Origin: Nitrosopumilus ureiphilus
GTDB taxonomy: Archaea > Thermoproteota > Nitrososphaeria > Nitrososphaerales > Nitrosopumilaceae
Assembly (NCBI RefSeq): GCF_013407185.1
Contig: NZ_CP026995.1
Span: forward strand, 186,001-250,000
Length of the DNA stretch: 64,000 bases
Reading direction: 5' to 3'
Below are positions 1 to 64,000 of this stretch, one piece after another (within the stretch, counting starts at the first letter, position 1; the number at the start of each line of letters is the position of its first letter). The position numbers were made by a program, and so were the translations under genes. The notes under the pieces are model-generated. The model was not told where the DNA came from and ran no database searches. It saw nothing but the letters and a program-made list of their open reading frames with translations.

Positions 1-119
1 AGAAAATGCGTCTCTGAATCTCTTTAGAGAAAAAGATCGAAAGTTTTCTTTATCAGGACTTAATGTAATGCATCCATCTCGTTTCGATCTGCGTTGATAT
101 CTAGTAATCTTGAAAACCC

Positions 120-127
120 TTAAATAG
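120..127 (+). promoter_or_regulatory. TATA box of the terminal oxidase operon
   Basis: An archaeal TATA-like TTAAATAG lies 29 bp before the first ATG of the oxidase operon. That spacing predicts a very short or absent leader. No other promoter-like box is visible before the next oxidase genes, so they are probably co-transcribed from here. Confidence 0.55.
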
Positions 128-156
128 AAATTATTGGCCACGTCATTCAATCGCTA

Positions 157-417
157 ATGAAGAAATTGGTCGGATTATTCTTGGTATTGGCAGTTATAGT
201 GGTAATTCCAGCTGTACAGTCAGCATTTGCTGCAGGTGATGAACCTGGAGAATACCTCGATCGTAGAGTGATTATCTGGAACTTGTTTTTTAAAATGATG
301 ACTATAGCATTTGTAGTCGGAGCTGTAGTATCTGGCACTATTATTTGGCAATGTTGGAGATTTAGAGAATCTCATCCAAATGCAAAACCAACTCCATATG
401 AGGGGACGGACTGGTAA
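157..417 (+). CDS. Haem-copper oxidase subunit II, N-terminal membrane half (split CoxB)
   Basis: This 86-residue protein has an N-terminal hydrophobic stretch (residues 4-25, ending in an AFA-type cleavage site) and a second membrane segment (about 45-66). The second segment is followed by W-Q-C-W-R-F-R, resembling the first transmembrane hairpin arm of cytochrome oxidase subunit II. It has no copper ligands. The CuA domain is in the next ORF, only 2 bp downstream in another frame, so the two probably form one split subunit II in the cytoplasmic membrane. A small independent oxidase subunit is the alternative. Confidence 0.7.
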   Translation: MKKLVGLFLVLAVIVVIPAVQSAFAAGDEPGEYLDRRVIIWNLFFKMMTIAFVVGAVVSGTIIWQCWRFRESHPNAKPTPYEGTDW

Positions 418-419
418 AA

Positions 420-851
420 TTGAGTGGACATTCTAACTGGCCTGAATGGATCTACGTTGGTGTTGTAATTGCGTTAATGGTTTGGGTAGGTGCAGAAGCT
501 TGGGAGGCAGAAAGACTTGTTGACCATGTTCCTGCAGATGCCGAAGTTATCAAAGTAATGGGACAGCAATGGTTCTGGACTTTTGAGCATGAAGATGGTA
601 CCAAAGAAATAGGTGAATTACATGTTGAAAAAGGCAAGGCATACAAGTTTGAGATAGAATCCAAAGATGTCAATCATTCTTTTAACATTCATGATTATGT
701 TGTTTTGATGGATGCAATTCCTGGCAGAGTTAATACTGTATGGTTTGCACCAACTGATGTTGGAGAACATGATATTCAATGCAGAGAATACTGTGGATTA
801 ATTCACTATAACATGCGAGGCAAATTATATGTGGAGGAACCATCATCTTGA
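420..851 (+). CDS. coxB: Haem-copper oxidase subunit II, CuA domain
   Basis: The protein accepts electrons from copper proteins and passes them to subunit I. It has one N-terminal membrane segment (about 10-26) and then a cupredoxin fold. The complete CuA motif C-x3-C-x3-H-x2-M is visible (CREYCGLIHYNM), with the upstream His in SFNIH. At 143 residues it is shorter than usual subunit II because the first membrane helix is in the preceding ORF. It starts with TTG 2 bp after the previous stop, implying translational coupling. Confidence 0.9.
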   Translation: MSGHSNWPEWIYVGVVIALMVWVGAEAWEAERLVDHVPADAEVIKVMGQQWFWTFEHEDGTKEIGELHVEKGKAYKFEIESKDVNHSFNIHDYVVLMDAIPGRVNTVWFAPTDVGEHDIQCREYCGLIHYNMRGKLYVEEPSS

Positions 852-888
852 TAACGCTTTTATCACAACTATCTGGAGGAATTAACTA

Positions 889-2415
889 ATGGTTCTGGAA
901 CTACAAAAGCCACGTCCAATTTGGCAAATAATGTTTTCAACCCATCACACTGATGTGGGTTTACTTTACCTAATTACATCATTAGGATTTTTGTTCTTAG
1001 GTGGCGCATTAGCTCTTGCAATTAGAGCAGAGTTATTCTTACCCGGTGCACAGATTATTGGGGATGCAATGACCTTTAACAGAATCTTTACTGTTCACGG
1101 TACCACATTGATCTTTTTGTTTATCTTGCCATTTGCATCTTCAGTTGGTAATTACTTTGTTCCACTTATGGTTAGATACAAAGACATGGCATATCCGAAA
1201 CTCAACGCAATTGCATTCTGGATGATTCCACCAGCTGGTGCACTCATCTGGTTGGGCTTTGCAGACTTTACATGGTATGCAACACCACCATATTCAATCA
1301 TCAGTGCTCCAGGTCCAGCCGCTGACATGTGGATATTTGGATTAAAGATCTTGGGTATCTCATCAGTGCTTGGTGCCATCAACTTTATCGTCACAATTCT
1401 CAAATGTAAACATCCAGACATGTCAATTGGACAAGTTCCACTTTTGGCATGGTCATTTTTGTCATCCTCTTTGATTATTCTCGTTGCAATTCCAACATTT
1501 GCTGCGGCACTCTTAATGTTACTTACTGACAGACTTGGCGTTAGTGGATTCTTCAATCCTGCAATGGGAGGAGATCCAATTGCATATGCTCACTTGTTCT
1601 GGTTTACGTTCCATCCAGAGGTATACGTACTAGTCATTCCTGCAATTGGAATGATGTATGAAATCATCCCAAGATTTTCAAGAAAACCAATTCACAGCTA
1701 CAACTCTGGAATCTTTGCATTTGTACTATTGTCTATTGTAGGATTTTCATCATGGGCACACCACATGTACGCAACTGGCATGTCATTTACTGAAAAAACG
1801 GTCTTTATGGTAGGAACCCTTGCAGCAGTTCCAGCATCTGCTTTACATGTCTTTAACTTTTTAGCAACAATGTGGAATGGTAGAATCAAATTTGCAACAC
1901 CAATGATGTGGGCAGTTGGAGGAATTGCATTGTTCTTCTCTGCAGGTGCAGGCGGTGTGGCAAATGCTGCCATGCCATTGGATTTCCAAACACATGACTC
2001 ATACTGGGTAGTTGGCCACTTTCATCTCTTTGTGATGGGTACCATTGCATTTGGTTCAATTGGTTTCCTCTACTACATGTTCCCATATGTTACAGGAAGA
2101 ATGTACAATGAATCAATGGGCAAAGTCCACTTTGTCATGTCATTCATTGGAACTGTAATGGTATTCTTTACACAACACGTACTTGGCTTGTATGGAATGC
2201 CAAGAAGAATTTTCGATTATCCTCCAATTCCAGAATGGATTGCTATGAACCAGATTGCAACTGTTGGTGCCATGATTATTGGTGTCAGCATGGTAGTCTT
2301 CTTGGCAAACATGATTTACAGTTCTGGAAAAGGAAAACTTGCAAATACCGAAGATCCATTCGGCGTAGGTGGCAAGTACTACTATCCATTTGAGGCAAAG
2401 AACCCATCACACTAG
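889..2415 (+). CDS. coxA: Haem-copper oxidase subunit I
   Basis: This is the catalytic subunit of the proton-pumping terminal oxidase that reduces O2 to water in the ammonia-oxidation respiratory chain. It has 508 residues and about 12 membrane helices. Visible ligands include the haem His in TVHGTT, the CuB motif HPEVY with the cross-linking Tyr, the HH pair in SWAHHMY, and GHFHLFVMG for the two haems. The residues before HPEV are T-F, not the XG or YS of typical A1 and A2 types, so its K/D channel details may differ. A GGAGGA ribosome-binding site precedes the ATG. Confidence 0.97.
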   Translation: MVLELQKPRPIWQIMFSTHHTDVGLLYLITSLGFLFLGGALALAIRAELFLPGAQIIGDAMTFNRIFTVHGTTLIFLFILPFASSVGNYFVPLMVRYKDMAYPKLNAIAFWMIPPAGALIWLGFADFTWYATPPYSIISAPGPAADMWIFGLKILGISSVLGAINFIVTILKCKHPDMSIGQVPLLAWSFLSSSLIILVAIPTFAAALLMLLTDRLGVSGFFNPAMGGDPIAYAHLFWFTFHPEVYVLVIPAIGMMYEIIPRFSRKPIHSYNSGIFAFVLLSIVGFSSWAHHMYATGMSFTEKTVFMVGTLAAVPASALHVFNFLATMWNGRIKFATPMMWAVGGIALFFSAGAGGVANAAMPLDFQTHDSYWVVGHFHLFVMGTIAFGSIGFLYYMFPYVTGRMYNESMGKVHFVMSFIGTVMVFFTQHVLGLYGMPRRIFDYPPIPEWIAMNQIATVGAMIIGVSMVVFLANMIYSSGKGKLANTEDPFGVGGKYYYPFEAKNPSH

Positions 2416-2427
2416 GAGATAAATGAA

Positions 2428-3390
2428 ATGAGTCACGAGAATAACCAAACAATTTACAGGACAACTTCAGCTAGAACTGGAAAAATGATGATAATCATGT
2501 TAGGAATTTGTATTGTAGGCGGAGTTATCTTCTTTTCAATGTGGGACTATTGGATTTCATCCCCAGCCCCAGTTGTTGCGATGATGGCAGGAAAAGCAGA
2601 CGATTTAGCACCTGCAGCGCAAACAGGAAAAACAATTACACAGGATCTTTCGTTTATAGAGTCCTCTGACTTTAGGACTTTGGCCTTTAATGCATTACCT
2701 GGAGAGCCTGATAACAATCCAACAATTAACATGAATGTTGGAGATAAAGTTGTGTTTAACGTTGTCAATGATGGTAAATCATTTCATGCTCTTGGTGTAA
2801 CAAAAGATACCGAAGGCTTTGGTGGAATAGTTCCTGGCAGTGAGGTAGGATCAGCATCAAAGCCATTAAAGCCAGGAGAGGACGGAACTGCAGAATTTAT
2901 CGCAGGTGAGGAGGGAACTTACTATTACATCTGTACAGTTCCAGGTCATAGAGAACAAGGAATGGTAGGAGAGATCATCGTTGGTCCTTCACAAGGTGGT
3001 GGCTCAAAAGCTGCAGCACCACCAACCGGTGTGTCTCATGATTTTACTTTGGACTTTGTAGAATCCAGTGACTTTAGGACTTTGGCATTTAACGCATTAC
3101 CCGGAGAGGATGGACATAATCCAGAAATTAAAGTAAATTCTGGCGATGAAGTGACTATTACGGCTAATAATCTAGGAAAATCATTTCACGCATTTGGAGT
3201 TGTTTCAAATCCTGAAGACTTTAACAGTATAGTGATGAATTCAGCAATTGCAGCAGCATCAAACCCATTAAAACCAGGTGAAGGTGGCAGTGTTACATTT
3301 ACTGCTGGTGCGCCGGGAACTTACTATTACATCTGTACTGTTCCAGGCCATGCATTGCAGGGCATGCAAGGTAGTTTCATAGTAGAATAA
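2428..3390 (+). CDS. Tandem-cupredoxin (plastocyanin-like) membrane-anchored protein
   Basis: A single N-terminal membrane anchor (about 20-42) is followed by two homologous blue-copper domains (about 70-190 and 205-320). Each repeats S-S-D-F-R-T-L-A-F-N-A-L-P-G-E near its start and ends in YYYICTVPGH, which supplies Cys and His ligands. The last ligand is Met in both (GMVG and GMQG). Its position between oxidase subunit I and haem A synthase suggests it delivers electrons to CuA outside the cell. A GGAG site overlaps the coxA stop codon. Confidence 0.88.
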   Translation: MSHENNQTIYRTTSARTGKMMIIMLGICIVGGVIFFSMWDYWISSPAPVVAMMAGKADDLAPAAQTGKTITQDLSFIESSDFRTLAFNALPGEPDNNPTINMNVGDKVVFNVVNDGKSFHALGVTKDTEGFGGIVPGSEVGSASKPLKPGEDGTAEFIAGEEGTYYYICTVPGHREQGMVGEIIVGPSQGGGSKAAAPPTGVSHDFTLDFVESSDFRTLAFNALPGEDGHNPEIKVNSGDEVTITANNLGKSFHAFGVVSNPEDFNSIVMNSAIAAASNPLKPGEGGSVTFTAGAPGTYYYICTVPGHALQGMQGSFIVE

Positions 3391-3392
3391 TT

Positions 3393-3836
3393 TTGGCAAT
3401 TCAATATCTTGCACTAGCGACAATGATTGTTTTGTATTCTCTAATGTTTGTTGGAGGATATGTTTCAGCTGCTGGACTTGGGCTGACTTGTCCTGAATGG
3501 CCTTTGTGTCCTGATGGTGTCCTGCCTTCTGAAGAGTATCTTATTGAATGGATTCATAGATTTGTTGCTGCTACCACTGCAAGCTTAGTTGCTGCAACAA
3601 TGATTGCAAGCTGGCTAAATAAAAATGCTGATAAAAAGATCAAGTTCACTAGTACATTTGCATCTGCATTGGTAATTACACAAATCACATTAGGTGCGCT
3701 TGTAATTGATATGAAACTTCATGCTGTCCTAGTTGCGATTCACCTTGGAGTTGGAATACTGTTGTTTTCAATGGTGTTGCTGACTACCTTGTTTGCATTT
3801 AGAATTTCTAGGATGACTGTAAAATCTACAGTTTAG
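3393..3836 (+). CDS. ctaA: Half-size haem A synthase (CtaA/COX15 family)
   Basis: The 147-residue protein has four predicted membrane helices, half the bacterial size, as known for some archaeal CtaA proteins. Family signatures are a Cys pair in GLTCPEWPLCPDG and the haem-ligand region IEWIHRFVA, with a second His in the AIHLGVG helix. It would oxidise haem O to haem A for the oxidase encoded upstream. The start is TTG 2 bp after the cupredoxin stop. Its 3' end overlaps the convergent next gene by 11 bp. Confidence 0.85.
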   Translation: MAIQYLALATMIVLYSLMFVGGYVSAAGLGLTCPEWPLCPDGVLPSEEYLIEWIHRFVAATTASLVAATMIASWLNKNADKKIKFTSTFASALVITQITLGALVIDMKLHAVLVAIHLGVGILLFSMVLLTTLFAFRISRMTVKSTV

Positions 3837-4350
3837 ATTTTTTGAAAATTTTTGGCAAGTAAATATAGATCATTGTTCCTGTGAAAACTAGAGCACCCAC
3901 AATTATTGCGCTAAAGAAAATTACTCCAAATGGGCTCTGAGTCCCCATGTTAAAAGTATAAGTTACGATGCCTTCTTCTCCACCCACATCATACAAGTCA
4001 ATCTTTACAATGTGATTTCCTTGCTGTCTCCAAACATAATCAAAATCCCAATGAGAGCCTTCAATGGATTTTGGAGGTATTGTATCTACTTGTTGGCCAT
4101 TAAAGAAAATTCGAATTCCTATTGTAAACCTATCAACTTCCTTATAGTCAAATCCTTCAGTTACTTTTACCAAAAATTGAGATGGTTTCCCAATTTGTGG
4201 AAATTCCGGTGATGTGGCAACCTGTACTCTGTATCCTGCCTCAAATTGCTCTGCAGAATTAAACATCGAATGAGCATATGCTTCATCAAAAACTGCAACT
4301 GATGAAAATATCAAAATCAAGATCAGAAAAACTGATCGCTTTTTAGCCAT
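3826..4350 (-). CDS. Exported single-pass protein beside the oxidase operon
   Basis: This 174-residue protein has a clear Sec signal (residues 5-26, cut near AYA-H), a beta-rich outer domain and a C-terminal membrane helix (about 143-166) followed by K-K-S-K. The outer domain (GKPSQFLVKVTEG, then HIVKIDLYD) resembles YtkA/FixH-like folds linked to copper oxidase assembly, but I cannot confirm this. It converges on ctaA and overlaps it by 11 bp. A role in oxidase maturation is inference from position. Confidence 0.7.
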   Translation of the reverse strand: MAKKRSVFLILILIFSSVAVFDEAYAHSMFNSAEQFEAGYRVQVATSPEFPQIGKPSQFLVKVTEGFDYKEVDRFTIGIRIFFNGQQVDTIPPKSIEGSHWDFDYVWRQQGNHIVKIDLYDVGGEEGIVTYTFNMGTQSPFGVIFFSAIIVGALVFTGTMIYIYLPKIFKKSKL

Positions 4351-4416
4351 TCAAAGATTATACTATTTTACATGAATATATTGTAAATCAATTATTACGC
4401 GGAAATCTTCAAAACC

Positions 4417-4423
4417 TTTAAAT
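4417..4423 (+). promoter_or_regulatory. TATA box for a leaderless transcript
   Basis: TTTAAAT lies 24 bp before the TTG start at 4448, which places the expected transcription start almost on the start codon. This supports the TTG start of the SRPBCC gene. Confidence 0.5.
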
Positions 4424-4447
4424 CCTTATTGGCAAGAAACCCAATCG

Positions 4448-5050
4448 TTGACCCTCGTTACAAAATCAATCGATATTAAAACACCTGTGGAGAATGTTTT
4501 TACCTACTTTGCAAGACCAGAACACGTCTCTGACCAAATCAAAAATGACACAGTAGGCATGACAGTAGTTCCTATGGATATCAAAGAAGGAATGGGTGTT
4601 GGTACAACCTTTAGAATTATCGGTGACTTTAGCGGTAAACGTCTAGAGTGGGATTGTGAGACAACTGAATTCATCAGAAACGAAAAGATCACAGCAAAAC
4701 AAATTGAAGGTCCATTCAAGAAATGGCAAATCACAAATGAATTCAAGGCACTAGGAAATAATCTCACCAGAGTAACCATGTCAGTAGATTATGATATGCC
4801 ATTTGGTCCACTAGGGGCAATCTTGGATAAAGCAAAATTTGCAAAATCTGCTGAGAAAGGAATGGAAACTGCTCTTTACAACGTTAGAGGTTTACTAGAA
4901 GGAAATGGTTCAATTCCAGTTTACATCACACTAGATGCATACCAAAAACTTCTTGCCGAAAAGAAAAAGATGAACGATGTTCCAGTTTCAACTGCACTTA
5001 CAGCAATTATTGAAAAGTACAACGAAATTGAAGCAAAAACCCAAAACTAA
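4448..5050 (+). CDS. SRPBCC (START/polyketide cyclase-like) domain protein
   Basis: The first 150 residues fit the SRPBCC fold. There is a starting strand SIDIKTPVENVFTYFARPEH, a central run of strands, and a long C-terminal helix after MPFGPLGAILDKAKF. The family binds hydrophobic ligands. Residues 155-200 form an extra helical tail of unknown role. The TTG start follows a TATA box at leaderless spacing. The gene stands alone between a convergent exported-protein gene and tRNA-Lys, so no substrate can be assigned. Confidence 0.75.
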   Translation: MTLVTKSIDIKTPVENVFTYFARPEHVSDQIKNDTVGMTVVPMDIKEGMGVGTTFRIIGDFSGKRLEWDCETTEFIRNEKITAKQIEGPFKKWQITNEFKALGNNLTRVTMSVDYDMPFGPLGAILDKAKFAKSAEKGMETALYNVRGLLEGNGSIPVYITLDAYQKLLAEKKKMNDVPVSTALTAIIEKYNEIEAKTQN

Positions 5051-5109
5051 ATTTTCATTTATTTTAAAATCTTAAGATTAATAACAACTCTGGGCATATT
5101 TATTTTGGT

Positions 5110-5183
5110 GGGTCTATGGCGCAGCCAGGTAGCGCACCGGACTCTTAATCCGGTTGTCAAGGGTCCGAATCCCTTTAGACCCG
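5110..5183 (+). tRNA. tRNA-Lys (CTT)
   Basis: The acceptor stem GGGTCTA/TAGACCC closes a complete cloverleaf. The anticodon stem CCGGA/TCCGG holds the loop CTCTTAA, giving anticodon CTT. The T arm is GGGTC-CGAATCC-like. Discriminator base is G and CCA is not encoded. No intron is seen. Confidence 0.95.
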
Positions 5184-5417
5184 TTTTACTCTGCTTGTTT
5201 TTTCTGGACTTGAAAAGATACACAATTTCATATCTCTGAAAAATACTATTTCAAAAAATGTGATATATATTCATGACCCAAAGTTTCAAAATTACATTCA
5301 GGGGTGGCCAAGCTTGGAGAAATGTTTCTATTTATGAAATTATAAACACTATCATAAATTCTGAAATGATTTTTACTCTTCTTAAAATATGACCATATTC
5401 ACACAAATTTGGAAAAA

Positions 5418-6860
5418 ATGAAGAAAAAATATGTAATTCTAATTCCATTAATTCTTGCAAGTTTCATCCATCTTCTAAATCCTGTTGGATATCCTGAAGT
5501 TTTCTTTGATGAGGGAATCTACATGCGACGTGCAATGAATACCATTGATACTGGAAATCCTCAGGAGGGTTATCTTTATGACCATCCGTATTTTGGTCAG
5601 ATTCTTTTAGCAGGTGTTTTACAAATTACAAACTATCCACCTGACACATCCACTGAACCTGGATCCCTCCAGAATCTCTATCTAATTCCAAGATTGTTCA
5701 TGGGGCTAATTGCAGTACTGAACACTTTTCTTGTATACCTTATTGCAAAAGAAAAGTTCAACTGCAATGTAGCATTACTATCCTCAACTCTATTTGCAGT
5801 GATGCCGTACACTTGGGTTTTTAACAGAATACTTCTTGATTCAATGCTTTTACCATTTCTTCTTGCATCTATCCTACTTGCAATACATTTTGCAAAGCCG
5901 CAAAGCAAAATGTGGATTGCGCCGTTATCGGGAATTTTTTTAGGCCTTGCAATATTTACTAAAGTTCCAGCATTTGTCTTCATTCCTTTAGTGATATGGT
6001 TAGTCTTTCAAAAGAGAAGGAAATACTCTGACATGCTTGTCTGGATAATTCCTGTATTGTTAATTCCGATGCTGTGGCCTGCAAACAGCATTGTCTTGAA
6101 TCAGTTTGACTTGTGGATTAAAGATGTGTTGTGGCAGACTCAGCGAAGCAACAGCATCTTGGAAATAATTGGATCTTTTTTGATTATTGATCCTGTATTG
6201 TTTGTTCTTGGAATGACTGGAATTGCATATTCTGCCATCACACGAAACAAGTTTGTCTTGATATGGTTTGTTCCATTTGTCGCATTCTTGTCGTTAATTG
6301 GATTCAAGCAGTACTTTCATTGGATACCAATTATTCCTATTCTGTGCATTGGTGCAAGCATTTGGTTGCTTGATATACCTAAAAAAATCAGATACCTCCA
6401 ATCAAAAACAATTCATCTAATAATTTTAGCATCACTTGTTGTGTTTGGATTGACTAGTACTATTCTAGTCATTACTCACGATATTTCTCTTAACCAATTT
6501 GAAGCACTCTCATATGTAATTGAGAACCAAGAAGAAAATAGTACAATCTTGGCAAGTCCTGTATACTCTTGGATTCTCTATGATGTGTTTGGAGTGGATA
6601 ATGTTCCCAAAGACTATGCGATGATTCTGTTTGGACCAGTCAACACTGAAAAAATTACAGTCATTGCAGATGCTCATTTTATGCTTGACCAAAATAGAGG
6701 GGAAAAACTAGTAAAAGCATACAATGAAACCCAGTCAATAATAGTCTTTGAAGGCAAGGCAAATGACTTTGATACCAGAATCTATCCCTATACCAACATG
6801 AGAATGAACATTGAGGGATTCTCAATTGATATCAGAACCGGTGAATGGGGCAAACAATAG
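5418..6860 (+). CDS. GT39-type membrane glycosyltransferase (PMT/ArnT-like)
   Basis: This protein of about 480 residues has some 10-12 membrane helices. Its first outer loop has the acidic pair typical of GT-C enzymes (FFDEGIYMRRA), followed by DHPYFGQ. Such enzymes transfer sugars from polyprenyl-phosphate donors to proteins or lipids at the outer membrane face. I chose ATG 5418 because a TTAAAATATG box lies about 26 bp upstream; an in-frame TTG at 5409 is the alternative. The next gene makes polyprenyl-phosphate sugars, which fits a donor-acceptor pair. Confidence 0.8.
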   Translation: MKKKYVILIPLILASFIHLLNPVGYPEVFFDEGIYMRRAMNTIDTGNPQEGYLYDHPYFGQILLAGVLQITNYPPDTSTEPGSLQNLYLIPRLFMGLIAVLNTFLVYLIAKEKFNCNVALLSSTLFAVMPYTWVFNRILLDSMLLPFLLASILLAIHFAKPQSKMWIAPLSGIFLGLAIFTKVPAFVFIPLVIWLVFQKRRKYSDMLVWIIPVLLIPMLWPANSIVLNQFDLWIKDVLWQTQRSNSILEIIGSFLIIDPVLFVLGMTGIAYSAITRNKFVLIWFVPFVAFLSLIGFKQYFHWIPIIPILCIGASIWLLDIPKKIRYLQSKTIHLIILASLVVFGLTSTILVITHDISLNQFEALSYVIENQEENSTILASPVYSWILYDVFGVDNVPKDYAMILFGPVNTEKITVIADAHFMLDQNRGEKLVKAYNETQSIIVFEGKANDFDTRIYPYTNMRMNIEGFSIDIRTGEWGKQ

Positions 6861-6919
6861 TCACAAGTAAAATTTTTTTAGATTAAACATTTTAATCCAA
6901 TTCACAATGAATTTTCATA

Positions 6920-8065
6920 TTGCAGCAAACTGAAATTTCAATAATTTTACCTACATATAATGAATCAAAGAACATTTGGGGTATTTTAGAGCACATTCAG
7001 AAATATATTCCAAAAGATCTCATGACAGAAACCATAGTTGTAGATGACAACTCTCCGGATGACACTGCAAAAATTGCCGAGGATTATTTTCATTCCATCA
7101 AAGAAAAAACTAGCCATACTATTAGCGTCATTAAGAGAAATGCAAAGAAAGGTCTAAGCTCAGCAATTCTCAATGGCATTCAAGAGGCTTCTGGAAATAC
7201 CATCATAGTGATGGACAGTGACTTTTCTCATCCTCCAAACATAATTCCCAAAATGATTGATACTCTAAAGCAAACAAGTTGCGATATTGTAATTGCTTCA
7301 CGGTATATCAAGGGAGGCTCCATTCAGGGCTGGCCGTTTAAGCGAAAACTGATGAGCAAGATTGCAACTGGAATTGCAAAAAAAGGATTGAAAATTGAAT
7401 CCCATGATCCAATGTCTGGGTTTTTTGCCTTTAAGAAAAATATCATTGATGGACTAAAGTTTGATGCGATAGGCTACAAGATGCTGCTTGAGATTCTTGT
7501 AAAAACTAAAGGCGCCAAAATACAAGAAGTGCCATATACTTTTACTGACAGAAAAGCCGGTTCAAGTAAACTTGGAGCATCAACTGTTTTAGATTATTGC
7601 AAATCTGTCTGGAAACTATACAAGTACGGACGCAAAGTCAGAAAAGATGAAGCAAGAACCTCTGTGAGGTTCCTCTCAAAGGCTGCAAGATTCTTTACGG
7701 TTGGAGCATCAGGACTTGGTGTAAACTATCTGGCATCAATGTTGTTTGCAACCAGTGCAAACATCTGGTATCTTCATGCAACTGTAATGGGAATTATATT
7801 TTCAATTACCAGTAACTTTGTCCTAAACAAGTATTGGACGTTTGAGGACAGGGATTTTTCTACAAAACGAACCCTTGTTCAGTATGGAAAGTTTGCAGGG
7901 TTTAGCTCCATTGGCGCGCTAGTTCAGCTTGGGATGGTATACTATCTTGTAGATGGATGGGATATCTCATATCCAATTTCTCTTACTCTGGCAGTAGGAA
8001 TTGCAGCATTTAGTAACTTTATTCTAAACAAAAAGTGGACATTCAAGGAAAAAGTTTGGAGTTAG
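6920..8065 (+). CDS. Dolichyl-phosphate mannosyltransferase-like GT2 fused to GtrA
   Basis: Residues 1-235 form a GT-A family 2 transferase: ILPTYNES at the start, VVDDNSPDD, and the metal-binding VMDSDFSHPP. Residues 250-381 form a GtrA-like four-helix membrane domain with the paired NFVLNKYWTF and NFILNKKWTF segments. The fusion is common in archaea. It makes polyprenyl-phosphate sugar and may help flip it outward, feeding the GT39 enzyme 60 bp upstream. The start is TTG. Confidence 0.88.
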   Translation: MQQTEISIILPTYNESKNIWGILEHIQKYIPKDLMTETIVVDDNSPDDTAKIAEDYFHSIKEKTSHTISVIKRNAKKGLSSAILNGIQEASGNTIIVMDSDFSHPPNIIPKMIDTLKQTSCDIVIASRYIKGGSIQGWPFKRKLMSKIATGIAKKGLKIESHDPMSGFFAFKKNIIDGLKFDAIGYKMLLEILVKTKGAKIQEVPYTFTDRKAGSSKLGASTVLDYCKSVWKLYKYGRKVRKDEARTSVRFLSKAARFFTVGASGLGVNYLASMLFATSANIWYLHATVMGIIFSITSNFVLNKYWTFEDRDFSTKRTLVQYGKFAGFSSIGALVQLGMVYYLVDGWDISYPISLTLAVGIAAFSNFILNKKWTFKEKVWS

Positions 8066-8066
8066 T

Positions 8067-8414
8067 CTATCTTACATAATCGTCTTCTAGTCGTTTAATG
8101 TCTGATTCCTGAAATAATCCGTAAGATATTTCTAAGATTTTCATATCTGTAATTGCCTCTAGCCTATGAACTGCCTTAATTGGAATGGTGATCTCATCTC
8201 CTGTCTGAATTCTTTGTTTGTCTTTGAGAAATGCATACCCTTCTCCGTTTAGAACATACCACTTTTCAGATCTGTGCTCATGAAACTGGAGACTGGTTCT
8301 ATTACCTGCAAGTATAGTTATTATTTTGACTGTTGTGGTCTCATTATCAGTTAACTGCTCAAAAGATCCCCAAGGCTTGTTGATTTTCAATGATTTGTGG
8401 TCTTGCATCAACAT
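8067..8414 (-). CDS. Cupin, mannose-6-phosphate isomerase type II-like
   Basis: This 115-residue single cupin domain has the motifs KPWGSFE, SLQFHEHRSEKWYVLNGEG and IPIKAVHRLE. These match the C-terminal isomerase domain of bifunctional mannose-1-phosphate guanylyltransferase/mannose-6-phosphate isomerase proteins. Metal ligands are the HxH, Glu and later His. It lies tail to tail with the GT2-GtrA gene, 1 bp apart. A role in supplying GDP-mannose or another hexose phosphate for glycan synthesis is inferred. Confidence 0.82.
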   Translation of the reverse strand: MLMQDHKSLKINKPWGSFEQLTDNETTTVKIITILAGNRTSLQFHEHRSEKWYVLNGEGYAFLKDKQRIQTGDEITIPIKAVHRLEAITDMKILEISYGLFQESDIKRLEDDYVR

Positions 8415-8501
8415 TATAACTCCACTGAAAATGATGATTTTTCTTTACATGTGTCTGGCAGTGCGTTTTTCAGATGGATTGAACTGATCTGATGCAAAAT
8501 A

Positions 8502-8544
8502 TGTTCATTTGAACAAATCTGGAAATTGTATGTTCATATGAACA
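8502..8544. promoter_or_regulatory. Paired dyads TGTTCA-N2-TGAACA
   Basis: Two copies of TGTTCA-NN-TGAACA lie at 8502-8515 and 8531-8544, 29 bp apart centre to centre. The second is a perfect 14-bp palindrome. They sit 88-130 bp upstream of the cupin start. Paired dyads about three helical turns apart suggest a regulator binding as two dimers on one DNA face. The regulated gene and regulator are unknown. Confidence 0.45.
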
Positions 8545-8565
8545 AACATTTCTAGAATGCCCCCC

Positions 8566-8583
8566 CTCTCATTGAGAGTTTTT
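8566..8583 (+). terminator. Hairpin plus T-tract
   Basis: CTCTCA-T-TGAGAG is followed by five T residues on the plus strand. It looks like a hairpin terminator, though archaea usually need only the T-tract. No plus-strand gene ends just before it, so it may serve an unannotated transcript or be fortuitous. Confidence 0.25.
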
Positions 8584-8682
8584 GGATACTAATAGAATTT
8601 GTATACATTAGTTAATTGAATTGTGTATGTACAGAAAATGCAATCTGTTTGGATTTGTAAATAAAAATAGAAAGAGAATGTT

Positions 8683-8994
8683 TTATCCTCTTCCCATTGC
8701 AGCATATTTTCCCTTGCGTCCCTTTACAAAAAATGCAGTAGCAATTCCTCCAAACACACCAGTGGACAAAAGAAGTGCTCCTAAAACACCATCTAATGCG
8801 AACATGGGCGTTCCTGAACCAGTATGTGGATTTTCACTTGCCATTCTGACTCTCTCTTTTGAGAGTTTCAGAAGGTCATCAAGCCCAGTTTGTCCCTGAC
8901 TTGGAATGTACTGTGCAAATGCAAGGCTAACAGAAGGTAATATCAGAATGCTCAACATTACTCCTGTTGCAATGATTATTTTCTTTTCATTCAT
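8683..8994 (-). CDS. Small exported membrane protein with GSGTP motif
   Basis: The 103-residue product has a signal segment (about 5-27), a short outer helix, the motif N-P-H-T-G-S-G-T-P-M-F, a second membrane helix (about 73-93) and a basic tail. The segment from LLKLSKERV to GSGTPMF matches the outer segment of the divergently encoded regulator at 9063, suggesting shared ancestry or partnership. A CTTTATGC box lies about 26 bp before the start. I do not recognise the family. Confidence 0.7.
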   Translation of the reverse strand: MNEKKIIIATGVMLSILILPSVSLAFAQYIPSQGQTGLDDLLKLSKERVRMASENPHTGSGTPMFALDGVLGALLLSTGVFGGIATAFFVKGRKGKYAAMGRG

Positions 8995-9062
8995 TGAATT
9001 AATTACGTGAAATTTGCATAAAGGGTTTGATGAAATTATTATTTTACTAATACTTACATACT

Positions 9063-9851
9063 ATGTTGCCATACCATATAGCACCTATGAGTGACGAAAA
9101 TTTTGAGACAGTCAATGCTGTAAATATTTTCTCTTTGGATGATGTAAAGATGAAAATTTTGGCAAAAGTTATCTCAAACAAGTCAAGCATAGAAATTTTG
9201 AATTTATTGTTTCGTAACGAGATGACTGCAAATGAAATTGCTCAGAAAACAAACATGTCGCTGCAACTTGTAAAATATTACTTGGAGAAAATGCAACAGA
9301 TTGACCTTGTACAGATTTCAAAAACTGAAAAAAACTCCAAGGCACGAGACATGAACTATTACAAAACATCAAAACTTGCAATAATAATTACACCTTCAAA
9401 GATTACTGAAAAAACAAAACAAAGCAAATTGCTAGTTCGCTCCTTTAATTCAATTTCTAAATTCTTTGCAATGGGATTAGTTTCTGCAATAACTGCACTA
9501 TCATTAGTGATGGTCTCTGCAGAAAGCCGTTTACTTGATCCTCTAAAAAGTTGGTATTCAGAATTTAGTTTGCCTGTAAAAATTTCTGGAACTGGTCTTG
9601 TCAATTCAGTAGATGAGTCATTATACATGGCAAAAACAAAGGTGGATGCTGTGGTTTCAAATCCAGGTGCAGGTTCTGGCACTCCTTATTTTGATCCATA
9701 TTCAAGCATACTTGATTTCACAGGATCTGATTTTACCATTACGATGATTGTACTTGCAGGAATTGGCGCTGTCATATCATTTGCAATTTTTAACAGGGTC
9801 ATTAAGACATTTCAAAAATGTACTTTGGATGACTCTTTCCAAAAAATATAG
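9063..9851 (+). CDS. Membrane-anchored winged-helix (ArsR-like) regulator with GSGTP motif
   Basis: Residues 20-110 form a winged helix of ArsR type (SSIEILNLLFRNEMTANEIA, then LVKYYLEKM). A membrane helix (about 135-155), an outer segment and a second membrane helix (about 222-245) follow, leaving a short cytoplasmic tail. The outer segment ends in S-N-P-G-A-G-S-G-T-P-Y-F, shared with the divergent small protein. This suggests one-component signalling in which an outer event controls DNA binding. An alternative start is ATG 9090. Confidence 0.75.
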   Translation: MLPYHIAPMSDENFETVNAVNIFSLDDVKMKILAKVISNKSSIEILNLLFRNEMTANEIAQKTNMSLQLVKYYLEKMQQIDLVQISKTEKNSKARDMNYYKTSKLAIIITPSKITEKTKQSKLLVRSFNSISKFFAMGLVSAITALSLVMVSAESRLLDPLKSWYSEFSLPVKISGTGLVNSVDESLYMAKTKVDAVVSNPGAGSGTPYFDPYSSILDFTGSDFTITMIVLAGIGAVISFAIFNRVIKTFQKCTLDDSFQKI

Positions 9852-9954
9852 GCAATCTGGTTTTCATGGTCTGTGCAATCCAACTTCCCAATCTGAAATA
9901 TTTTCTATTATATCCAAACACATCAGATAGAATTTCTTTCTCGTATGAATAAAA

Positions 9955-10350
9955 ATGGCAACGTTAAATGAGTATTGGGGGAATCTGGAAGACAAATACA
10001 TCACAGCTGGATTAGTTGATCAAAATGGAAACGATGTTGTAGATTATACTAGAATTCCAAATGGTCAGATAATCTACAAATTGTCATCACGGTATTATCC
10101 TGCAATTTGTGAGGACGGTCAAAAGATTAGAGGTGAGAGCAGATATCCTGAACCAATTCCAATAAAGCAAAAAGTCTCTGATGTGTTTTTTAAAACTGGC
10201 GACATTGGACTGTATCCTGATGATAAAGGAAGATATTTCTTTGATTTTGTATCGGGATCTGAGACTGATGTGGAATTTCATCCCAATGTACATGTAATTT
10301 TAAAGGATACAAAAATGCAATCTGGAAAACAAACGATAGGATTTTGCTGA
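9955..10350 (+). CDS. Hypothetical soluble protein
   Basis: This 131-residue protein has no signal or membrane segment. It is rich in aromatic and charged residues and probably mostly beta. It contains only two Cys, one in YPAICEDG and one at the extreme C-terminus (GFC). I do not recognise it. It lies 46 bp before the CPBP-family membrane protein, in the same direction, so co-transcription is possible. Confidence 0.6.
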   Translation: MATLNEYWGNLEDKYITAGLVDQNGNDVVDYTRIPNGQIIYKLSSRYYPAICEDGQKIRGESRYPEPIPIKQKVSDVFFKTGDIGLYPDDKGRYFFDFVSGSETDVEFHPNVHVILKDTKMQSGKQTIGFC

Positions 10351-10396
10351 AGTGTATTATATTCATACAGTTTTTGATTTTGGGTGACGAAAAAAA

Positions 10397-11068
10397 ATGA
10401 TTCATGAAATTAAGGACATCAACCCCAAAACATGGCTAAGACCATTCCAGAAAACCAGCACATTTTATCTTCTAAAAATGGGCTTGTTCTATCACGGATT
10501 AGGCTTGATTTTGATGTATGCAGGTTCTTTTTTTGCTAAAAGTGTCATTTCAGACTATGAGATACCGCAATTTCCTGTATCAATAATCCTTGCAATAAGT
10601 TCAGGACTGTTAGAGGAGTCAATATTTTTTGGAATGCCTTACTATATGACTGGCAATCCGCTCATACTACTTGGTACAGGAATTGTTTGGTCTGCATCAC
10701 ACTTGTTTAGTTCAGGAATATTCTCAGTTGAGACACTGGCATATGGGGGATTTCTTTTAACCATTCCACACATTTTTTTTAGTATCAGAACATGGATTAG
10801 CAATAAAGGATGGTTTGCAATACTGTTTCATTCTGCATGGAACTTTATTTTCTTGATTCTTTATTGCATGTGGGGGTTACGTCAGTGCAGTATTCTCAAT
10901 GACACATATGATATTCTAAATTTCATCATGGCAATATCAGCAGGAGTTATTGTATATCTTGCATATAGCAGCAAGAAAAAACATGTCAATAGATTTTTGT
11001 ATCTCATTCCTGTTGGAATAATATTTATTTCAATTCTGATTTTGTTTTCAAATAACGTTATCTTTTAA
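10397..11068 (+). CDS. CPBP/CAAX-protease-like membrane protein
   Basis: The 223-residue protein has about six membrane helices. The CPBP (Abi/Rce1-like) motifs are present in order: the Glu pair in SGLLEESIFFG, His in WSASHLFS and the H-x3-N in FHSAWNF. The Arg of the usual EExxxR motif is absent. Family members are membrane proteases or non-catalytic relatives, so activity is uncertain. Its 3' end overlaps the convergent regulator gene by 11 bp. Confidence 0.72.
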   Translation: MIHEIKDINPKTWLRPFQKTSTFYLLKMGLFYHGLGLILMYAGSFFAKSVISDYEIPQFPVSIILAISSGLLEESIFFGMPYYMTGNPLILLGTGIVWSASHLFSSGIFSVETLAYGGFLLTIPHIFFSIRTWISNKGWFAILFHSAWNFIFLILYCMWGLRQCSILNDTYDILNFIMAISAGVIVYLAYSSKKKHVNRFLYLIPVGIIFISILILFSNNVIF

Positions 11069-11678
11069 AATTTCTCTTAAACTCTTTGTATGATTTTATC
11101 ATGGTTTCCATGAGTTCATCAAGGGTTTTCTGTGTTCCTGGAAGATCACGATATAATTCTGCCCAAAGTTTTTGATAGTGAGGATCTGGGGACAACATCA
11201 TCGAGCCAAACAAGATCTGAATGTCACGAGATATCGAATCCTCACCTCTTTTTATTTTCTCTATCTGATCTTCAACTGCACTAAAATATTCCATGTATTT
11301 TCTAAACACATGTTTTGATTTTTTTAGATTCTCAAATGTTATATCAAATCCTTCAGATTCAAGATCTTTTTGAAATTCTTTGTTTTCTATCCATATTAGA
11401 AAATAGTTTTCAATTTTTCGGGCAAACTCTGAATCTAGTTTATAGACATTGATTATTCCATAAATTGTAGGACCGTATTCTATTTTTTTCCTGCCTTTTC
11501 TTTTTGACTCATAAACTCGAATCCTGCCTGTCTTGCTTAGTTGCTTAAAGTGCCTGTGAATGGTACCTATTGGTATTCCTGTTTTGCTGTTTGCAGAGTA
11601 TAGTGTAAGCGGACCATGATCCATTATCGCCCTGAATATATCCATTGACGTCTGGGTAGTAGTGGATATATTCACCAT
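11058..11678 (-). CDS. Winged-helix transcriptional regulator with helical C-terminal domain
   Basis: Residues 12-75 form a winged helix (TSMDIFRAIMDHGPLTLYSA, IPIGTIHRHFKQL, then a basic wing KRKGRKK). The remaining 130 residues are charged helices and probably dimerise or sense a ligand. A 12-bp motif occurs inside its 5' end and three times around the divergent start of the exported protein at 11731, suggesting autoregulation and control of that neighbour. Met12 is an alternative start. Confidence 0.72.
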   Translation of the reverse strand: MVNISTTTQTSMDIFRAIMDHGPLTLYSANSKTGIPIGTIHRHFKQLSKTGRIRVYESKRKGRKKIEYGPTIYGIINVYKLDSEFARKIENYFLIWIENKEFQKDLESEGFDITFENLKKSKHVFRKYMEYFSAVEDQIEKIKRGEDSISRDIQILFGSMMLSPDPHYQKLWAELYRDLPGTQKTLDELMETMIKSYKEFKRNFKR

Positions 11679-11729
11679 ATATCATGTATTTGATAATAAT
11701 GGATATATTCATTTCTATGGATATATTAA
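11633..11729. promoter_or_regulatory. Four copies of a 12-bp operator-like motif
   Basis: TGGATATATTCA occurs at 11663-11674 and 11700-11711, with a variant ending in AA at 11718-11729. An exact inverted copy is at 11633-11644. The cluster spans the divergent start region of the winged-helix regulator and the exported protein. It is a likely binding site for the adjacent regulator, though the ATATAT core also resembles promoter sequence. Confidence 0.55.
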
Positions 11730-11730
11730 T

Positions 11731-12876
11731 ATGAAACATTTCCTTATCGTGATACTTTTAGTATCAGGCCTTGTTCCATATGCATCAGCTGCACAACTTG
11801 ACGCTGCAATATTGTCTGAAAAAGATTTTGTGGAACCATCATTTCAGTTTTTGAGAGTGATTTACATTGAATATCCAAATGACGGAGAGATTTCAGAATC
11901 ACTACGCAATACAAAACAAACACTTTCTTTTGTAGCAGATCACAGCACTCCTGGAACGGATGAACTTGTAAAACAGATCAATCAAAATCTAAAAACAATT
12001 TCAAGCAGTGCTGTTGTTACTGATGTGAAAATTCAATATCAAGCAATATTGCAGGGAAATGAGCACTCTGCAGTAATTGAATACAAGGTACAGTTAATTC
12101 CAACAATTACAAATCACATTCTTGAAAAATCATTTGAGAAAAGTACAGTTGATGCTAACTGGAGAGGAATTTCGCTAGATGTTCCAATAATTCTTCAAAC
12201 AGAATACGGTTCATTTGATGTAAACAATCCAAAATCTGCACTGAATGTAATGATGCCAGAGATTTCAGAAAAATTAAATGGCGTAACAATACTTGAATTG
12301 CCTTTAATTGATGCAAGTGGAATAATGACTCTTCCGTTACACAAATGGCATTCTTTATTTGACAACACTGCAATAATGTCTGATGCCATAGAATACAATT
12401 ATGCCGGAAAAAATGTCATAACTCACTATTCTATGGGCGAGTGTAGTATCGAAGTTGGCATGTGTAATGATAGAGAATGGATTCAAGAAATTGAACTTGA
12501 CAAAAAATATGTCGTAAAAATCATAGAATCAAGTGATGATGCAACTATTTCCTTTGAAGGCTATGTTGACACCATACGTGTTAATGGAAATGAAGTATTT
12601 CAAACCAATCTAAAATCACTGGTCATACAAAAGCCAGACACTGATGAGTTCCCAGCAACTGTGATGTATGGAATGGCAGGCATTGCAGCTATTGGTGCAG
12701 TAGTCATGTTTGTGATAAGTGACAGAAAACTAAAGAAGGACAAAGATGAGGGTCAAACAGGCGTGGATCCGGCACATTTGAAATCCTATGAGACTAGCAG
12801 TTCTGCTGGAAGTTACAAAACAAACAGGGGAGAATCTTATCTAATTCCAAACCATAAATCCAAGATGCCTCTTTGA
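11731..12876 (+). CDS. Exported, C-terminally membrane-anchored protein
   Basis: From ATG 11731 the product has about 381 residues with a clean signal peptide (MKHFLIVILLVSGLVPYASA). A large outer domain and one membrane helix (about 310-330) follow, then a charged cytoplasmic tail. A longer in-frame start at 11662 would hide the signal and is unlikely. The outer domain includes a Cys pair (GECSIEVGMCND). Expression is probably controlled by the divergent regulator through the repeated motif over the start. The family is not recognised. Confidence 0.75.
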   Translation: MKHFLIVILLVSGLVPYASAAQLDAAILSEKDFVEPSFQFLRVIYIEYPNDGEISESLRNTKQTLSFVADHSTPGTDELVKQINQNLKTISSSAVVTDVKIQYQAILQGNEHSAVIEYKVQLIPTITNHILEKSFEKSTVDANWRGISLDVPIILQTEYGSFDVNNPKSALNVMMPEISEKLNGVTILELPLIDASGIMTLPLHKWHSLFDNTAIMSDAIEYNYAGKNVITHYSMGECSIEVGMCNDREWIQEIELDKKYVVKIIESSDDATISFEGYVDTIRVNGNEVFQTNLKSLVIQKPDTDEFPATVMYGMAGIAAIGAVVMFVISDRKLKKDKDEGQTGVDPAHLKSYETSSSAGSYKTNRGESYLIPNHKSKMPL

Positions 12877-12918
12877 GAGATTCTATCCGTCATAATTTCA
12901 AAAACTTTGTTTATTCCC

Positions 12919-12940
12919 AATGATCAGAACACTTTATGAA
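12919..12940 (+). promoter_or_regulatory. Promoter element identical to that at 15879
   Basis: A 22-bp stretch ending in ACACTTTATGAA is identical to 15879-15900. It lies 23 bp before the TTG start of the next gene. The CTTTATGAA part sits at TATA-box distance. The conserved upstream GATCAGAA goes beyond what a TATA box needs and suggests a shared regulator. Confidence 0.5.
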
Positions 12941-12963
12941 TATCCATTTCTAATTTGAAATAA

Positions 12964-13401
12964 TTGGCATCCTTAATTCTTAGTATTGTCATAGCAATAG
13001 TGCTTTTCACGTTTCTTCAAATGATCATTCCGTTTCCCTTTGGATTAGTTATAGGACTTGTTATGACAATACTTGTTGTCGGATATGCTCTAAGACATCC
13101 ATCACCAAGAAAACACTCTATTCTAAATTACAGACGTGTTGATCCAATAAATGAAAAAGAAAGACTACAAAATGAGGAAGCACTAAGAATTTTAGAAAAA
13201 AAATACATTGAGGAGAAAATCTCAAAAGAAGAATATCTGCAAAGAAAAAAAGAATTTGAAGACATTGAATACAATCCTAGAAAATGCAAAGTCTGCGGTT
13301 CAGAAGAATTCAAATTCATATCAGAGGAACATGTTGAGGAACCTGGTGAATATACTTCTGACGTTGGATATTACAAATGTAAAAGATGTGGTGCAAAATG
13401 A
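12964..13401 (+). CDS. Membrane protein with SHOCT-like helix pair and zinc ribbon
   Basis: Two hydrophobic segments at the N-terminus (about 1-19 and 22-42) precede a SHOCT-like charged helix pair (LEKKYIEEKISKEEYLQRKK). A C-terminal zinc ribbon follows, with CKVCGSEEF and then YKCKRCGAK. The product has 145 residues. The promoter is the 22-bp element shared with the exported protein at 15925, and the TTG start suits its spacing. The biochemical role is unknown. Confidence 0.7.
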   Translation: MASLILSIVIAIVLFTFLQMIIPFPFGLVIGLVMTILVVGYALRHPSPRKHSILNYRRVDPINEKERLQNEEALRILEKKYIEEKISKEEYLQRKKEFEDIEYNPRKCKVCGSEEFKFISEEHVEEPGEYTSDVGYYKCKRCGAK

Positions 13402-13479
13402 ACACCAAATCACTGATGAAAACACATTATTCAAAATAATTTTAGGATTTGCAATTTTTCTTAGTATGGAAGATGGTTA

Positions 13480-13625
13480 TTTTACAATAGCTCCAAGTGT
13501 TATGGTAACGTGATTTGTTTCATATTTTTCGTATGGTCGCACAAAACTCTGCAATGATTGGATTGTTTACTTTGCCTTCATAGTATTTCTTTATTTTTCC
13601 AGAATAATTGAAGAAAAAACTGAAT
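13480..13625 (-). pseudogene. Degraded coding remnant
   Basis: On the minus strand, two frames read protein-like text: N-Y-S-G-K-I-K-K-Y-Y-E-G-K-V-N-N, then after a frame change V-R-P-Y-E-K-Y-E-T-N-H-V-T-I-T-L before a stop. No intact ORF joins them. It looks like the end of a broken gene next to a mobile-element remnant. The rest of 13,402-13,687 shows nothing else I can name. Confidence 0.3.
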
Positions 13626-13687
13626 AAATTAACTATCATATAACATCAGTTTCTTTTCTTCCAGAGATGAAATGCAGTGAATTTACA

Positions 13688-14139
13688 GATGCGTATGGGA
13701 AAGCCTAAACCCTTTAGGGTTGGAATGAAAGCAAGCACACCGCAGGTCTCTTGGAACACAACAAAATTGTTAAGTCTATCAAAGCCGCACCACTGCCAAT
13801 AATGTTCGATATGGAGATTGCCTGTGTCGCACCTATTTCGTCTTTAGGTAATCGCTTGAACACTTTGAACCTCTTGAAATCCTCTGAAATAGAGGTTGAG
13901 AATGTCGCTGTCAATCACCCCGTAGACAGACAGAGAAACGACATATCTTGATTGCATACAGAAAGAGATGTATGCAAGGGGAGCACTGATACCCCAAAAT
14001 GGCAAAAAACACTCAAGGATGAATATGACCATAGAACTCGGCAACACTGGTTTCTGCAAAACCTGCTCCGATGGCAACAGATGAGGACGAAACCGAATGA
14101 AAAGTAGAACCTCCAACCTTTAAGGTGGAGAGTATGTCA
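13688..14139 (+). mobile_element. TnpB/omega-RNA-derived mini-element, copy A
   Basis: The left part has the hairpin AAACCCTTTAGGGTT followed by GGAATGAAAGCAAGCACACC. The right part has GAAAAGTAGAACC and a stem CTCCAACC-TTTA-AGGTGGAG, then GTATGTCA. The order resembles the ends of IS200/IS605-group elements whose right end carries omega-RNA. It aligns over its full length with the copy at 22568. No tnpA or tnpB ORF remains. It follows TTAC, a plausible target site. Confidence 0.6.
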
Positions 14140-14191
14140 GTGGCATGAATCAATAGACATGTCTCTTATGTATGATTGAGCATTTTTTTGC

Positions 14192-14305
14192 ATGATCGAC
14201 TATTGCAGGCATCTTAAATGTCCTGACTGTAAGAAATCTGGACTGTATTGCCCTTTGCACAGAAATGAAGTCAAAAAGATACTTGAAAAAAAGAACAACA
14301 AGTAA
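14192..14305 (+). CDS. 37-residue Cys-rich zinc-finger-like microprotein
   Basis: The ORF encodes a short protein with Cys/His pattern Y-C-R-H-L-K-C-P-D-C-K and then Y-C-P-L-H, followed by a Lys-rich tail. The spacing suits one zinc site. It overlaps no other likely coding start, because the nuclease downstream most likely begins at 14337. Its size makes it easy to miss. The function is unknown. Confidence 0.5.
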   Translation: MIDYCRHLKCPDCKKSGLYCPLHRNEVKKILEKKNNK

Positions 14306-14336
14306 ATTCTTAGAATACATGTGTTGTTTAGATAAT

Positions 14337-14897
14337 ATGAAAAATGGATACAAAGTTTCAATAATTGGCGTAATCCCAATCGTATTTGTAACTGGAATAT
14401 TTGGTCTAAATGTAGGCTCGTCTTTAGAAATTAATGATGGTGTATCCCAAAATCAGATTACTGCAACAGAATCTGAAAGAAATGAAATTATTTTAGAAAA
14501 AGATATTGTCTCACATGATGTAAATCTGTCATGTACAGGAAATGAACAATGTCTTACGGGAATGATCACAAGAATTGTAGATGGTGATACCATATATCTT
14601 GATGAAGATCATGAAATCCGACTTTCTCTTACAAATACTCCTGAAAGACACGAGATGGGATTCTATAATGCAAGTCAATTTACCGCAGTTCTGTGTCCTG
14701 TTGGTACCAAAGCTACAGTGGATCAAGACGACAAACAACCATATGACGTGTATGGAAGAATGCTTGGAAAAGTAACATGTGGAAACAAAGTCCTCAACTC
14801 TGAACTTCTCTATGCCGGTCATGCAAATATTTTGACTCGTTATTGTTCTACAAGCGAATTTTCAAATGAGATATGGGCAGAGGAATTTGGCTGTTGA
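14337..14897 (+). CDS. Exported thermonuclease-like (SNase) protein
   Basis: From ATG 14337 the product has an N-terminal signal or anchor (GYKVSIIGVIPIVFVTGIFG) and then a staphylococcal-nuclease domain. Motifs are RIVDGDTIYL, EIRLSLTNTPER and VYGRMLGKV, which keep the catalytic Arg and Glu positions. It would cut DNA or RNA outside the cell. A longer in-frame start at 14265 would bury the signal and overlap the microprotein. The C-terminus has paired Cys that may form a disulphide. Confidence 0.8.
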   Translation: MKNGYKVSIIGVIPIVFVTGIFGLNVGSSLEINDGVSQNQITATESERNEIILEKDIVSHDVNLSCTGNEQCLTGMITRIVDGDTIYLDEDHEIRLSLTNTPERHEMGFYNASQFTAVLCPVGTKATVDQDDKQPYDVYGRMLGKVTCGNKVLNSELLYAGHANILTRYCSTSEFSNEIWAEEFGC

Positions 14898-14968
14898 AAC
14901 TGTATGTTGATATCACAAGTCTTGGAAGAGTTTATGAATACAATTTTACCCCTACAGTGTGGTTTTAC

Positions 14969-15850
14969 ATGCCAATTTTAAACAAAAATCTAAAACAATT
15001 CATGGAAGAAATGGTCTCCCAACTAGTAAAAGAATATCCTAATGAAATTGTATCCTTTGTACTGTTTGGCTCTGCAACAACTGGTGAGTGGATACGTGGA
15101 AAATCAGACATTGATTGCATTGTTATAATCAGAAACAAAAAACTCTGCAAGGAAATTGAAAACTATCTGAACAAGCTTTTACTCTTACTTGATGTCAAAT
15201 ATGACCTAAAACTGTCTGAGACATGCACATCATACAAAAAGACTGACAATCTTGCACTGGATCTCATCTTTAAGACTGAAAACAAGATGATGTTCGGACA
15301 GCCGTTTTATGTGGTGGCTCAAGACCAACTGGATCTAAAAGGATTTAAGATAAGAAAAGACCTCAAAATGGAAATTGGAACAAGAACCATAGCATCACTT
15401 GGATTGTTCCTACAGCGAATAAAAAATACTGGGATCATACTGTATGGAAAAGACATTAGAAAAGAAATTCCAAAATCGGTTCCGACAATTGAAAAGGTAA
15501 AGGCATCATTTAATGCAATGCTGCTTTTGATGATGAGTTTTATTATATTTCCATACAGTCCAAAGTCTGCATTTTCTCATGCAGTAAAAGCAAATTTCTG
15601 GGCTTGCGATGACGTACTTTTTGCATTGGACAAACCATTATCTACAACAAAACAAGAGATACAAGAAATTTGTTCCATCTTTGGCAAGTCTGAAATTGAT
15701 TCTGATCATTTGATGTTGTCATTGGAATATAAAAAAACCAAAGATGACATGAAAATGAAAAAAATATTTGTTCTACAGTACATGCTAAAGAGCACAAAAT
15801 TTGTTTACGGGTTATATGCAATTACCTTGAGAAAATTATTCACGCTATGA
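14969..15850 (+). CDS. Nucleotidyltransferase-domain protein (MNT-like)
   Basis: About 293 residues from ATG 14969. The N-terminal domain has the pol-beta superfamily signature FVLFGSATTGEWIRGKSDID, giving the GS and DxD-like acidic pair, followed by a second acidic strand (LALDLIF). Residues 130-290 are helical, resembling the C-terminal part of aminoglycoside-type transferases. It may add nucleotides to a small molecule, protein or RNA. A TTTATGAAT box 24 bp upstream supports this start over the longer frame. Confidence 0.68.
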   Translation: MPILNKNLKQFMEEMVSQLVKEYPNEIVSFVLFGSATTGEWIRGKSDIDCIVIIRNKKLCKEIENYLNKLLLLLDVKYDLKLSETCTSYKKTDNLALDLIFKTENKMMFGQPFYVVAQDQLDLKGFKIRKDLKMEIGTRTIASLGLFLQRIKNTGIILYGKDIRKEIPKSVPTIEKVKASFNAMLLLMMSFIIFPYSPKSAFSHAVKANFWACDDVLFALDKPLSTTKQEIQEICSIFGKSEIDSDHLMLSLEYKKTKDDMKMKKIFVLQYMLKSTKFVYGLYAITLRKLFTL

Positions 15851-15878
15851 GCATGATTATGTGTAAACTATATCTATA

Positions 15879-15900
15879 AATGATCAGAACACTTTATGAA
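15879..15900 (+). promoter_or_regulatory. Promoter element identical to that at 12919
   Basis: Same 22-bp sequence as 12919-12940, here 24 bp before the ATG at 15925. Both sites are also followed at short distance by CTAATTTGAA. The two genes served encode membrane or exported proteins, so joint regulation is plausible. Confidence 0.5.
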
Positions 15901-15924
15901 CTTGCTAATTTGAATTGGAATTGA

Positions 15925-18048
15925 ATGAAATGTTTTCTCTTCGTTTTAATTTTATTTATGGTCTCATTCTCGCTAATCAATGATGCATCTGCAGTCTGTT
16001 GTTTTCCTTATGAGATAACACACTACATAGATCCTGAAACAGGGTATTTGATAATTGAAGGACAGTTGTGGAATGATTCCTATAGGGGAGAACCCTTTGG
16101 AACTGTCAACTATCAGTTTCAGTTCTTTGATTCTGAACGTAATGTACTTTTTGAAAGAGATATTTCATTGACGAACGGACTGCCAATTAATGGCGGCTTT
16201 GTGATTCCTCCTGGAGTTGCTTTGCCATTTCACATAGTAATTGATGATGTTGATGAAGAAATAATCCAGAAGATACGCTCTGTTAGCAGTGGAGGTAACA
16301 ATGTGCTAGAATATTTTTCATGGAAGCCTGCAGATCTTAAAATCAAATTTGACCATCTCGAAAAAGTTGCAATAATACATGACTCCAAAAACCAAGACAT
16401 TTTCTACAAGTGGAAAATAAGCGGAACCATAACAAACGCACACTCTGAAAAAGCTCACGATGTCTATGTGACGGCAAGTCTTTTGGAAGGAGAATATGGA
16501 TTTTTAGGAACAGCGGGTTATTCTAAAGATGATATTCATCCTTTGGTTTTAGATGGATTTGAGACAAAAGATTTTGTAATTTATTCAATATTGCCAAAAG
16601 ACAAGACTCCAGACAATGTTAGCCTTTATGCAGAATCAAGCATATCTTCAATGATCCATCAACGCTACAAGCCAATTATTCTAAAAAACATAATAGACTA
16701 TGAGGGTAGAGTTGCATCTGATCCAAAAAAGCCGATTCTAATTTCTGCAAATGTCACAAACATATCTCGTGAAAATTTTGATCTTGACTGGATGATCCAG
16801 ATAAAAAAATCCCCAAAGAGTATCGCTGAAGGTGATATGACAAAATATCCTGAAAGCAAAGTCGAATTCATAAAAAAAATACCCGTACATATTGATGGGC
16901 AAAAAAGCGTGTTACTAGAATACCCGTGGATTCCGCAGTCCGGCGGAATCTATTTTTATGAGATGTATCTTTGGAATGGTTACAATCCAGTCTCTTATCC
17001 ATTTACTGGTAATTTTTTTTCACAAGGTGAGATGTTTGTAAGTCACAATCTGTATTCCATAAAAAATCAAATAAACTCAGGAACTCCTCTTGATGAGCTT
17101 GTATGTAGAGAAGGATTGAAGTTGGTACACATGGCAAGAAATGCAAATCTTGTATGTGTAAAATACGAATCAATTCCAAAATTGATTGAAAGAGGATGGA
17201 TTATTACAAATCATGAAGACACATCCTTTGAAATAATCACCCCCGAATCCACATTTGCAACATTTTATGTACAACCCCAAATTACTAGTGTCATCCTCAA
17301 ACAAGATAGTACAATACGTATTCATCTTTTCTCATACATCAAAGAATCTGATGAATGGGATATGGTTTTTGACAGAATATTTGATAAAGTTCCAAAAAAT
17401 TTCAAGATTGGGATAGTTGAAAATACTCCAGAGAACATAAATGAGTTTGTCACACTAGGAAAAGAGAATCTCCCATCAGGAATTAATATAGAATTATTAC
17501 GTGAGGGCGGATATTTTGTGGTTTATTTTACCTCAAACAAATCATTGGAACCTGGTAAATATGATTTGTCTATTGTTTCCGTAGACAAAGCAGGGACAGT
17601 AATTCAAAAACCATTATTTGTAATTGCTGTGAAAGCAGACACAACACCAACACAAAGCAATACAGTAAAAATATCTTACAATAAACATCCGTGGGGAATC
17701 AATTTAGAAAACATATCTGAACAAGAGTATTGGATTAGATCTGATAGGGTATTGCCTTCACCTCCTTCTCCAATATTGAATGTAACACAAGACAACATTC
17801 ATCCGGATGTACAAGAGTTAATTGATCTCATGTGGTCACAAGATACAAAATATGTTCCATCAGAATATGATAAAAAAATATTGCTAGCAGAAAATGAAAC
17901 CAACTTAAAAATGGATCCTCAAAAAATAAGGAATTGGTTAGAAACCACATATGTTCAACAGTTCAAAAGAAATTTAGATGATTCTTATAGTAACTACATT
18001 AGATATGATGGTAAAATTTACTCCTTTGGATTTGTTATTGCAGATTGA
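15925..18048 (+). CDS. Large exported thaumarchaeal protein
   Basis: The 707-residue product starts with a signal peptide (residues 1-23, cut near DASA-V) and then C-C-F-P. The body is beta-rich and looks like repeated immunoglobulin-like folds. Around residues 388-425 a segment with C-R-E-G-L-K-L-V and then L-V-C-V-K resembles the short Cys-containing module found in other thaumarchaeal exported proteins. It has no C-terminal anchor. It is likely a cell-surface or secreted protein; the exact role is unknown. Confidence 0.75.
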   Translation: MKCFLFVLILFMVSFSLINDASAVCCFPYEITHYIDPETGYLIIEGQLWNDSYRGEPFGTVNYQFQFFDSERNVLFERDISLTNGLPINGGFVIPPGVALPFHIVIDDVDEEIIQKIRSVSSGGNNVLEYFSWKPADLKIKFDHLEKVAIIHDSKNQDIFYKWKISGTITNAHSEKAHDVYVTASLLEGEYGFLGTAGYSKDDIHPLVLDGFETKDFVIYSILPKDKTPDNVSLYAESSISSMIHQRYKPIILKNIIDYEGRVASDPKKPILISANVTNISRENFDLDWMIQIKKSPKSIAEGDMTKYPESKVEFIKKIPVHIDGQKSVLLEYPWIPQSGGIYFYEMYLWNGYNPVSYPFTGNFFSQGEMFVSHNLYSIKNQINSGTPLDELVCREGLKLVHMARNANLVCVKYESIPKLIERGWIITNHEDTSFEIITPESTFATFYVQPQITSVILKQDSTIRIHLFSYIKESDEWDMVFDRIFDKVPKNFKIGIVENTPENINEFVTLGKENLPSGINIELLREGGYFVVYFTSNKSLEPGKYDLSIVSVDKAGTVIQKPLFVIAVKADTTPTQSNTVKISYNKHPWGINLENISEQEYWIRSDRVLPSPPSPILNVTQDNIHPDVQELIDLMWSQDTKYVPSEYDKKILLAENETNLKMDPQKIRNWLETTYVQQFKRNLDDSYSNYIRYDGKIYSFGFVIAD

Positions 18049-18052
18049 AAAT

Positions 18053-18369
18053 GAAAACTAGACTTTTGACAATGAATCATCTAAATCAAATTTAGAACAA
18101 CTTCAAACAGTTTTGAACTATTGCAACGATCCTTCTGAGGAAAAAAATCTAATCAGCATTGAATATTTCAATGACACTCATTATATTAACAATAATCTTT
18201 GTAAATGGTAAAAGATAGAAAAATATACAAACACTGACTTTGATTGTATTTTTGGACAAAACAAATGGATTATTGGTGAAGAAATAACATTCACATCTAC
18301 AACAAACACGAATGCCTATGGGGAGAAGAATTTAATTATTAAAAAATTAGTTTACTCCGTACTCTTGTG
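18053..18369 (+). pseudogene. Frameshifted remnant of an exported or soluble protein
   Basis: Downstream of the large exported protein the plus strand reads T-F-D-N-E-S-S-K-S-N-L-E-Q-L-Q-T-V-L-N up to a stop after N-L-C-K-W. A second frame then reads K-I-E-K-Y-T-N-T-D-F-D-C-I-F-G-Q and continues to about 18369. No start codon gives an intact ORF over both parts. The text looks like real coding sequence broken by a frameshift. Confidence 0.4.
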
Positions 18370-18826
18370 ATAATTGTATCTTGATTCGATTTATTTGGTT
18401 TTCAAAATCAGTCACGTTCTGCTTTAGAATTTTTGCTTCTGATGAATGGGTTTGGTAAAGTTCTTGGTATGAATCATACAAGTCTTGGAACTTTTTTAAA
18501 TCCCGTGATAATGATTCAAGACTGTTAGGATCTGCAAGAAGTTTATCTATTCTCTTCTGTTCTGCTTGTTTGATTGCCATTTCAGCATCTGTGCATCCCT
18601 TTGCTTTGTTATTTCCATATTCCGAATTGGTTTTACTCCAATACCTGTTTACTGCATTTTTTTCTTTAATTTGGTCACATGACATTTTCCTTAGTTCTTC
18701 CATTTCAACTACTGCATTGGGCATTGCTACATTGAACTGATATGCCAAAACCGATGCAAAAATACCAATAACAACAACTAGACAAATGACTGGAATAATC
18801 CAGAATCGAAGAGAACTCTCTTCCAT
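18347..18826 (-). CDS. Single-pass membrane protein with coiled coil
   Basis: The 159-residue product has one N-terminal membrane helix (about 8-30) and then an outer or cytoplasmic part rich in Lys, Glu and Gln. A coiled coil is predicted over about 85-155 (LESLSRDLKKFQDLYDSYQE and beyond). Two Cys (MSCDQ and KGCTD) may pair. The family is not recognised. It stands alone, with its 3' end over the upstream remnant. Confidence 0.65.
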   Translation of the reverse strand: MEESSLRFWIIPVICLVVVIGIFASVLAYQFNVAMPNAVVEMEELRKMSCDQIKEKNAVNRYWSKTNSEYGNNKAKGCTDAEMAIKQAEQKRIDKLLADPNSLESLSRDLKKFQDLYDSYQELYQTHSSEAKILKQNVTDFENQINRIKIQLSQEYGVN

Positions 18827-18925
18827 ATTCGTGGTTTTTAACCCCCTTATTTATTCACTCTAATTTTATATTTCTACTAATGGATAGAAACTATTAAAAG
18901 ATAATATTCGAACTCTGATTATTCA

Positions 18926-19264
18926 ATGAATGGATTTCTTTTTCTAATATCATTACTTGTTTTGAGTACAGGTATTGCATATGCGCAACCATTAGATCAG
19001 ATTCATTCACAAATTACAAGCAATGATGACATCTCTGCTGTAATACAACTTGATTGGAATTATGATGAACTGGTAAAAAAATATGAAATAGGTTGTGTCA
19101 GCTGCATTCCAAACACATCTTATTTTAGCACAGAAACTAGTTTTAATTTGAAAAATGTAACTGCATTTCCAAACAGCTCATACGCAATGCTTTACATCAT
19201 TGCATATGACTCAAATGATGAAATAATTGACGCAAAACAAATACTAGTGGATATTAAAAGCTAG
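18926..19264 (+). CDS. Small exported protein
   Basis: A signal peptide (residues 1-20, cut after YAQ or AYA) is followed by about 90 residues of beta-rich sequence with one Cys pair (GCVSCIPN). No membrane anchor follows. It is 12 bp before a Cys-rich microprotein ORF, so the two could be co-transcribed. The function is unknown. Confidence 0.65.
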   Translation: MNGFLFLISLLVLSTGIAYAQPLDQIHSQITSNDDISAVIQLDWNYDELVKKYEIGCVSCIPNTSYFSTETSFNLKNVTAFPNSSYAMLYIIAYDSNDEIIDAKQILVDIKS

Positions 19265-19276
19265 TAGCTAAAAATC

Positions 19277-19453
19277 ATGATAACTTGCAAGAGCATGTGT
19301 GAGAATCACAAACAAGGCACCAAACAAAGAATCTGTCAGAAGAATGAGAGTTTTTGCAGAAGTTGTGATTATTATTTTAAGGAAAAATTTCTGCATTGTC
19401 CATGCAGTGACATCCGAGTTCGTTATTCTACGCGCTCAAATAAGGGCAATTAG
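19277..19453 (+). CDS. 58-residue multi-Cys microprotein (M-x-TCK type)
   Basis: The ORF begins M-I-T-C-K-S-M-C and contains F-C-R-S-C-D-Y-Y-F and L-H-C-P-C-S-D, eight Cys in all (C4, C8, C20, C27, C30, C41, C43 and none after). The spacing suits one or two zinc sites. A similar opening (MTCKETC) occurs in the broken ORF at 20847, so the family has two members here. I recall such TCK-type small proteins in thaumarchaeal genomes but know no function. Confidence 0.6.
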   Translation: MITCKSMCENHKQGTKQRICQKNESFCRSCDYYFKEKFLHCPCSDIRVRYSTRSNKGN

Positions 19454-19472
19454 AATCTGAAATTATATAACT

Positions 19473-19773
19473 ATGAAAACTAGTTATCTAATTCTAATGA
19501 TTTTTAGTTTAATCTTAGGTAGTTTGTTTGTAATCAATGGAAATGTAGCAGTTATGGTATATTGTATTCCAACATACATCATGGCCAGAACAAAACTGTG
19601 ATGAAATTTGTCAAGAATCAAATGCTGAACATGCAGAAATGATGGAAATCAGTTTGATTAGTTATGATCATCAATGGATTCTGAAAATTATTTTGATAAT
19701 ACTTGTTTTGATTGCAATATCCGTTGGAATAATTGTTGGTATAAAAGTTTGGAAAAAAGACAATGAAATCTAA
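19473..19773 (+). pseudogene. Frameshifted membrane-protein gene
   Basis: The first frame gives a signal-like start (MKTSYLILMIFSLILGSLFV). It stops after about 42 codons. A second frame takes over from about 19555 and reads S-W-P-E-Q-N-C-D-E-I-C-Q, then a membrane helix (WILKIILIILVLIAISVGII) and a Lys-rich tail to TAA 19773. One indel would restore a single-pass protein with an outer Cys pair, so this is most likely a recent pseudogene or a sequencing indel. Confidence 0.5.
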
Positions 19774-19825
19774 ATACAAAGTTCTCATAACCAATTCCCT
19801 TAGAATTTGAACATTTTAACTGACT

Positions 19826-20638
19826 CTATTTTCTTTTTTTGCGTTTTAGATAGTCTGATATTATCTTACTTGCCAATTCATCAGGTAGAATCTCTTTCTT
19901 GTTTGACTCACTTGCTAATTTTTTGGCATTTGTTTTAGATAATTTAAATGAGATATTTTGTTTGATACGTAGAGATTTTGCACGCTTCAAAAGTTTCAGG
20001 TGTGATGATTTTGGAGATTGTGATAGTGCGATAAGATATTTTTTTCGCAAAGCTGATTCCAAACTAGATATTCTTTGAACTATCTTTTCTGCTTTTGCTA
20101 CATTTGGCACAATGAAATACAATCTTGTAATTTCATCTCTTGAAACTAATGAGGGAACCAATAATTTCAGTTTGTCAGGAACCCCTGCAAATCCAAGATA
20201 TTTGTTTAATGTTGATAGTGACATGCCCATTGATTTTGCAGCAGCTGATTTTCCCACCTGTTCTGTCAAAAACTTGCATGCTTCTGCAATCTCTTTATGA
20301 TTCATGTCGTTTCGATGTATGTTTTCAACTACTGATGCAGCCTTTGCATTTTCAAGATCATACTCTGTTTTTTTACTAAGCAGATGAACAGGGATCTTTT
20401 TTGCACCCAATCTTTTCATGGCTGCCAATCTTCTCTGACCTGACATCAGCAAGTACGTGTTTTTATCTTGTTTTTGTACGAGTGGTGGATTTAACAACCC
20501 TTCAGTCTTGATTGACTTTGCAAGCTCTGAAATTCCCTCTCTGTCTAATTTTCTTGCCTGCGCCTCTTTCCATATTTTGATTTGTTTGATTGGAATTTCT
20601 TTTAATCTGTATGAAATAGTCGGTTTGTATCTTGCCAT
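19826..20638 (-). CDS. ParB-like (Spo0J/KorB-type) protein
   Basis: The N-terminal 110 residues form a ParB/sulfiredoxin-type domain: IPIKQIKIWKEAQAR, GLLNPPLV, the GQRRLAAMKRLG box and ENIHRNDMNHKE. A helix-turn-helix follows (GKSAAAKSMGMSLSTLNKYLG), then a basic C-terminal tail. At 270 residues it is normal size for the family, which binds centromere sites and uses CTP. No parA lies beside it. Perfect palindromes 50-100 bp upstream are candidate sites. Confidence 0.82.
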   Translation of the reverse strand: MARYKPTISYRLKEIPIKQIKIWKEAQARKLDREGISELAKSIKTEGLLNPPLVQKQDKNTYLLMSGQRRLAAMKRLGAKKIPVHLLSKKTEYDLENAKAASVVENIHRNDMNHKEIAEACKFLTEQVGKSAAAKSMGMSLSTLNKYLGFAGVPDKLKLLVPSLVSRDEITRLYFIVPNVAKAEKIVQRISSLESALRKKYLIALSQSPKSSHLKLLKRAKSLRIKQNISFKLSKTNAKKLASESNKKEILPDELASKIISDYLKRKKRK

Positions 20639-20690
20639 TGGAATGTATGCAAAGTTCTATCATAAGTAATGTTGGGTTTATTCTAAATTA

Positions 20691-20741
20691 TTTTAACGTT
20701 AATTATTTAAACTAAAATGATTCTAAGAACATATTTCTTAG
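20691..20741. promoter_or_regulatory. Palindromes upstream of the ParB-like gene
   Basis: TTAACGTTAA lies at 20693-20702, and CTAAGAA-CATAT-TTCTTAG at 20723-20741. Both are perfect dyads just upstream of the ParB-like start at 20638. They could be a parS-like site, an operator or a promoter-overlapping hairpin. Neither matches the bacterial parS sequence. Confidence 0.35.
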
Positions 20742-20846
20742 GCTCTAAACAACACAGCTCACAAATATCGAGATTCACTACAAAAAAACTAATTTCACGC
20801 ATTGAGAGTTTAATTCATTAGTGATTAAATTTTTTAAATTTATCAT

Positions 20847-20904
20847 ATGACATGCAAAGAAACATGTATTCGATACAAATCAAAATCAGGCAACAGCCAT
20901 TATG
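20847..20904 (+). pseudogene. 5' fragment of a TCK-type microprotein gene, cut by element B
   Basis: After a strong AT-rich promoter stretch the ORF starts MTCKETCIRYKSKSGNSHYG and then runs straight into element B, where it stops within 13 codons. The opening matches the intact small protein at 19277. Insertion of the mini-element after TTAT probably destroyed the gene. I could not find its 3' half on the other side. Confidence 0.45.
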
Positions 20905-21203
20905 GATGTGAGCGGAAAAACCCAAACCCTTTAGGGTTGGGATGAAAGCGAACACACCACAACTCAAAACAAAACACAATCAAATATTCAAGTACAATAC
21001 ATGTGTAATCAACTGCATGTTAGAGTTAGGCAAATACGGTCGTATCAATAATATGAACATGTGCCATTTGTTACGTAAAGCCGAAAATGGATTGTGTTCA
21101 GACATACTACTGCGGGAACCGCAGGAATGCACGTCTGTGGAGATCAGAAACTCGGTCGTTGAAGCAGGAAGAAGCCAATTGACTTTAGTCATTGGCAAGT
21201 TCA
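20905..21203 (+). mobile_element. TnpB/omega-RNA-derived mini-element, copy B
   Basis: The left part is almost identical to that of copy D at 59031 over about 90 bp, including AAACCCTTTAGGGTTGGGATGA. The right part holds GAAGCAGGAAG, the stem GCCAAT-TGACTTTAGTCA-TTGGC and AAGTTCA, the typical layout at the right end of TnpB elements. Between them one frame reads A-G-T-A-G-M-H-V-C-G-D-Q before a stop, like a TnpB C-terminus. It is a decayed IS605-group derivative. Confidence 0.65.
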
Positions 21204-21221
21204 CGAAATACAAAATAAGCC

Positions 21222-21593
21222 ATGATAAACACAAAATTAAAGAAAATTGCAGGGGTCTTGGCTCATTTTTCCCTAGATCATTCTTCTGCAAAACCAGAAG
21301 CATTTTGTGCACTTGGATTACTGTATTACAAAACAGGAAAGATGAACAGTAAGAGTAGTTGGGAAAGTCTTGATGTTCGCGGAGATTTTGAAATATTAAA
21401 AGAAAACTATGGGATTACCAGAGAACAATTTAGGAAATTATACTCTTGTCCTGCATGTGACAAGTCAGAATTTGGATTAAACGAATTTTTGATACATCTG
21501 AATGACTATCATGATCCAAAGAATCGACTTGAGGGTGTTGTCCCATTTACATTCAAAGAGATTGGACAAATTCTTGAAAAGGAAGGACTGTGA
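21222..21593 (+). CDS. Small zinc-finger-like protein
   Basis: The C-terminal part has C-P-A-C-D-K and H-L-N-D-Y-H, a C-x2-C/H-x3-H zinc site, followed by a short helical end. From ATG 21222 the protein has 123 residues. ATG 21342 would give 83 residues (starting MNSKSSWESLDV) and keeps the zinc site. The first 40 residues lie just after the mini-element, so the shorter start is quite possible. The function is unknown. Confidence 0.55.
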   Translation: MINTKLKKIAGVLAHFSLDHSSAKPEAFCALGLLYYKTGKMNSKSSWESLDVRGDFEILKENYGITREQFRKLYSCPACDKSEFGLNEFLIHLNDYHDPKNRLEGVVPFTFKEIGQILEKEGL

Positions 21594-21614
21594 TTACCAA
21601 GACAGGAATAAGTC

Positions 21615-21866
21615 ATGGATGTAAAATTTCTAAAGCAAACAAGCAGTTATGAGTTTGCCACATTTGAGGAATACAAAATAAACGAAGATCTTGATTTTTG
21701 TTGTTATAGATTACGCATATTGAATTCAGAGTTGCCACTGTGGGACAAAAAATCCGGAAAGTTTTGTTGAGCAGATGCAGTATCACACGATGACGTAGTT
21801 TACTATCCAATTCATTTTTGTCCTTTCTGTGGTGAACGCTTTGAGTATATTGAAACAAAAGACTAG
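21615..21866 (+). pseudogene. Small zinc-ribbon-type gene with an in-frame stop
   Basis: An 84-codon frame reads from MDVKFLKQTSSYEF to FEYIETKD, interrupted at codon 52 by TGA. Sequence after the stop continues sensibly to F-C-P-F-C-G-E-R-F, a zinc-knuckle half. A nonsense mutation is the simplest reading. Selenocysteine is not expected in this lineage, and no start codon rescues the second half. Confidence 0.5.
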
Positions 21867-21879
21867 AATACTTTATGAA
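21862..21879 (+). promoter_or_regulatory. Promoter element related to those at 12919 and 15879
   Basis: ACTAGAATACTTTATGAA differs at two positions from the matching part of the two identical elements (ATCAGAACACTTTATGAA). It lies 26 bp before ATG 21906, the same distance as in the other two cases, making a third member of the set. Confidence 0.45.
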
Positions 21880-21905
21880 CTGCCTGATGCTTGTTTTGCT
21901 GAACG

Positions 21906-22094
21906 ATGAAAAATAATTCTTTGTTAATTGCCTTAATTGTTATTGTAATAGTAGGTGTTCATTGGGCAGATGCATATCATGATGATAGAACTTCTAGAAG
22001 CAGCAGTGATCCAAGAATTACCGCAGTTGAAGATGATGCATTTTTAGAATATGATGGTAACAAGTACCATTCTTTTTTCGCGTACCTTAATTAG
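21906..22094 (+). CDS. Small membrane-anchored or exported protein
   Basis: The 62-residue product has an N-terminal hydrophobic segment (6-20) and a short polar tail rich in Ser, Asp and aromatic residues. It uses the shared promoter element and precedes another small membrane protein by 45 bp. No family is recognised. Confidence 0.5.
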   Translation: MKNNSLLIALIVIVIVGVHWADAYHDDRTSRSSSDPRITAVEDDAFLEYDGNKYHSFFAYLN

Positions 22095-22139
22095 AAGAAT
22101 CAAAAAAGATTCAAATTGATTGAAATTACAATAAATTAA

Positions 22140-22451
22140 ATGAAAACTAAACTTTGGATTTTAGGTGCAACTATCCTTATGTCTTCGGTTGTTTTTTCAT
22201 TTTTTCCTGTGTTCCAAGACTTTCAAGAAGAAAACTATGTGATACCTTCTTTCAGAGGAGAAGATTATCCCAGTTATCAGGATTTAATCATAATGAATGT
22301 GTATATGGAATGTGGTAAATCAGATAATTTCTATGCTCAATTCCCTGCGGATGGCACACAGTATTGTTCAATTGCACAAAATTGGGTTTTTGCATTGTTA
22401 TCTATAGTTACCATAGGTTTCACTACTATGATCGTTGCTACATTTCGTTAG
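22140..22451 (+). CDS. Small two-helix membrane protein
   Basis: The 103-residue product has a signal or membrane helix at 6-24 and a second at about 81-100. The outer loop carries a Cys pair (MECGKS and QYCSIA). It may form an operon with the preceding small gene. The function is unknown. Confidence 0.55.
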   Translation: MKTKLWILGATILMSSVVFSFFPVFQDFQEENYVIPSFRGEDYPSYQDLIIMNVYMECGKSDNFYAQFPADGTQYCSIAQNWVFALLSIVTIGFTTMIVATFR

Positions 22452-22567
22452 AATTTATTTAACTTGATAGATTTTCTAATTATTGCACTACAAAATTAAT
22501 TCTTTTCTAATTTGGCGTTAATCAAAAAATATGATAGTTCTCCATCATAGGTTCTAATTTTTTACAA

Positions 22568-23020
22568 ATGCGAGCGGGAAAGTCCTAACTCTTTAGAGTC
22601 AGGATGAAAGCAAGCACACCACAACATAAAGCAAAGCACAACAATATTGTTAAATCTATCAAAACCATACAACTGCCAATAATGTCCGGTATGGAGATCC
22701 CCTACGTCGCACCGATTCGGTCTTTAGGGAATTGCTTGAACACTCTGGACCTCTTGAAATCCTCCAAAGAGAGGTTGAGAACACCGGCATTTGACATGTC
22801 GTCGTATCATGTTGAGCCACATGGTGTATCTCGATTGCATGCAGAAAGAGATGTGTACAAAGAGAGCACTGATACCCCCAGAATGGCAACGCAGCAGACG
22901 ACTGTGACCATAAAACTCGGCAACCGCTGATCCCTGCAAAACCCGCTCTGATGGCAACAGATGAGGACGGAACCGAATGAAAAGCAGAACCCATTATGCT
23001 TTAGCTAGTGGAGTATGTCA
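22568..23020 (+). mobile_element. TnpB/omega-RNA-derived mini-element, copy C
   Basis: It aligns along its whole length with copy A (13688) at clear but incomplete identity. The left end has the hairpin AACTCTTTAGAGTT; the right end has GAAAAGCAGAACC and a stem CCATT-...-TTTA-...-AGTGG, then GTATGTCA. The stem in both ends differs from copy A yet still pairs, as expected for a conserved RNA or DNA hairpin. It follows TTAC like copy A. Confidence 0.6.
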
Positions 23021-23449
23021 GATTAGGATAAGCAAAAGAAACAATCTGATACATCCAGATTGTTCTTCCTGTTAACTTTATAGCAATTTTTGGCGTTACA
23101 CATGACTCTGAAATTGCCAATTTATTTTGTTATCCAAAAAATTTCCTTGTAAACTGCGTAACATAGAATTTACAGAGTAAATAAGACTTGAAAGGTATGT
23201 CGCAAAGACACACAAGAAAAAATACCGTTTGACTCATAGAGATCATAATTGGTATGCAATCGGAGCTGCATCTGGCTATATTTGATAAAAAATGAAAACT
23301 AGATTTTTGATAATATTGAAATCCTTGTTGTTGTAGGCGGAATATCTGTTTTTGCTATTGATGGTTGTCGAATTCAAAGCCATAATGAAGATACATGATA
23401 CATTTTTGCGACCATAAGTATATTTCTGCAGAAATACTTTATCAGCATT
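23021..23449. other. Gene-free stretch with short coding-like remnants
   Basis: No intact gene is seen. One plus-strand frame near 23,195-23,285 reads R-Y-V-A-K-T-H-K-K-K-Y-R-L-T-H-R-D-H-N-W before a stop, which looks like a degraded basic protein. The rest is AT-rich without visible repeats. Confidence 0.3.
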
Positions 23450-24139
23450 GTGTTTGAGAGTTTAGAAATTTCAACTTTACGAATTCTCTTTTCTGTGTTC
23501 ATGCTTGCTGTGGCATCCATTATTGACATAAAAAATAGAGAGGTTCCAGATATGCTCTGGATTGTATTTGGTGTAGTTGCAGTTGTTATGATTTTTTTTG
23601 AAGACGACATGATTGAAAGTTTAACGCTAATTGCATTTTCGATGATTCTAGCTCCGTTTGTTTTGTTGATATGGCGATTTGGCTTTTTTGGAGGTGCCGA
23701 TGCTCTCTCCTTAATTGTGCTGGCTGGACTTGCCCCTCTTGCTACATTGGACACCAATGTTGTTACTCCTTTTACAACCTTTTCAAATGCAGTACTTTTT
23801 ATGACTTTGTTGGTACCAATAAATCTAGTAAGAAATGTTTTTGCAATGCTTAGTCATGAAAATATTTTTTACGGTTTTAAGGAATCCAAATTCAGAAAGA
23901 TGATTGCAATGTTTTTTGGATTTAGATCAAAAAACCCAAAATTTAGCTTCTCAATTGAGAGAATGGAAGGAAGTCACAAAAAATTTGATTTCTCACTTCA
24001 TCATGCAGATACAGAACCATTTTGCAATTCGCCTAAAACATGGGTTACTCCAGGGGTGCCATTAATTTTGTTCATAACTGTTGGATTTGTAATTCAAATT
24101 CTTTTTGGCGATATTATTTTAGCAATTTTTGGCTTTTAG
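23450..24139 (+). CDS. Preflagellin/prepilin peptidase (A24, FlaK/PibD type)
   Basis: The 229-residue protein has about six membrane helices. The two catalytic Asp of A24 aspartic peptidases are visible: D in IIDIKNREVPD and D in the GxHyD-type box GFFGGADAL. It removes class III signal peptides from archaellin or pilin precursors. No archaellum or pilus genes are in the window, so it acts in trans. A charged C-terminal region between helices 5 and 6 is longer than in typical members. Confidence 0.85.
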   Translation: MFESLEISTLRILFSVFMLAVASIIDIKNREVPDMLWIVFGVVAVVMIFFEDDMIESLTLIAFSMILAPFVLLIWRFGFFGGADALSLIVLAGLAPLATLDTNVVTPFTTFSNAVLFMTLLVPINLVRNVFAMLSHENIFYGFKESKFRKMIAMFFGFRSKNPKFSFSIERMEGSHKKFDFSLHHADTEPFCNSPKTWVTPGVPLILFITVGFVIQILFGDIILAIFGF

Positions 24140-24328
24140 CAAGGTCTTAATTTTCTGAGTGAGATAAATCATGAGCACTTAATTCATATGTTGTTTCTAA
24201 TAATCAATCCTACTCTTTTTCCAATTCAAATATGTGATTTTCATATCATTATACATATTAGGTTTAGCTGGAATTTTGAGAATGATTCTACTAAATTTGA
24301 TAATGTGGTGCTGATGATTTTAGGAATT

Positions 24329-24352
24329 AAAATGGGCCCACTGGGACTCCCT
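24329..24352. repeat. att-like direct repeat of the tRNA-Val 3' end
   Basis: The 24 bp around AAATGGGCCCAC match the sequence over the tRNA-Val 3' end (33355-33378) at 21 positions, in the same orientation. A displaced tRNA end at the far side of an island would look like this. The remainder of 24,140-24,454 shows no gene. Confidence 0.4.
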
Positions 24353-24454
24353 CCATTTTGGGGATGAAAATGGACGCAGTTATTCGAAATCTACCAGACA
24401 AGTAGATCTTTCTGTCTCTAGAAAAGTTTCAACCATGCATAGAATTTAGCTAAT

Positions 24455-25243
24455 CTAGGAAGTATTTTTGAATAGTTTGATGTGACTGTACTCTCCAAAT
24501 GCGTAGAGAATGTATGGCCATATCCACAAAATGTTAACTAGGTGACTAGGATCATAAGTATCCTCAAGTGATGTAAATAGATAAACTGTGTCTGCAGTAA
24601 TATCTAAAATACTGGCAATTAGAATCATCGACCAAAGCAGATTTACCTTTCCACCAAAAAATAAAAAGACTGCAACAAGTGATGGCGCTAAAATTATTCC
24701 ATCTAAAACTGGATAAATTCCATAAAGAACCATTGTTAATCCATCAATCTCTTCATCAACATCTAATGAGATGTATACGCTAGGCAATATCAAGACAAAG
24801 GAAATCAATGAAGCTAAAACAATCATTTTCTTTGTAATCATATTTTTTCTGGACCTAAGATAGAATAGGGCAAATACAAAAAATAACGGATATCCAATAA
24901 TGTAAAAAATATCACTTGTTAATGTAGAGATGTCATCAATGCTGTATTCATAATCATAACTATATGTTAACTCACCAATAAACCAACTAATTATAGCTAA
25001 AGTAAAAAGGAGCCATGCCTTACCATGATTACCTTTCAACTTGTATTTTAGATTGAGAGTAATACCAAGAACAATAACAATGCTTGGTGTAATAATAAAT
25101 CCAAGATCTGTAGGATACCAATTCTCTGTCAGAGGATAGTCTTCTTGGTCAACTATATTTGCAATTAAGTATATGACAATTACTATGGCTAGAGACGCTA
25201 CAAGAAATATTTGCCAATTTTGTTTCTCATATGTTGTTTTCAT
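24455..25243 (-). CDS. Orphan multi-pass membrane sensor module
   Basis: The 262-residue protein has about eight membrane helices and no catalytic domain. It is clearly related to the N-terminal membrane half of the histidine kinase at 38186: both have S-W-F-I-x-E followed after about 20 residues by D-I-F-Y-I, and Y-P-L-F versus Y-P-F-M. It lies 3 bp after the small gene at 25247, in one operon, and downstream of another histidine kinase. It may sense the same cue and pass it to a partner kinase. Confidence 0.7.
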   Translation of the reverse strand: MKTTYEKQNWQIFLVASLAIVIVIYLIANIVDQEDYPLTENWYPTDLGFIITPSIVIVLGITLNLKYKLKGNHGKAWLLFTLAIISWFIGELTYSYDYEYSIDDISTLTSDIFYIIGYPLFFVFALFYLRSRKNMITKKMIVLASLISFVLILPSVYISLDVDEEIDGLTMVLYGIYPVLDGIILAPSLVAVFLFFGGKVNLLWSMILIASILDITADTVYLFTSLEDTYDPSHLVNILWIWPYILYAFGEYSHIKLFKNTS

Positions 25244-25246
25244 GAA

Positions 25247-25534
25247 TTAATTTTCCATTACATAGAGAAAATCTTTGATAATTTTTTCGTCCTTTTCATT
25301 CTCTATGACTGAATATATTGTATCTATGATATCCTTATAGGCATTACCAAATAAATCACACAATACTCTTTTAAGAATATCTGGATGATCTAGAGAATCT
25401 GCCGTCGTAATCCCATGCTCTCCTAATATGGCGGTAACTTTTTGAAATTCTGGATGACCCATTATTATTAGGGCATGCTCTACTGCAACCTCTACTAATT
25501 CACGGCATATTTGGTATTTTTTAGATTCATCCAT
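25247..25534 (-). CDS. Small helical protein in the sensor operon
   Basis: From ATG 25534 the product has 95 residues (MDESKKYQICRELV onward), mostly helical, with a conserved-looking segment LKRVLCDLFGNAYKDIIDTI. A longer start at 25579 adds an unlikely hydrophobic extension. It is 3 bp from the membrane sensor gene. Position between a kinase and a sensor suggests an adaptor in signalling, but this is inference. Confidence 0.6.
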   Translation of the reverse strand: MDESKKYQICRELVEVAVEHALIIMGHPEFQKVTAILGEHGITTADSLDHPDILKRVLCDLFGNAYKDIIDTIYSVIENEKDEKIIKDFLYVMEN

Positions 25535-25685
25535 GAGAAATATGACGATATTGACTAAAATAATGTTTTTACAATTCATATCGGAATTAATGATATTCTA
25601 GAAACCTGCAGAACAACTTGTTTCTAAACATATTCCAATTTAGTATTCGATAAGACTTAAACCACAAATAATAAAATAAGAAGTT

Positions 25686-25704
25686 CATATGGGTCCACGG
25701 GGTT
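25686..25704. repeat. Second tRNA-Val 3'-end-like sequence
   Basis: ATGGGTCCACGGGGTT matches ATGGGCCCACGGGGAT of the tRNA-Val 3' end in all but two positions, same orientation. With the copy at 24329 it may mark a nested or older integration junction. It is too short to exclude chance. Confidence 0.3.
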
Positions 25705-25742
25705 GGGGGTCAAACCATTTTCCGCGTTCAAGTTTTGTGTTT

Positions 25743-27221
25743 CTAAATAATTTTTGTTGGTTTAGGAAGTATTATCTTAAAACTTGTAGGATTATTATTT
25801 ACACGTATTGAACCACCATGACTTTCAACAATTGTTTTACAGCTTGCCAAACCTAATCCTGTTCCTTTTTGTTTTGTGGTAAATAATGGGTCAAAGATTT
25901 TAGAGAGAATTTCAGGTGGGATTGGAGAACCTGAATTAGTAAAAATAATCTTTAATGAGTCATCATCCTGTGAAGCGGATATATCAATTTGGCCTTTTTC
26001 ATCTATGGCTTGAATTCCATTGAGAATGATATTTAAAAAAACAGTTGACATTAAATGCGGATCACAGTTTATTGTTAAATCGTCTTTTGGATATGTTATT
26101 TTAACAGATTCTGGAACATTTAGAGCATTAATTGAAGAATCTAAAATATCAAACAAACTATTACTTGTCAATGTAATTGGTTTTTCTCTGACAAAATCCA
26201 TTACTTCTTCAAGCTGATGTGTCATTCGTTCAATCGCATTATCCATTCTCTTATAACTTTGTACTAAATTATTTTTCTCACCATATGCCAATTTGATATT
26301 TTCTAGACTTGTTTTTAAAACACTGAGAGGATTACGCAAATCATGAGCTAGTCTTGCAGACAGTTCTCCAATAGCAACTGAACGTTCATTTTTTAGTAAT
26401 TTTTTTTCATTAGCTATTAATTCATCATACATAATTTTGATGTCTTTTGCAAGATCTTTAATCTCATCATCACCAGAAGGTTCAAGATTTATGTCCAAAT
26501 TTTTTGTGGTTATTTTATTTACATTGTTTCTAAGTTCAGTAATTGATAAGGTAGTGGATTTTAATGAAAAATAACTAAATGAAGTAGTCACTATTAGAAA
26601 AATAAATATCAGTATAATGGTTGATTGAAAAGCTGTTTGTGTTTGTTTTGAAGTCATTAATGTTACTGATTCTAGTGTGATAAGCGAGGTTTCTGTTGCA
26701 TCAGAATATTGAGTATTTGTTAATTCTCTAAATTCAATCAATCCTTTTTGATATTTTTGTTTTAGATTCCAGTATTCCGTACTTTCAAGAACTATGATTG
26801 CCTCCTCACTTTTGTCATCATCCACTAAATTCAATGAGATATGTTCTAATTCCACTAGACGAATATTAGCATCATTAATCTGAGAAAAAATATTGTTTGT
26901 TTTATCAGTTCCATCTTCCAGTGCACTAGTGATTTCAAAGTTTAGTTTTGGCTCGTTTTCATAATATCGTTCCTTCCACATTATATTCTGTGTAAATGCA
27001 TAATTTCTAGCAGATTGTGTAAGAACTTCATCATAGTATTCTATCAAATATGCATGAGATAGCAAATGTGAAGAATCAGATAATCCAGTTAGTGCCATGG
27101 GAATTTCATTTTCAAGTGGTAATGATATGTTATGCAAATAAGAAAGTGAAATAATACCTGATGAAATTATAACTACAGAAAAAAATAAGATCAATAAAGA
27201 TATTTTTTCTGCAATTTTCAT
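25743..27221 (-). CDS. Membrane histidine kinase with HAMP-like linker
   Basis: The 492-residue protein has a membrane helix (8-30), a helical outer domain (about 35-185), a second helix (about 195-215), a HAMP-like linker and a kinase core. The H-box is SARLAHDLRNPLSVL (His near 293); N-box ILNGIQAI and the G-box GTGLGLASC complete the ATP domain. The core closely resembles the kinase at 38186. No receiver gene is adjacent; the soluble receiver at 40116 is a possible target. Confidence 0.88.
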   Translation of the reverse strand: MKIAEKISLLILFFSVVIISSGIISLSYLHNISLPLENEIPMALTGLSDSSHLLSHAYLIEYYDEVLTQSARNYAFTQNIMWKERYYENEPKLNFEITSALEDGTDKTNNIFSQINDANIRLVELEHISLNLVDDDKSEEAIIVLESTEYWNLKQKYQKGLIEFRELTNTQYSDATETSLITLESVTLMTSKQTQTAFQSTIILIFIFLIVTTSFSYFSLKSTTLSITELRNNVNKITTKNLDINLEPSGDDEIKDLAKDIKIMYDELIANEKKLLKNERSVAIGELSARLAHDLRNPLSVLKTSLENIKLAYGEKNNLVQSYKRMDNAIERMTHQLEEVMDFVREKPITLTSNSLFDILDSSINALNVPESVKITYPKDDLTINCDPHLMSTVFLNIILNGIQAIDEKGQIDISASQDDDSLKIIFTNSGSPIPPEILSKIFDPLFTTKQKGTGLGLASCKTIVESHGGSIRVNNNPTSFKIILPKPTKII

Positions 27222-27429
27222 TTTACATCATTTTTTAAGCAATTAATATGTCAAAGTCATTGTGAACATTTTAGACATTTTAAAAAATATACATTACATT
27301 ATAAATGAAAGTACATCAAATTATACGACTTTGAAATAGATCGTTAAAATCAAGATCATCCATCTTTAGGAAAAAATATACGCAGATAGGCGTGAAAAAT
27401 AAAATTTCAATAAAGTTTTTGCAAGTTCA

Positions 27430-27779
27430 AATTTGCAGACTTATTCACATTTGTCTAGTTCTCCAATTTTGCCACCAGATTTCATCTTAGATGATTATCC
27501 ATTTACAATAGAAGATCCAACTAGATACATAATTGTGTGTAGAAATGGTCACACTTTCACTTGAGAGTTTGTGATGTGTAAGAGATCTTAGGTAAACAAC
27601 TTGATCTTACAAACTATTTCTTCACATCAACTTCTAACATCAATCATACTTCAAGGGAACTATCTCTTACATCATTCCTTCTGAGACAGCAAATCTGCCA
27701 AGATTTGAACATAAATTCTCTGAAGGGGAATTACCACTTTGGTTCAAATCTCCAAATTTTGTTATGATATTGAATTAAT
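27430..27779 (+). pseudogene. Degraded coding remnants
   Basis: In the 650-bp gap, one plus-strand frame reads P-I-L-P-P-D-F-I-L-D-D-Y-P-F-T-I-E-D-P to a stop after G-H-T-F-T. Another reads S-E-T-A-N-L-P-R-F-E-H-K-F-S-E-G-E-L-P-L to a TAA at about 27779. They look like parts of a broken gene. No intact ORF or repeat is seen in the rest of the gap. Confidence 0.3.
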
Positions 27780-27860
27780 ATTTTAATGCCCTATCTTGAG
27801 ATAATTTTCCATTAACTGGCACTGTGTGATCAACGATCAAAAAATGATTATAGTGATATT

Positions 27861-27880
27861 GACAAGTAAGTGTACTTGTC
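27861..27880. promoter_or_regulatory. Perfect dyad over the XPB start codon
   Basis: GACAAGTA-AGTG-TACTTGTC has perfect 8-bp arms and covers the GTG start at 27870. It could be an operator for autoregulation or an RNA hairpin that masks the start. A second, weaker dyad ACtTACATGTAcGT (32448-32461) lies upstream of the PLA2-like gene. Confidence 0.45.
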
Positions 27881-29318
27881 ATCTACATCATCCCCAAATC
27901 CTAAACTGTTCTTTGATAAGGGTACTATTCGTATTGAAGGAAGCGAACTGATACAAATTCCAGGCACAAAATATGATGATAGAACTAAGATTCTAAGATC
28001 CTATGCCCTTAACTATTCAGAAATTATCGAGTATTTGAAAAAAAGCGATTTGGATTTTGTTGATCATGTATCTGATTTCATACCCTCTCCTGTATTTCAA
28101 ATGAGGGATTTGGAGTTACGAGATTATCAACAACAGGCCATACAAAATTGGGAAAATTCATCGATGAGGGGATGCGTTGTCTTACCTACAGGTGCAGGAA
28201 AAACTGCCATAGGAATTAAGGCAATACAAAAAGTAAACGCATCTACGCTTGTTGTAGTTCCGACAATTGATTTAATGGAACAATGGTCAAATAGTATTTC
28301 CAAATATCTTACAACCAATAACCAAAATCAACAAAATATCTCTGTTGGTAAATTAGGTGGTGGAAAAGATGACCTCCAAGCAGTTACCGTGGCAACGTAT
28401 GATTCTGCCTATCTTAGAGCATCCTCCATAGGAAATCAGTTCAAATTGATCATCTTTGATGAGGTGCATCACCTTCCTGCACCTGGATATCGTTCTATTG
28501 CAGAACAGTTCATTGCACCATATAGATTAGGTTTGACTGCAACAATAGAAAGAGAAGATGAATTACATGAGTTAATTCCGTATCTTACTGGTGGGATTGT
28601 GTTTCGTCTTGGTTCGCAAGAACTATCACATCAAAAACATCTTGCAGAATATACTGTTGATAGAATACAAGTCAATCTTACTACAGAAGAACAAAAAGAA
28701 TATGAAACTAACCATACAAAATTCTTAACAAATCTTAGACAATTGGGATTCCAAGTACCATCAATGTATAATCTTAAGCGATTAATCATGATGTCAAACA
28801 AAAACAAAATTGCGAGGGAGGCAATGCTTGCAAGAAACAAAGCAAATGAGATTGCACTAAACAGTAAAGCAAAGATAAGCGAATTACAAAAAATTTTACA
28901 ACAAAATAAAAACACAAAGACGATAATTTTTACACAGAACAACAAGATGGTCTATGATCTCTCAAACCAATTCTTGATTCCCCATATCACTTACAAGACA
29001 ATTAAAGAAGAAAGACGAGACGTTTTAGAGGGATTCAAATCTGGCAGGTATAATGCAGTTGTAACCTCTAGAGTATTAGATGAAGGAGTAGACGTTCCTG
29101 ATGCAGAATTAGGCATAATTATGAGCGGTACGGGTAGCGGACGAGAGCTGATACAAAGATTAGGAAGAATTCTGAGACCAAAACAGGATGGCAGAAAGGC
29201 AAGACTGGTCGAATTGGTTTCAAAACATACGCGAGAGACAAACACCAGTGCAAAAAGAATAACTGCACTGAAAAAAAATTCTTCTATGAATGTAGATTCA
29301 TCATCATATGGGAGTTGA
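27870..29318 (+). CDS. XPB/Rad25-type superfamily 2 DNA helicase
   Basis: The N-terminal 80 residues form the damage-recognition-like part. The helicase core follows: Q-region LRDYQQQAI, Walker A PTGAGKT, DEVH box IIFDEVHHL, LTATIER, then the second RecA lobe with IFTQNNKM and the motif VI QRLGRILRP. Archaeal XPB unwinds DNA with the nuclease Bax1, encoded 45 bp downstream. The start is GTG 27870, with TTG 27876 as alternative. It has 482 residues, normal for archaeal XPB. Confidence 0.92.
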   Translation: MYLSSTSSPNPKLFFDKGTIRIEGSELIQIPGTKYDDRTKILRSYALNYSEIIEYLKKSDLDFVDHVSDFIPSPVFQMRDLELRDYQQQAIQNWENSSMRGCVVLPTGAGKTAIGIKAIQKVNASTLVVVPTIDLMEQWSNSISKYLTTNNQNQQNISVGKLGGGKDDLQAVTVATYDSAYLRASSIGNQFKLIIFDEVHHLPAPGYRSIAEQFIAPYRLGLTATIEREDELHELIPYLTGGIVFRLGSQELSHQKHLAEYTVDRIQVNLTTEEQKEYETNHTKFLTNLRQLGFQVPSMYNLKRLIMMSNKNKIAREAMLARNKANEIALNSKAKISELQKILQQNKNTKTIIFTQNNKMVYDLSNQFLIPHITYKTIKEERRDVLEGFKSGRYNAVVTSRVLDEGVDVPDAELGIIMSGTGSGRELIQRLGRILRPKQDGRKARLVELVSKHTRETNTSAKRITALKKNSSMNVDSSSYGS

Positions 29319-29363
29319 TATGATGTATGACAAACTAACAAAAACCATTGAGGTAATGTCTTA

Positions 29364-31034
29364 ATGCTTTCATCTGAACTTTTGCGTACCAGAATTAGTC
29401 GAGGTAAGATAATGCCTTTATTTTGTACTGCTGACTTTGGCAACGGTACTGATTACGAACTTGCCAACAAACTCATTGTACTTTTTACAAATGCACACAA
29501 AGATAGACAATGCAAAGGAGATTTACTGCAAAAAATTGGACTACTTGAATCAGAATATGATTACAAACTAGTACGGGGATTTTTTGCATTGTTGGAGAGA
29601 CGCTCTGTTTTTGGAAGATTGAATTCCTCTTCTATTGCGACTCCGATGTTTATAAGACAGAAATTGTTTGAGGAATCCTCAAAACAAGGTTTAGCTTTGT
29701 CTGATTCACAAAGACAAGACATCATCCAACAAATTGCAAATCAGATGCATATTTCACCAGATGATGTTGAAACCATAATGTGGAGTGACAAAGATGAGAA
29801 TCTTGTGTTAACACAATTTGATATCATTAGCCCCAAAGATCTGATTTTGTGGTATAACCTTTCATTATTTCAAACACTGCTTTTCAAATGTACTCGATTA
29901 GAATTTTATGTAAAAGGTGGACTTTATTGGAAACAAGTTTTACGCAACGTCAAAAGATATGGCTTGATGTATAATTTAGAATATGATTCAGAAGATGGCA
30001 ACGATGTTGATTCCATAAAATGTGTCTTGGAAGGGCCACTTAGCCTCTTTAAAATGACTGACAGATACGGCATATCAATGGCCAAATTGTTGCCATCAAT
30101 TGTAGGCACGCCAACTTGGAAAATTAATGGCTCCATTGTAAAAAGGACAGATGATGGCCAAAAAATTTACTCATTTGAATTATCAAATGACAATACCAAA
30201 GAGTTTCTCCGTTCAACAATAGACACAGCATATCAAAATAATGATGATGCGCGAAATGATGACTATGTTTATGACAGTTCAACAGAAGCAGCATTTGCAA
30301 AGAGATTTCATCAACACTTTGATCAACATGACAAGTTTGGATGGAAAATCTCTAGAGAACCAGACCCTTTAATTGCAGATGGCAAAGCCATGATCCCTGA
30401 TTTTTTATTTGAAAGGTTTGGACGAAAAGTATATTTGGAAATTGTAGGTTTTTGGACAAAAGAGTATCTTGAAAGAAAAGCAGCCAAGCTTCAAGTCATA
30501 TTTGACGACAACCACAAGAAAAATACAAACAACAAAAACATTGACTTGTTGGTTGCGGTAAATTCTGAATTAGCATGCTCTCAAATAGAGACAATTTCCA
30601 AAGATCGAGTTTTTACTTTTAAAAAAGACGTTTCAATAAAACCAATCTTAGAACATTTAAAGAAAATTGATGCTGAAATCACAAGAGAAAAAATTGATGA
30701 CACTCAAATCAAATTAGATGTAAATAATTTGGACCTGATCTCCATAACCAAAATTGCTCAGGAATATGCCATTCCGGAAACCGCAGCATTAAAGATTATC
30801 CATACTGATTTTCCTGATGTGTATGTTGAAATTGGTTCGTATCTGATTTCAAAAGAAAAAACGAATATTGTCAACATCTCTCTTGACGGTATCTCTAAAT
30901 TTGTTCAGGCATGTACGGTTATGAAATCACATAACATCCCTGATTCATGTCATGCTGATTTGTTATCTAAATTAGGATATGATGTAGTCTGGGTTGATTT
31001 GGATCCTAATAATGCAACAATAATTAAAAAATAA
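29364..31034 (+). CDS. Bax1-type XPB-associated nuclease (DUF790)
   Basis: The 556-residue protein fits Bax1, which forms a complex with XPB and cuts DNA 3' of bubbles or lesions. The nuclease core, about residues 305-385, has the PD-(D/E)xK-like order: E in STEAAFAKRF, D in MIPDFLFERF, then E in VYLEIVGFWTKEYLERK. The N-terminal 280 residues hold the helical scaffold. The gene directly follows XPB, the known pairing, so a joint role in excision repair is expected. Confidence 0.88.
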   Translation: MLSSELLRTRISRGKIMPLFCTADFGNGTDYELANKLIVLFTNAHKDRQCKGDLLQKIGLLESEYDYKLVRGFFALLERRSVFGRLNSSSIATPMFIRQKLFEESSKQGLALSDSQRQDIIQQIANQMHISPDDVETIMWSDKDENLVLTQFDIISPKDLILWYNLSLFQTLLFKCTRLEFYVKGGLYWKQVLRNVKRYGLMYNLEYDSEDGNDVDSIKCVLEGPLSLFKMTDRYGISMAKLLPSIVGTPTWKINGSIVKRTDDGQKIYSFELSNDNTKEFLRSTIDTAYQNNDDARNDDYVYDSSTEAAFAKRFHQHFDQHDKFGWKISREPDPLIADGKAMIPDFLFERFGRKVYLEIVGFWTKEYLERKAAKLQVIFDDNHKKNTNNKNIDLLVAVNSELACSQIETISKDRVFTFKKDVSIKPILEHLKKIDAEITREKIDDTQIKLDVNNLDLISITKIAQEYAIPETAALKIIHTDFPDVYVEIGSYLISKEKTNIVNISLDGISKFVQACTVMKSHNIPDSCHADLLSKLGYDVVWVDLDPNNATIIKK

Positions 31035-31098
31035 TCACATCTGATGAGGAGAATTGTCTAATTGGTTCAAAACTCTGATTTTTTATGCCAGAGTCATT

Positions 31099-32442
31099 TC
31101 AGCATTTTACACATTTTGTAGTTATTGTAAAGTCAAAGATCAGGTTTGCCGTACCTTCAAGCCATTCAGAAACATTTACTGTAACAGATGTAGATGTTTG
31201 TCTCCCATCAACACATTTCACCTCTACTTTGGCTCTCTTTACGCCTGAATCATTAGGACCGGCATCAACTTCAATTGCATTAACCCAAAAAGATAAGACC
31301 AACTTGTCTCCACACTTTCCATATTTTTTCTTTAGCAACAAATCATTTCGGGATTCAAAATTATTGTGATCCAAGATATGCTCAGAAATATTTTTCTGCA
31401 CACCACCATCTACTTTGATCTTGTACTTCCAGTCGTTACCAACATTATCTCCTTGATAGGTAACTGCAGTCAATCTTACTTCGACTTCACAGCACAGACT
31501 GCTTTCTTCCCCTCCGGGAATATCTACAGTGCCTTCTTGTGGTTTGGCTTCTATGTGATAGTTGAAATGAGATTTTCCAAGTACCCTAACGCCAACATAG
31601 TAAATCCAAGCTAAGATGCCATGAAATATTCCGCCCTTGTTTTTGATGCAGTTGTAAAATTGCAAATCGCAATTTTTTCTATCTTCTTCAGTTCCACCCC
31701 TCCAGTAACATCTATCATGTTCATTACAACACTCTTCAATATCAAAATCAGGAACTCCTGTACAGCCGTTTACCTCACATTCTTCTGATTGGTCTGATCT
31801 AAGAGGTGATGTGCATTCCTGTAAGTTAAGAAGCAATTGAGATAGTTTGGATACAGAGTTTGCAATGCCAGAGCTGAGCTTAGAATCAAGTTTATGTTTC
31901 CACAATAGTGCTGCGGTCGCAGATCCTGCGTCATGAAATAAGATATTGTCTTTAGCTGCTTGTTTTTGACTCAAAGAATAAAGAGATGACAAATCATAAG
32001 ACAGAAGAAAAAGAGACGAGTAATCAATTTCATTTGTTTTTTCCCTTAGATTGACAGAAATTAGTTCTCTGCCTGTAGGGTGAGAAATAAAAACTCGTAT
32101 CATTTCTTTTTCTTTAGAGAAACCATAGGTTACCCCTGATAGATGTTCAAAGACTTGTTTTTTCTTGCTTGATGGAGCTTTAATTCCAGTGTGTCTGCTT
32201 TTTGTTAACAACTTTTCCAGATCGTCAGCGTTTGCAATATCGACAATTTGTTTTATATTTAGAATGTCTTCAGGTTGCTTGTAGGGTTTGTTTTTTACTA
32301 TCAGATTTGCTAGTTGTTGGTTGATTCTGAGATTTTTTACAAGGTTATCAACAGATTCTTTGTTTAAATCAAGTAATTTTTTTGGCTTGGATATTTTTTG
32401 CACTTTTTTACGTGGAGTCTCTGGTTTACGGACTTTGGCCAA
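31099..32442 (-). CDS. HhH plus phospholipase A2-like protein
   Basis: Residues 30-85 look like tandem helix-hairpin-helix modules of the ComEA type (NLIVKNKPYKQPEDILNIKQ). Residues 222-270 match secreted phospholipase A2, especially group XII: C-T-G-V-P, then CCNEHDRCYW with the catalytic His-Asp, then C-D-L-Q-F-Y-N-C-I. A C-terminal beta domain (about 300-447) ends it. No signal peptide is seen, unusual for PLA2. It starts with TTG. It faces the Bax1 gene and lies inside the probable island; a membrane-damaging effector is one possibility. Confidence 0.72.
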   Translation of the reverse strand: MAKVRKPETPRKKVQKISKPKKLLDLNKESVDNLVKNLRINQQLANLIVKNKPYKQPEDILNIKQIVDIANADDLEKLLTKSRHTGIKAPSSKKKQVFEHLSGVTYGFSKEKEMIRVFISHPTGRELISVNLREKTNEIDYSSLFLLSYDLSSLYSLSQKQAAKDNILFHDAGSATAALLWKHKLDSKLSSGIANSVSKLSQLLLNLQECTSPLRSDQSEECEVNGCTGVPDFDIEECCNEHDRCYWRGGTEEDRKNCDLQFYNCIKNKGGIFHGILAWIYYVGVRVLGKSHFNYHIEAKPQEGTVDIPGGEESSLCCEVEVRLTAVTYQGDNVGNDWKYKIKVDGGVQKNISEHILDHNNFESRNDLLLKKKYGKCGDKLVLSFWVNAIEVDAGPNDSGVKRAKVEVKCVDGRQTSTSVTVNVSEWLEGTANLIFDFTITTKCVKC

Positions 32443-32578
32443 TAGTTACTTACATGTACGTATATTTTTAAGAGTTTCCTACCAAATTATGTTCATTAGT
32501 TATTGCCAATTCTAAATTAAGAATGTTTTATTTTAATTGAAAGAAATAGAGAAAGATCACAATCTCAAATGAGGAGGG

Positions 32579-33300
32579 TTATCTTTGCTCTATTGGAATT
32601 CCATACTCTTTGGCCAAAAGTAACACATCCTCTGATGTGCCATGAGGAAGCAAATTACCTAGTCCTTGTGACATCAAGATATTCCTAATGAAGACAAGTT
32701 CATGCTGCATGTCCGTCACCTGTGTCTTTAGATCCTTTTCACCTTTTTTGAAGTCATCCAATGTATCAAAATCAAATGCAAAGCTGTATTGCTGGCAGTA
32801 CTTTAATTCCAACGGGTTGACATGATTGCATTTTGGGCAGTGCTTTGCAACAGTGAGGATTTCATCTTGGCTCCACACATCGTTTGGGGAAAAGCTTGTC
32901 ATGCGCTTGTTCTTTTTTTGCTTGATGTTTGCAAACAGTGGTGAGCTCTTCCAGTAGTCACGGTCAAGTGTGTCATTCTTGTTGTAGAGCCAGCGGTAAA
33001 ACGAGAACAGCCTGTTGCGGAGGATGTCTTTTCATTTCTAAACAAGAGAAAAAAGCAAAGAGAGCAGGATCCGGACCAAAAGTGGATTGTCACCTGGAAC
33101 GACTACCTCTGTGACATCTTTTAGTTTTTTGCCCTCAAAGAACCTGCAGAACAGCTCCAGAACTTTGAGGTAGTTTGTCGCGTTTCGAAGGGGTTATTCT
33201 CATAGTTTAGGAGCCAAGAGTCAAACTCTAAGAGTATCTTTTTGTTGCATTCAGTCAGTTTTTCTGTCTTTTACAGTATCTTATCATGCGTTGTGGGCAT
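32579..33300 (-). pseudogene. Tyrosine recombinase/integrase, broken and lacking its catalytic domain
   Basis: From 33300 the minus strand reads MPTTHDKIL, a stop, L-L-E-F-D-S-W-L-L-N-Y, a frameshift, N-A-T-N-Y-L-K-V-L-E-L-F-C-R, another frame change, then F-Y-R-W-L-Y-N-K-N-D. This is the core-binding half of archaeal XerA/SSV-type integrases. An intact 107-residue end follows, with the zinc knuckle K-H-C-P-K-C-N-H. The catalytic Arg, His and Tyr region between them is missing, deleted at the K-H-C-P point. It sits 61 bp from tRNA-Val. Confidence 0.7.
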
Positions 33301-33361
33301 TTCAGTCTCCTCCCACCACTACCATATAATGGGTCAATGGTATATGAACACGTAATTGAAA

Positions 33362-33436
33362 TGGGCCCACGGGGATTTGAACCCCGGATCTTCGCCGTGT
33401 AAGGGCGACGTCATAACCGACCTGGACTATGAGCCC
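33362..33436 (-). tRNA. tRNA-Val (TAC)
   Basis: Acceptor stem GGGCTCA pairs with TGGGCCC with one G-T pair. Anticodon stem TCGCC/GGCGA holds loop CTTACAC, giving TAC. The T arm is GGGGTTCAAATCCCC. The 3' end faces the broken integrase and the island on its left, so the gene is the likely attachment site. Confidence 0.95.
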
Positions 33437-33515
33437 AGAAACCTACCTTGTTAAAATCCATTTAAACTTTGAGACATGGGAGAATCTAGAAATTTGATAA
33501 AAAAATAAGAATTTC

Positions 33516-34529
33516 ATGAATGTTTGTAATTTTTTTTCTAGTCCTATTGGATTAGGACATGTGACTCGAGATATTGCAATTGTAAATAATTTTGAAAATA
33601 TCACAACAAACTTTGTAACAGGAAGTGGAGCTGCTAAAATTCTAAAAAATTTGCATTTTAAAGTTCAAGACGTATACAATCCTCCCTCATTTATTGTTGA
33701 AAATGGAACTCTAAAGAATTCAGCAAAATGGCTTTGGAATTATTATAACTATTATAAAGAATGCAAAAGTATCTCAGAGAAGATTCTGCCTACTGATAAT
33801 CCAAATTTAGTAATCAGTGATGAAGATTTTGCGTCATTGACTGTTGCACAACTAATGAAAATCCCAACAGTACTAATTACTGATATCTTGGAGACCCATT
33901 TTACTAAAGGACTAGCATCATTAATTGAGAGAAAAATGAACAAGTCAATGCAAGAAATTTGTAAAAAATGTGATCTAGTAATTCTTCCTGAACATGGGGA
34001 TGATGATGATAATATAAAAAGAGTAGGGCCAATTGTTAGAACTACAAATCACTCAAGAGATGAATTACGAGAAAAATTCTCATTTAAAGGAAAAACAGTT
34101 GTTGTTTCCATAGGTGGAACAGATGCAGGACTATTTCTAATTGAAAAAGCATTAGAATCTATTTCAAAAATTAATCAAGACATCAAAGTCATACTAGTAT
34201 CTGGTCCAGCAGTTACTAGGAAATTTGAAAATGTCACAAATTTGGGGTTTGTTGATAATTTGCACGAACTGATTTTTGCTGCAGATTTGTTAATTTCGCT
34301 GGCTGGAAAATCAACAATAGATGAGGCAAATGCATACGGCACACCTGCAATATTCATTCCAATAAAAGGTCATTTTGAACAAGAAGACAATGCACGAGAA
34401 CAAGGATTTGTTTTTGATGATGTCAAAAGATTAGATGCGCTAATTTTAGAAAAACTTGAAGAAAAGAGAAACCAAGTAAGTACGGATGGTGCAAAAACTG
34501 CATCAAATATTATTAAAAAATTAATCTGA
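33516..34529 (+). CDS. MurG-like (GT28) glycosyltransferase
   Basis: The N-terminal half has the glycine-rich acceptor loop SPIGLGHVTRD. The C-terminal half has the sugar-nucleotide binding signature: F-V-D-N-L-H-E-L-I-F-A-A-D-L, then GKSTIDEANAYGTPAIFIP and a closing HFEQEDNA. The 337-residue length fits the family, which transfers sugars from UDP or GDP donors to lipids or other acceptors. The substrate cannot be assigned. It lies between tRNA-Val and aspartate kinase. Confidence 0.8.
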   Translation: MNVCNFFSSPIGLGHVTRDIAIVNNFENITTNFVTGSGAAKILKNLHFKVQDVYNPPSFIVENGTLKNSAKWLWNYYNYYKECKSISEKILPTDNPNLVISDEDFASLTVAQLMKIPTVLITDILETHFTKGLASLIERKMNKSMQEICKKCDLVILPEHGDDDDNIKRVGPIVRTTNHSRDELREKFSFKGKTVVVSIGGTDAGLFLIEKALESISKINQDIKVILVSGPAVTRKFENVTNLGFVDNLHELIFAADLLISLAGKSTIDEANAYGTPAIFIPIKGHFEQEDNAREQGFVFDDVKRLDALILEKLEEKRNQVSTDGAKTASNIIKKLI

Positions 34530-34574
34530 GAATCAAATGCTTAATAGAAGGCCACTGAGTTTTGATAAGGTACT

Positions 34575-35990
34575 ATGACTAGACTAGTAGTTGCCAAATT
34601 TGGAGGAAGTGCAATAGGTCCTGATGGTACGTTAATCCCAAAAATTATTCAGCGTATCAATAATTTAAAAAAAGATTCCAAGGTTATTGCAGTTTTTTCA
34701 GCGCCTCTTACTATACATAATGGAAAAAAACGTTCACTAACTGATGTAATTTTAGAGCAAGGAAAAAATGCAGAAGATGGAAAAAGTCCGTCTCTAGACA
34801 TTGTAAAATCTACTTATCAGAAAATTCTTGAAATGGTAAATTCTGCAAACAAGGAAGATTGCAAAAATACCATTAATTCTAATCTAGAACAGGCCCAAAA
34901 AGCCCTTGATGAAGCATTTAGTGCAAAAGAATTCGTTGATGAAGTTCGCTCAAAGGCTTTGGCATTCTCTGGCGAAATTCTAATGTCTCACGTGATGAAC
35001 TATATTCTAAAAAGTAATGGCATAAAATCTGATTCTGTGGATTTTGATGGTTGGCCAATAATTACAGATAATAACATAGAGTCTACTAATTTTCTCGCAT
35101 CTAAATCCAGGGAAAATATGGATAAAATTACACAATTAGTAGATCAAAATGAAGTAGTTACTATGGGGGGATTTATTGGGAAAACCATTGATAATGTTAC
35201 AACTACATATGAGCGTGGGGGATCAGATAGGACGGCAGCAGATCTTGGAATATTATTTCACAAAAAATATGAAACAAGTATAGATTTTGAAAAAGACAGT
35301 GCAGTAGTTTCCGCAGATCCAAAAATTGTAGAATCTGATCTAAGAGAAGTTTTCCAATTGTCATATAATGAAGCAAGACTAGCAGGAATGTTTGGAATGA
35401 AAATTTTAGATCCTATTGCAATAAAAGAAATTGTAGAAAATGGCGTAGACCTATCAATAATTATTACAAATATGAATAATCCTGAAAAAATTACTACTAT
35501 AAAGAGAGCATTAGATGAGCAAAAAGGACATCCAATCAAAATTGTCACAGGAAAAGAAAATTGTGCAATCTTTAGAATTGAAACTAGCTCTATTCAAAAA
35601 TTATTAACATCATTAGAGAAAGACAAACGTTACAGTGAGTTTGTAATTTTATCACCATTCACAAAAGATGGAATTGAGTTCTCTAGAATTTTATTTTTGG
35701 ATGGAGATTATGTTAAGAGAAATGAAAAATATTTGTTAGGATTTGATTCTCTTGCAACAATAACATACAACAGAGGTGTAATTACACTAATAGGAGATGA
35801 GATGTGGCGAGTTCAACAAGTTGCATCAAGGACAAGTGCAAAAATTGGTGATGCTGGATTAAATATATTGAATATGGATGCACAAGAAGAGACTTCTCGA
35901 ATTATTATTGTTATAGAAGATGCAGATGACAACATAAAAAATGCTATCAAAGCAATTCATCAAGAGATTTCTAAGATTAATTTTATTTAG
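34575..35990 (+). CDS. lysC: Aspartate kinase
   Basis: It phosphorylates aspartate, the first step to threonine, methionine and lysine. The N-terminal kinase domain has KFGGSAIG and the substrate loop TYERGGSDRTAADLG. Two ACT domains fill about residues 310-471, with DAGLNILNMDAQ in the second, suggesting amino-acid feedback. The length of 471 residues is normal. The start ATG 34575 follows a short AT-rich leader. Confidence 0.95.
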   Translation: MTRLVVAKFGGSAIGPDGTLIPKIIQRINNLKKDSKVIAVFSAPLTIHNGKKRSLTDVILEQGKNAEDGKSPSLDIVKSTYQKILEMVNSANKEDCKNTINSNLEQAQKALDEAFSAKEFVDEVRSKALAFSGEILMSHVMNYILKSNGIKSDSVDFDGWPIITDNNIESTNFLASKSRENMDKITQLVDQNEVVTMGGFIGKTIDNVTTTYERGGSDRTAADLGILFHKKYETSIDFEKDSAVVSADPKIVESDLREVFQLSYNEARLAGMFGMKILDPIAIKEIVENGVDLSIIITNMNNPEKITTIKRALDEQKGHPIKIVTGKENCAIFRIETSSIQKLLTSLEKDKRYSEFVILSPFTKDGIEFSRILFLDGDYVKRNEKYLLGFDSLATITYNRGVITLIGDEMWRVQQVASRTSAKIGDAGLNILNMDAQEETSRIIIVIEDADDNIKNAIKAIHQEISKINFI

Positions 35991-36092
35991 CCAAAGTGTG
36001 GCGTACGGGTTTTTACACCTGTAAGCGCCATCGAGGGTTTGTTCTTGGACCATTATCTAGATTCAGTCCGGGCGTTACCCTAAACACGCGAT
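35990..36092 (-). ncRNA. Structured RNA candidate with its own TATA box
   Basis: Two nested hairpins lie between aspartate kinase and the next gene. One is TGGCG/CGCCA with inner TACGGG/CCTGTA (35999-36030). The other is AGGGT/ACCCT with inner GGAC/GTCC (36034-36081). A short GTGT/ACAC stem could close both into a three-way junction. TATATA at 36114-36119 places a minus-strand start near 36090. The layout and the run AACGCCCGGACT recall 5S rRNA, but a proper helix I and loop C are missing. Confidence 0.42.
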
Positions 36093-36140
36093 ACTATGTG
36101 TTACAATTTCTAGTATATAGAGCTGATCTATATAGATAAT

Positions 36141-36362
36141 CTACATACGCTCAGATGCGTACCATAATACAATTCCTACTCCCAAAATGGCATACCACTT
36201 TAGATTTTTTTTATTCATGAAAATATTTGTTGAGCCTAAATCTTCATCTTTGTATGTAGTTAAACGAATTTTTCGCATCTCAAAAGCTTGACCCACTAAT
36301 CCTACTACTAGAAGAATAATTGATACAAAACCCAGAGCCCACTCCATAGTATAATTAATCAT
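36141..36362 (-). CDS. Small two-helix membrane protein
   Basis: The 73-residue product has membrane helices at about 8-25 and 53-69, joined by a charged loop with K-I-R-L-T-T-Y-K-D-E-D. ATG 36347 is an alternative start. No family is recognised. It diverges from the aminotransferase gene. Confidence 0.55.
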   Translation of the reverse strand: MINYTMEWALGFVSIILLVVGLVGQAFEMRKIRLTTYKDEDLGSTNIFMNKKNLKWYAILGVGIVLWYASERM

Positions 36363-36447
36363 TTATCCGATATTTACTTTCCAAATTGGATAGAAATACG
36401 AAAAAAAGATATAATTCTTTAAATTAGCAGTGTTTTTTTCGACTCCT

Positions 36448-37362
36448 ATGAAAGAGGTTGGTAAAATATGGATGAATGGAAAATTAGTACCATTCAAAGA
36501 TGCCAAAGTTCATGTACTGACTCATGCATTACACTATTCAACATCCATCTTTGAGGGGATTCGATGTTATGATACCCCTGATGGTTCAGCAATATTTCGA
36601 TTACCAGAACATATTGACAGATTCTTCAAATCTGCAAAATTGTATTCAATGAAAATGCAATTTACAAAAAAAGAAATTTCAGATGCAATAATCAAAACTG
36701 TCAAAGCTAGCGGACTCAAAGAATCATACATTAGACCACTTGCATATTATGGATATGGAACAATGGGATTAACTCCTACTGAGAATAAGGTAGATGTCTC
36801 TATTGCATGCTGGGAGTGGAAGATGGGTGAATCAAAAGCAGGTAAATTCTCTGGCGCAAAATGTAAAATGTCAAGCTGGATGAAAATTGATTCAAGATCT
36901 CAACCTATGCAAGCAAAAGCTGCATCAAACTATGCAAATGCTGCACTTGCAAGAATGGAAGCATTAGATAATGGCTATGATGAAGCTATCATGCTAAATT
37001 CACATGGCAAAGTTGCAGAAGGAAGTGCTGAAAACATATTTGTTGTAAAAGATGATATTATTCAAACACCCCCACTTTCAGCAGGTGGATTAGAAGGAAT
37101 TACAAGAGATAGTATTATACAAATTATTGAAGAGAATAGTGGGTTTGTAATTGAGAGAGATCTTGAAAGAGATGATCTTTACACAGCTGATGAAATTTTT
37201 ATGACTGGTACTGCAGCTGAAGTAAAATCAGTGACTCAGATAGATCAAGTAAAAATAGGAAATGGAAAGATGGGTAACATCACAAAAGCACTTCAAAAGT
37301 CATTTTCTGATGTGGTAATGGGAAAAGATGAGAGATTCTTGCCCTGGTTAACATTTATCTAA
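36448..37362 (+). CDS. ilvE: Branched-chain amino acid aminotransferase (class IV PLP)
   Basis: It makes leucine, isoleucine and valine from their 2-oxo acids. Motifs are the N-terminal GKIWMNGKLVPF, ALHYSTSIFEGIR, the PLP Lys in QAKAASNYANA, EGSAENIFVV and FMTGTAAEV. ATG 36448 gives 304 residues, the normal size; an in-frame GTG at 36430 is less likely. A TATA-like GATATAATTC lies about 38 bp upstream. Confidence 0.93.
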   Translation: MKEVGKIWMNGKLVPFKDAKVHVLTHALHYSTSIFEGIRCYDTPDGSAIFRLPEHIDRFFKSAKLYSMKMQFTKKEISDAIIKTVKASGLKESYIRPLAYYGYGTMGLTPTENKVDVSIACWEWKMGESKAGKFSGAKCKMSSWMKIDSRSQPMQAKAASNYANAALARMEALDNGYDEAIMLNSHGKVAEGSAENIFVVKDDIIQTPPLSAGGLEGITRDSIIQIIEENSGFVIERDLERDDLYTADEIFMTGTAAEVKSVTQIDQVKIGNGKMGNITKALQKSFSDVVMGKDERFLPWLTFI

Positions 37363-37403
37363 TTTTCCACGAAGTTTTTTAGCAGCAAAATTGATTAAAA
37401 GTC

Positions 37404-37565
37404 ATGGATTCCTGTACTTCTGGTGAAACTCATGAAATCTGTTGGTTTTGCAGAAAGGGGCGTCACGAAGACTGCATGAAAGAAATCCCAACACAAGGTA
37501 AATCCGATGGTCCTCATGATTGCACTTTTGATACGCAACTTATTCCATGCAAATGTCCGCACTAA
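37404..37565 (+). CDS. 53-residue Cys/His-rich microprotein
   Basis: The ORF begins M-D-S-C-T-S-G-E-T-H-E-I-C-W-F-C-R-K-G-R-H-E-D-C and ends P-C-K-C-P-H before TAA. Eight Cys and several His suggest two zinc or iron-sulphur sites. It lies between ilvE and a methyltransferase on the same strand. Similar small proteins are frequent in thaumarchaea; the function is unknown. Confidence 0.6.
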   Translation: MDSCTSGETHEICWFCRKGRHEDCMKEIPTQGKSDGPHDCTFDTQLIPCKCPH

Positions 37566-37603
37566 ATAATTAGTATCAAATACCGCTTTGTTTGAATAAT
37601 TTT

Positions 37604-38158
37604 ATGAGTTACAACAAGGAATTTTGGGACAAATATGCTGATGAAAATGAAGCAAGATATAATGAAGAATTTGCAAGATATGCCCGAAATTTGGCTACTT
37701 CCTTGCATTGCACAAGCGTTCTAGAGATAGGATGCGGTACTGGAATCGACTTGAGACTATTTCCAGATACTTTTCAAATTCATGGAGTTGATCTCAATGA
37801 TAGTGCATTGGAGATTGCAAAAGGAAAGATACCATTTGCAAATTTTAAGAAAGCAAGTATTGCGGATTTGCCATTTGAGGATTCTTCAATTGACTTTGTT
37901 TTCACACATCAATTATTGAATTATTTAGATGATGATACATTGGATAAAGGAATTGCAGAAATGTATAGGGTTGCTGGAAAATATATTATGAATTGTGAAA
38001 AATTTGAAGAAACAGAAAAACAGATAGATGAACATCATAAATTTCGAAATGTCTACAAAAGATGGTTAAACTACAATGTACGAATTGTAAGCAATGTGGA
38101 TATGCATGAAGACATAGAACCTGACAAATCTAGATTTACACTATTAAAGAAATTATAA
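37604..38158 (+). CDS. Class I SAM-dependent methyltransferase
   Basis: The SAM-binding motif VLEIGCGTGIDLRLF, the acidic end of strand 2 (IHGVDLND) and motif LPFEDSSIDFVFTHQ are in order. From ATG 37604 it has 184 residues. An upstream TTG (37592) is the alternative. The substrate is unknown. It lies tail to tail with the histidine kinase gene. Confidence 0.85.
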   Translation: MSYNKEFWDKYADENEARYNEEFARYARNLATSLHCTSVLEIGCGTGIDLRLFPDTFQIHGVDLNDSALEIAKGKIPFANFKKASIADLPFEDSSIDFVFTHQLLNYLDDDTLDKGIAEMYRVAGKYIMNCEKFEETEKQIDEHHKFRNVYKRWLNYNVRIVSNVDMHEDIEPDKSRFTLLKKL

Positions 38159-38185
38159 ACTATTTTTAATATTGGAAACTTTTTC

Positions 38186-39952
38186 TTATGATCTCTTTGG
38201 AATCATTACGGTAAATGTTGTAGGATTATTTTTCACAGAAATTTCACCTAGATGTTGTTCTACAATATTTTTACAACTAGCTAATCCCAAACCTATTCCT
38301 TTTTGTTTAGTTGTAAATAGAGGTTCAAATACTTTATCAAGATTTTTCTCAGAAATACCTTGTCCAGAATCAATGAATTCTAAAATTATAAAATTGTCTT
38401 TTTCATATGTTCTTATCTCAAGTTCCCCCCCATCAGGCATTTCTTGAATTGCATTTACAATAAGATTAATGATAACAGCTTCTAATTTGATTGGATCACA
38501 TTTGATTTGCAAATTATTTTTAGTATATTTTACCTCAATGTCTTTTGGAATCTTAATTTTTTCTAAAGAATTTTCAATTAGTTCTGATAGGGAGATGGAA
38601 GTTAATTTTATTGGAGAATTTCTAACATAACCTAAGACATCATCTACCTGGTGAGATATCCTGTCAATACTTTTGTTGATCAAATCTAATCGTTCTAATA
38701 TTTTGATATCTGAAATTTTTGTATCTGCAGGACTTTGACTAATCAAATCTACAGACATTTTCATAACTGATAATGGGTTTCTCAAATCATGTGCTAGACG
38801 CCCAGATAACTCCCCTATTGCAGATAGACGCTCAGCTTTTAGTAACTCATGGGTTTTTTTCTCTACAATATATTCGAGATTGTTTTTTTGTCTTGTAAGT
38901 TCATCAGTCCTAATTTTGACTAATCGTGAAAGATTCTTGTTAATAGTCAAAACAATAATTACAAAAACTCCTAGCATGGTAGCAACTCCAATCATTAAGT
39001 TTTGAGCAGAAATTTGCTCATCTGTTTGAATCAAAACTGCATGAACTAGTGATATGAGACTAACCATACATACAATAGCTAATGTTAATGGAATTCCAAA
39101 CTGTTTGATGGTTTCAAATTGTATGCTTTCCGAGAAAAACATCGCTTGTTTTTCAGATCCTGGTAAATTTGCAATCTTCAAACGAATGTGAAGTGCAAAA
39201 ATTAACAAGATGAAGCTATACACATACATCAAATCCACTGGATGTCCGTCATAGTAGGAACCATCAAGCTCAGCAAAAAGGAAGAATGTATCTGAAATAC
39301 TGTAAGCTATTAATCCGAACAAGAGAAGCATCCATGAAAAGTTTGCACCTTTTTTGGTAAGAAATAAAATGCCAATAATTGCTGGAACTAGTTTGATTGA
39401 TGCCAATATTGGATATGTCAGTGCAATTGATACTGCAAACGCATCCTTCCCTGATATGTCATCATATGCTGCTAAAACAGATGGAATCAAAAAAGAGAAT
39501 GACAAAGCAATTGCAAACAACCAACCATTTCTAGTAATTATTTTAATTATGGGCTTTATTGAAATAAATAAAAATGCAGTCATAAATGGATATGCTGCAA
39601 TATAAAAGATGTCAGCTTCTGATGGAAATGGTTCACCTTCCCAAATATGATCATAAGCTTGCCAAATTTGCTCAGCTATAAACCATGATAAAGCAGCTAA
39701 AGCGAAGAAAAGAAATGCTTTTGCTTGAAAATGTTTTTGCTTGAATAATTTTATTGCGAGAATGGCAGAATATACAGTAAGTAATCCTGGAAGAATTGCG
39801 TATGTTGGAATTGATATCCATCTAAACTGATCGTCATCAAGAAATGATCGCAATTGATAGATGATACTAATTGATACTAAAATTACAATTAAAACAATTA
39901 GAATTTGCTTATAATTTATGGATGATTTTGGTAAAAAAGTACTGTTGCTCAA
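38186..39952 (-). CDS. Histidine kinase with eight-helix membrane sensor
   Basis: Residues 1-270 contain about eight membrane helices homologous to the orphan sensor at 24455. A second membrane pair follows (about 290-345), then a coiled linker and a kinase core: H-box SGRLAHDLRNPLSVM, N-box VNAIQEM and G-box GIGLGLASC. It diverges from the single-domain receiver at 40116, its likely partner. The core is closely related to the kinase at 25743. Confidence 0.9.
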   Translation of the reverse strand: MSNSTFLPKSSINYKQILIVLIVILVSISIIYQLRSFLDDDQFRWISIPTYAILPGLLTVYSAILAIKLFKQKHFQAKAFLFFALAALSWFIAEQIWQAYDHIWEGEPFPSEADIFYIAAYPFMTAFLFISIKPIIKIITRNGWLFAIALSFSFLIPSVLAAYDDISGKDAFAVSIALTYPILASIKLVPAIIGILFLTKKGANFSWMLLLFGLIAYSISDTFFLFAELDGSYYDGHPVDLMYVYSFILLIFALHIRLKIANLPGSEKQAMFFSESIQFETIKQFGIPLTLAIVCMVSLISLVHAVLIQTDEQISAQNLMIGVATMLGVFVIIVLTINKNLSRLVKIRTDELTRQKNNLEYIVEKKTHELLKAERLSAIGELSGRLAHDLRNPLSVMKMSVDLISQSPADTKISDIKILERLDLINKSIDRISHQVDDVLGYVRNSPIKLTSISLSELIENSLEKIKIPKDIEVKYTKNNLQIKCDPIKLEAVIINLIVNAIQEMPDGGELEIRTYEKDNFIILEFIDSGQGISEKNLDKVFEPLFTTKQKGIGLGLASCKNIVEQHLGEISVKNNPTTFTVMIPKRS

Positions 39953-40115
39953 AGATTAAGCCTCTTAAAATAACATATTTTGTGAATGTATAAAGATGTA
40001 TTTTTCATAAAACGCTAATTTCTAGGCTCAATATTTTTTGAAAAAAGACATTTTTGTGTGTAATCATTATAACAAACAAGTCTTTAATAGTAAAATATGA
40101 GTATGTGACTTTAGC

Positions 40116-40493
40116 ATGAACAGTATTATTCTATTAGTAGAAGATGATACAGATTTAATTTCAATCTATAAAGAAATTCTAGAATTATATGGATATGAAC
40201 TTCAAACTGCAGTTAATGGAGAAGAGGCAGTTGAAAAATTCAAACAAGTTAACCCATCTTTAGTTATAATGGATGGAGATATGCCAGTACTTGATGGGTA
40301 TGAAGCCTTTAAGCAAATCAAAGAGATTGATAAAAATGCTAAAGTAGTCATTGTAACTGGCTATTCTCAACTTGAACCAAAAAATCAAGAAGCGGTAAAA
40401 GAAGGGTTAATCAAAGTAATTTCAAAACCATTAGGAGTAGATGAATTAATCTCTCTTGCACAACAATACACCAAAGCTGAAATTAAAACATAA
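40116..40493 (+). CDS. Single-domain response regulator (CheY-like)
   Basis: This 125-residue receiver has no output domain. Acidic pocket ILLVEDDTD, phospho-acceptor Asp in VIMDGDMPV, Thr in VIVTGYS and Lys in VISKPLG are all present. It is divergent from the histidine kinase at 38186 with 163 bp between the starts, so it is probably its phosphorylation target. Output must go through protein contact. Confidence 0.9.
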   Translation: MNSIILLVEDDTDLISIYKEILELYGYELQTAVNGEEAVEKFKQVNPSLVIMDGDMPVLDGYEAFKQIKEIDKNAKVVIVTGYSQLEPKNQEAVKEGLIKVISKPLGVDELISLAQQYTKAEIKT

Positions 40494-40510
40494 TTTTTTC
40501 AAAATTAAAA

Positions 40511-40615
40511 CAACGAGAAATACTTGGAAAACATACGAATCTAGGAACGATTGGTATAACATGAATTGTTTTCCAAACCTATTATTCTACTACGCAGAAT
40601 AATGGCTTCTCGTTG
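40511..40615 (-). ncRNA. Multi-stem structured RNA with TATA box
   Basis: Four nested stems fill 105 nt: P1 CAACGAGAA/TTCTCGTTG, P2 TTGGAAAAC/GTTTTCCAA, P2a ATACGAATC/GATTGGTAT with one mismatch and a 7-nt loop, and P3 ATTATTCT/AGAATAAT with a 7-nt loop. P1 closes a three-way junction. TAATATTTAA at 40633-40642 puts a minus-strand start at about 40,615, exactly at P1, and a T-rich tract follows its 3' end. No coding ORF overlaps. The family is unknown to me. Confidence 0.6.
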
Positions 40616-40679
40616 TAGTTACTATGTCAAAATAATATTTAACTTTGATCTGGATTTTTACCTGTGCTGACAAACAGAA

Positions 40680-40778
40680 CTATTTTCTAAAAAGCATCCA
40701 AATTCTAGAACCAACAAAAATTCCAACAGCTGCTATGATTAGTACTACCATCACTGTTTGTCCTGTATTTTCTTCCAT
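40680..40778 (-). CDS. 32-residue single-helix membrane microprotein
   Basis: The ORF reads MEENTGQTVMVVLIIAAVGI and on through F-V-G-S-R-I-W-M-L-F-R-K, one membrane helix with an acidic start and basic end. Its start faces the acetyltransferase start at 40836, 57 bp away. The gene could be a small membrane peptide or part of a larger complex. Confidence 0.5.
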   Translation of the reverse strand: MEENTGQTVMVVLIIAAVGIFVGSRIWMLFRK

Positions 40779-40835
40779 GTTCCTCTGAGTAATTTGTATC
40801 AAGCAGTTCTTAAAGTATAATGAAATAATCTATAC

Positions 40836-41288
40836 ATGGAAAACATGGATATCCGAGAGGCTTCAGGCAAAGATATTCCCATTATTCTTGGATTACTTTA
40901 TGAACTTGGACGTCCAAAACCACAAAAAGATTCTGACATTGAATCCTTTAGAAAACTAATAAAAAAATACATTACTGATTCTGATAAAAAAATCATTCTT
41001 GCACAACTTGATGATACTGAAATAATTGCAATGGTAAGCATAATTTTTCTGCCAAGACTTAATCAAAATTCTTTGGAGTTGTACATTCCAGAATTAATTG
41101 TTCGTGATAAATTCCAGAATCAGGGAGTGGGAAAAAAACTAATCAATTCTTGTATATCTATTGGAAAAGAGAAAAAATGTCATAGAATTAGGCTTGAATC
41201 TGGTAATCAACGAAAGGAATCCCACAAATTCTATAAGAAATTAGGATTTGAGCAATCTGGTCTTTCCTTTACAAAGAATTTGAATTAA
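40836..41288 (+). CDS. GNAT family acetyltransferase
   Basis: The 150-residue protein has the N-terminal IREASGKDIPIILGLLYELG, the CoA-binding motif A VRDKFQNQGVGKKLI and the motif B-like end SHKFYKKLGFEQSG. It would transfer acetyl from acetyl-CoA to an amine or protein N-terminus; the substrate is unknown. ATG 40845 is an alternative start. Confidence 0.85.
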   Translation: MENMDIREASGKDIPIILGLLYELGRPKPQKDSDIESFRKLIKKYITDSDKKIILAQLDDTEIIAMVSIIFLPRLNQNSLELYIPELIVRDKFQNQGVGKKLINSCISIGKEKKCHRIRLESGNQRKESHKFYKKLGFEQSGLSFTKNLN

Positions 41289-41319
41289 AATTATTGGATT
41301 TTCACATAATTGAATATTG

Positions 41320-42153
41320 TCAAACAAATTTTATCGCTCCATATCCTACAACGGAATCTGTATCTCCAGATACATCTCCACTAGTTGCATAACTGAGAAG
41401 TACCCCTTTAGTTGCACCTAAATTCTTGCATGCAATCATTGTAGCTGCAATTGCGCCAAATCCACACGCTGTTATTTTTCTCTCTCGTAATACCTGATAA
41501 AATCGTTTGACATCCATATCCAAAATGGATTCAATCAATGCTTTGTCTTGAAGATGGGCAAAAGAATTTTCTTCATAATGTGTAAAATCTGATGAGGCAA
41601 CAATAATAGCATTTTTCTTTTTTGCAATTTCAGATACTGCATTTCCTACATCTCTTGCAGTTTCCAAATCTTGTGCAAGTAAGATAATTGGAAGTATCTT
41701 AAATTCATTTGAAAGCAATGATTGCAACATTGGAATTTGTACTTCTAAACTGTGATCTTGTGAATGCGAATAATTATCAATTTCAACAATGTTGGATTTT
41801 TCTGCAATCTCTTGAGCAGAATCTGAATCTACCTCAACTAACCCTAATGGTGTCTTCCATTTTGCATCAATCATAGTTGCAGCATTTTTTCCAACTCCGA
41901 AATGATTTGGTCCTATAATGATGGCAAGTTCCGGATTTTGCGATGATATAGCATTGTAAGAATGACATGCAGTAGGTCCAGAGTATATGTATCCTGCATG
42001 TGGACACACAACTCCAAAGATCTTCTCATTTGACTCTGCAATTTGTTTTCCTGGACCGTATTTGTGATCAAAACAATACTTTATCATATTTTCCAATTCT
42101 TCTTTTCTACCTGGGTAAAATTGACCTGCTACAACTGGTTCTCGTATCATCAT
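41320..42153 (-). CDS. MEMO1 family protein
   Basis: The 277-residue protein shows FYPGRKEELENMI, PHAGYIYSGPTACHSY, GPNHFG and SSDFTHYE, all conserved MEMO positions that hold the metal-ligand His and Cys residues. Together with the AMMECR1 gene 18 bp upstream and the radical SAM gene at 42827 it forms the AmmeMemoRadiSam set. MEMO homologues bind iron or copper and resemble extradiol dioxygenases. The reaction of the set is unsettled. Confidence 0.9.
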   Translation of the reverse strand: MMIREPVVAGQFYPGRKEELENMIKYCFDHKYGPGKQIAESNEKIFGVVCPHAGYIYSGPTACHSYNAISSQNPELAIIIGPNHFGVGKNAATMIDAKWKTPLGLVEVDSDSAQEIAEKSNIVEIDNYSHSQDHSLEVQIPMLQSLLSNEFKILPIILLAQDLETARDVGNAVSEIAKKKNAIIVASSDFTHYEENSFAHLQDKALIESILDMDVKRFYQVLRERKITACGFGAIAATMIACKNLGATKGVLLSYATSGDVSGDTDSVVGYGAIKFV

Positions 42154-42171
42154 TTACTATTCTACATTATT

Positions 42172-42792
42172 TTATAAAAAATCATTAGATGATTCTCGGA
42201 CTATTTTTCCATTTGGTGACTCTTCTTTGAATATAACCCCCTCAAATCTGGATACTTTGGTTGCTTTGTCTTTCCAAGCATCTTTACCAAGTCCAGCTTT
42301 TTCACACGTAAATTCCAGAAATTCTTTGACATTCCATCCGTATTCTGTTGGAACTTGTGGTAAAAGCAAACCTGATGTGTAAGCATTTTCTACAATTAAC
42401 CCGTCCCTGCCAACTTTAATCATCGATAGATACTCATTTGGATTATCGACATTGATTTCAATGGGTGGAGTAAGCACTGTTACCTCAAAAACAATCTGAT
42501 CTAATTCATCAACATCTACTGGTGTAAATCGAGGATCCTGTGTCGCAGCAGAAATTGCAGCATCAACTAGCCCATCAGCCAATTTTTTGACTGGAATTGG
42601 ATATCCGATACATCCTCTCAATGAATTTCTTTTGTTAATTGTAACAAAAACTCCTGATTCAAAATTAAATTTTGAATTAAACTCCAAGTCATTGATCTTT
42701 GAATTATTTTTAAGATATTCTGTAACTGCTTTTCTTGCCATCTTGACTAATTCTTTTCCATCATCATTAGAAATTTGACTGATTTTCTTCAT
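42172..42792 (-). CDS. AMMECR1 domain protein
   Basis: From ATG 42792 the protein has 206 residues, normal for the family. The hallmark LRGCIGYP lies near residue 55, followed by A-A-I-S-A-A-T-Q-D-P-R-F. The longer frame to 42969 is the shadow of the divergent radical SAM gene. It lies 18 bp before MEMO1 on the same strand and diverges from the radical SAM gene by 34 bp. Confidence 0.9.
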   Translation of the reverse strand: MKKISQISNDDGKELVKMARKAVTEYLKNNSKINDLEFNSKFNFESGVFVTINKRNSLRGCIGYPIPVKKLADGLVDAAISAATQDPRFTPVDVDELDQIVFEVTVLTPPIEINVDNPNEYLSMIKVGRDGLIVENAYTSGLLLPQVPTEYGWNVKEFLEFTCEKAGLGKDAWKDKATKVSRFEGVIFKEESPNGKIVRESSNDFL

Positions 42793-42826
42793 ACTTGTTA
42801 AATATGTAAAAACACAATAAAAAACA

Positions 42827-43897
42827 TTGACGAGTATACTTGGCAAAGAAGCTGAATTATATGAAAAACTTCCAAATGACAAGGTAAAGTGTACTGCTTG
42901 TGCACGATATTGTGAGATTGGTAAGGGCCAAATCGGTTTATGTGGAATTCGTGGAAATGAAGATGGCAAGCTACAACTGTATGCATATGGAAAAGTAATT
43001 TCAGGTCATGTTGATCCAATTGAAAAAAAACCTTTGATACATTACTGGCCTGGAAGCAAAGTGTACTCTATTGCAACAACAGGGTGTAATTGGCTCTGCA
43101 AGTATTGTCAAAATTCTGATATTAGCCAAAGACGTAAAGTTGAAGGAATTGATATGACTCCTGATGATGTTGCAAATACTGCTGTAAAGTATGGTGCACA
43201 TGGAATTGCATATACGTACAACGAACCATCTATTTTCATAGAGTTTGCACGTGATTGTGGAATTGCTGCAAGAAAAAAAGGACTGTTTAACGTTTTTGTC
43301 TCAAATGGTTATGATACTCCTGAATCAGTTTCAATGATGAATGAATTTCTTGATGGGATTACCGTGGATTTCAAAGGAAGTGCAGAGAAAGAATTTACAA
43401 GAAAATTCATTGGTGTGCCTGATCCTCAACCAATTTTTGATACATTATTAGAAATTCGAGACAAAACAAAAATTCACATTGAAATCACTGATCTAATTGT
43501 ACCAAAAGTAGGAGATAGCATAGAACATGCTAAAAAACTCTCAAAATTCATCTATGATGAATTTGGACCAGAAATGCCAATTCACTTTTTGAGATTTCAT
43601 CCTGACTACAAAATGATGGAATATCCTAGTACTCCAATTGAGACTTTGGAAAAACATTATCAGGTTGCAAAAGATCAAGGATTGAAATACGTCTATTTAG
43701 GAAATGTTCCTGGCCACAAATGGGAGCACACGTATTGTTCTGAATGCAATGAGATAGTTGTAAATCGATATGGATTCAGTATTAGAGGATGGCATCTTGA
43801 TGAAAACAATTGCTGCCAATTTTGTGGAAATAAAATTCCTATAGAAGGAAAATTGCAGAAAGGATACAAAGAAGACCGTTTCCAGTTTGTTTCTTGA
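42827..43897 (+). CDS. AmmeMemoRadiSam-type radical SAM enzyme
   Basis: The 356-residue protein has the radical SAM cluster motif C-N-W-L-C-K-Y-C and the adjoining G-Y-D-T-P-E-S-like elements. An N-terminal Cys pair (KCTACARYCEIG) and a C-terminal four-Cys zinc site (YCSECNEI to CCQFCGNK) complete it. It is related to pyruvate formate-lyase-activating enzymes. The start is TTG. It diverges from the AMMECR1-MEMO1 operon, which suggests joint control. Confidence 0.9.
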   Translation: MTSILGKEAELYEKLPNDKVKCTACARYCEIGKGQIGLCGIRGNEDGKLQLYAYGKVISGHVDPIEKKPLIHYWPGSKVYSIATTGCNWLCKYCQNSDISQRRKVEGIDMTPDDVANTAVKYGAHGIAYTYNEPSIFIEFARDCGIAARKKGLFNVFVSNGYDTPESVSMMNEFLDGITVDFKGSAEKEFTRKFIGVPDPQPIFDTLLEIRDKTKIHIEITDLIVPKVGDSIEHAKKLSKFIYDEFGPEMPIHFLRFHPDYKMMEYPSTPIETLEKHYQVAKDQGLKYVYLGNVPGHKWEHTYCSECNEIVVNRYGFSIRGWHLDENNCCQFCGNKIPIEGKLQKGYKEDRFQFVS

Positions 43898-43938
43898 TTT
43901 TATTGTTGAATAATTCTGAAGTGCAATCTTTAGAAATA

Positions 43939-44418
43939 TCATTTTATAGTAACTGAAGCATTGGCCCATGGATGGATCATGCAAAAGTAGGCATATTCTC
44001 CTACCTCATTGAATTTATGTGAAAAAGTTTCATTAGACATTATCAATCCACTGTCAAACAGTCCATCTGGACCGTCAACAATATTTCCACTGGTCACCGT
44101 ATGTGCGGCTGAATCGTCATTTTTCCAAATTAATTCACCACCTGTAAAAATTATCAATGATGGTGGATCATAACAAATACCATCTTTTTCACAACCTGGA
44201 ACAGATGTCCCTGATGGTATACTGGCTAATCTTGCAGACAGTTTTGAAGAAGACAGTTCTTTGGCTGTTTGACCAAGCTGAAAAGGCCAAAGAGATTCTT
44301 GTTTAGTTTTTTCAGACGCCTTCTCTACTATTTCTCTGCCTGATTCTGATAACTCTTTGAGTTTTTCTGTTGTTTCTTTAATTGATGTAGCTAGAAAAAA
44401 CAATGATTCAATTATCAT
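43939..44418 (-). CDS. Single-domain cupredoxin with helical N-terminus
   Basis: Residues 65-159 form a plastocyanin-like copper domain: His in DDSAAHTVTSG, then Cys and His in YFCMIHPWANAS. The first 65 residues form charged helices and no clear signal peptide is visible beyond the hydrophobic IIESLFFLATS start, so export is uncertain. It likely shuttles electrons in the copper-based respiratory chain. Confidence 0.8.
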   Translation of the reverse strand: MIIESLFFLATSIKETTEKLKELSESGREIVEKASEKTKQESLWPFQLGQTAKELSSSKLSARLASIPSGTSVPGCEKDGICYDPPSLIIFTGGELIWKNDDSAAHTVTSGNIVDGPDGLFDSGLIMSNETFSHKFNEVGEYAYFCMIHPWANASVTIK

Positions 44419-44473
44419 AAATGAGAATTAACAAAAATTGTGACTATGAACTTGTTTAATTAAACATTCACAA

Positions 44474-44677
44474 CTATCTACCTCCACCAAAGAACTGAAA
44501 GATCTGCCTTCTCTCATAAATTGCCACTAAAATTAAAATTACTAATCCTACAATCAAACTAATATCTTCCGAAAAGAATTTTGCAGACATTTCCCAAATG
44601 CCTCTCCAAAACAAAACTAATCCTATACCAGTAAGCAAAAGAAGAAACGTACGTTTTGTAAAAACATTCTCTTTCAA
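44474..44677 (-). CDS. Small two-helix membrane protein
   Basis: The 67-residue product has helices at about 10-26 and 38-54, with a basic C-terminus ending GGGR. No family is recognised. It lies 55 bp upstream of the cupredoxin gene on the same strand and could be co-transcribed. Confidence 0.6.
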   Translation of the reverse strand: MKENVFTKRTFLLLLTGIGLVLFWRGIWEMSAKFFSEDISLIVGLVILILVAIYERRQIFQFFGGGR

Positions 44678-44790
44678 ATTAGTTGATTCTCTTTAATTGG
44701 TATTTAGATATTTTTGGATTAAAATGACAGTTAATTTTCAAATGTGATAACTTGGAATTAGTTTAACTATCAAGATTAGGATATGTGATT

Positions 44791-44913
44791 ATGAGAGATG
44801 ATGTATTTTGTCATTGTGGTTCGTGTGGGCATGAGAAAACTGATGAGTGCTATACAAAACAATGCTCTTGTTGTTTGAGTGACCATCAGGGTGCTTTTGG
44901 TAAAAATAAATGA
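44791..44913 (+). CDS. 40-residue Cys-rich microprotein coupled to uspA
   Basis: The ORF reads M-R-D-D-V-F-C-H-C-G-S-C-G-H-E-K-T-D-E-C and continues with C-S-C-C-L-S-D-H, giving seven Cys and several His for zinc. Its TGA overlaps the ATG of the following UspA gene (ATGA), which strongly supports real translation and coupling. The function is unknown. Confidence 0.6.
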   Translation: MRDDVFCHCGSCGHEKTDECYTKQCSCCLSDHQGAFGKNK

Positions 44914-45335
44914 TTAAGAAAAAAATTAACAAGATATTGGTTGCACTTGATGGGTCGAAAAATTCACAACGTGCATTAGATATGGGAATTTTTTTGGCAA
45001 GAAAGTCTGCCACTAAACTAATAGGCATCAATGTTATCTCAAATATTCCAAAAAAATATCATCATTTGAGTTATCCTGAAAAGCCTGTTTTGTTAGCTGC
45101 AGAGAATATGATGGAATCTGCCAAGAAATTATGTGCTCAGAGTGGAATTTTATTTGAAAGGAAGATCGACTTTGGAGATCCTGGACCTAAAATTACAAAA
45201 TTTGCAGAATCATTGAGTTTTGATATTATAATAATTGGAACAAGGGGAATGAGTGGCATAAAGGAAAAACTTCTTGGGAGTATATCTAATCATGTTGTCC
45301 ACAAATCATCTATTCCAGTTATGATTGTAAAATAA
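44910..45335 (+). CDS. Universal stress protein (UspA)
   Basis: The 141-residue protein has KILVALDGSKNSQRALD at its start and the ATP-binding signature GTRGMSGIKEKLLGSIS. It would bind ATP as a dimer and act in stress adaptation. It is coupled by ATGA overlap to the Cys-rich microprotein and convergent with the second UspA gene. Confidence 0.9.
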   Translation: MIKKKINKILVALDGSKNSQRALDMGIFLARKSATKLIGINVISNIPKKYHHLSYPEKPVLLAAENMMESAKKLCAQSGILFERKIDFGDPGPKITKFAESLSFDIIIIGTRGMSGIKEKLLGSISNHVVHKSSIPVMIVK

Positions 45336-45350
45336 TATTGCAAAAATTGA

Positions 45351-45779
45351 TTATTTTACAATAAGGATAGAACACGGTGAATTATTTGCTAGTTTGTTTG
45401 AAACACTTCCAAGAAAGAATCTTGCAGCTTTGCCTAGGCCTTTACTACCAATAATTATCATATTACATTGTTCTTTTTTTGCAAGTTTTATGATTTCTGT
45501 TGAAACATTGCCTTCTTTCATGACTATTTTTGAATCAACCCCTCGCTTTGTAGTTATTTCTTTTCCATTAGTCAAAACTTTATTTCCAAACTTTCTTAAA
45601 ATTTCAAGATATTCTTTTCTGTCTAATAGATTAATTGGAATTGATTTTTCAACTACGTACAAAAGTATCAAACGAGATTGATAACTTTTAGCCATTTCAC
45701 ATGCATGTATGAGAGCTTTTTCTGAATATTTTGAACCATCAAGAGGAACTAAAATATTCATGTAAAGTGATTTTTTCAT
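45351..45779 (-). CDS. Universal stress protein (UspA)
   Basis: The 142-residue protein has NILVPLDGSKYSEKAL and the nucleotide loop GSKGLGKAARFFLGSVS. It converges on the neighbouring UspA gene, from which it differs at many positions, so the two are old paralogues. Residue 6 Met is an alternative start. Confidence 0.9.
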   Translation of the reverse strand: MKKSLYMNILVPLDGSKYSEKALIHACEMAKSYQSRLILLYVVEKSIPINLLDRKEYLEILRKFGNKVLTNGKEITTKRGVDSKIVMKEGNVSTEIIKLAKKEQCNMIIIGSKGLGKAARFFLGSVSNKLANNSPCSILIVK

Positions 45780-45855
45780 GTTGAACTAAATGTTGATCCA
45801 TATTTAACTAAACTCTTTTTAATAAATTAATCTAGTACAAATTTCCCAAAAACTC

Positions 45856-46005
45856 TCATTCAAGTTTCTTAATCTCTGTGCGAACTTCTTTGAGCTCTTT
45901 CTCCATTTTTTCTTTTTTGGTTTGTGAAATTGAGTCATCACATAATTGCTGAAGAATTAAAAATTCTTTGTTCTTCAATGATGCAAAATAGTTGAACTCA
46001 TTCAT
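45856..46005 (-). CDS. 49-residue helical protein
   Basis: The ORF (MNEFNYFASLKNKEFLILQQ onward) is a charged helix pair ending in K-E-V-R-T-E-I-K-K-L-E. Its ATG overlaps the stop of the upstream membrane protein (ATGA), indicating translational coupling. No Cys and no membrane helix. The function is unknown. Confidence 0.55.
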   Translation of the reverse strand: MNEFNYFASLKNKEFLILQQLCDDSISQTKKEKMEKELKEVRTEIKKLE

Positions 46006-46517
46006 TCTATCTTACAACAGCTTTTACTTTGAAGGCCTCTTGCAATCCAATAAATGGAGAAAATCAAAACTCCTACTGAAATAAATTTTAATTCCAATCC
46101 TTGCATTGGAAATAATGATAATCCCCCTATTGTTCCTAAAATTACGGCTAGTGGAGCAGTACATGCGGGACATCCTGGAGTAAATGCTGCAAACGCCCCT
46201 CCCAAAACAGCTGATGAATTACCCTTGATGGAATTCATCATTTTCATTCTTTTTATCTTAAAAGCCATCACTGCAAAATTGATTCCAGCCAAAGCTGAAA
46301 TTATTATTGTTAATCCAACTGATGTAATGATATAGGATGGCATTAACTCCATTGTAGTATCCAAATGAGATGTTAACATTGACATTGTCAAAAAATAATA
46401 AATTATTCCTAGTCCTAGACCACTAATTATGGCAATTAAGGTATATCTTCTAGTTGTAAGTACATTTGAAATTAGCTGTAATTTGCCTACCAAGTAGGAT
46501 AATTTACAATTCATCAT
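46002..46517 (-). CDS. Membrane protein with GCPAC motif
   Basis: The 171-residue protein has four membrane helices (about 27-47, 58-80, 100-130, 140-160). The third starts T-P-G-C-P-A-C-T-A-P-L, and the C-terminus carries C-C. Such Cys motifs in membrane helices recall metal or thiol transport or DsbD/MerT-like proteins, but I cannot place it. It is coupled to the 49-residue gene downstream. Confidence 0.7.
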   Translation of the reverse strand: MMNCKLSYLVGKLQLISNVLTTRRYTLIAIISGLGLGIIYYFLTMSMLTSHLDTTMELMPSYIITSVGLTIIISALAGINFAVMAFKIKRMKMMNSIKGNSSAVLGGAFAAFTPGCPACTAPLAVILGTIGGLSLFPMQGLELKFISVGVLIFSIYWIARGLQSKSCCKIE

Positions 46518-46571
46518 ATTTTAACTATTTATCAACCAAAGATTCTTAGCCGCAAAAGATTTGGTAAAGAT

Positions 46572-46823
46572 ATGGCTGAATTCTCTTTTGAAGAAAAAAC
46601 CATCCTTGTTCAATATGCGATTAAAAAATTTGAAAATGAGGAAATAGTCCTTGAAAAATTAAAAAATATCTTACCCGAAAAAGATATTCAAAGAAATATT
46701 GATACTCTTATTGGAACTCAAAGAGTTAGGCGAATTGGTCCTGAAAATCTTCAAAACAACGAAAGTCACACTGAACTGCCTGAACTTCCAGAAAACCTAA
46801 AATCCATAATCGAAAATCTTTAA
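46572..46823 (+). CDS. Small hypothetical protein
   Basis: The 83-residue protein has no signal or Cys and is mainly helical, with an acidic Pro-rich end. ATG follows a short AT-rich leader. It lies 38 bp before an exported protein gene on the same strand, but a TATA-like TTCTTAAATC in the gap suggests that gene has its own promoter. Confidence 0.6.
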   Translation: MAEFSFEEKTILVQYAIKKFENEEIVLEKLKNILPEKDIQRNIDTLIGTQRVRRIGPENLQNNESHTELPELPENLKSIIENL

Positions 46824-46861
46824 TCTAAAAATTCTTAAATCACTCTAATTGTAGATTTACT

Positions 46862-47314
46862 ATGAATAAGTTCGTTTTATTTTCAAGCATTTTGACTCTG
46901 ACAATTCTTTTGTCTTTTTCTGTAGATTCAGCTTTTGCTCATCCACATTCAGGTAATATTTTGATCAATAATCATACTCATGAACCACAAACAGAGGTTA
47001 TTCCAATTAATTCGATGATTGGACTAGAAAAATCAACGGTTTTCTTCCATGCTCCTCAAGGAAACACATTGCCATGGGGATTTGTTGAAGGAAAAGTAGC
47101 AAATCATGTTGAAGGATATCCTGTGATTATTCAAATCTTCAAAAATAATTATGCTGTTCATTTTGCACAGACTGATATTGGAGAAGATGGTGTTTATGAA
47201 TACAAATTCAGAGTATTAAATTCTGACAAAAATCAAACCACCAAAATATTTGAAGGCGATTATTCCGTAAAGATATTCAAAGTTGTATATCTTAATCAAG
47301 AAAATCTAATTTAG
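46862..47314 (+). CDS. Small exported protein
   Basis: A signal peptide (residues 1-24, cut after SAFA) is followed by H-P-H-S-G-N-I-L and about 120 residues of beta sequence. The early His-rich N-terminus could bind copper, but this is speculative. No C-terminal anchor is present. The 3' end overlaps the convergent radical SAM gene by 4 bp. Confidence 0.7.
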   Translation: MNKFVLFSSILTLTILLSFSVDSAFAHPHSGNILINNHTHEPQTEVIPINSMIGLEKSTVFFHAPQGNTLPWGFVEGKVANHVEGYPVIIQIFKNNYAVHFAQTDIGEDGVYEYKFRVLNSDKNQTTKIFEGDYSVKIFKVVYLNQENLI

Positions 47315-48252
47315 AATCCACGTAGACCCTGTGGACGCATAATTTCTGGATGCTGCTTCATCCATTCTACTTTATCTATCATCTCTTGCTTGTCTTGAGG
47401 AAAAGTGCCTTTGATTGTATATGCATTTGAACCGTGATTTGCTCTAAAAACAATCTCATCTTTTGTATCAATCTGACTTAACAAGTCATGAAGCTCGTTT
47501 AATGATTCATCATCGTTAATTCTGATAAATTCTCCATTATACTTGTCGAGAAATTCTTGTTTAATTCCATTTTCCAAATATAGAGTAAGGGCACCTACAT
47601 AATTTGGAGAACATGCGCTAATTACTTCAGCCGTTCCTTTGATGTGTTCTTTTGAGTCTTTTTTTCCTCCTAATCCCAAAATTACCATGCATGACATGAT
47701 GTATCCTGCTTCTTTTGCTTTGTTAACTGACTTGATGATTGTTTTTGCAATAGCTCCTTTTGTTACTTTTTTTAAAACAATGTCTGAACCACTTTCAATT
47801 CCCAAATAGAACATGTCTAAACCTGCTTCATTCATCTTCTTTAGTTCTTCAGATGATTTTTTTAGAATGTTCATTGGCATTGCATAGCAAGAAATTCTTT
47901 CAAGATTTGCAAATTTTTCTTTAATGTGTTTTACAATTTTTATCATATACTCAGAGTCAAGATTTAATGCATCTCCATCTGCAAGAAAGACCCGTCTAGT
48001 ATCTGGGAGATAATCTGCCATCATGTCAATTTCGGCTTTTACATCTTCCCATGGTCTTTCCGAATATTCTTTTGATCTATACATATCACAAAAAGAACAT
48101 TCGTTAAATGAACAACCCAATGTAACTTGAAAAATTAATGATCTAGCTTCTGATGGTGGTCTGTATAACGGTGCATCATAATTTAACATCATATCTTTCA
48201 AAGAAATTTGCTTGATTCTGTTTTTATACTTTCTATTTTGATTCAATCCCAA
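47311..48252 (-). CDS. Radical SAM protein with C-x4-C-x2-C motif
   Basis: The 313-residue protein has a radical SAM core: cluster motif C-S-F-N-E-C-S-F-C-D, then VFLADGDAL (strand 2), FYLGIESGSD and a C-terminal region H-G-S-N. The first Cys spacing is four residues, not the standard three, as seen in some subfamilies. The substrate is unknown. It converges on the exported protein gene and diverges from an ArsR-type gene 39 bp away. Confidence 0.85.
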   Translation of the reverse strand: MGLNQNRKYKNRIKQISLKDMMLNYDAPLYRPPSEARSLIFQVTLGCSFNECSFCDMYRSKEYSERPWEDVKAEIDMMADYLPDTRRVFLADGDALNLDSEYMIKIVKHIKEKFANLERISCYAMPMNILKKSSEELKKMNEAGLDMFYLGIESGSDIVLKKVTKGAIAKTIIKSVNKAKEAGYIMSCMVILGLGGKKDSKEHIKGTAEVISACSPNYVGALTLYLENGIKQEFLDKYNGEFIRINDDESLNELHDLLSQIDTKDEIVFRANHGSNAYTIKGTFPQDKQEMIDKVEWMKQHPEIMRPQGLRGF

Positions 48253-48291
48253 AATACCTTTTAGTGGTAATCCAGAAGAAATCCATAACTT

Positions 48292-48594
48292 ATGGCAAAT
48301 GATCCTGATGCAAAAAGACTACTTTGGTTTGTTTTCGCAGGTTCACGTGGAGGGTTAAATCGATTAAAAATTATTTCAAAATTAAAGGAAAAACCATTCA
48401 ATACTAATCAACTAGCAAAAGAGATGGGTTTGGATTACAAGGCTATTCAGCATCACATTAGAGTTCTTGAAAAAAATAATATGATTAGTAAAATTGGAGA
48501 AAAATACGGCGTTGCATACTTTATCTCTAACTTTCTTAAAGTAAATATGGAGACATTTGAAGAAATTGAAGCGAAATTGGACAAAAGTAAATAA
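48292..48594 (+). CDS. ArsR-like winged-helix regulator
   Basis: The 100-residue protein is a single winged helix: LNRLKIISKLKEKPFNTNQLAKEMGL followed by the recognition helix in YKAIQHHIRVLEK and a short wing. No metal-binding Cys pair is present. It starts a run of four same-strand genes (to RNase HI) with gaps of 25-30 bp or overlaps, so it may control its own operon. Confidence 0.85.
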   Translation: MANDPDAKRLLWFVFAGSRGGLNRLKIISKLKEKPFNTNQLAKEMGLDYKAIQHHIRVLEKNNMISKIGEKYGVAYFISNFLKVNMETFEEIEAKLDKSK

Positions 48595-48619
48595 AAGCTC
48601 TAAAGGTGTTTTTGACTAA

Positions 48620-48904
48620 ATGGAAACTACTTCTCTAATCTTATCTGTTGTTTCAATTGCAAATATGGGGATATTGGGAATTCTAATTGCTATATTTGGT
48701 AACATGTACAGTAAGACACGTGCACAGCTTCCATTAGGTATGATTGTAGTTGCAGGTATGTTGTTTTTGCATAATGTCATTGGTTCTCTTGCATATTTCT
48801 CAATGGAAGAGATCTTTTCTAATGAAATATTCCCATACATGTTAGGAGTGGGAATTGCAGAACTTGCAGGCTTGTTGATATTCCTTAAGATCACTTTAGA
48901 TTGA
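48620..48904 (+). CDS. Small three-helix membrane protein
   Basis: The 94-residue protein has helices at about 5-27, 38-58 and 70-91. No motifs beyond conserved-looking small residues are seen. It lies between the ArsR-like gene and another membrane protein in an operon-like run. Confidence 0.65.
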   Translation: METTSLILSVVSIANMGILGILIAIFGNMYSKTRAQLPLGMIVVAGMLFLHNVIGSLAYFSMEEIFSNEIFPYMLGVGIAELAGLLIFLKITLD

Positions 48905-48934
48905 GTTTAATTGTAACAGACAAAATCAAAAAAT

Positions 48935-49378
48935 ATGTTACAAGAGTATCTCAAGCTTAACAAAAATATTCTAATTGCATTTGCAGCATCAATCATTATT
49001 TCTGCATTAATTGCACAGATTTTGTCTGAACAGACAGACTATCTAAACACAACATATACCACAATTGCAGATTATGTGATTTATTTTTCAGTTTTTAGCG
49101 GATTGTTTTATTTGGATAATAGGAAAAAATATCGTTTAGCATCTGGACGTACTGATACTGCAAAACTAAAGGGTGATCTCAAAAAATTGGTGACATCCCT
49201 AGGAATTGCAGAAATTGTCTATACAGTTGTTAGATGGGTTTTGCAGTATTATCTTTTGACAATTAATTATGATCCATACTTGGCATCAATTGCATCGCAA
49301 GGAATATCAACAATCATTTACATGATAGTAGTTAATCTAAGTGTGAAGATTACGAGGTTGTACAAAGATGGGAATTAG
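48935..49378 (+). CDS. Four-helix membrane protein
   Basis: The 147-residue protein has four membrane helices at about 10-32, 42-56, 85-108 and 115-138, with a Lys-rich loop before the third. The last codons overlap the start of the RNase HI gene by 11 bp. The function is unknown. Confidence 0.65.
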   Translation: MLQEYLKLNKNILIAFAASIIISALIAQILSEQTDYLNTTYTTIADYVIYFSVFSGLFYLDNRKKYRLASGRTDTAKLKGDLKKLVTSLGIAEIVYTVVRWVLQYYLLTINYDPYLASIASQGISTIIYMIVVNLSVKITRLYKDGN

Positions 49379-49724
49379 TGTTTACGTGGATGGCTCTGGC
49401 GGCCCTAATGGAGGATTTGGATTTTTTGTAAAAGAAACTGGAGAATCATTTTATGAAAAAAAACCAAAAATTACAAACAATCAGGCTGAATATATGGCAA
49501 TAATTTCTGCATTAAACAAATTTGTTGATTCAAATGACGAAATTACAATTTTTAGTGATTCCAAAAATACTGTAAACCAATTGAATCATGAATTTGCAAT
49601 TAATAATGAACAACTCCGAGATCTTGCCCGTGAAGCTTGGAATGTAATGGGGAAAATTTCTAATCTTTCAATTATTTGGATTCCACGAAAAGAGAATCTG
49701 GCAGGAAAGATGCTGGGAAGCTAA
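49368..49724 (+). CDS. RNase HI-like protein
   Basis: The 118-residue domain has the first Asp in SVYVDGSGG, the Glu in NNQAEYMAI and the second Asp in IFSDSKNTV. At the fourth position the usual Asp of N-x-x-A-D is Gly (N-L-A-G-K-M-L), so the catalytic set is incomplete. It would cleave RNA in RNA/DNA hybrids or only bind them. Its ATG overlaps the upstream membrane protein gene. Confidence 0.78.
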   Translation: MGISVYVDGSGGPNGGFGFFVKETGESFYEKKPKITNNQAEYMAIISALNKFVDSNDEITIFSDSKNTVNQLNHEFAINNEQLRDLAREAWNVMGKISNLSIIWIPRKENLAGKMLGS

Positions 49725-49789
49725 AAACATATAGATCAGAAATTTCTATGAATAACTTTATTATACAAAATCCTTAGATTCAATTAATC

Positions 49790-51886
49790 ATGGCAGAATC
49801 TGTAATTTTATCACCCAAATCAATTGCTGTCATAGGGGCTTCTGACAAAAGAGGAAGTGTCGGTGCTACAATCACCTCTAATATTATGAATGGTTTCAAA
49901 GGTTCCGTTTATCCAATTAGTCCATCACGAGAAACAGTATTTTACAAAAAAGCATACAAGAGTGTTTTAGACGTTCCAAAATCAATTGATCTTGCAGTTA
50001 TTGTTATTAAAAATACGCTCGTTGCACCTGTCTTAGAAGAATGTGGTAAAAAGAAAATCAAAGGAGTAATTATCATCACTGCAGGTTTCAAAGAAGTGGA
50101 TGAAGAAGGAGCAAAACGAGAACAAGAACTAAAAGATATTGCTAAAAAATACAAAATTCACGTCATTGGACCAAACTGTCTTGGTGTGATGAACCTTGAT
50201 CCAAAAACAATGATGAATTCTACATTTCTTAAAGTTACACCAAAGTCTGGAAAAATTGCACTTGTATCTCAAAGCGGTGCAATATGTGCAGCATTAGTTG
50301 AGGATGCTAGTGCCCAGGGAATAGGTTTCTCAGCAGTTGTAAGTCTTGGAAATAAAGCCGTAATGAGCGAAGTTGATGTTCTAAAGATTCTTGCAAACCA
50401 CAAACAGACCGAAGTTATTGTAATGTATCTTGAAGACATGGGGGATGGTCAAGAATTTCTTAAAGTTTGTAAAAATATTACTAAAAAACTCAAAAAACCT
50501 GTTCTTGTGCTCAAATCTGGACGTAGTCCAGAGGGTGCAAAGGCTGCAATGTCTCATACTGGAGCCTTGATGGGTTCAGATGAAATCTATGATGCATTAC
50601 TAAAACAATCCGGTGCAATTCGAGTTGATACTATGGAAGAACTCTTTGATTACGCTACTGCATTTTCAAAACAACCATTGCCAACAGGCGGTGATCTTGT
50701 TATCGTGTCAAATGCAGGTGGTCCTGCAATCATCTCTACTGACGCATGCTCTAAAATGAAAATCAAAATGGCAGACATTACTAGCGTTAGAAAAAAAATC
50801 GATGAAGTTATTCCACCCTGGGGAAGCTCTAGAAATCCAGTTGATATCGTAGGTGATGCTGATTTTAATAGATTCCATAATGTTTTAGATAGAGTCCTAA
50901 AGCATCCACGAGTTGGTTCTGTTATATCCATGTGTACTCCATCTGGAACTCTCAATTATGACAAACTTGCTGAAGTAATTGTTGAAATGTCAAAGAAATA
51001 CAAAAAAACAATGCTTGCAAGTCTGATGGGACTAGACGAAGGAATTACTAACAGAGAAATTTTAGCTGATGGTAATGTTCCATATTATACATATGCAGAA
51101 GGTGCAATTAGAACACTTTCAGCAATGATTAGATTTTCTAATTGGATTAAAGCTCCAAATGGAAAAATTACTAAATTCAAAGTAAACAAAGCTAAAGCAA
51201 AAAAGATCTTCGATAAAGTCAAAAAAGAAAAGAGACCAAATCTTCTAGAAGAAGAAGGGCAAGAAGTTCTCAAAGCATATGGATTGCCGTTACCTCAAAG
51301 TGCACTAGCTAAAAATGAAGCAGAAGCAGTAAAGATTGCCAAGAAGATTGGTTATCCTGTTGTAATGAAAATTGCATCACCTCAGATTATTCATAAATCT
51401 GATGCTGGTGGTGTTAAAGTAAATATTACAAACGATGAAGAGATCAAAGATGCATTCAAAACAATTGTCAAAAATGCTAAAAAATACAACAAGAACGCCG
51501 AGATTAAAGGAGTTTTGATTGTAGAGATGATAAAAGGTGGCAAGGAACTAATCATTGGTTCAAAACTTGAACCCGGTTTTGGTCCAGTAATTATGCTCGG
51601 AATGGGAGGAATCTATGTCGAAGTTCTTAAAGATGTTACATTCAAACTTGCACCAGTAACTGATATTGAAGCTGATGACATGATAGCCTCAATTAAAACT
51701 CAAAAACTACTACAAGGAGTTAGAGGTGAGAAACCATCTGATATTGCAAAACTCTCTGAATGCATTCAGAGATTGTCTCAACTAGTTTCTGACTTTAAAG
51801 AAATCAAAGAGTTAGACATGAATCCGGTACTAGTCATGGAAAAGGGTAAAGGCTGTCGTATTCTTGATGTCCGAATAGGACTCTGA
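49790..51886 (+). CDS. ADP-forming acyl-CoA synthetase (probable 4-hydroxybutyryl-CoA synthetase)
   Basis: The 698-residue protein fuses the alpha and beta parts. Residues 1-130 bind CoA (VIGASDKRGSVGATI), 150-450 include the ligase region with the phospho-His loop S-H-T-G-A-L, and 480-698 is an ATP-grasp domain (K-S-D-A-G-G-V). The neighbour gene is 4-hydroxybutyryl-CoA dehydratase. In Nitrosopumilus maritimus an enzyme at the same position was shown to be the energy-saving 4-hydroxybutyryl-CoA synthetase, so this is the best assignment. Confidence 0.9.
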   Translation: MAESVILSPKSIAVIGASDKRGSVGATITSNIMNGFKGSVYPISPSRETVFYKKAYKSVLDVPKSIDLAVIVIKNTLVAPVLEECGKKKIKGVIIITAGFKEVDEEGAKREQELKDIAKKYKIHVIGPNCLGVMNLDPKTMMNSTFLKVTPKSGKIALVSQSGAICAALVEDASAQGIGFSAVVSLGNKAVMSEVDVLKILANHKQTEVIVMYLEDMGDGQEFLKVCKNITKKLKKPVLVLKSGRSPEGAKAAMSHTGALMGSDEIYDALLKQSGAIRVDTMEELFDYATAFSKQPLPTGGDLVIVSNAGGPAIISTDACSKMKIKMADITSVRKKIDEVIPPWGSSRNPVDIVGDADFNRFHNVLDRVLKHPRVGSVISMCTPSGTLNYDKLAEVIVEMSKKYKKTMLASLMGLDEGITNREILADGNVPYYTYAEGAIRTLSAMIRFSNWIKAPNGKITKFKVNKAKAKKIFDKVKKEKRPNLLEEEGQEVLKAYGLPLPQSALAKNEAEAVKIAKKIGYPVVMKIASPQIIHKSDAGGVKVNITNDEEIKDAFKTIVKNAKKYNKNAEIKGVLIVEMIKGGKELIIGSKLEPGFGPVIMLGMGGIYVEVLKDVTFKLAPVTDIEADDMIASIKTQKLLQGVRGEKPSDIAKLSECIQRLSQLVSDFKEIKELDMNPVLVMEKGKGCRILDVRIGL

Positions 51887-51959
51887 TCGCAATTCATTCC
51901 TAAAATTTACTCAATACGCTTTTAGAATATTTATACAACATCAAAACCAATATTGTTAG

Positions 51960-53486
51960 ATGGCTAATGTCTTGAAGACGATTAGGACAGGCAATGATTA
52001 TATTGAAAGTCTCAGAGGTAGAGATCTCAAAATTTATCTATTTGGAGAACTAGTAAAAGAACCAGTAGACCATCCAATGATTAGACCGTCAATTAATGCA
52101 GTTGCTGAGACTTATGATCTTGCAGTCAGAGAAGAAGAATTAGCTTCTGCAAATTCATCTCTTACTGGATTGAAGGTTAATCGATTTTTACACATTGCAG
52201 AAAGTGCACAAGATTTAGTTTTACAAAATAAAATGCAAAGAAAACTAGGACAAAACACTGGAACATGTTTCCAGAGATGTGTTGGAATGGATGCATTAAA
52301 TTCTTTGCACTCTACAACATTTGAAATTGATGAGAAACATGGAACAGATTATCATAAAAGATTTTTAGAATTTGTAAAGATGGTTCAAAAAGAAAATCTT
52401 GTAATCGGTGGTGCAATGACTGATCCTAAAGGTGATAGAAGCAAAGGACCTGCAGAACAAGATGATCCAGATCTGTTTACAAGAATTGTAGATAAAGATG
52501 AGAAAGGAATCTATGTTTCTGGTGCAAAAGCGCACCAAACTGGCTGCATTAACTCACATTGGATTATTTTGATGCCAACAGTTAGACTAACAGAAAATGA
52601 CAAAGATTGGGCAATTGTTGGAGCAATTCCGGCTGATGCAAAAGGTGTTACTTACATCTATGGTAGACAATCTTGTGATACTCGAAGTATGGAAGAAGGC
52701 GACATTGATGATGGTAATGCAAAATTTGGTGGACAAGAAGCATTAATCATTTTAGATAGAGTGTTTATTCCATGGGACAAAGTTTTCATGAATGGTGAAT
52801 ATGAGTTTGCATCCATGCTCATAGAGCGTTTTACTTGTTATCATAGACGCAGTTATGTCTGTAAAACGGGACTTGGCGATGTACTAATTGGTGCAGCTGC
52901 AACAATTGCAGATTACAATGGAGTTCCAAAGGTATCTCATATCAAAGACAAAATTATTGAAATGACTCATCTTAATGAGACTATCTTTGCTGCAGGACTT
53001 GCATCTTCCCACCAAGGCCATAAGATGAAATCTGGTGTTTACCTAAATGATGATATGCTTGCTCAAGTTTGTAAACATAACGTAACTCGATTCCCATATG
53101 AAATAAGTAGACTTGCACAAGACATTGCAGGTGGTCTAGTAGTAACTCTTCCATCTGAAAAAGACTTTAGACATCCAGAAGCAGGACCACTACTCAAAAA
53201 ATACCTAGCAGGAAGAAAAGGCGTTGATGTTGAAAATAGAATGAGAATATTGAGATTAATTGAAAACATGACTCTTGGTAGAAATGCCGTTGGATATCTA
53301 ACAGAGTCCATGCATGGTGCAGGTTCTCCTCAAGCACAACGAATCCAGATTCAAAGACAGATGCAAGTAGGATACAAAAAGAATCTTGCAAAGAATCTGG
53401 CAGGAATTACAAACGATGTTGAAGAACCACATGAACCCTCTGAATACTTTAAGCGACTCTTCAAAACTAAAGAATCGATTCTTTAA
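51960..53486 (+). CDS. 4-hydroxybutyryl-CoA dehydratase
   Basis: This FAD and [4Fe-4S] enzyme converts 4-hydroxybutyryl-CoA to crotonyl-CoA in the hydroxypropionate/hydroxybutyrate carbon-fixation cycle. The cluster ligands are visible: C-F-Q-R-C and, further on, the His and Cys in CYHRRSYVC. FAD-binding acyl-CoA dehydrogenase-like sequence fills the rest; 508 residues is normal. It follows the CoA synthetase by 73 bp, and the two catalyse adjacent steps. A TATA-like ATATTTATAC lies about 30 bp upstream. Confidence 0.95.
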   Translation: MANVLKTIRTGNDYIESLRGRDLKIYLFGELVKEPVDHPMIRPSINAVAETYDLAVREEELASANSSLTGLKVNRFLHIAESAQDLVLQNKMQRKLGQNTGTCFQRCVGMDALNSLHSTTFEIDEKHGTDYHKRFLEFVKMVQKENLVIGGAMTDPKGDRSKGPAEQDDPDLFTRIVDKDEKGIYVSGAKAHQTGCINSHWIILMPTVRLTENDKDWAIVGAIPADAKGVTYIYGRQSCDTRSMEEGDIDDGNAKFGGQEALIILDRVFIPWDKVFMNGEYEFASMLIERFTCYHRRSYVCKTGLGDVLIGAAATIADYNGVPKVSHIKDKIIEMTHLNETIFAAGLASSHQGHKMKSGVYLNDDMLAQVCKHNVTRFPYEISRLAQDIAGGLVVTLPSEKDFRHPEAGPLLKKYLAGRKGVDVENRMRILRLIENMTLGRNAVGYLTESMHGAGSPQAQRIQIQRQMQVGYKKNLAKNLAGITNDVEEPHEPSEYFKRLFKTKESIL

Positions 53487-53694
53487 AATCATTTCAACTT
53501 AGATTGACACTATTAGATATTCAAACCAAGATTTTTTACTAATTCATAAATGATTCTACTCTTGAAACAGATAATTTCTGAGGATCCTTTTTTAGTAAAT
53601 TCGACGTAATGATACTACCAAGCAAGCAGGACGATCTATTGCTTGAATCTAAAGCATATGTGAACCTGTTTGCTTGAATTTTAACGAATTTGAT

Positions 53695-54411
53695 TCATTC
53701 TTTCTTTTTCTCATCTGTATTGTTTTCTTCAACAGATTTTTCTATACCTTCTAATTTTTTTTCAATGTCTTCTGATGTCTCCCCATGTTCTGATGTCTCC
53801 CCATGTTCTGAATATTCAGAGTCTTTCTCTATTTTATCAATGTCAGATAGATCTTCAATAATATCTGGATTTTCTGAGTTTATGGGATCGGTGAATGTGA
53901 GTTCTTTTTCATTTTTCTTCTTTACCATCTGTTTTACAACCATGATACCTATCACAACTGCAATTATGACATAGTTGATTGGTGGTTTTAGTAACTGTGT
54001 GACATATCCAACTTGTGGAATCGTATATGCTACTTTTCCTATGTATTCTTCTTCAGTAATTGGAAAATCAGTTCCAGGAATAGATGCAGGATTTGCATCA
54101 CCTTTTGTTCTAATTGTTTTAGGATCATCATCAATAATTGATGCAACTCTATGTACAATTACTCGATTGTGATCAGATGGCCGATTAAATACAATGATGT
54201 CTCCTATTTCAATATCTTCAAAAGGTTCGTGTCCTTGTACTACTAGTACGTCGTATACTTGTAAAACTGGAATCATACTTCCACTTGCAACTACATAAAA
54301 TGGGTTTTGTGTTCCAAAAGCAACTTGTAATCCTATCCAAATAATTAAAACTCCTACGCCTACAATGATAATATCTTTGATAACTCCTTTAGAGATGGAT
54401 CTTTTTGCCAA
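53695..54411 (-). CDS. Archaeal signal peptidase I (Sec11-like)
   Basis: An N-terminal membrane helix (13-29) is followed by the catalytic domain: VASGSMIPVL with the nucleophile Ser, I-V-F-N-R-P, then VIVHRV with the His of the Ser-His archaeal type, and TKGDANPASIPG. A second membrane helix (about 145-165) precedes a Lys-rich stretch and an acidic tail with a repeated S-E-H-G-E-T module. The tail is atypical and probably cytoplasmic. The start is TTG. Confidence 0.9.
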   Translation of the reverse strand: MAKRSISKGVIKDIIIVGVGVLIIWIGLQVAFGTQNPFYVVASGSMIPVLQVYDVLVVQGHEPFEDIEIGDIIVFNRPSDHNRVIVHRVASIIDDDPKTIRTKGDANPASIPGTDFPITEEEYIGKVAYTIPQVGYVTQLLKPPINYVIIAVVIGIMVVKQMVKKKNEKELTFTDPINSENPDIIEDLSDIDKIEKDSEYSEHGETSEHGETSEDIEKKLEGIEKSVEENNTDEKKKE

Positions 54412-54450
54412 TTACATTATCGCCTTAGTATCATTGATTAAATTTGTTAG

Positions 54451-55176
54451 CTAGATCTTGGTTCCACATTCTTCACAAAATTTAGAACCCTCCTTATTTC
54501 CAAAACCACAATTAGAGCATTTTCCAGGCTGAGACACTTCTTCTGGATTTCCTAAAAGAATAATTTCTCCAATCTTTTTGATATTACTCCATGGGACACT
54601 ACCTTCAGTACTATCATTTTTAGTAATTACTAGAACCATTGATTGTGTAGAATCAATTCCCACTTGTTTTGCAGTTCCGATCTTGTTAGCATTTTCATCA
54701 TATACTCCTCTTCCTTCAATTGAACTAACTGATGTTGCTGGATCTGGCTGTGTAACTGTTTGCTGTGGAGTTTGCACTTTAGGTTCTACAACTTGTTGTG
54801 GTGCACTTTCAACTGTAGGTTCTAATGGTTTTGCAACTCCAACATCTCCAGTTTCATCTTGTTTTCTAAATTCTCTGTATTCTGCAATTGATGCATTACA
54901 TGAATTGCAAATGTATTGTCCTTTTTCATATAGGATGAGATTCTCTGCAACTTCTTCATTGGGATTTTCAAATTCTATTTTTGGAGAACCTTCAAATTCT
55001 TTTTCACAAGTATTGCAAAAATGTTTAGTAATTCTTTCAGCTTCTAATCTTCCGATTGGTGCTAAAAACAGATCTGGCCCGCCTAGGTTGCCTTTCATCT
55101 GTTGTTCATCTGTAACTGTGGCCATAACATAGCCTCCGGAACCTCGTAATTTCTTTAATCTAAGTTCTGAACTCAT
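54451..55176 (-). CDS. PRC-barrel and zinc-ribbon protein
   Basis: The 241-residue protein has an N-terminal double-Cys zinc site (FCNTCEKEF and YICNSCNASI). A Pro/Gln-rich linker follows, then a PRC-barrel-like domain (RGVYDENANKIGTAKQVGID) and a C-terminal zinc ribbon (CSNCGFGNKEGSKFCEECG). It has no membrane helix. The adapter-like layout suggests binding to RNA or protein. It is near signal peptidase on the same strand. Confidence 0.75.
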   Translation of the reverse strand: MSSELRLKKLRGSGGYVMATVTDEQQMKGNLGGPDLFLAPIGRLEAERITKHFCNTCEKEFEGSPKIEFENPNEEVAENLILYEKGQYICNSCNASIAEYREFRKQDETGDVGVAKPLEPTVESAPQQVVEPKVQTPQQTVTQPDPATSVSSIEGRGVYDENANKIGTAKQVGIDSTQSMVLVITKNDSTEGSVPWSNIKKIGEIILLGNPEEVSQPGKCSNCGFGNKEGSKFCEECGTKI

Positions 55177-55291
55177 GTCTGGGTTTTGTCAAAACGTCAT
55201 TTAAGTATATATGAAATTTTATTCCACAACAAAAAATATGGTGTAAATTCTGGTGAACATTTTTAGGTACGTTTAACTCAATATCATTACA

Positions 55292-55618
55292 ATGGGAATT
55301 ACTCAAATTTCAGATGCAAAATCATGGGAAATCAATGTGATAAACTCTGACGTTCCTGTATTTGTAGACTTTTGGGCCGAATGGTGTGGTCCATGTAGAA
55401 TGGTAGGTCCAGTAGTTGAAGAATTGGCTAATGACTATGACGGCAAAGTAAAATTTGTCAAGGTTAATGTTGATGAGGCCAATGAATTGGCATCTAAATA
55501 CAACGTCTTTAGTATTCCAACCTTAATCCTCCTTAACAAAGGCGAAATAGTCAGCCAGCAAGTAGGTGCAGCTTCTAAAGAATCATACAAAAATATGATT
55601 GATAGAGCACTTGCATAA
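55292..55618 (+). CDS. Thioredoxin
   Basis: The 108-residue protein has the classical fold and active site W-C-G-P-C-R, with F-W-A-E before it and the cis-Pro in SIPTLILL. It reduces disulphides in the cytoplasm. ATG 55292 is 30 bp downstream of a GGTACGTTTAACTC stretch that may be the promoter. Confidence 0.95.
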   Translation: MGITQISDAKSWEINVINSDVPVFVDFWAEWCGPCRMVGPVVEELANDYDGKVKFVKVNVDEANELASKYNVFSIPTLILLNKGEIVSQQVGAASKESYKNMIDRALA

Positions 55619-55683
55619 ACTCAAACACGTTTTCCTCTTTTTTGATCCTAAAGTAATTAATATTCCAAAACTTTAGTGGGAAT

Positions 55684-56214
55684 ATGTCATTTGGTGAAGT
55701 AGACACTCTAAACATGCTGTTTGATAAACTACAAAGTTTATTTGATGAATCTCAAGGTTACTATGAATCATTTCTGGATACTAATAACATGTACAAAAAA
55801 GGCCAACTCAGTGACAAAGAATTCTTCCAAAAACTAGGTGATTACACAGTAGCATATTCTGCATTAGAATTTCTTGCAATCAAAGTAATATTTGAAATGA
55901 AAAAATCTATGGGCACAGGTACAGGAAGCACACAGTCTCCTGGTTTGATGCCTGGAATGGGAAATCCTGGAATGATGGCAGGTGGCATGGGAATGCCGCC
56001 AAGAGCAGGAACTGCACAAAATCCAGTAGGTGGAGGTCCACCAGGAATTGTTTCTGCACAAGAAGTATTTGGAGATGTTGGAACTTTACCATCCCCTGAT
56101 CCATCTTTGATGCCACGTCAAAATACGCAAAATGTTGGCAATGGATGTTCTTCATGTGGTGCCACATTAAGATCTAACGCAAAATTTTGTACAAAGTGTG
56201 GCGCTAAAGCATAA
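55684..56214 (+). CDS. Zinc-ribbon protein with Gly/Met-rich linker
   Basis: The N-terminal 75 residues are helical. A Gly/Met/Pro-rich low-complexity linker (about 80-120) leads to a C-terminal zinc ribbon, C-S-S-C-G-A then C-T-K-C-G-A. Its C-terminal knuckle resembles that of the convergent gene at 56243 and of 54451, which suggests a local family of ribbon proteins. The function is unknown. Confidence 0.72.
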   Translation: MSFGEVDTLNMLFDKLQSLFDESQGYYESFLDTNNMYKKGQLSDKEFFQKLGDYTVAYSALEFLAIKVIFEMKKSMGTGTGSTQSPGLMPGMGNPGMMAGGMGMPPRAGTAQNPVGGGPPGIVSAQEVFGDVGTLPSPDPSLMPRQNTQNVGNGCSSCGATLRSNAKFCTKCGAKA

Positions 56215-56242
56215 AATTAGTTGAAAAAATCTTTTCTTATTT

Positions 56243-56599
56243 TTATTGTGTTGTACCACATTCAGGACAGAACTTTGCAGTAGCAGATAAACTAGTTCCA
56301 CATTCTGAACAAAACTTTCCATCTGATTGAACTTCATTGTAGGCATTTCCTACAACTGCTGAACTTCTTACTGCTCCTGATGGTTCGTATTTCTCATCAT
56401 CAATTAAGACTGGTTGAAAGTCTTGTTCTGTCAAATATGTCATCATTCTTGGAATTCCTTTCCCTTCATTTTTTGGATCTGGTATTGAATCTCCTAACCA
56501 AAATGCAAATCTCATTAAAGTTAATTCTGGTGTAGAGAATGCTAAAGTATGCTTTGACATGTAATCTTGTGCAGCTTTTTTGCCGTCAAAAACTTCCAT
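56243..56599 (-). CDS. Zinc-ribbon protein
   Basis: The 118-residue protein has a helical N-terminal domain (AAQDYMSKHTLAFSTPELTL) and a C-terminal zinc ribbon, F-C-S-E-C-G-T and F-C-P-E-C-G-T. It lies tail to tail with the zinc-ribbon gene at 55684. The two ribbons are similar but the other domains are unrelated. Confidence 0.7.
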   Translation of the reverse strand: MEVFDGKKAAQDYMSKHTLAFSTPELTLMRFAFWLGDSIPDPKNEGKGIPRMMTYLTEQDFQPVLIDDEKYEPSGAVRSSAVVGNAYNEVQSDGKFCSECGTSLSATAKFCPECGTTQ

Positions 56600-56699
56600 G
56601 ATGCTTATATTTTTTATTTATGTATAATAGTTTCTGGAATAGCATTCATTCGAAATGTTTTAACCAAATGATGCCACTAATGTATACGGGTTAAGGGGC

Positions 56700-57302
56700 A
56701 TGGGTATAGGTGACTTTAAAGAAAAGCTAATTGTGATCGGATTTCTTATAGGGCTATTTTTACCTCTAAGATTGGTTTTTGTAGAATATGTTTCTGATCA
56801 ATGGCTAGGTAATTTTGGCCTAATTTCCGGATTAGGAATTACTCTACTCATTTTAACAAAAAAAGGACGACTGGGAAAAATTGGCAGTATTTTGGAAAAG
56901 CAAATGAAAAAGACAATTTTTGGAAAGACTGGAAAATATGTAATTGGAATCTCTATTCTATCTTTACTATATTTTGGTAGTTCGATATTTTTCATGGAGA
57001 GAGGTGAATCTGTTTTCTCTGAGGACAAGGCTATGTTTTATGATGCTATAGTTTCAAACAATGACTTGAATCAACTAAATCCAAACAATCTAAAAAACAT
57101 CCATATTGTTTATGATTCTGATAACAGAATTTACTCTACATTTGACTATGCATTCTCAATTACATACGCGATAATGAATGAGTTTTCTAGTGGGTGGCTA
57201 GAGCATTTGTATTTTATTTTACTTGTAGAGCAAGTTGAAATTTTAGGAATTTTCCTCTTTTGTCGTATCTTTTCAAAACCAATTGTTTCAACACCTGCCT
57301 AA
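56700..57302 (+). CDS. Membrane protein, four helices
   Basis: The 200-residue protein has membrane helices at about 10-27, 38-53, 80-99 and 175-190, with an outer loop of about 70 residues between the third and fourth. No motif or family is recognised. The gene has an AT-rich promoter region and no close same-strand neighbour. Confidence 0.6.
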   Translation: MGIGDFKEKLIVIGFLIGLFLPLRLVFVEYVSDQWLGNFGLISGLGITLLILTKKGRLGKIGSILEKQMKKTIFGKTGKYVIGISILSLLYFGSSIFFMERGESVFSEDKAMFYDAIVSNNDLNQLNPNNLKNIHIVYDSDNRIYSTFDYAFSITYAIMNEFSSGWLEHLYFILLVEQVEILGIFLFCRIFSKPIVSTPA

Positions 57303-57354
57303 TTTTCGGATAAATCAAACACCATACTAAGTGTAATAATTAATGTGAAAAATT

Positions 57355-57432
57355 GTGAGAATTTACATTCCAATTAGGCCATCAAGAAAAACTGTTTCTG
57401 ATGATGCTGATGACGATATTGATGAATGGTAA
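57355..57432 (+). CDS. 25-residue acidic-tail peptide (tentative)
   Basis: A GTG-start ORF reads M-R-I-Y-I-P-I-R-P-S-R-K-T-V-S-D-D-A-D-D-D-I-D-E-W. A basic start and acidic end are unusual, but the length makes chance possible. It sits between the membrane protein gene and tRNA-Ala. Confidence 0.25.
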   Translation: MRIYIPIRPSRKTVSDDADDDIDEW

Positions 57433-57480
57433 TTAAAAATAACAATCAAACCATTGTTAATTTAATTTCAAAAGTTTTGG

Positions 57481-57552
57481 TGGACCGGGAGAGAATCGAA
57501 CCCTCGACATCCTCGTTGCGAACGAGGCATTATACCCCTAAATCACCGGCCC
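57481..57552 (-). tRNA. tRNA-Ala (CGC)
   Basis: Acceptor stem GGGCCGG pairs with CCGGTCC and includes the G3-T70 pair that identifies alanine tRNA. Anticodon stem CCTCG/CGAGG encloses TTCGCAA, giving CGC. The T arm is GAGGGTTCGATTCTCTC. Confidence 0.95.
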
Positions 57553-57627
57553 AATGAACTATCTCTTAGAGCTGTGCTTTTATTCATTTTCTCAACGCAT
57601 AATAGACTGCAAGCATAATGTTCTCAT

Positions 57628-59019
57628 ATGACGTATGATGCTGTGATTACTGATTCACACGTTATTCTTCCTCAAGGAATGGTTGACAAAAATATCATAA
57701 TTGATGACGGAAAAATAGTTGGATTAACCCATGATACTCCTGCATGTGATAATAAAATAAATGGAAACGGATTGATTTCTGTTCCAGGTCCAATTGACAC
57801 TCATGTTCACTATGGCGTTTATTCTCCGATTAATGAAGCAGCAAAAACTGAATCTCATGCAGCGGCAATTGGCGGAATTACAACTATGATGAGAATGCTA
57901 AGACTGGGAGATTCATTTACAAAATCATTACAAGCTCAGCTTGATGCGGCATCTAAGAATCATTATGTTGATTATGCAATCCATGCTTCAATTTTCACTA
58001 ACGATCAAATTAATGAGATGAATTTTTGTGTGGATAAAGGAATCACGTCTTTTAAAATTTACATGAATCTAGGTGGTGAAATTGGTCACGTATACATGGA
58101 TATGCCGCCTGATTCATTTGATCTTGTAGCAGCTCAGGTAGACGTAACCGATGAAATAGTTGAGCAAACAGTAAAGACTGCCGCATTACTTGGTTGTCCA
58201 GTACTAGTTCATGCTGAAGACTATGAGTCATGTGGCTGTGGAATTAAAACTGCAAAAGAGAAAAAACAAGACGGATTGCATGCCTGGTCTGAAAGTCGTT
58301 CCCCTGAATTTGAGGCAAAAGCAATCAAAACAGTATCTAAATTTGGACGCGATTATGGCTGTGTGATTTACTTTGTACATATTGGCTCTGAGCGAGCACT
58401 TGCACAGATTGAAGAAGAGAGAAAACTTGGAACAAAAATTTTTGTTGAAACCTGTCCACACTACCTTACTCTATCTTATGAGAAACAACAAGGATATCTT
58501 GCTAAAGTAATGCCTCCAATAAGATCAGAAAAAGACTCCAAGGCAGTTTGGAGTGCTTTATCAAATAATTTGATCAACACAATTGGTACAGATCATGTTG
58601 CAAATCAACTAAAACTCAAACTTGGAGGAGATGATGTGTGGAGTGCACTTGCGGGTTTTCCAGGAATTGGAACAGTGCTTCCAATACTACTCAATGATGG
58701 AGTAAATCAAAACAGAATAACCCTTGAACAATTTGTAAAATTTACTAGTCAAAATGCTGCTCAAATCTTTGGAATGTATCCACAAAAAGGAACTCTTGAG
58801 AAAAATTCAGATGCAGACATTACCATGATAGATTTAAAAAAAGAAAAAAAGGCCACATCTGATTTGTTTGGCGGATTCTCTGATTATATTGTATATGAAG
58901 GAAGAAATCTAAAAGGATGGCCTGTAAAGACAATTGTACGGGGAGAAACTGTTGCTGAAAATTTTGAGGTTATTGGTAAATTGGGTCATGGCAAGCTAGT
59001 TGAGCGAAAAATCAACTGA
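57628..59019 (+). CDS. Dihydroorotase/dihydropyrimidinase-like amidohydrolase
   Basis: The 463-residue protein has the metal motif P-I-D-T-H-V-H, the Lys region G-I-T-S-F-K-I-Y-M for carboxylation, H-A-E-D in a third motif, V-H-I-G and the Asp in NTIGTDHV. Dihydroorotases, hydantoinases and allantoinases share these. The C-terminal domain (V-Y-E-G-R-N-L-K-G) resembles hydantoinases. The substrate cannot be fixed from sequence alone. It is preceded by tRNA-Ala on the other strand. Confidence 0.85.
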   Translation: MTYDAVITDSHVILPQGMVDKNIIIDDGKIVGLTHDTPACDNKINGNGLISVPGPIDTHVHYGVYSPINEAAKTESHAAAIGGITTMMRMLRLGDSFTKSLQAQLDAASKNHYVDYAIHASIFTNDQINEMNFCVDKGITSFKIYMNLGGEIGHVYMDMPPDSFDLVAAQVDVTDEIVEQTVKTAALLGCPVLVHAEDYESCGCGIKTAKEKKQDGLHAWSESRSPEFEAKAIKTVSKFGRDYGCVIYFVHIGSERALAQIEEERKLGTKIFVETCPHYLTLSYEKQQGYLAKVMPPIRSEKDSKAVWSALSNNLINTIGTDHVANQLKLKLGGDDVWSALAGFPGIGTVLPILLNDGVNQNRITLEQFVKFTSQNAAQIFGMYPQKGTLEKNSDADITMIDLKKEKKATSDLFGGFSDYIVYEGRNLKGWPVKTIVRGETVAENFEVIGKLGHGKLVERKIN

Positions 59020-59030
59020 TTCTTTATGAA

Positions 59031-59315
59031 ATGTGAGCGGAAAAACCACAAACCCTTCAGGGTTGGGATGAGAGCGAGCACACCACAACTCAAAGCAAAA
59101 CACAATCAAATATTCAAATAAAATATGCGTGTAAGAAAACCAATGACATATGATACCGCAGGAACTGTGGGAATCATCAAAATACAAACGCCTGAGTCTG
59201 AAAAGACAATTCCCGACCAAGGGATGCGAGAGCCACAACCACAAACGTCTGCGAAAGCAACTTTGAGGCTCGATGAAGCAGGAAGCCACGATGCTTTAGT
59301 AAGTGGTAGTTCACG
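59031..59315 (+). mobile_element. TnpB/omega-RNA-derived mini-element, copy D
   Basis: It begins with TGAGCGGAAAAACC and the hairpin AAACCCTTCAGGGTT and ends with GAAGCAGGAAGCCAC, a stem around CTTTAG, then GTGGTAGTTCA. The last part is the well-known right-end scaffold of TnpB elements. Between them a frame reads T-A-G-T-V-G-I and ends D-E-A-G-S-H-D-A-L-V-S-G, like a TnpB C-terminus. It follows TTAT. No other tnpB sequence remains; the rest to 59,418 is AT-rich with no gene. Confidence 0.7.
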
Positions 59316-59418
59316 AATACTATAAGACATGATAATTCTGAAACAAAATCCTGAATTTTAAAATCATTTAGAACAATTTACAGAGTGTTTTAATTGGAAA
59401 AAATACCAATTACATTAA

Positions 59419-60084
59419 TTGAGAAAAAAATCCATTGAAAAAAAATATCAAACAGCATTAAATGACTTGATTAATTATTTAAAAAATTCAAGATTTCTTA
59501 ATGATAAAAAAGTAGAAGATGCATTTAGAAATATTCCAAGACATGAATTTGTTCCATCATCAGAATTAGACTATGCGTATTACAATGAACCATTACCAAT
59601 CAAAAAAAACCAAACAATTTCCCAGCCAGCAGTAGTTTCAAGAATGACTGAGTGGCTGGATATTAAGCAAGGACAAAAAATTCTTGAGATTGGTACTGGC
59701 TCTGGATGGCAGACTGCGATTCTCTCTTACTTGGTAGGCCAAGGGACTGTTTATTCTGTTGAAATTAAATCCGAACTTGTAAAGTTTGCACGAGAAAATT
59801 TAGAAAAACTAGGAGTGGATAATGTTGATGTTATTTTGAGTGACGGTAGTATTGGATATTCCAAAGCCTCGCCATATGATCGAATAATGATTACTGCTGC
59901 TTGTACTGAAATTCCTTTGCCATTACTTGATCAATTAGCAGATGGCGGATTGTTAATTGCACCAGTAGGTGATTCTTCTCAATCATTAGTATTATTACAA
60001 AAGACTAAAAAAGGAATTGTTGAAATTAAAAACGAATCACATTATGTCTTTGTTCCATTATTAGGAAAATTTGGCAAAAAATAA
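59419..60084 (+). CDS. pcm: Protein-L-isoaspartate O-methyltransferase
   Basis: It repairs isoaspartyl residues in aged proteins. Motifs are VEDAFRNIPRHEFVPSS, Q-T-I-S-Q-P, the SAM-binding VLEIGTGSGWQTA-type segment ILEIGTGSGWQTAIL and D-R-I-M-I-T-A-A. The length of 221 residues is normal. The start is TTG. Confidence 0.92.
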   Translation: MRKKSIEKKYQTALNDLINYLKNSRFLNDKKVEDAFRNIPRHEFVPSSELDYAYYNEPLPIKKNQTISQPAVVSRMTEWLDIKQGQKILEIGTGSGWQTAILSYLVGQGTVYSVEIKSELVKFARENLEKLGVDNVDVILSDGSIGYSKASPYDRIMITAACTEIPLPLLDQLADGGLLIAPVGDSSQSLVLLQKTKKGIVEIKNESHYVFVPLLGKFGKK

Positions 60085-60176
60085 TTAGAACAAAATTTCA
60101 TTAATATACAATTTCAGATTCATTTTTGAGAATCTAGTTCATACATTAAGTACTACAAAAAAAAAAACAGTACATC

Positions 60177-60665
60177 ATGGCTACTAAAAAAGTACCAAAG
60201 AAAGCATCACATGGAATATCTCCATGGCATTCTAGTTGGGAAGAAATGGACAAAGCATTTGTAAATTTTAGAAGGGATCTTGAAAAGTCATTTTCATCAT
60301 TTCCTGCAATTTCCATTCCTAGATTTCCAAATATACAAGAAACTTCATGTGATGTTATTGATGAGGGAAAACAATTTCGAATAAAAATGAACGTTCCAGG
60401 AGTTCAGAAAAAAGACATCAAGCTAAATGTAACTGATAACTCCATAGAAGTCTCTGCAGAACACAAAGAAGAATCTGAAGATAAGAAAAAGAACTATCTT
60501 AGAAAGGAACGCAGCCATGTTTCCTATTTCAGAACACTTCCACTCTCAGAAAAAGTAGTTTCTGGACAAACAAAGGCAAAACTCACAGATGGTGTTTTGG
60601 ATATCATACTGCCCAAATCAAAACCAACAACAGTACAGACAAAAAAATCCGTCTCTGTACAATAA
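60177..60665 (+). CDS. Small heat-shock protein (Hsp20/alpha-crystallin)
   Basis: The 162-residue protein has an N-terminal helical arm and an alpha-crystallin domain from about residue 55 (F-R-I-K-M-N-V-P-G-V) to D-I-I-L-P-K. The arm is aromatic-rich, as usual for substrate binding. A short Lys-rich tail ends it. It prevents aggregation of unfolded proteins. Confidence 0.93.
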   Translation: MATKKVPKKASHGISPWHSSWEEMDKAFVNFRRDLEKSFSSFPAISIPRFPNIQETSCDVIDEGKQFRIKMNVPGVQKKDIKLNVTDNSIEVSAEHKEESEDKKKNYLRKERSHVSYFRTLPLSEKVVSGQTKAKLTDGVLDIILPKSKPTTVQTKKSVSVQ

Positions 60666-60684
60666 TTTTTTATATTTTTTAAAG

Positions 60685-60915
60685 TTATTTTGATTCTATA
60701 AAAATAACCTCCACTAGATCATTATTGCTTCTTTTAGTTACGGTATCTCTATTTGCATTATGATAATTTTGTAGATGAGCTTTTCTTGTTTTTATTTTGT
60801 ATTGTCTGCATAATCTGCAAAAATATGTGATTTGTCTTTCTGATTTGGGTTTTGATTGAATCTCATCTGACTGAAAAGTTGCAATTTGCATTGTCGAGAA
60901 CTTCACTCTTTTCAT
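60685..60915 (-). CDS. Small C2H2-type zinc-finger protein
   Basis: The 76-residue protein has Y-F-C-R-L-C-R-Q and then H-L-Q-N-Y-H-N, a C-x2-C/H-x4-H finger with a basic middle. The rest has no clear domain. It could bind nucleic acid. It converges on the Hsp20 gene. Confidence 0.6.
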   Translation of the reverse strand: MKRVKFSTMQIATFQSDEIQSKPKSERQITYFCRLCRQYKIKTRKAHLQNYHNANRDTVTKRSNNDLVEVIFIESK

Positions 60916-60991
60916 ATTTTAATGTTGTCACATTTATGACATTATGTCATTTATTCATGGTTATGTAAAATACGCGGTTTTTGATTATTTT

Positions 60992-61669
60992 CTATTTCAG
61001 AATGTCGAATTTGCCGCCTGTTTTGGCTTTGTAGATAATATCTGGCTTTCTCAGAAAAATACCTGATTCTAAAACTCCTGTGGTTTGCTTGATTTTTTGA
61101 GTAAGAACTTTAGGATTCTTTATTGTTCCAAAATCACAATCCAAAATTATGTTGCCATTTTCTGTAAAGAATGGGTATCCTCTATCAAGTGAGCGCAATT
61201 CTGCCTTTCCTCCTATCTTCTCAATTGATCTAACTACTAAATTTCTTGCAAGTGGATGAACTTCTACTGGAACAGTTCTAGTGAAATTTTTTACAAATTT
61301 TGTACTATCTGCCATAACAATGACTTTTTTTGCAAGACTAAACAAAATATTTTCTCGTAATAGTGCGCCTCCGCCTCCTTTGATTACATATTTTTGAGAG
61401 TCGATTTGATCTGCTCCATCAAACACAATATCGATGTGATTAACATGATCAGCTTCGACAAGTGGAATGCCTACTTTTTCTGCAATCAATTTGATTTGCA
61501 GTGATGTTGAAATTCCTATAATTTTGTAATTTTTTAGTTTGATTAATTTTCCAAGTGATTTTACAAGTGTAGTAGCTGCTCTTCCACTACCTAATCCAAT
61601 GATATAGTTGTCTTTAACTAACTTTAATGCATCATTTGACAATGCCACAATGGCATTATCGTAGAACAA
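60992..61669 (-). CDS. rpiA: Ribose-5-phosphate isomerase A
   Basis: It interconverts ribose-5-phosphate and ribulose-5-phosphate. Motifs are IGLGSGRAATTLV, FDGADQID and KGGGGALLREN, which carry the substrate contacts and catalytic Lys and Asp. Normal length, 225 residues. It directly abuts the upstream coiled-coil gene (0 bp gap), so the two are co-transcribed. Confidence 0.95.
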   Translation of the reverse strand: MFYDNAIVALSNDALKLVKDNYIIGLGSGRAATTLVKSLGKLIKLKNYKIIGISTSLQIKLIAEKVGIPLVEADHVNHIDIVFDGADQIDSQKYVIKGGGGALLRENILFSLAKKVIVMADSTKFVKNFTRTVPVEVHPLARNLVVRSIEKIGGKAELRSLDRGYPFFTENGNIILDCDFGTIKNPKVLTQKIKQTTGVLESGIFLRKPDIIYKAKTGGKFDILK

Positions 61670-62632
61670 TCACTCTACCTCTGCTTGATCAAGCTTTGAT
61701 AAAACTCTCATGATGTTTCCCTTGATTTTATCTAAATCATCAGCATCATCATCAAAGTCATCATTTAGTGTAGTCTTTGGCTTTTCTGGTTCTGGTAGTG
61801 CCTTGTGTTCTGTAATTTTTGCTACTTCTTTGTTAATGTCTGGTTTAGTTTCAAAACTTACTTCTGGTTTTGGTGCAACTGATTGAATAATCTCAATTTT
61901 GTCTTCGACTTTGGGTTTTGGTTGAATAATTTCTTCAACTATTTCTTCTTTAGGTTTAATTAGTTCCGTTTGCATTACTCTTGGTTGTGGCATTGGTTTT
62001 ACAACCTGTTTTTCTTCTTTTTCAAAGAGTGGGAACTTTGGTTCATTTCTTGAAATGTTAGTTAGTGTAGTTAATTCAAATGACTGTCTTGATCTTGTTG
62101 CAGGAATTTCAATTGGTTTTGTCTCTGTCTTCTTTGGGATTTCAAAGTTGAATGTATTTTTGAAAGCCTTTGAAATATCTTGTTTTGGTTCTTTCTTTAC
62201 TTCTTTCTTTTTACTTTCTGTCTCAACTTTAGCAGTTACAATCTTTGATGATAACTCATACAATCTATCATCTAGTTTTGATAGTTTTTGATCCATCAAA
62301 GTAATCAAACCGTCTCCAACTGGACCCAAGTCTGGATGCTTGCTTGCTTGTTCTAGTTTTTCTAGCTTAGCTAAAACAATTCCTAATTGATGTTGGTACT
62401 TGAGTAATAGTTTATCTTTTTGAATTTTAGAAAATTCTGTATCAGCTTGATATAATCTTGATATTGTTTTAGTGAGAATATCTTTTTCTATTTTTAGAGA
62501 ACTAATTTGACTTTTGATGTGAGAGCTGGCACCAAGACTAAGTAGCTGATTTTTGTCTCTTGGCATTTTTCGTACTGCAGCAGCAGTAGCTACACCTGCT
62601 AATGAACTAAGAATTAAAACAATTTCTTGCAT
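61670..62632 (-). CDS. Coiled-coil protein with membrane anchor and Pro/Lys/Glu linker
   Basis: The 320-residue protein starts with a hydrophobic segment (4-20), then a long coiled coil (about 35-135), a disordered Pro/Lys/Glu-rich region (about 140-290) and an acidic C-terminal helix (DDDADDLDKIKGNIMRVLSK). The layout suits an anchored scaffold. It lies between L37e and rpiA on the same strand, all close together. I do not recognise the family. Confidence 0.7.
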   Translation of the reverse strand: MQEIVLILSSLAGVATAAAVRKMPRDKNQLLSLGASSHIKSQISSLKIEKDILTKTISRLYQADTEFSKIQKDKLLLKYQHQLGIVLAKLEKLEQASKHPDLGPVGDGLITLMDQKLSKLDDRLYELSSKIVTAKVETESKKKEVKKEPKQDISKAFKNTFNFEIPKKTETKPIEIPATRSRQSFELTTLTNISRNEPKFPLFEKEEKQVVKPMPQPRVMQTELIKPKEEIVEEIIQPKPKVEDKIEIIQSVAPKPEVSFETKPDINKEVAKITEHKALPEPEKPKTTLNDDFDDDADDLDKIKGNIMRVLSKLDQAEVE

Positions 62633-62800
62633 CTATGTATACCATTTAATCCAGGAATACTTTCTGCGTTTAGCCTCTGGGAATCCACAACTTGCACATT
62701 GGTGGTGACGTTTATGAAGTGAGTTTTTACCACATCGTCTACATCTGATGTGAACTTTTTTCTTTGTAAAACCACCCATAGAAGTTGTGCCTTTAGTCAT
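62633..62800 (-). CDS. rpl37e: 50S ribosomal protein L37e
   Basis: This 55-residue ORF begins [17 protein letters not shown], and has the zinc motif C-R-R-C-G and C-A-S-C-G, ending [11 protein letters not shown]. It matches archaeal L37e in length and motifs. The LSm gene lies 10 bp upstream, a common archaeal arrangement. Confidence 0.95.
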
Positions 62801-62810
62801 CTCAAATCAC

Positions 62811-63047
62811 CTAATGTTGTGCTGGTGGAGGAGAAATCATAACGACATTGTCTCCTCTAACTACAATGCTTCCAAGGCTTTTAGAATCGCCTTCAACAGG
62901 AATTTCCTCTGAAGAATCGAGTAGCAGGTTCATGTGTTGGTCAAAACCTAGAAGCATGCCTCTAATGGTTTTGTTCCCTTTGAGTTTTATCAATACGACT
63001 TGATTGATACTCTCATCCAATACTTTTACTGCCATATCAACGGACAT
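62811..63047 (-). CDS. LSm (Sm-like) RNA-binding protein
   Basis: The 78-residue protein has the Sm1 motif ([18 protein letters not shown]) and the Sm2 motif ([13 protein letters not shown]). Archaeal LSm proteins form heptamer rings that bind U-rich RNA. It is 10 bp before L37e, in one operon. Confidence 0.95.
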
Positions 63048-63105
63048 CTATAATCACTTATTGACTTGGATATCGAGGCGTTATATTAAATTTCCATTGG
63101 TGAAA

Positions 63106-63828
63106 CTATGAGCTATGCCCAGTAAGGCAAGTTTGACACCTTTTTGATAGATTATTGATGATTTCAGCTAAAATTACCTGTCCATCTTTCTTTGTGGCTT
63201 TTGTTGGATCCCCCCAAATTCCATTTTTGGTAGCTTTTGGAAATGATTGATTTGCTAGTTTTCCAAGTTTCTGAATTTGCTGTTTTGTCATTTTGTCTGT
63301 GATTAGTCCTTTTTTAGCTGAATTCATTTTGACATTTTTTGAGATTGCAAGCATTAGTGATGTTTCTACAAATCCTGCATGATCAAAATCCCTTCTCATA
63401 AAATGCCAATAAGATAGCGAGAAAACCTTTATCTTGTCTTTTGAGAGTTTCTTTAGTTTGATATCTATATTTTTTATAGGTTTTAGATTTCCATGATGCC
63501 CATTAATTATGAAAACTGTCTTGATGCCATTTGATAATAATGATGTACACAAATCAGAAAGAACTGTACGCAAAGTTGATTCTCTAATACTCAGATTGAA
63601 AAATGGTGCATGCTCAAATGAAACTCCATAGGTGATGGTTGGAAGCAGAAGGTATCCATTTTTTTCTGAGATTCTTTTTGCAACCTCAGTTACAATGTCC
63701 GTATCAGTTGATATTGGTAAGTGTGGGCCGTGTTGCTCAATTGATCCCACTGGAATTACTGCAACTTGTTTTTTCTTTAAAATTAATTTTCTAAGATTTG
63801 GATCGAACTGAGATTTGATTTCTGCCAT
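63106..63828 (-). CDS. Creatininase-family amidohydrolase (ArfB-like)
   Basis: The 240-residue protein has the metal motifs VGSIEQHGPHLPI, the Asp in STDTDIV, the INGHHGN box and a Glu near the end of the domain (HAGFVETSLM). Archaeal relatives include the formamide hydrolase ArfB of riboflavin/F420 synthesis, so that is a good candidate. Creatininase itself is unlikely here. It lies 5 bp before the C-terminal part of the next gene. Confidence 0.85.
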   Translation of the reverse strand: MAEIKSQFDPNLRKLILKKKQVAVIPVGSIEQHGPHLPISTDTDIVTEVAKRISEKNGYLLLPTITYGVSFEHAPFFNLSIRESTLRTVLSDLCTSLLSNGIKTVFIINGHHGNLKPIKNIDIKLKKLSKDKIKVFSLSYWHFMRRDFDHAGFVETSLMLAISKNVKMNSAKKGLITDKMTKQQIQKLGKLANQSFPKATKNGIWGDPTKATKKDGQVILAEIINNLSKRCQTCLTGHSS

Positions 63829-63833
63829 CTAAT

Positions 63834-64000
63834 TCACTTAGATTTGATGTGAACCTTTCTCCAACGAACTTCAAGTTTATTTTCCAGATGCATCTTTGTT
63901 GCTTTGAGTAGTGTATCTGCTTCTAGTTTTTGTCCCTTTGCCTTTATTTTTTCAAGCGTATCGTTAGGATCTACCTTGAAGGAATCTTGGAATATGATTG
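63834..64000 (-). CDS. C-terminal part of a gene running off the window
   Basis: The last 55 codons read I-I-F-Q-D-S-F-K-V-D-P-N-D-T-L-E-K-I-K-A up to H-I-K-S-K and TGA. The F-Q...V...D-T-L pattern and length remind me of the C-terminus of formyltransferases of the PurN type, but the evidence is thin. It is 5 bp upstream of the creatininase-family start, so the two form an operon. Confidence 0.5.
   Translation of the reverse strand, partial: IIFQDSFKVDPNDTLEKIKAKGQKLEADTLLKATKMHLENKLEVRWRKVHIKSK

Follow-up and report, generated by a model that had tools for sequence, protein, structure and literature searches.

Positions 40511 to 40616 of the window (the entire 64,000-nucleotide stretch of the Nitrosopumilus ureiphilus genome analyzed here) almost certainly contain a genuine small RNA (sRNA) gene on the minus strand, encoding a structured RNA of about 105 nt that folds into a three-way junction. 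The structure is conserved in one family of marine ammonia-oxidizing archaea and specific to a single strand, the RNA is likely to act in trans, and the reading as a whole, a free-standing, trans-acting structured sRNA gene with the mechanism proposed below, is probable. The gene was previously uncatalogued, and Rfam 15 is without a family for it.

When the minus strand of positions 40511-40615 was refolded, the minimum free energy was −34.8 kcal/mol, compared to a mean of −14.8 kcal/mol for dinucleotide-shuffled sequences (z = −6.84; reached in 0 of 200 shuffles). Among 400 other 105-nt minus-strand segments of the window, the most extreme z was −4.5, short of the value for the RNA; two low-z background segments are located at positions 16481 and 48001. 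A preliminary description of this DNA had placed four stems in a three-way junction on the minus strand here and considered them unlikely to have arisen by chance; all four were present on refolding, and the fold lies beyond all 400 background segments. One of them, a hairpin then called P3 (P2 in the present nomenclature; the former P2 and P2a are P3 and P3a here), exists but is larger than the 8 bp and 7-nt loop assigned to it, with 13 pairs, one bulge and a loop of 3 nt if the conserved G-U and C-G closing pairs form. The plus strand of the same positions folds nearly as well (z = −6.25) because the stems are inverted repeats, so that the strand cannot be fixed from one sequence. Covariance model R1 matches the locus at C1:226505-226616 with 110.3 bits, a span that includes part of the downstream T tract. 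The features of the locus are as follows.

40646-40650, minus strand: upstream promoter element GATCA (92-100% conservation per position in 90 homologues)
40635-40642, minus strand: TATA box TTAAATAT (first seven positions 98-100% conserved)
40623-40633, minus strand: element ATTTTGACRTA between the TATA box and the start (most positions 83-100% conserved)
40511-40616, minus strand: structured small RNA of about 105 nt with a three-way junction, 5' end at about 40616 (fold z, model match and covariation)
40607-40615, minus strand: 5' strand of P1 (CAACGAGAA); helix 1 cells 97.1% paired, with two-sided changes such as G-C to A-U
40577-40606, minus strand: P2 hairpin, 40594-40606 with 40577-40590; two-sided changes in 7 of the 10 upper-stem pairs
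40586-40598, minus strand: near-invariant P2 tip UCUGCGUMGUAGA, with a G-U tip pair
40567-40576, minus strand: 5' strand of P3 (TTGGAAAACA); two-sided changes in 7 of 9 pairs
40557-40564, minus strand: near-invariant, mostly unpaired UCAUGUUA inside P3, a likely contact site
40534-40556, minus strand: P3a, the terminal helix of P3, lineage-specific in sequence, 40549-40556 with 40534-40541
40524-40533, minus strand: 3' strand of P3 (TGTTTTCCAA), partner of 40567-40576, with covariation
40511-40519, minus strand: 3' strand of P1 (TTCTCGTTG), partner of 40607-40615, with covariation in the 95-sequence alignment
40501-40510, minus strand: T-rich tract (TTTTAATTTT) 3' of P1, a likely terminator; TTTT directly follows P1 in about 77-83% of homologues

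The preliminary description had proposed a search for compensatory changes in the stems, and these were abundant. In alignment A3 (95 sequences; mean pairwise identity 71%, minimum 48%), 93.7% of pair cells are paired and 18 of the 29 pairs show changes on both sides, with 136 two-sided cells observed compared to 28.8 in shuffled alignments; none of 500 shuffles reached the observed value for any of five measures. When partners were shifted by 1-3 columns, pairing in A3 dropped to 38-61%. A3 was aligned to model R1 and is, accordingly, biased towards the structure, but A1, a MAFFT alignment made without structural information, shows the same pattern, with the 29 pairs formed in 95.5% of cells and two-sided changes in 13 pairs. 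Approximate trees, one of them built from unpaired columns only, gave an estimate of about 53-65 compensatory events. There are 371 G-U cells vs. 33 A-C cells; because a G-U pair reads as A-C on the other strand, this large excess identifies the structured molecule as the minus-strand RNA.

Upstream of the RNA, alignment of 90 regions on the TATA box revealed a promoter of the form GATCA-N3-TTAAATAT-N-ATTTTGACGTA with fixed spacing, followed by about 6 variable bases before P1; beyond GATCA, conservation drops, save for weak preferences at about −18 to −12 relative to the TATA box. In archaeal promoters, the start site lies about 22-27 nt after the TATA box, so transcription is predicted to start at P1. 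In 82 of 91 homologues, 26 nt separate the start of the TATA box from that of the model, and a start exactly at P1, as originally put forward, thus holds to within a base or two; the TATA-like box itself, first read as 40633-40642, is real and occupies 40635-40642, and the T-rich tract noted after the RNA is indeed present. With two mismatches allowed, the promoter pattern has about one match per genome, which nearly always falls at the RNA or at a short relative, and the control gave few matches; relaxed matches in the genome of N. ureiphilus were no commoner than in the control. The possibility that this is a general promoter of stable RNAs was rejected, the motif being absent from the three tRNA genes of the window. 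On the same strand upstream of the promoter, at 40685-40779, a short frame below the cut-off of the open reading frame list could, read by eye, specify a membrane peptide some 30 residues long (MEENTGQTVMVVLIIAAVGIFVG...).

P1, P2 and P3 are kept across genera. The P3a helix is retained as well, with at least 3 extra pairs inside P3 possible in 95 of 95 homologues, and its sequence changes from clade to clade: AGGA/UCCU and CGAAA/UUUCG are two versions, and the clade of the window alternates between UAC/GUA, UAG/CUA and UAA/UUA. The tip pair of P2 is G-U in 94 of 95 homologues, a constancy more in keeping with a contact to a protein, or with a tip that is not helical, than with an ordinary stem. 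Inside P3, UCAUGUUA has a per-position identity of 94-100%, and the neighboring loop positions are variable; its mean unpaired probability declines from 0.75 to 0.40 along its length, so that it is mostly unpaired in its 5' half. Such a sharply conserved unpaired stretch amid variable loop positions is likely to be a contact site. An AUG within UCAUGUUA opens frames of inconsistent length, and no conserved open reading frame runs over the RNA, so a protein-coding function was rejected, in line with the initial observation that no frame fits.

The mechanism that we propose starts with transcription of the RNA from its own promoter, which would be read by a dedicated transcription factor at GATCA and/or ATTTTGACGTA, and a predicted end at the T tract after P1. 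The absence of a general flank and of a conserved long reading frame speaks for a gene of its own, the product of which would act in trans. More tentatively, P1 and the junction may form a scaffold, with the P2 tip serving to anchor a protein, and recognition may take place at the exposed UCAUGUUA in P3, most likely by pairing with target mRNAs, whose translation or stability would change as a result.

A search for such targets with MTAACATGAW, the complement of UCAUGUUA, found 34 sites in the genome of N. ureiphilus, including the one in the gene itself, vs. 36 for the reversed control. Four open reading frame starts in this genome coincide with the motif, and two of the four were traced across genomes. 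The best start-codon site is that of the proteasome alpha gene, where the full TAACATGA motif is kept in 3 of 12 genomes; for another frame with the motif at its start, which looks OsmC-like by eye, orthologues turned up in no more than 2 of 11 genomes. As the loop complement is not enriched and the proteasome alpha site is poorly kept, no pairing target is supported. Action by base pairing through UCAUGUUA is, therefore, put forward tentatively, as a possibility somewhat short of an even chance, and a protein scaffold is its main rival. Three ATAACATGAT sites (L289-L291, at about G000:C1:1762815-1762983, minus strand) belong to a gene for a repetitive protein rich in methionine and asparagine, and the repeats stem from the coding sequence.

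According to this rival explanation, the RNA has a structural function, as a scaffold or guide at the core of a ribonucleoprotein; its invariant loops would bind proteins, and it would not regulate mRNAs by pairing. Its invariant parts are found in a hairpin tip as well as in an internal loop, the near-constant G-U of the tip is what a protein-binding site would lead one to expect, the promoter shows strong conservation, no pairing target emerged, and a shorter relative (see below) retains the junction and the promoter with other loops. However, the RNA is missing from some lineages of the genus, which would be unusual for a housekeeping RNA, and the promoter appears to be specially regulated rather than generic. 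Furthermore, C/D boxes (RUGAUGA, CUGA) and an ACA tail with a kink-turn are absent, by inspection, from the conserved positions of A1 and A3, and the guide-RNA families of Rfam gave no match. On balance, we consider a purely structural role less likely than not.

The genomic neighborhood bears on a second alternative, namely, that the RNA is a cis-acting leader or riboswitch for a downstream gene on the minus strand, for which its compact junction and invariant loop sequences would be suitable. Across the 95 loci, the flanking genes (named from reading their sequences) form many different sets, and there is no general flank: a response regulator and an acetyltransferase in the clade of the window, a region with an aspartyl-tRNA synthetase, in one genus a citrate-synthase-like gene, and numerous unique sets. 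The downstream gene varies by lineage and in many cases runs opposite to the RNA, as does the response regulator that comes next on the side of the RNA in the window, and a conserved same-strand gene was not found at these loci; in addition, the T tract directly follows P1. Because the flanks vary between lineages, the presence of the two-component neighbors is coincidental and a role in cis is unlikely; a leader or riboswitch is, in our estimate, very improbable. The association with the two-component pair that had been suggested at the outset, accordingly, does not hold, other neighbors being present at most homologous loci.

The preliminary description had also proposed that a covariance model be used to search related genomes for conservation, and the RNA turned out to be widespread. 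A BLASTN search with positions 40490-40660 of the window matched 65 of 95 genomes of the genus (E ≤ 0.01), and a first covariance model, from the 73 homologues of A1, matched 68 of the 95 together with 21 further genomes in four other genera of the family (E ≤ 0.01); the 68 include G061 by a short relative only, and G129, G138 and G143 with weak matches. In genome G006, the RNA lies at C1:630613-630723 on the minus strand. A second model, R2, built from 95 homologues, matched 83 genomes in a sample of 400 from the order (5 of 66 genera) and likewise 83 in a sample of 400 from the class (5 of 82 genera), all matches falling inside the same family. The named genomes with pattern matches are labeled Nitrosopumilus, Nitrosomarinus, Nitrosopumilaceae, Nitrosopumilales, Thaumarchaeota and uncultured archaeon. 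Some complete genomes of the genus, such as G094, gave no match to the RNA model, so the RNA is not essential genus-wide. Two candidate second copies in the genome of the window were rejected, an 85%-identical 33-nt match at C1:993459 in which the structure is not formed and a 15-bit model match at C1:119109 that lacks the promoter and junction.

Varied gene contexts and the presence of 2-4 copies in a few genomes (two in G036 and G093) would fit a DNA element, be it the end of a mobile element, a MITE-like repeat or a recombination site, with the stems as inverted repeats. This explanation is highly improbable, given that tolerance of G-U but not of A-C makes sense only for a one-strand RNA, that the promoter outside the stems is conserved, and that most complete genomes carry a single copy; viral carriage was rejected as well, there being no match among the IMG/VR viral contigs. 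A chance fold in an AT-rich spacer, conceivable when a single sequence was at hand, is refuted by the conservation and covariation in 95 homologues and can be dismissed.

The initial proposal of an independent small RNA gene, possibly of a new family, with its transcription as a prediction, is thus borne out by conservation, covariation, the co-conserved promoter and the lack of an Rfam match: none of the 4227 models of Rfam 15 reached its gathering threshold in the window or at seven homologous loci, the best sub-threshold matches having E of about 9. ARAGORN found no tRNA or tmRNA at the RNA, and only three tRNAs elsewhere in the window. No published description of the RNA was found in the open-licence literature on archaeal and thaumarchaeal sRNAs; unnamed sightings in other papers, such as metatranscriptome studies, are conceivable. 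Among characterized archaeal sRNAs, sRNA154 of Methanosarcina mazei is trans-encoded, has its expression confined to nitrogen deficiency and stabilizes the nifH, glnK1 and glnA1 mRNAs (PMC11549558), and sRNA162 of the same organism targets mRNAs via two domains (PMC3510493). The RNA described here resembles both in being a free-standing intergenic sRNA gene with probable action in trans; it differs in belonging to another lineage, with no known sequence match, and in being a prediction from sequence. Thalassoarchaea ncRNA 1 (Tan1) of marine Euryarchaeota, an abundant, structured RNA of 229 nt with six homologues, was predicted from an alignment (PMC5069720); both are structured non-coding RNAs of marine archaea predicted in this way, whereas the present RNA, with about 105 nt and 95 aligned homologues, comes from another phylum.

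A shorter class, of 84 nt, shares the promoter start (GATCAAACTTAAATATTTTTT), P1 and the junction with the RNA of the window and carries different loops. Six examples are as follows.

L158, 2001-2084, plus strand
L160 and L161, 2002-2085, minus strand
L224, 1535-1618, plus strand
L252, 1035-1118, plus strand
L253, 911-994, minus strand

Model R3, made from six members, matched 21 of the 95 genus genomes, in many cases ones that also carry the full-length RNA at another locus; covariation within the class is slight (two pairs, six sequences). In genome G041, about 400 nt separate the two classes, which share a strand (L152, 2001-2112 and 2501-2599, minus strand). In other genera, diverged RNAs retain P1 (AACGAGGA) and P3 (GGAAAAC/GTTTTCC) and differ in their loop sequences, a hint of a wider scaffold family.

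L129, 2001-2113, minus strand
L130, 2001-2113, plus strand
L126, 2001-2103, minus strand
L128, 2001-2103, plus strand

These relatives may be true paralogues or convergent scaffolds. A speculative extension, which we consider less likely than not, is that the 105-nt, 84-nt and diverged neighboring-genus forms belong to one lineage-specific superfamily of RNAs with a three-way junction, united by a dedicated promoter and a common P1/junction scaffold and differing in their invariant loops. Such a superfamily would be an sRNA regulon or ribonucleoprotein system unique to ammonia-oxidizing archaea, with one transcription factor as its switch.

Few cells in the ocean are as abundant as ammonia-oxidizing archaea, and no trans-acting sRNA of this group was found to be described in the open-licence papers searched. 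A covarying, promoter-bearing RNA present in complete genomes provides a concrete handle on post-transcriptional control in these organisms, and its nearly exclusive promoter motif can serve as bait for the transcription factor that reads it.
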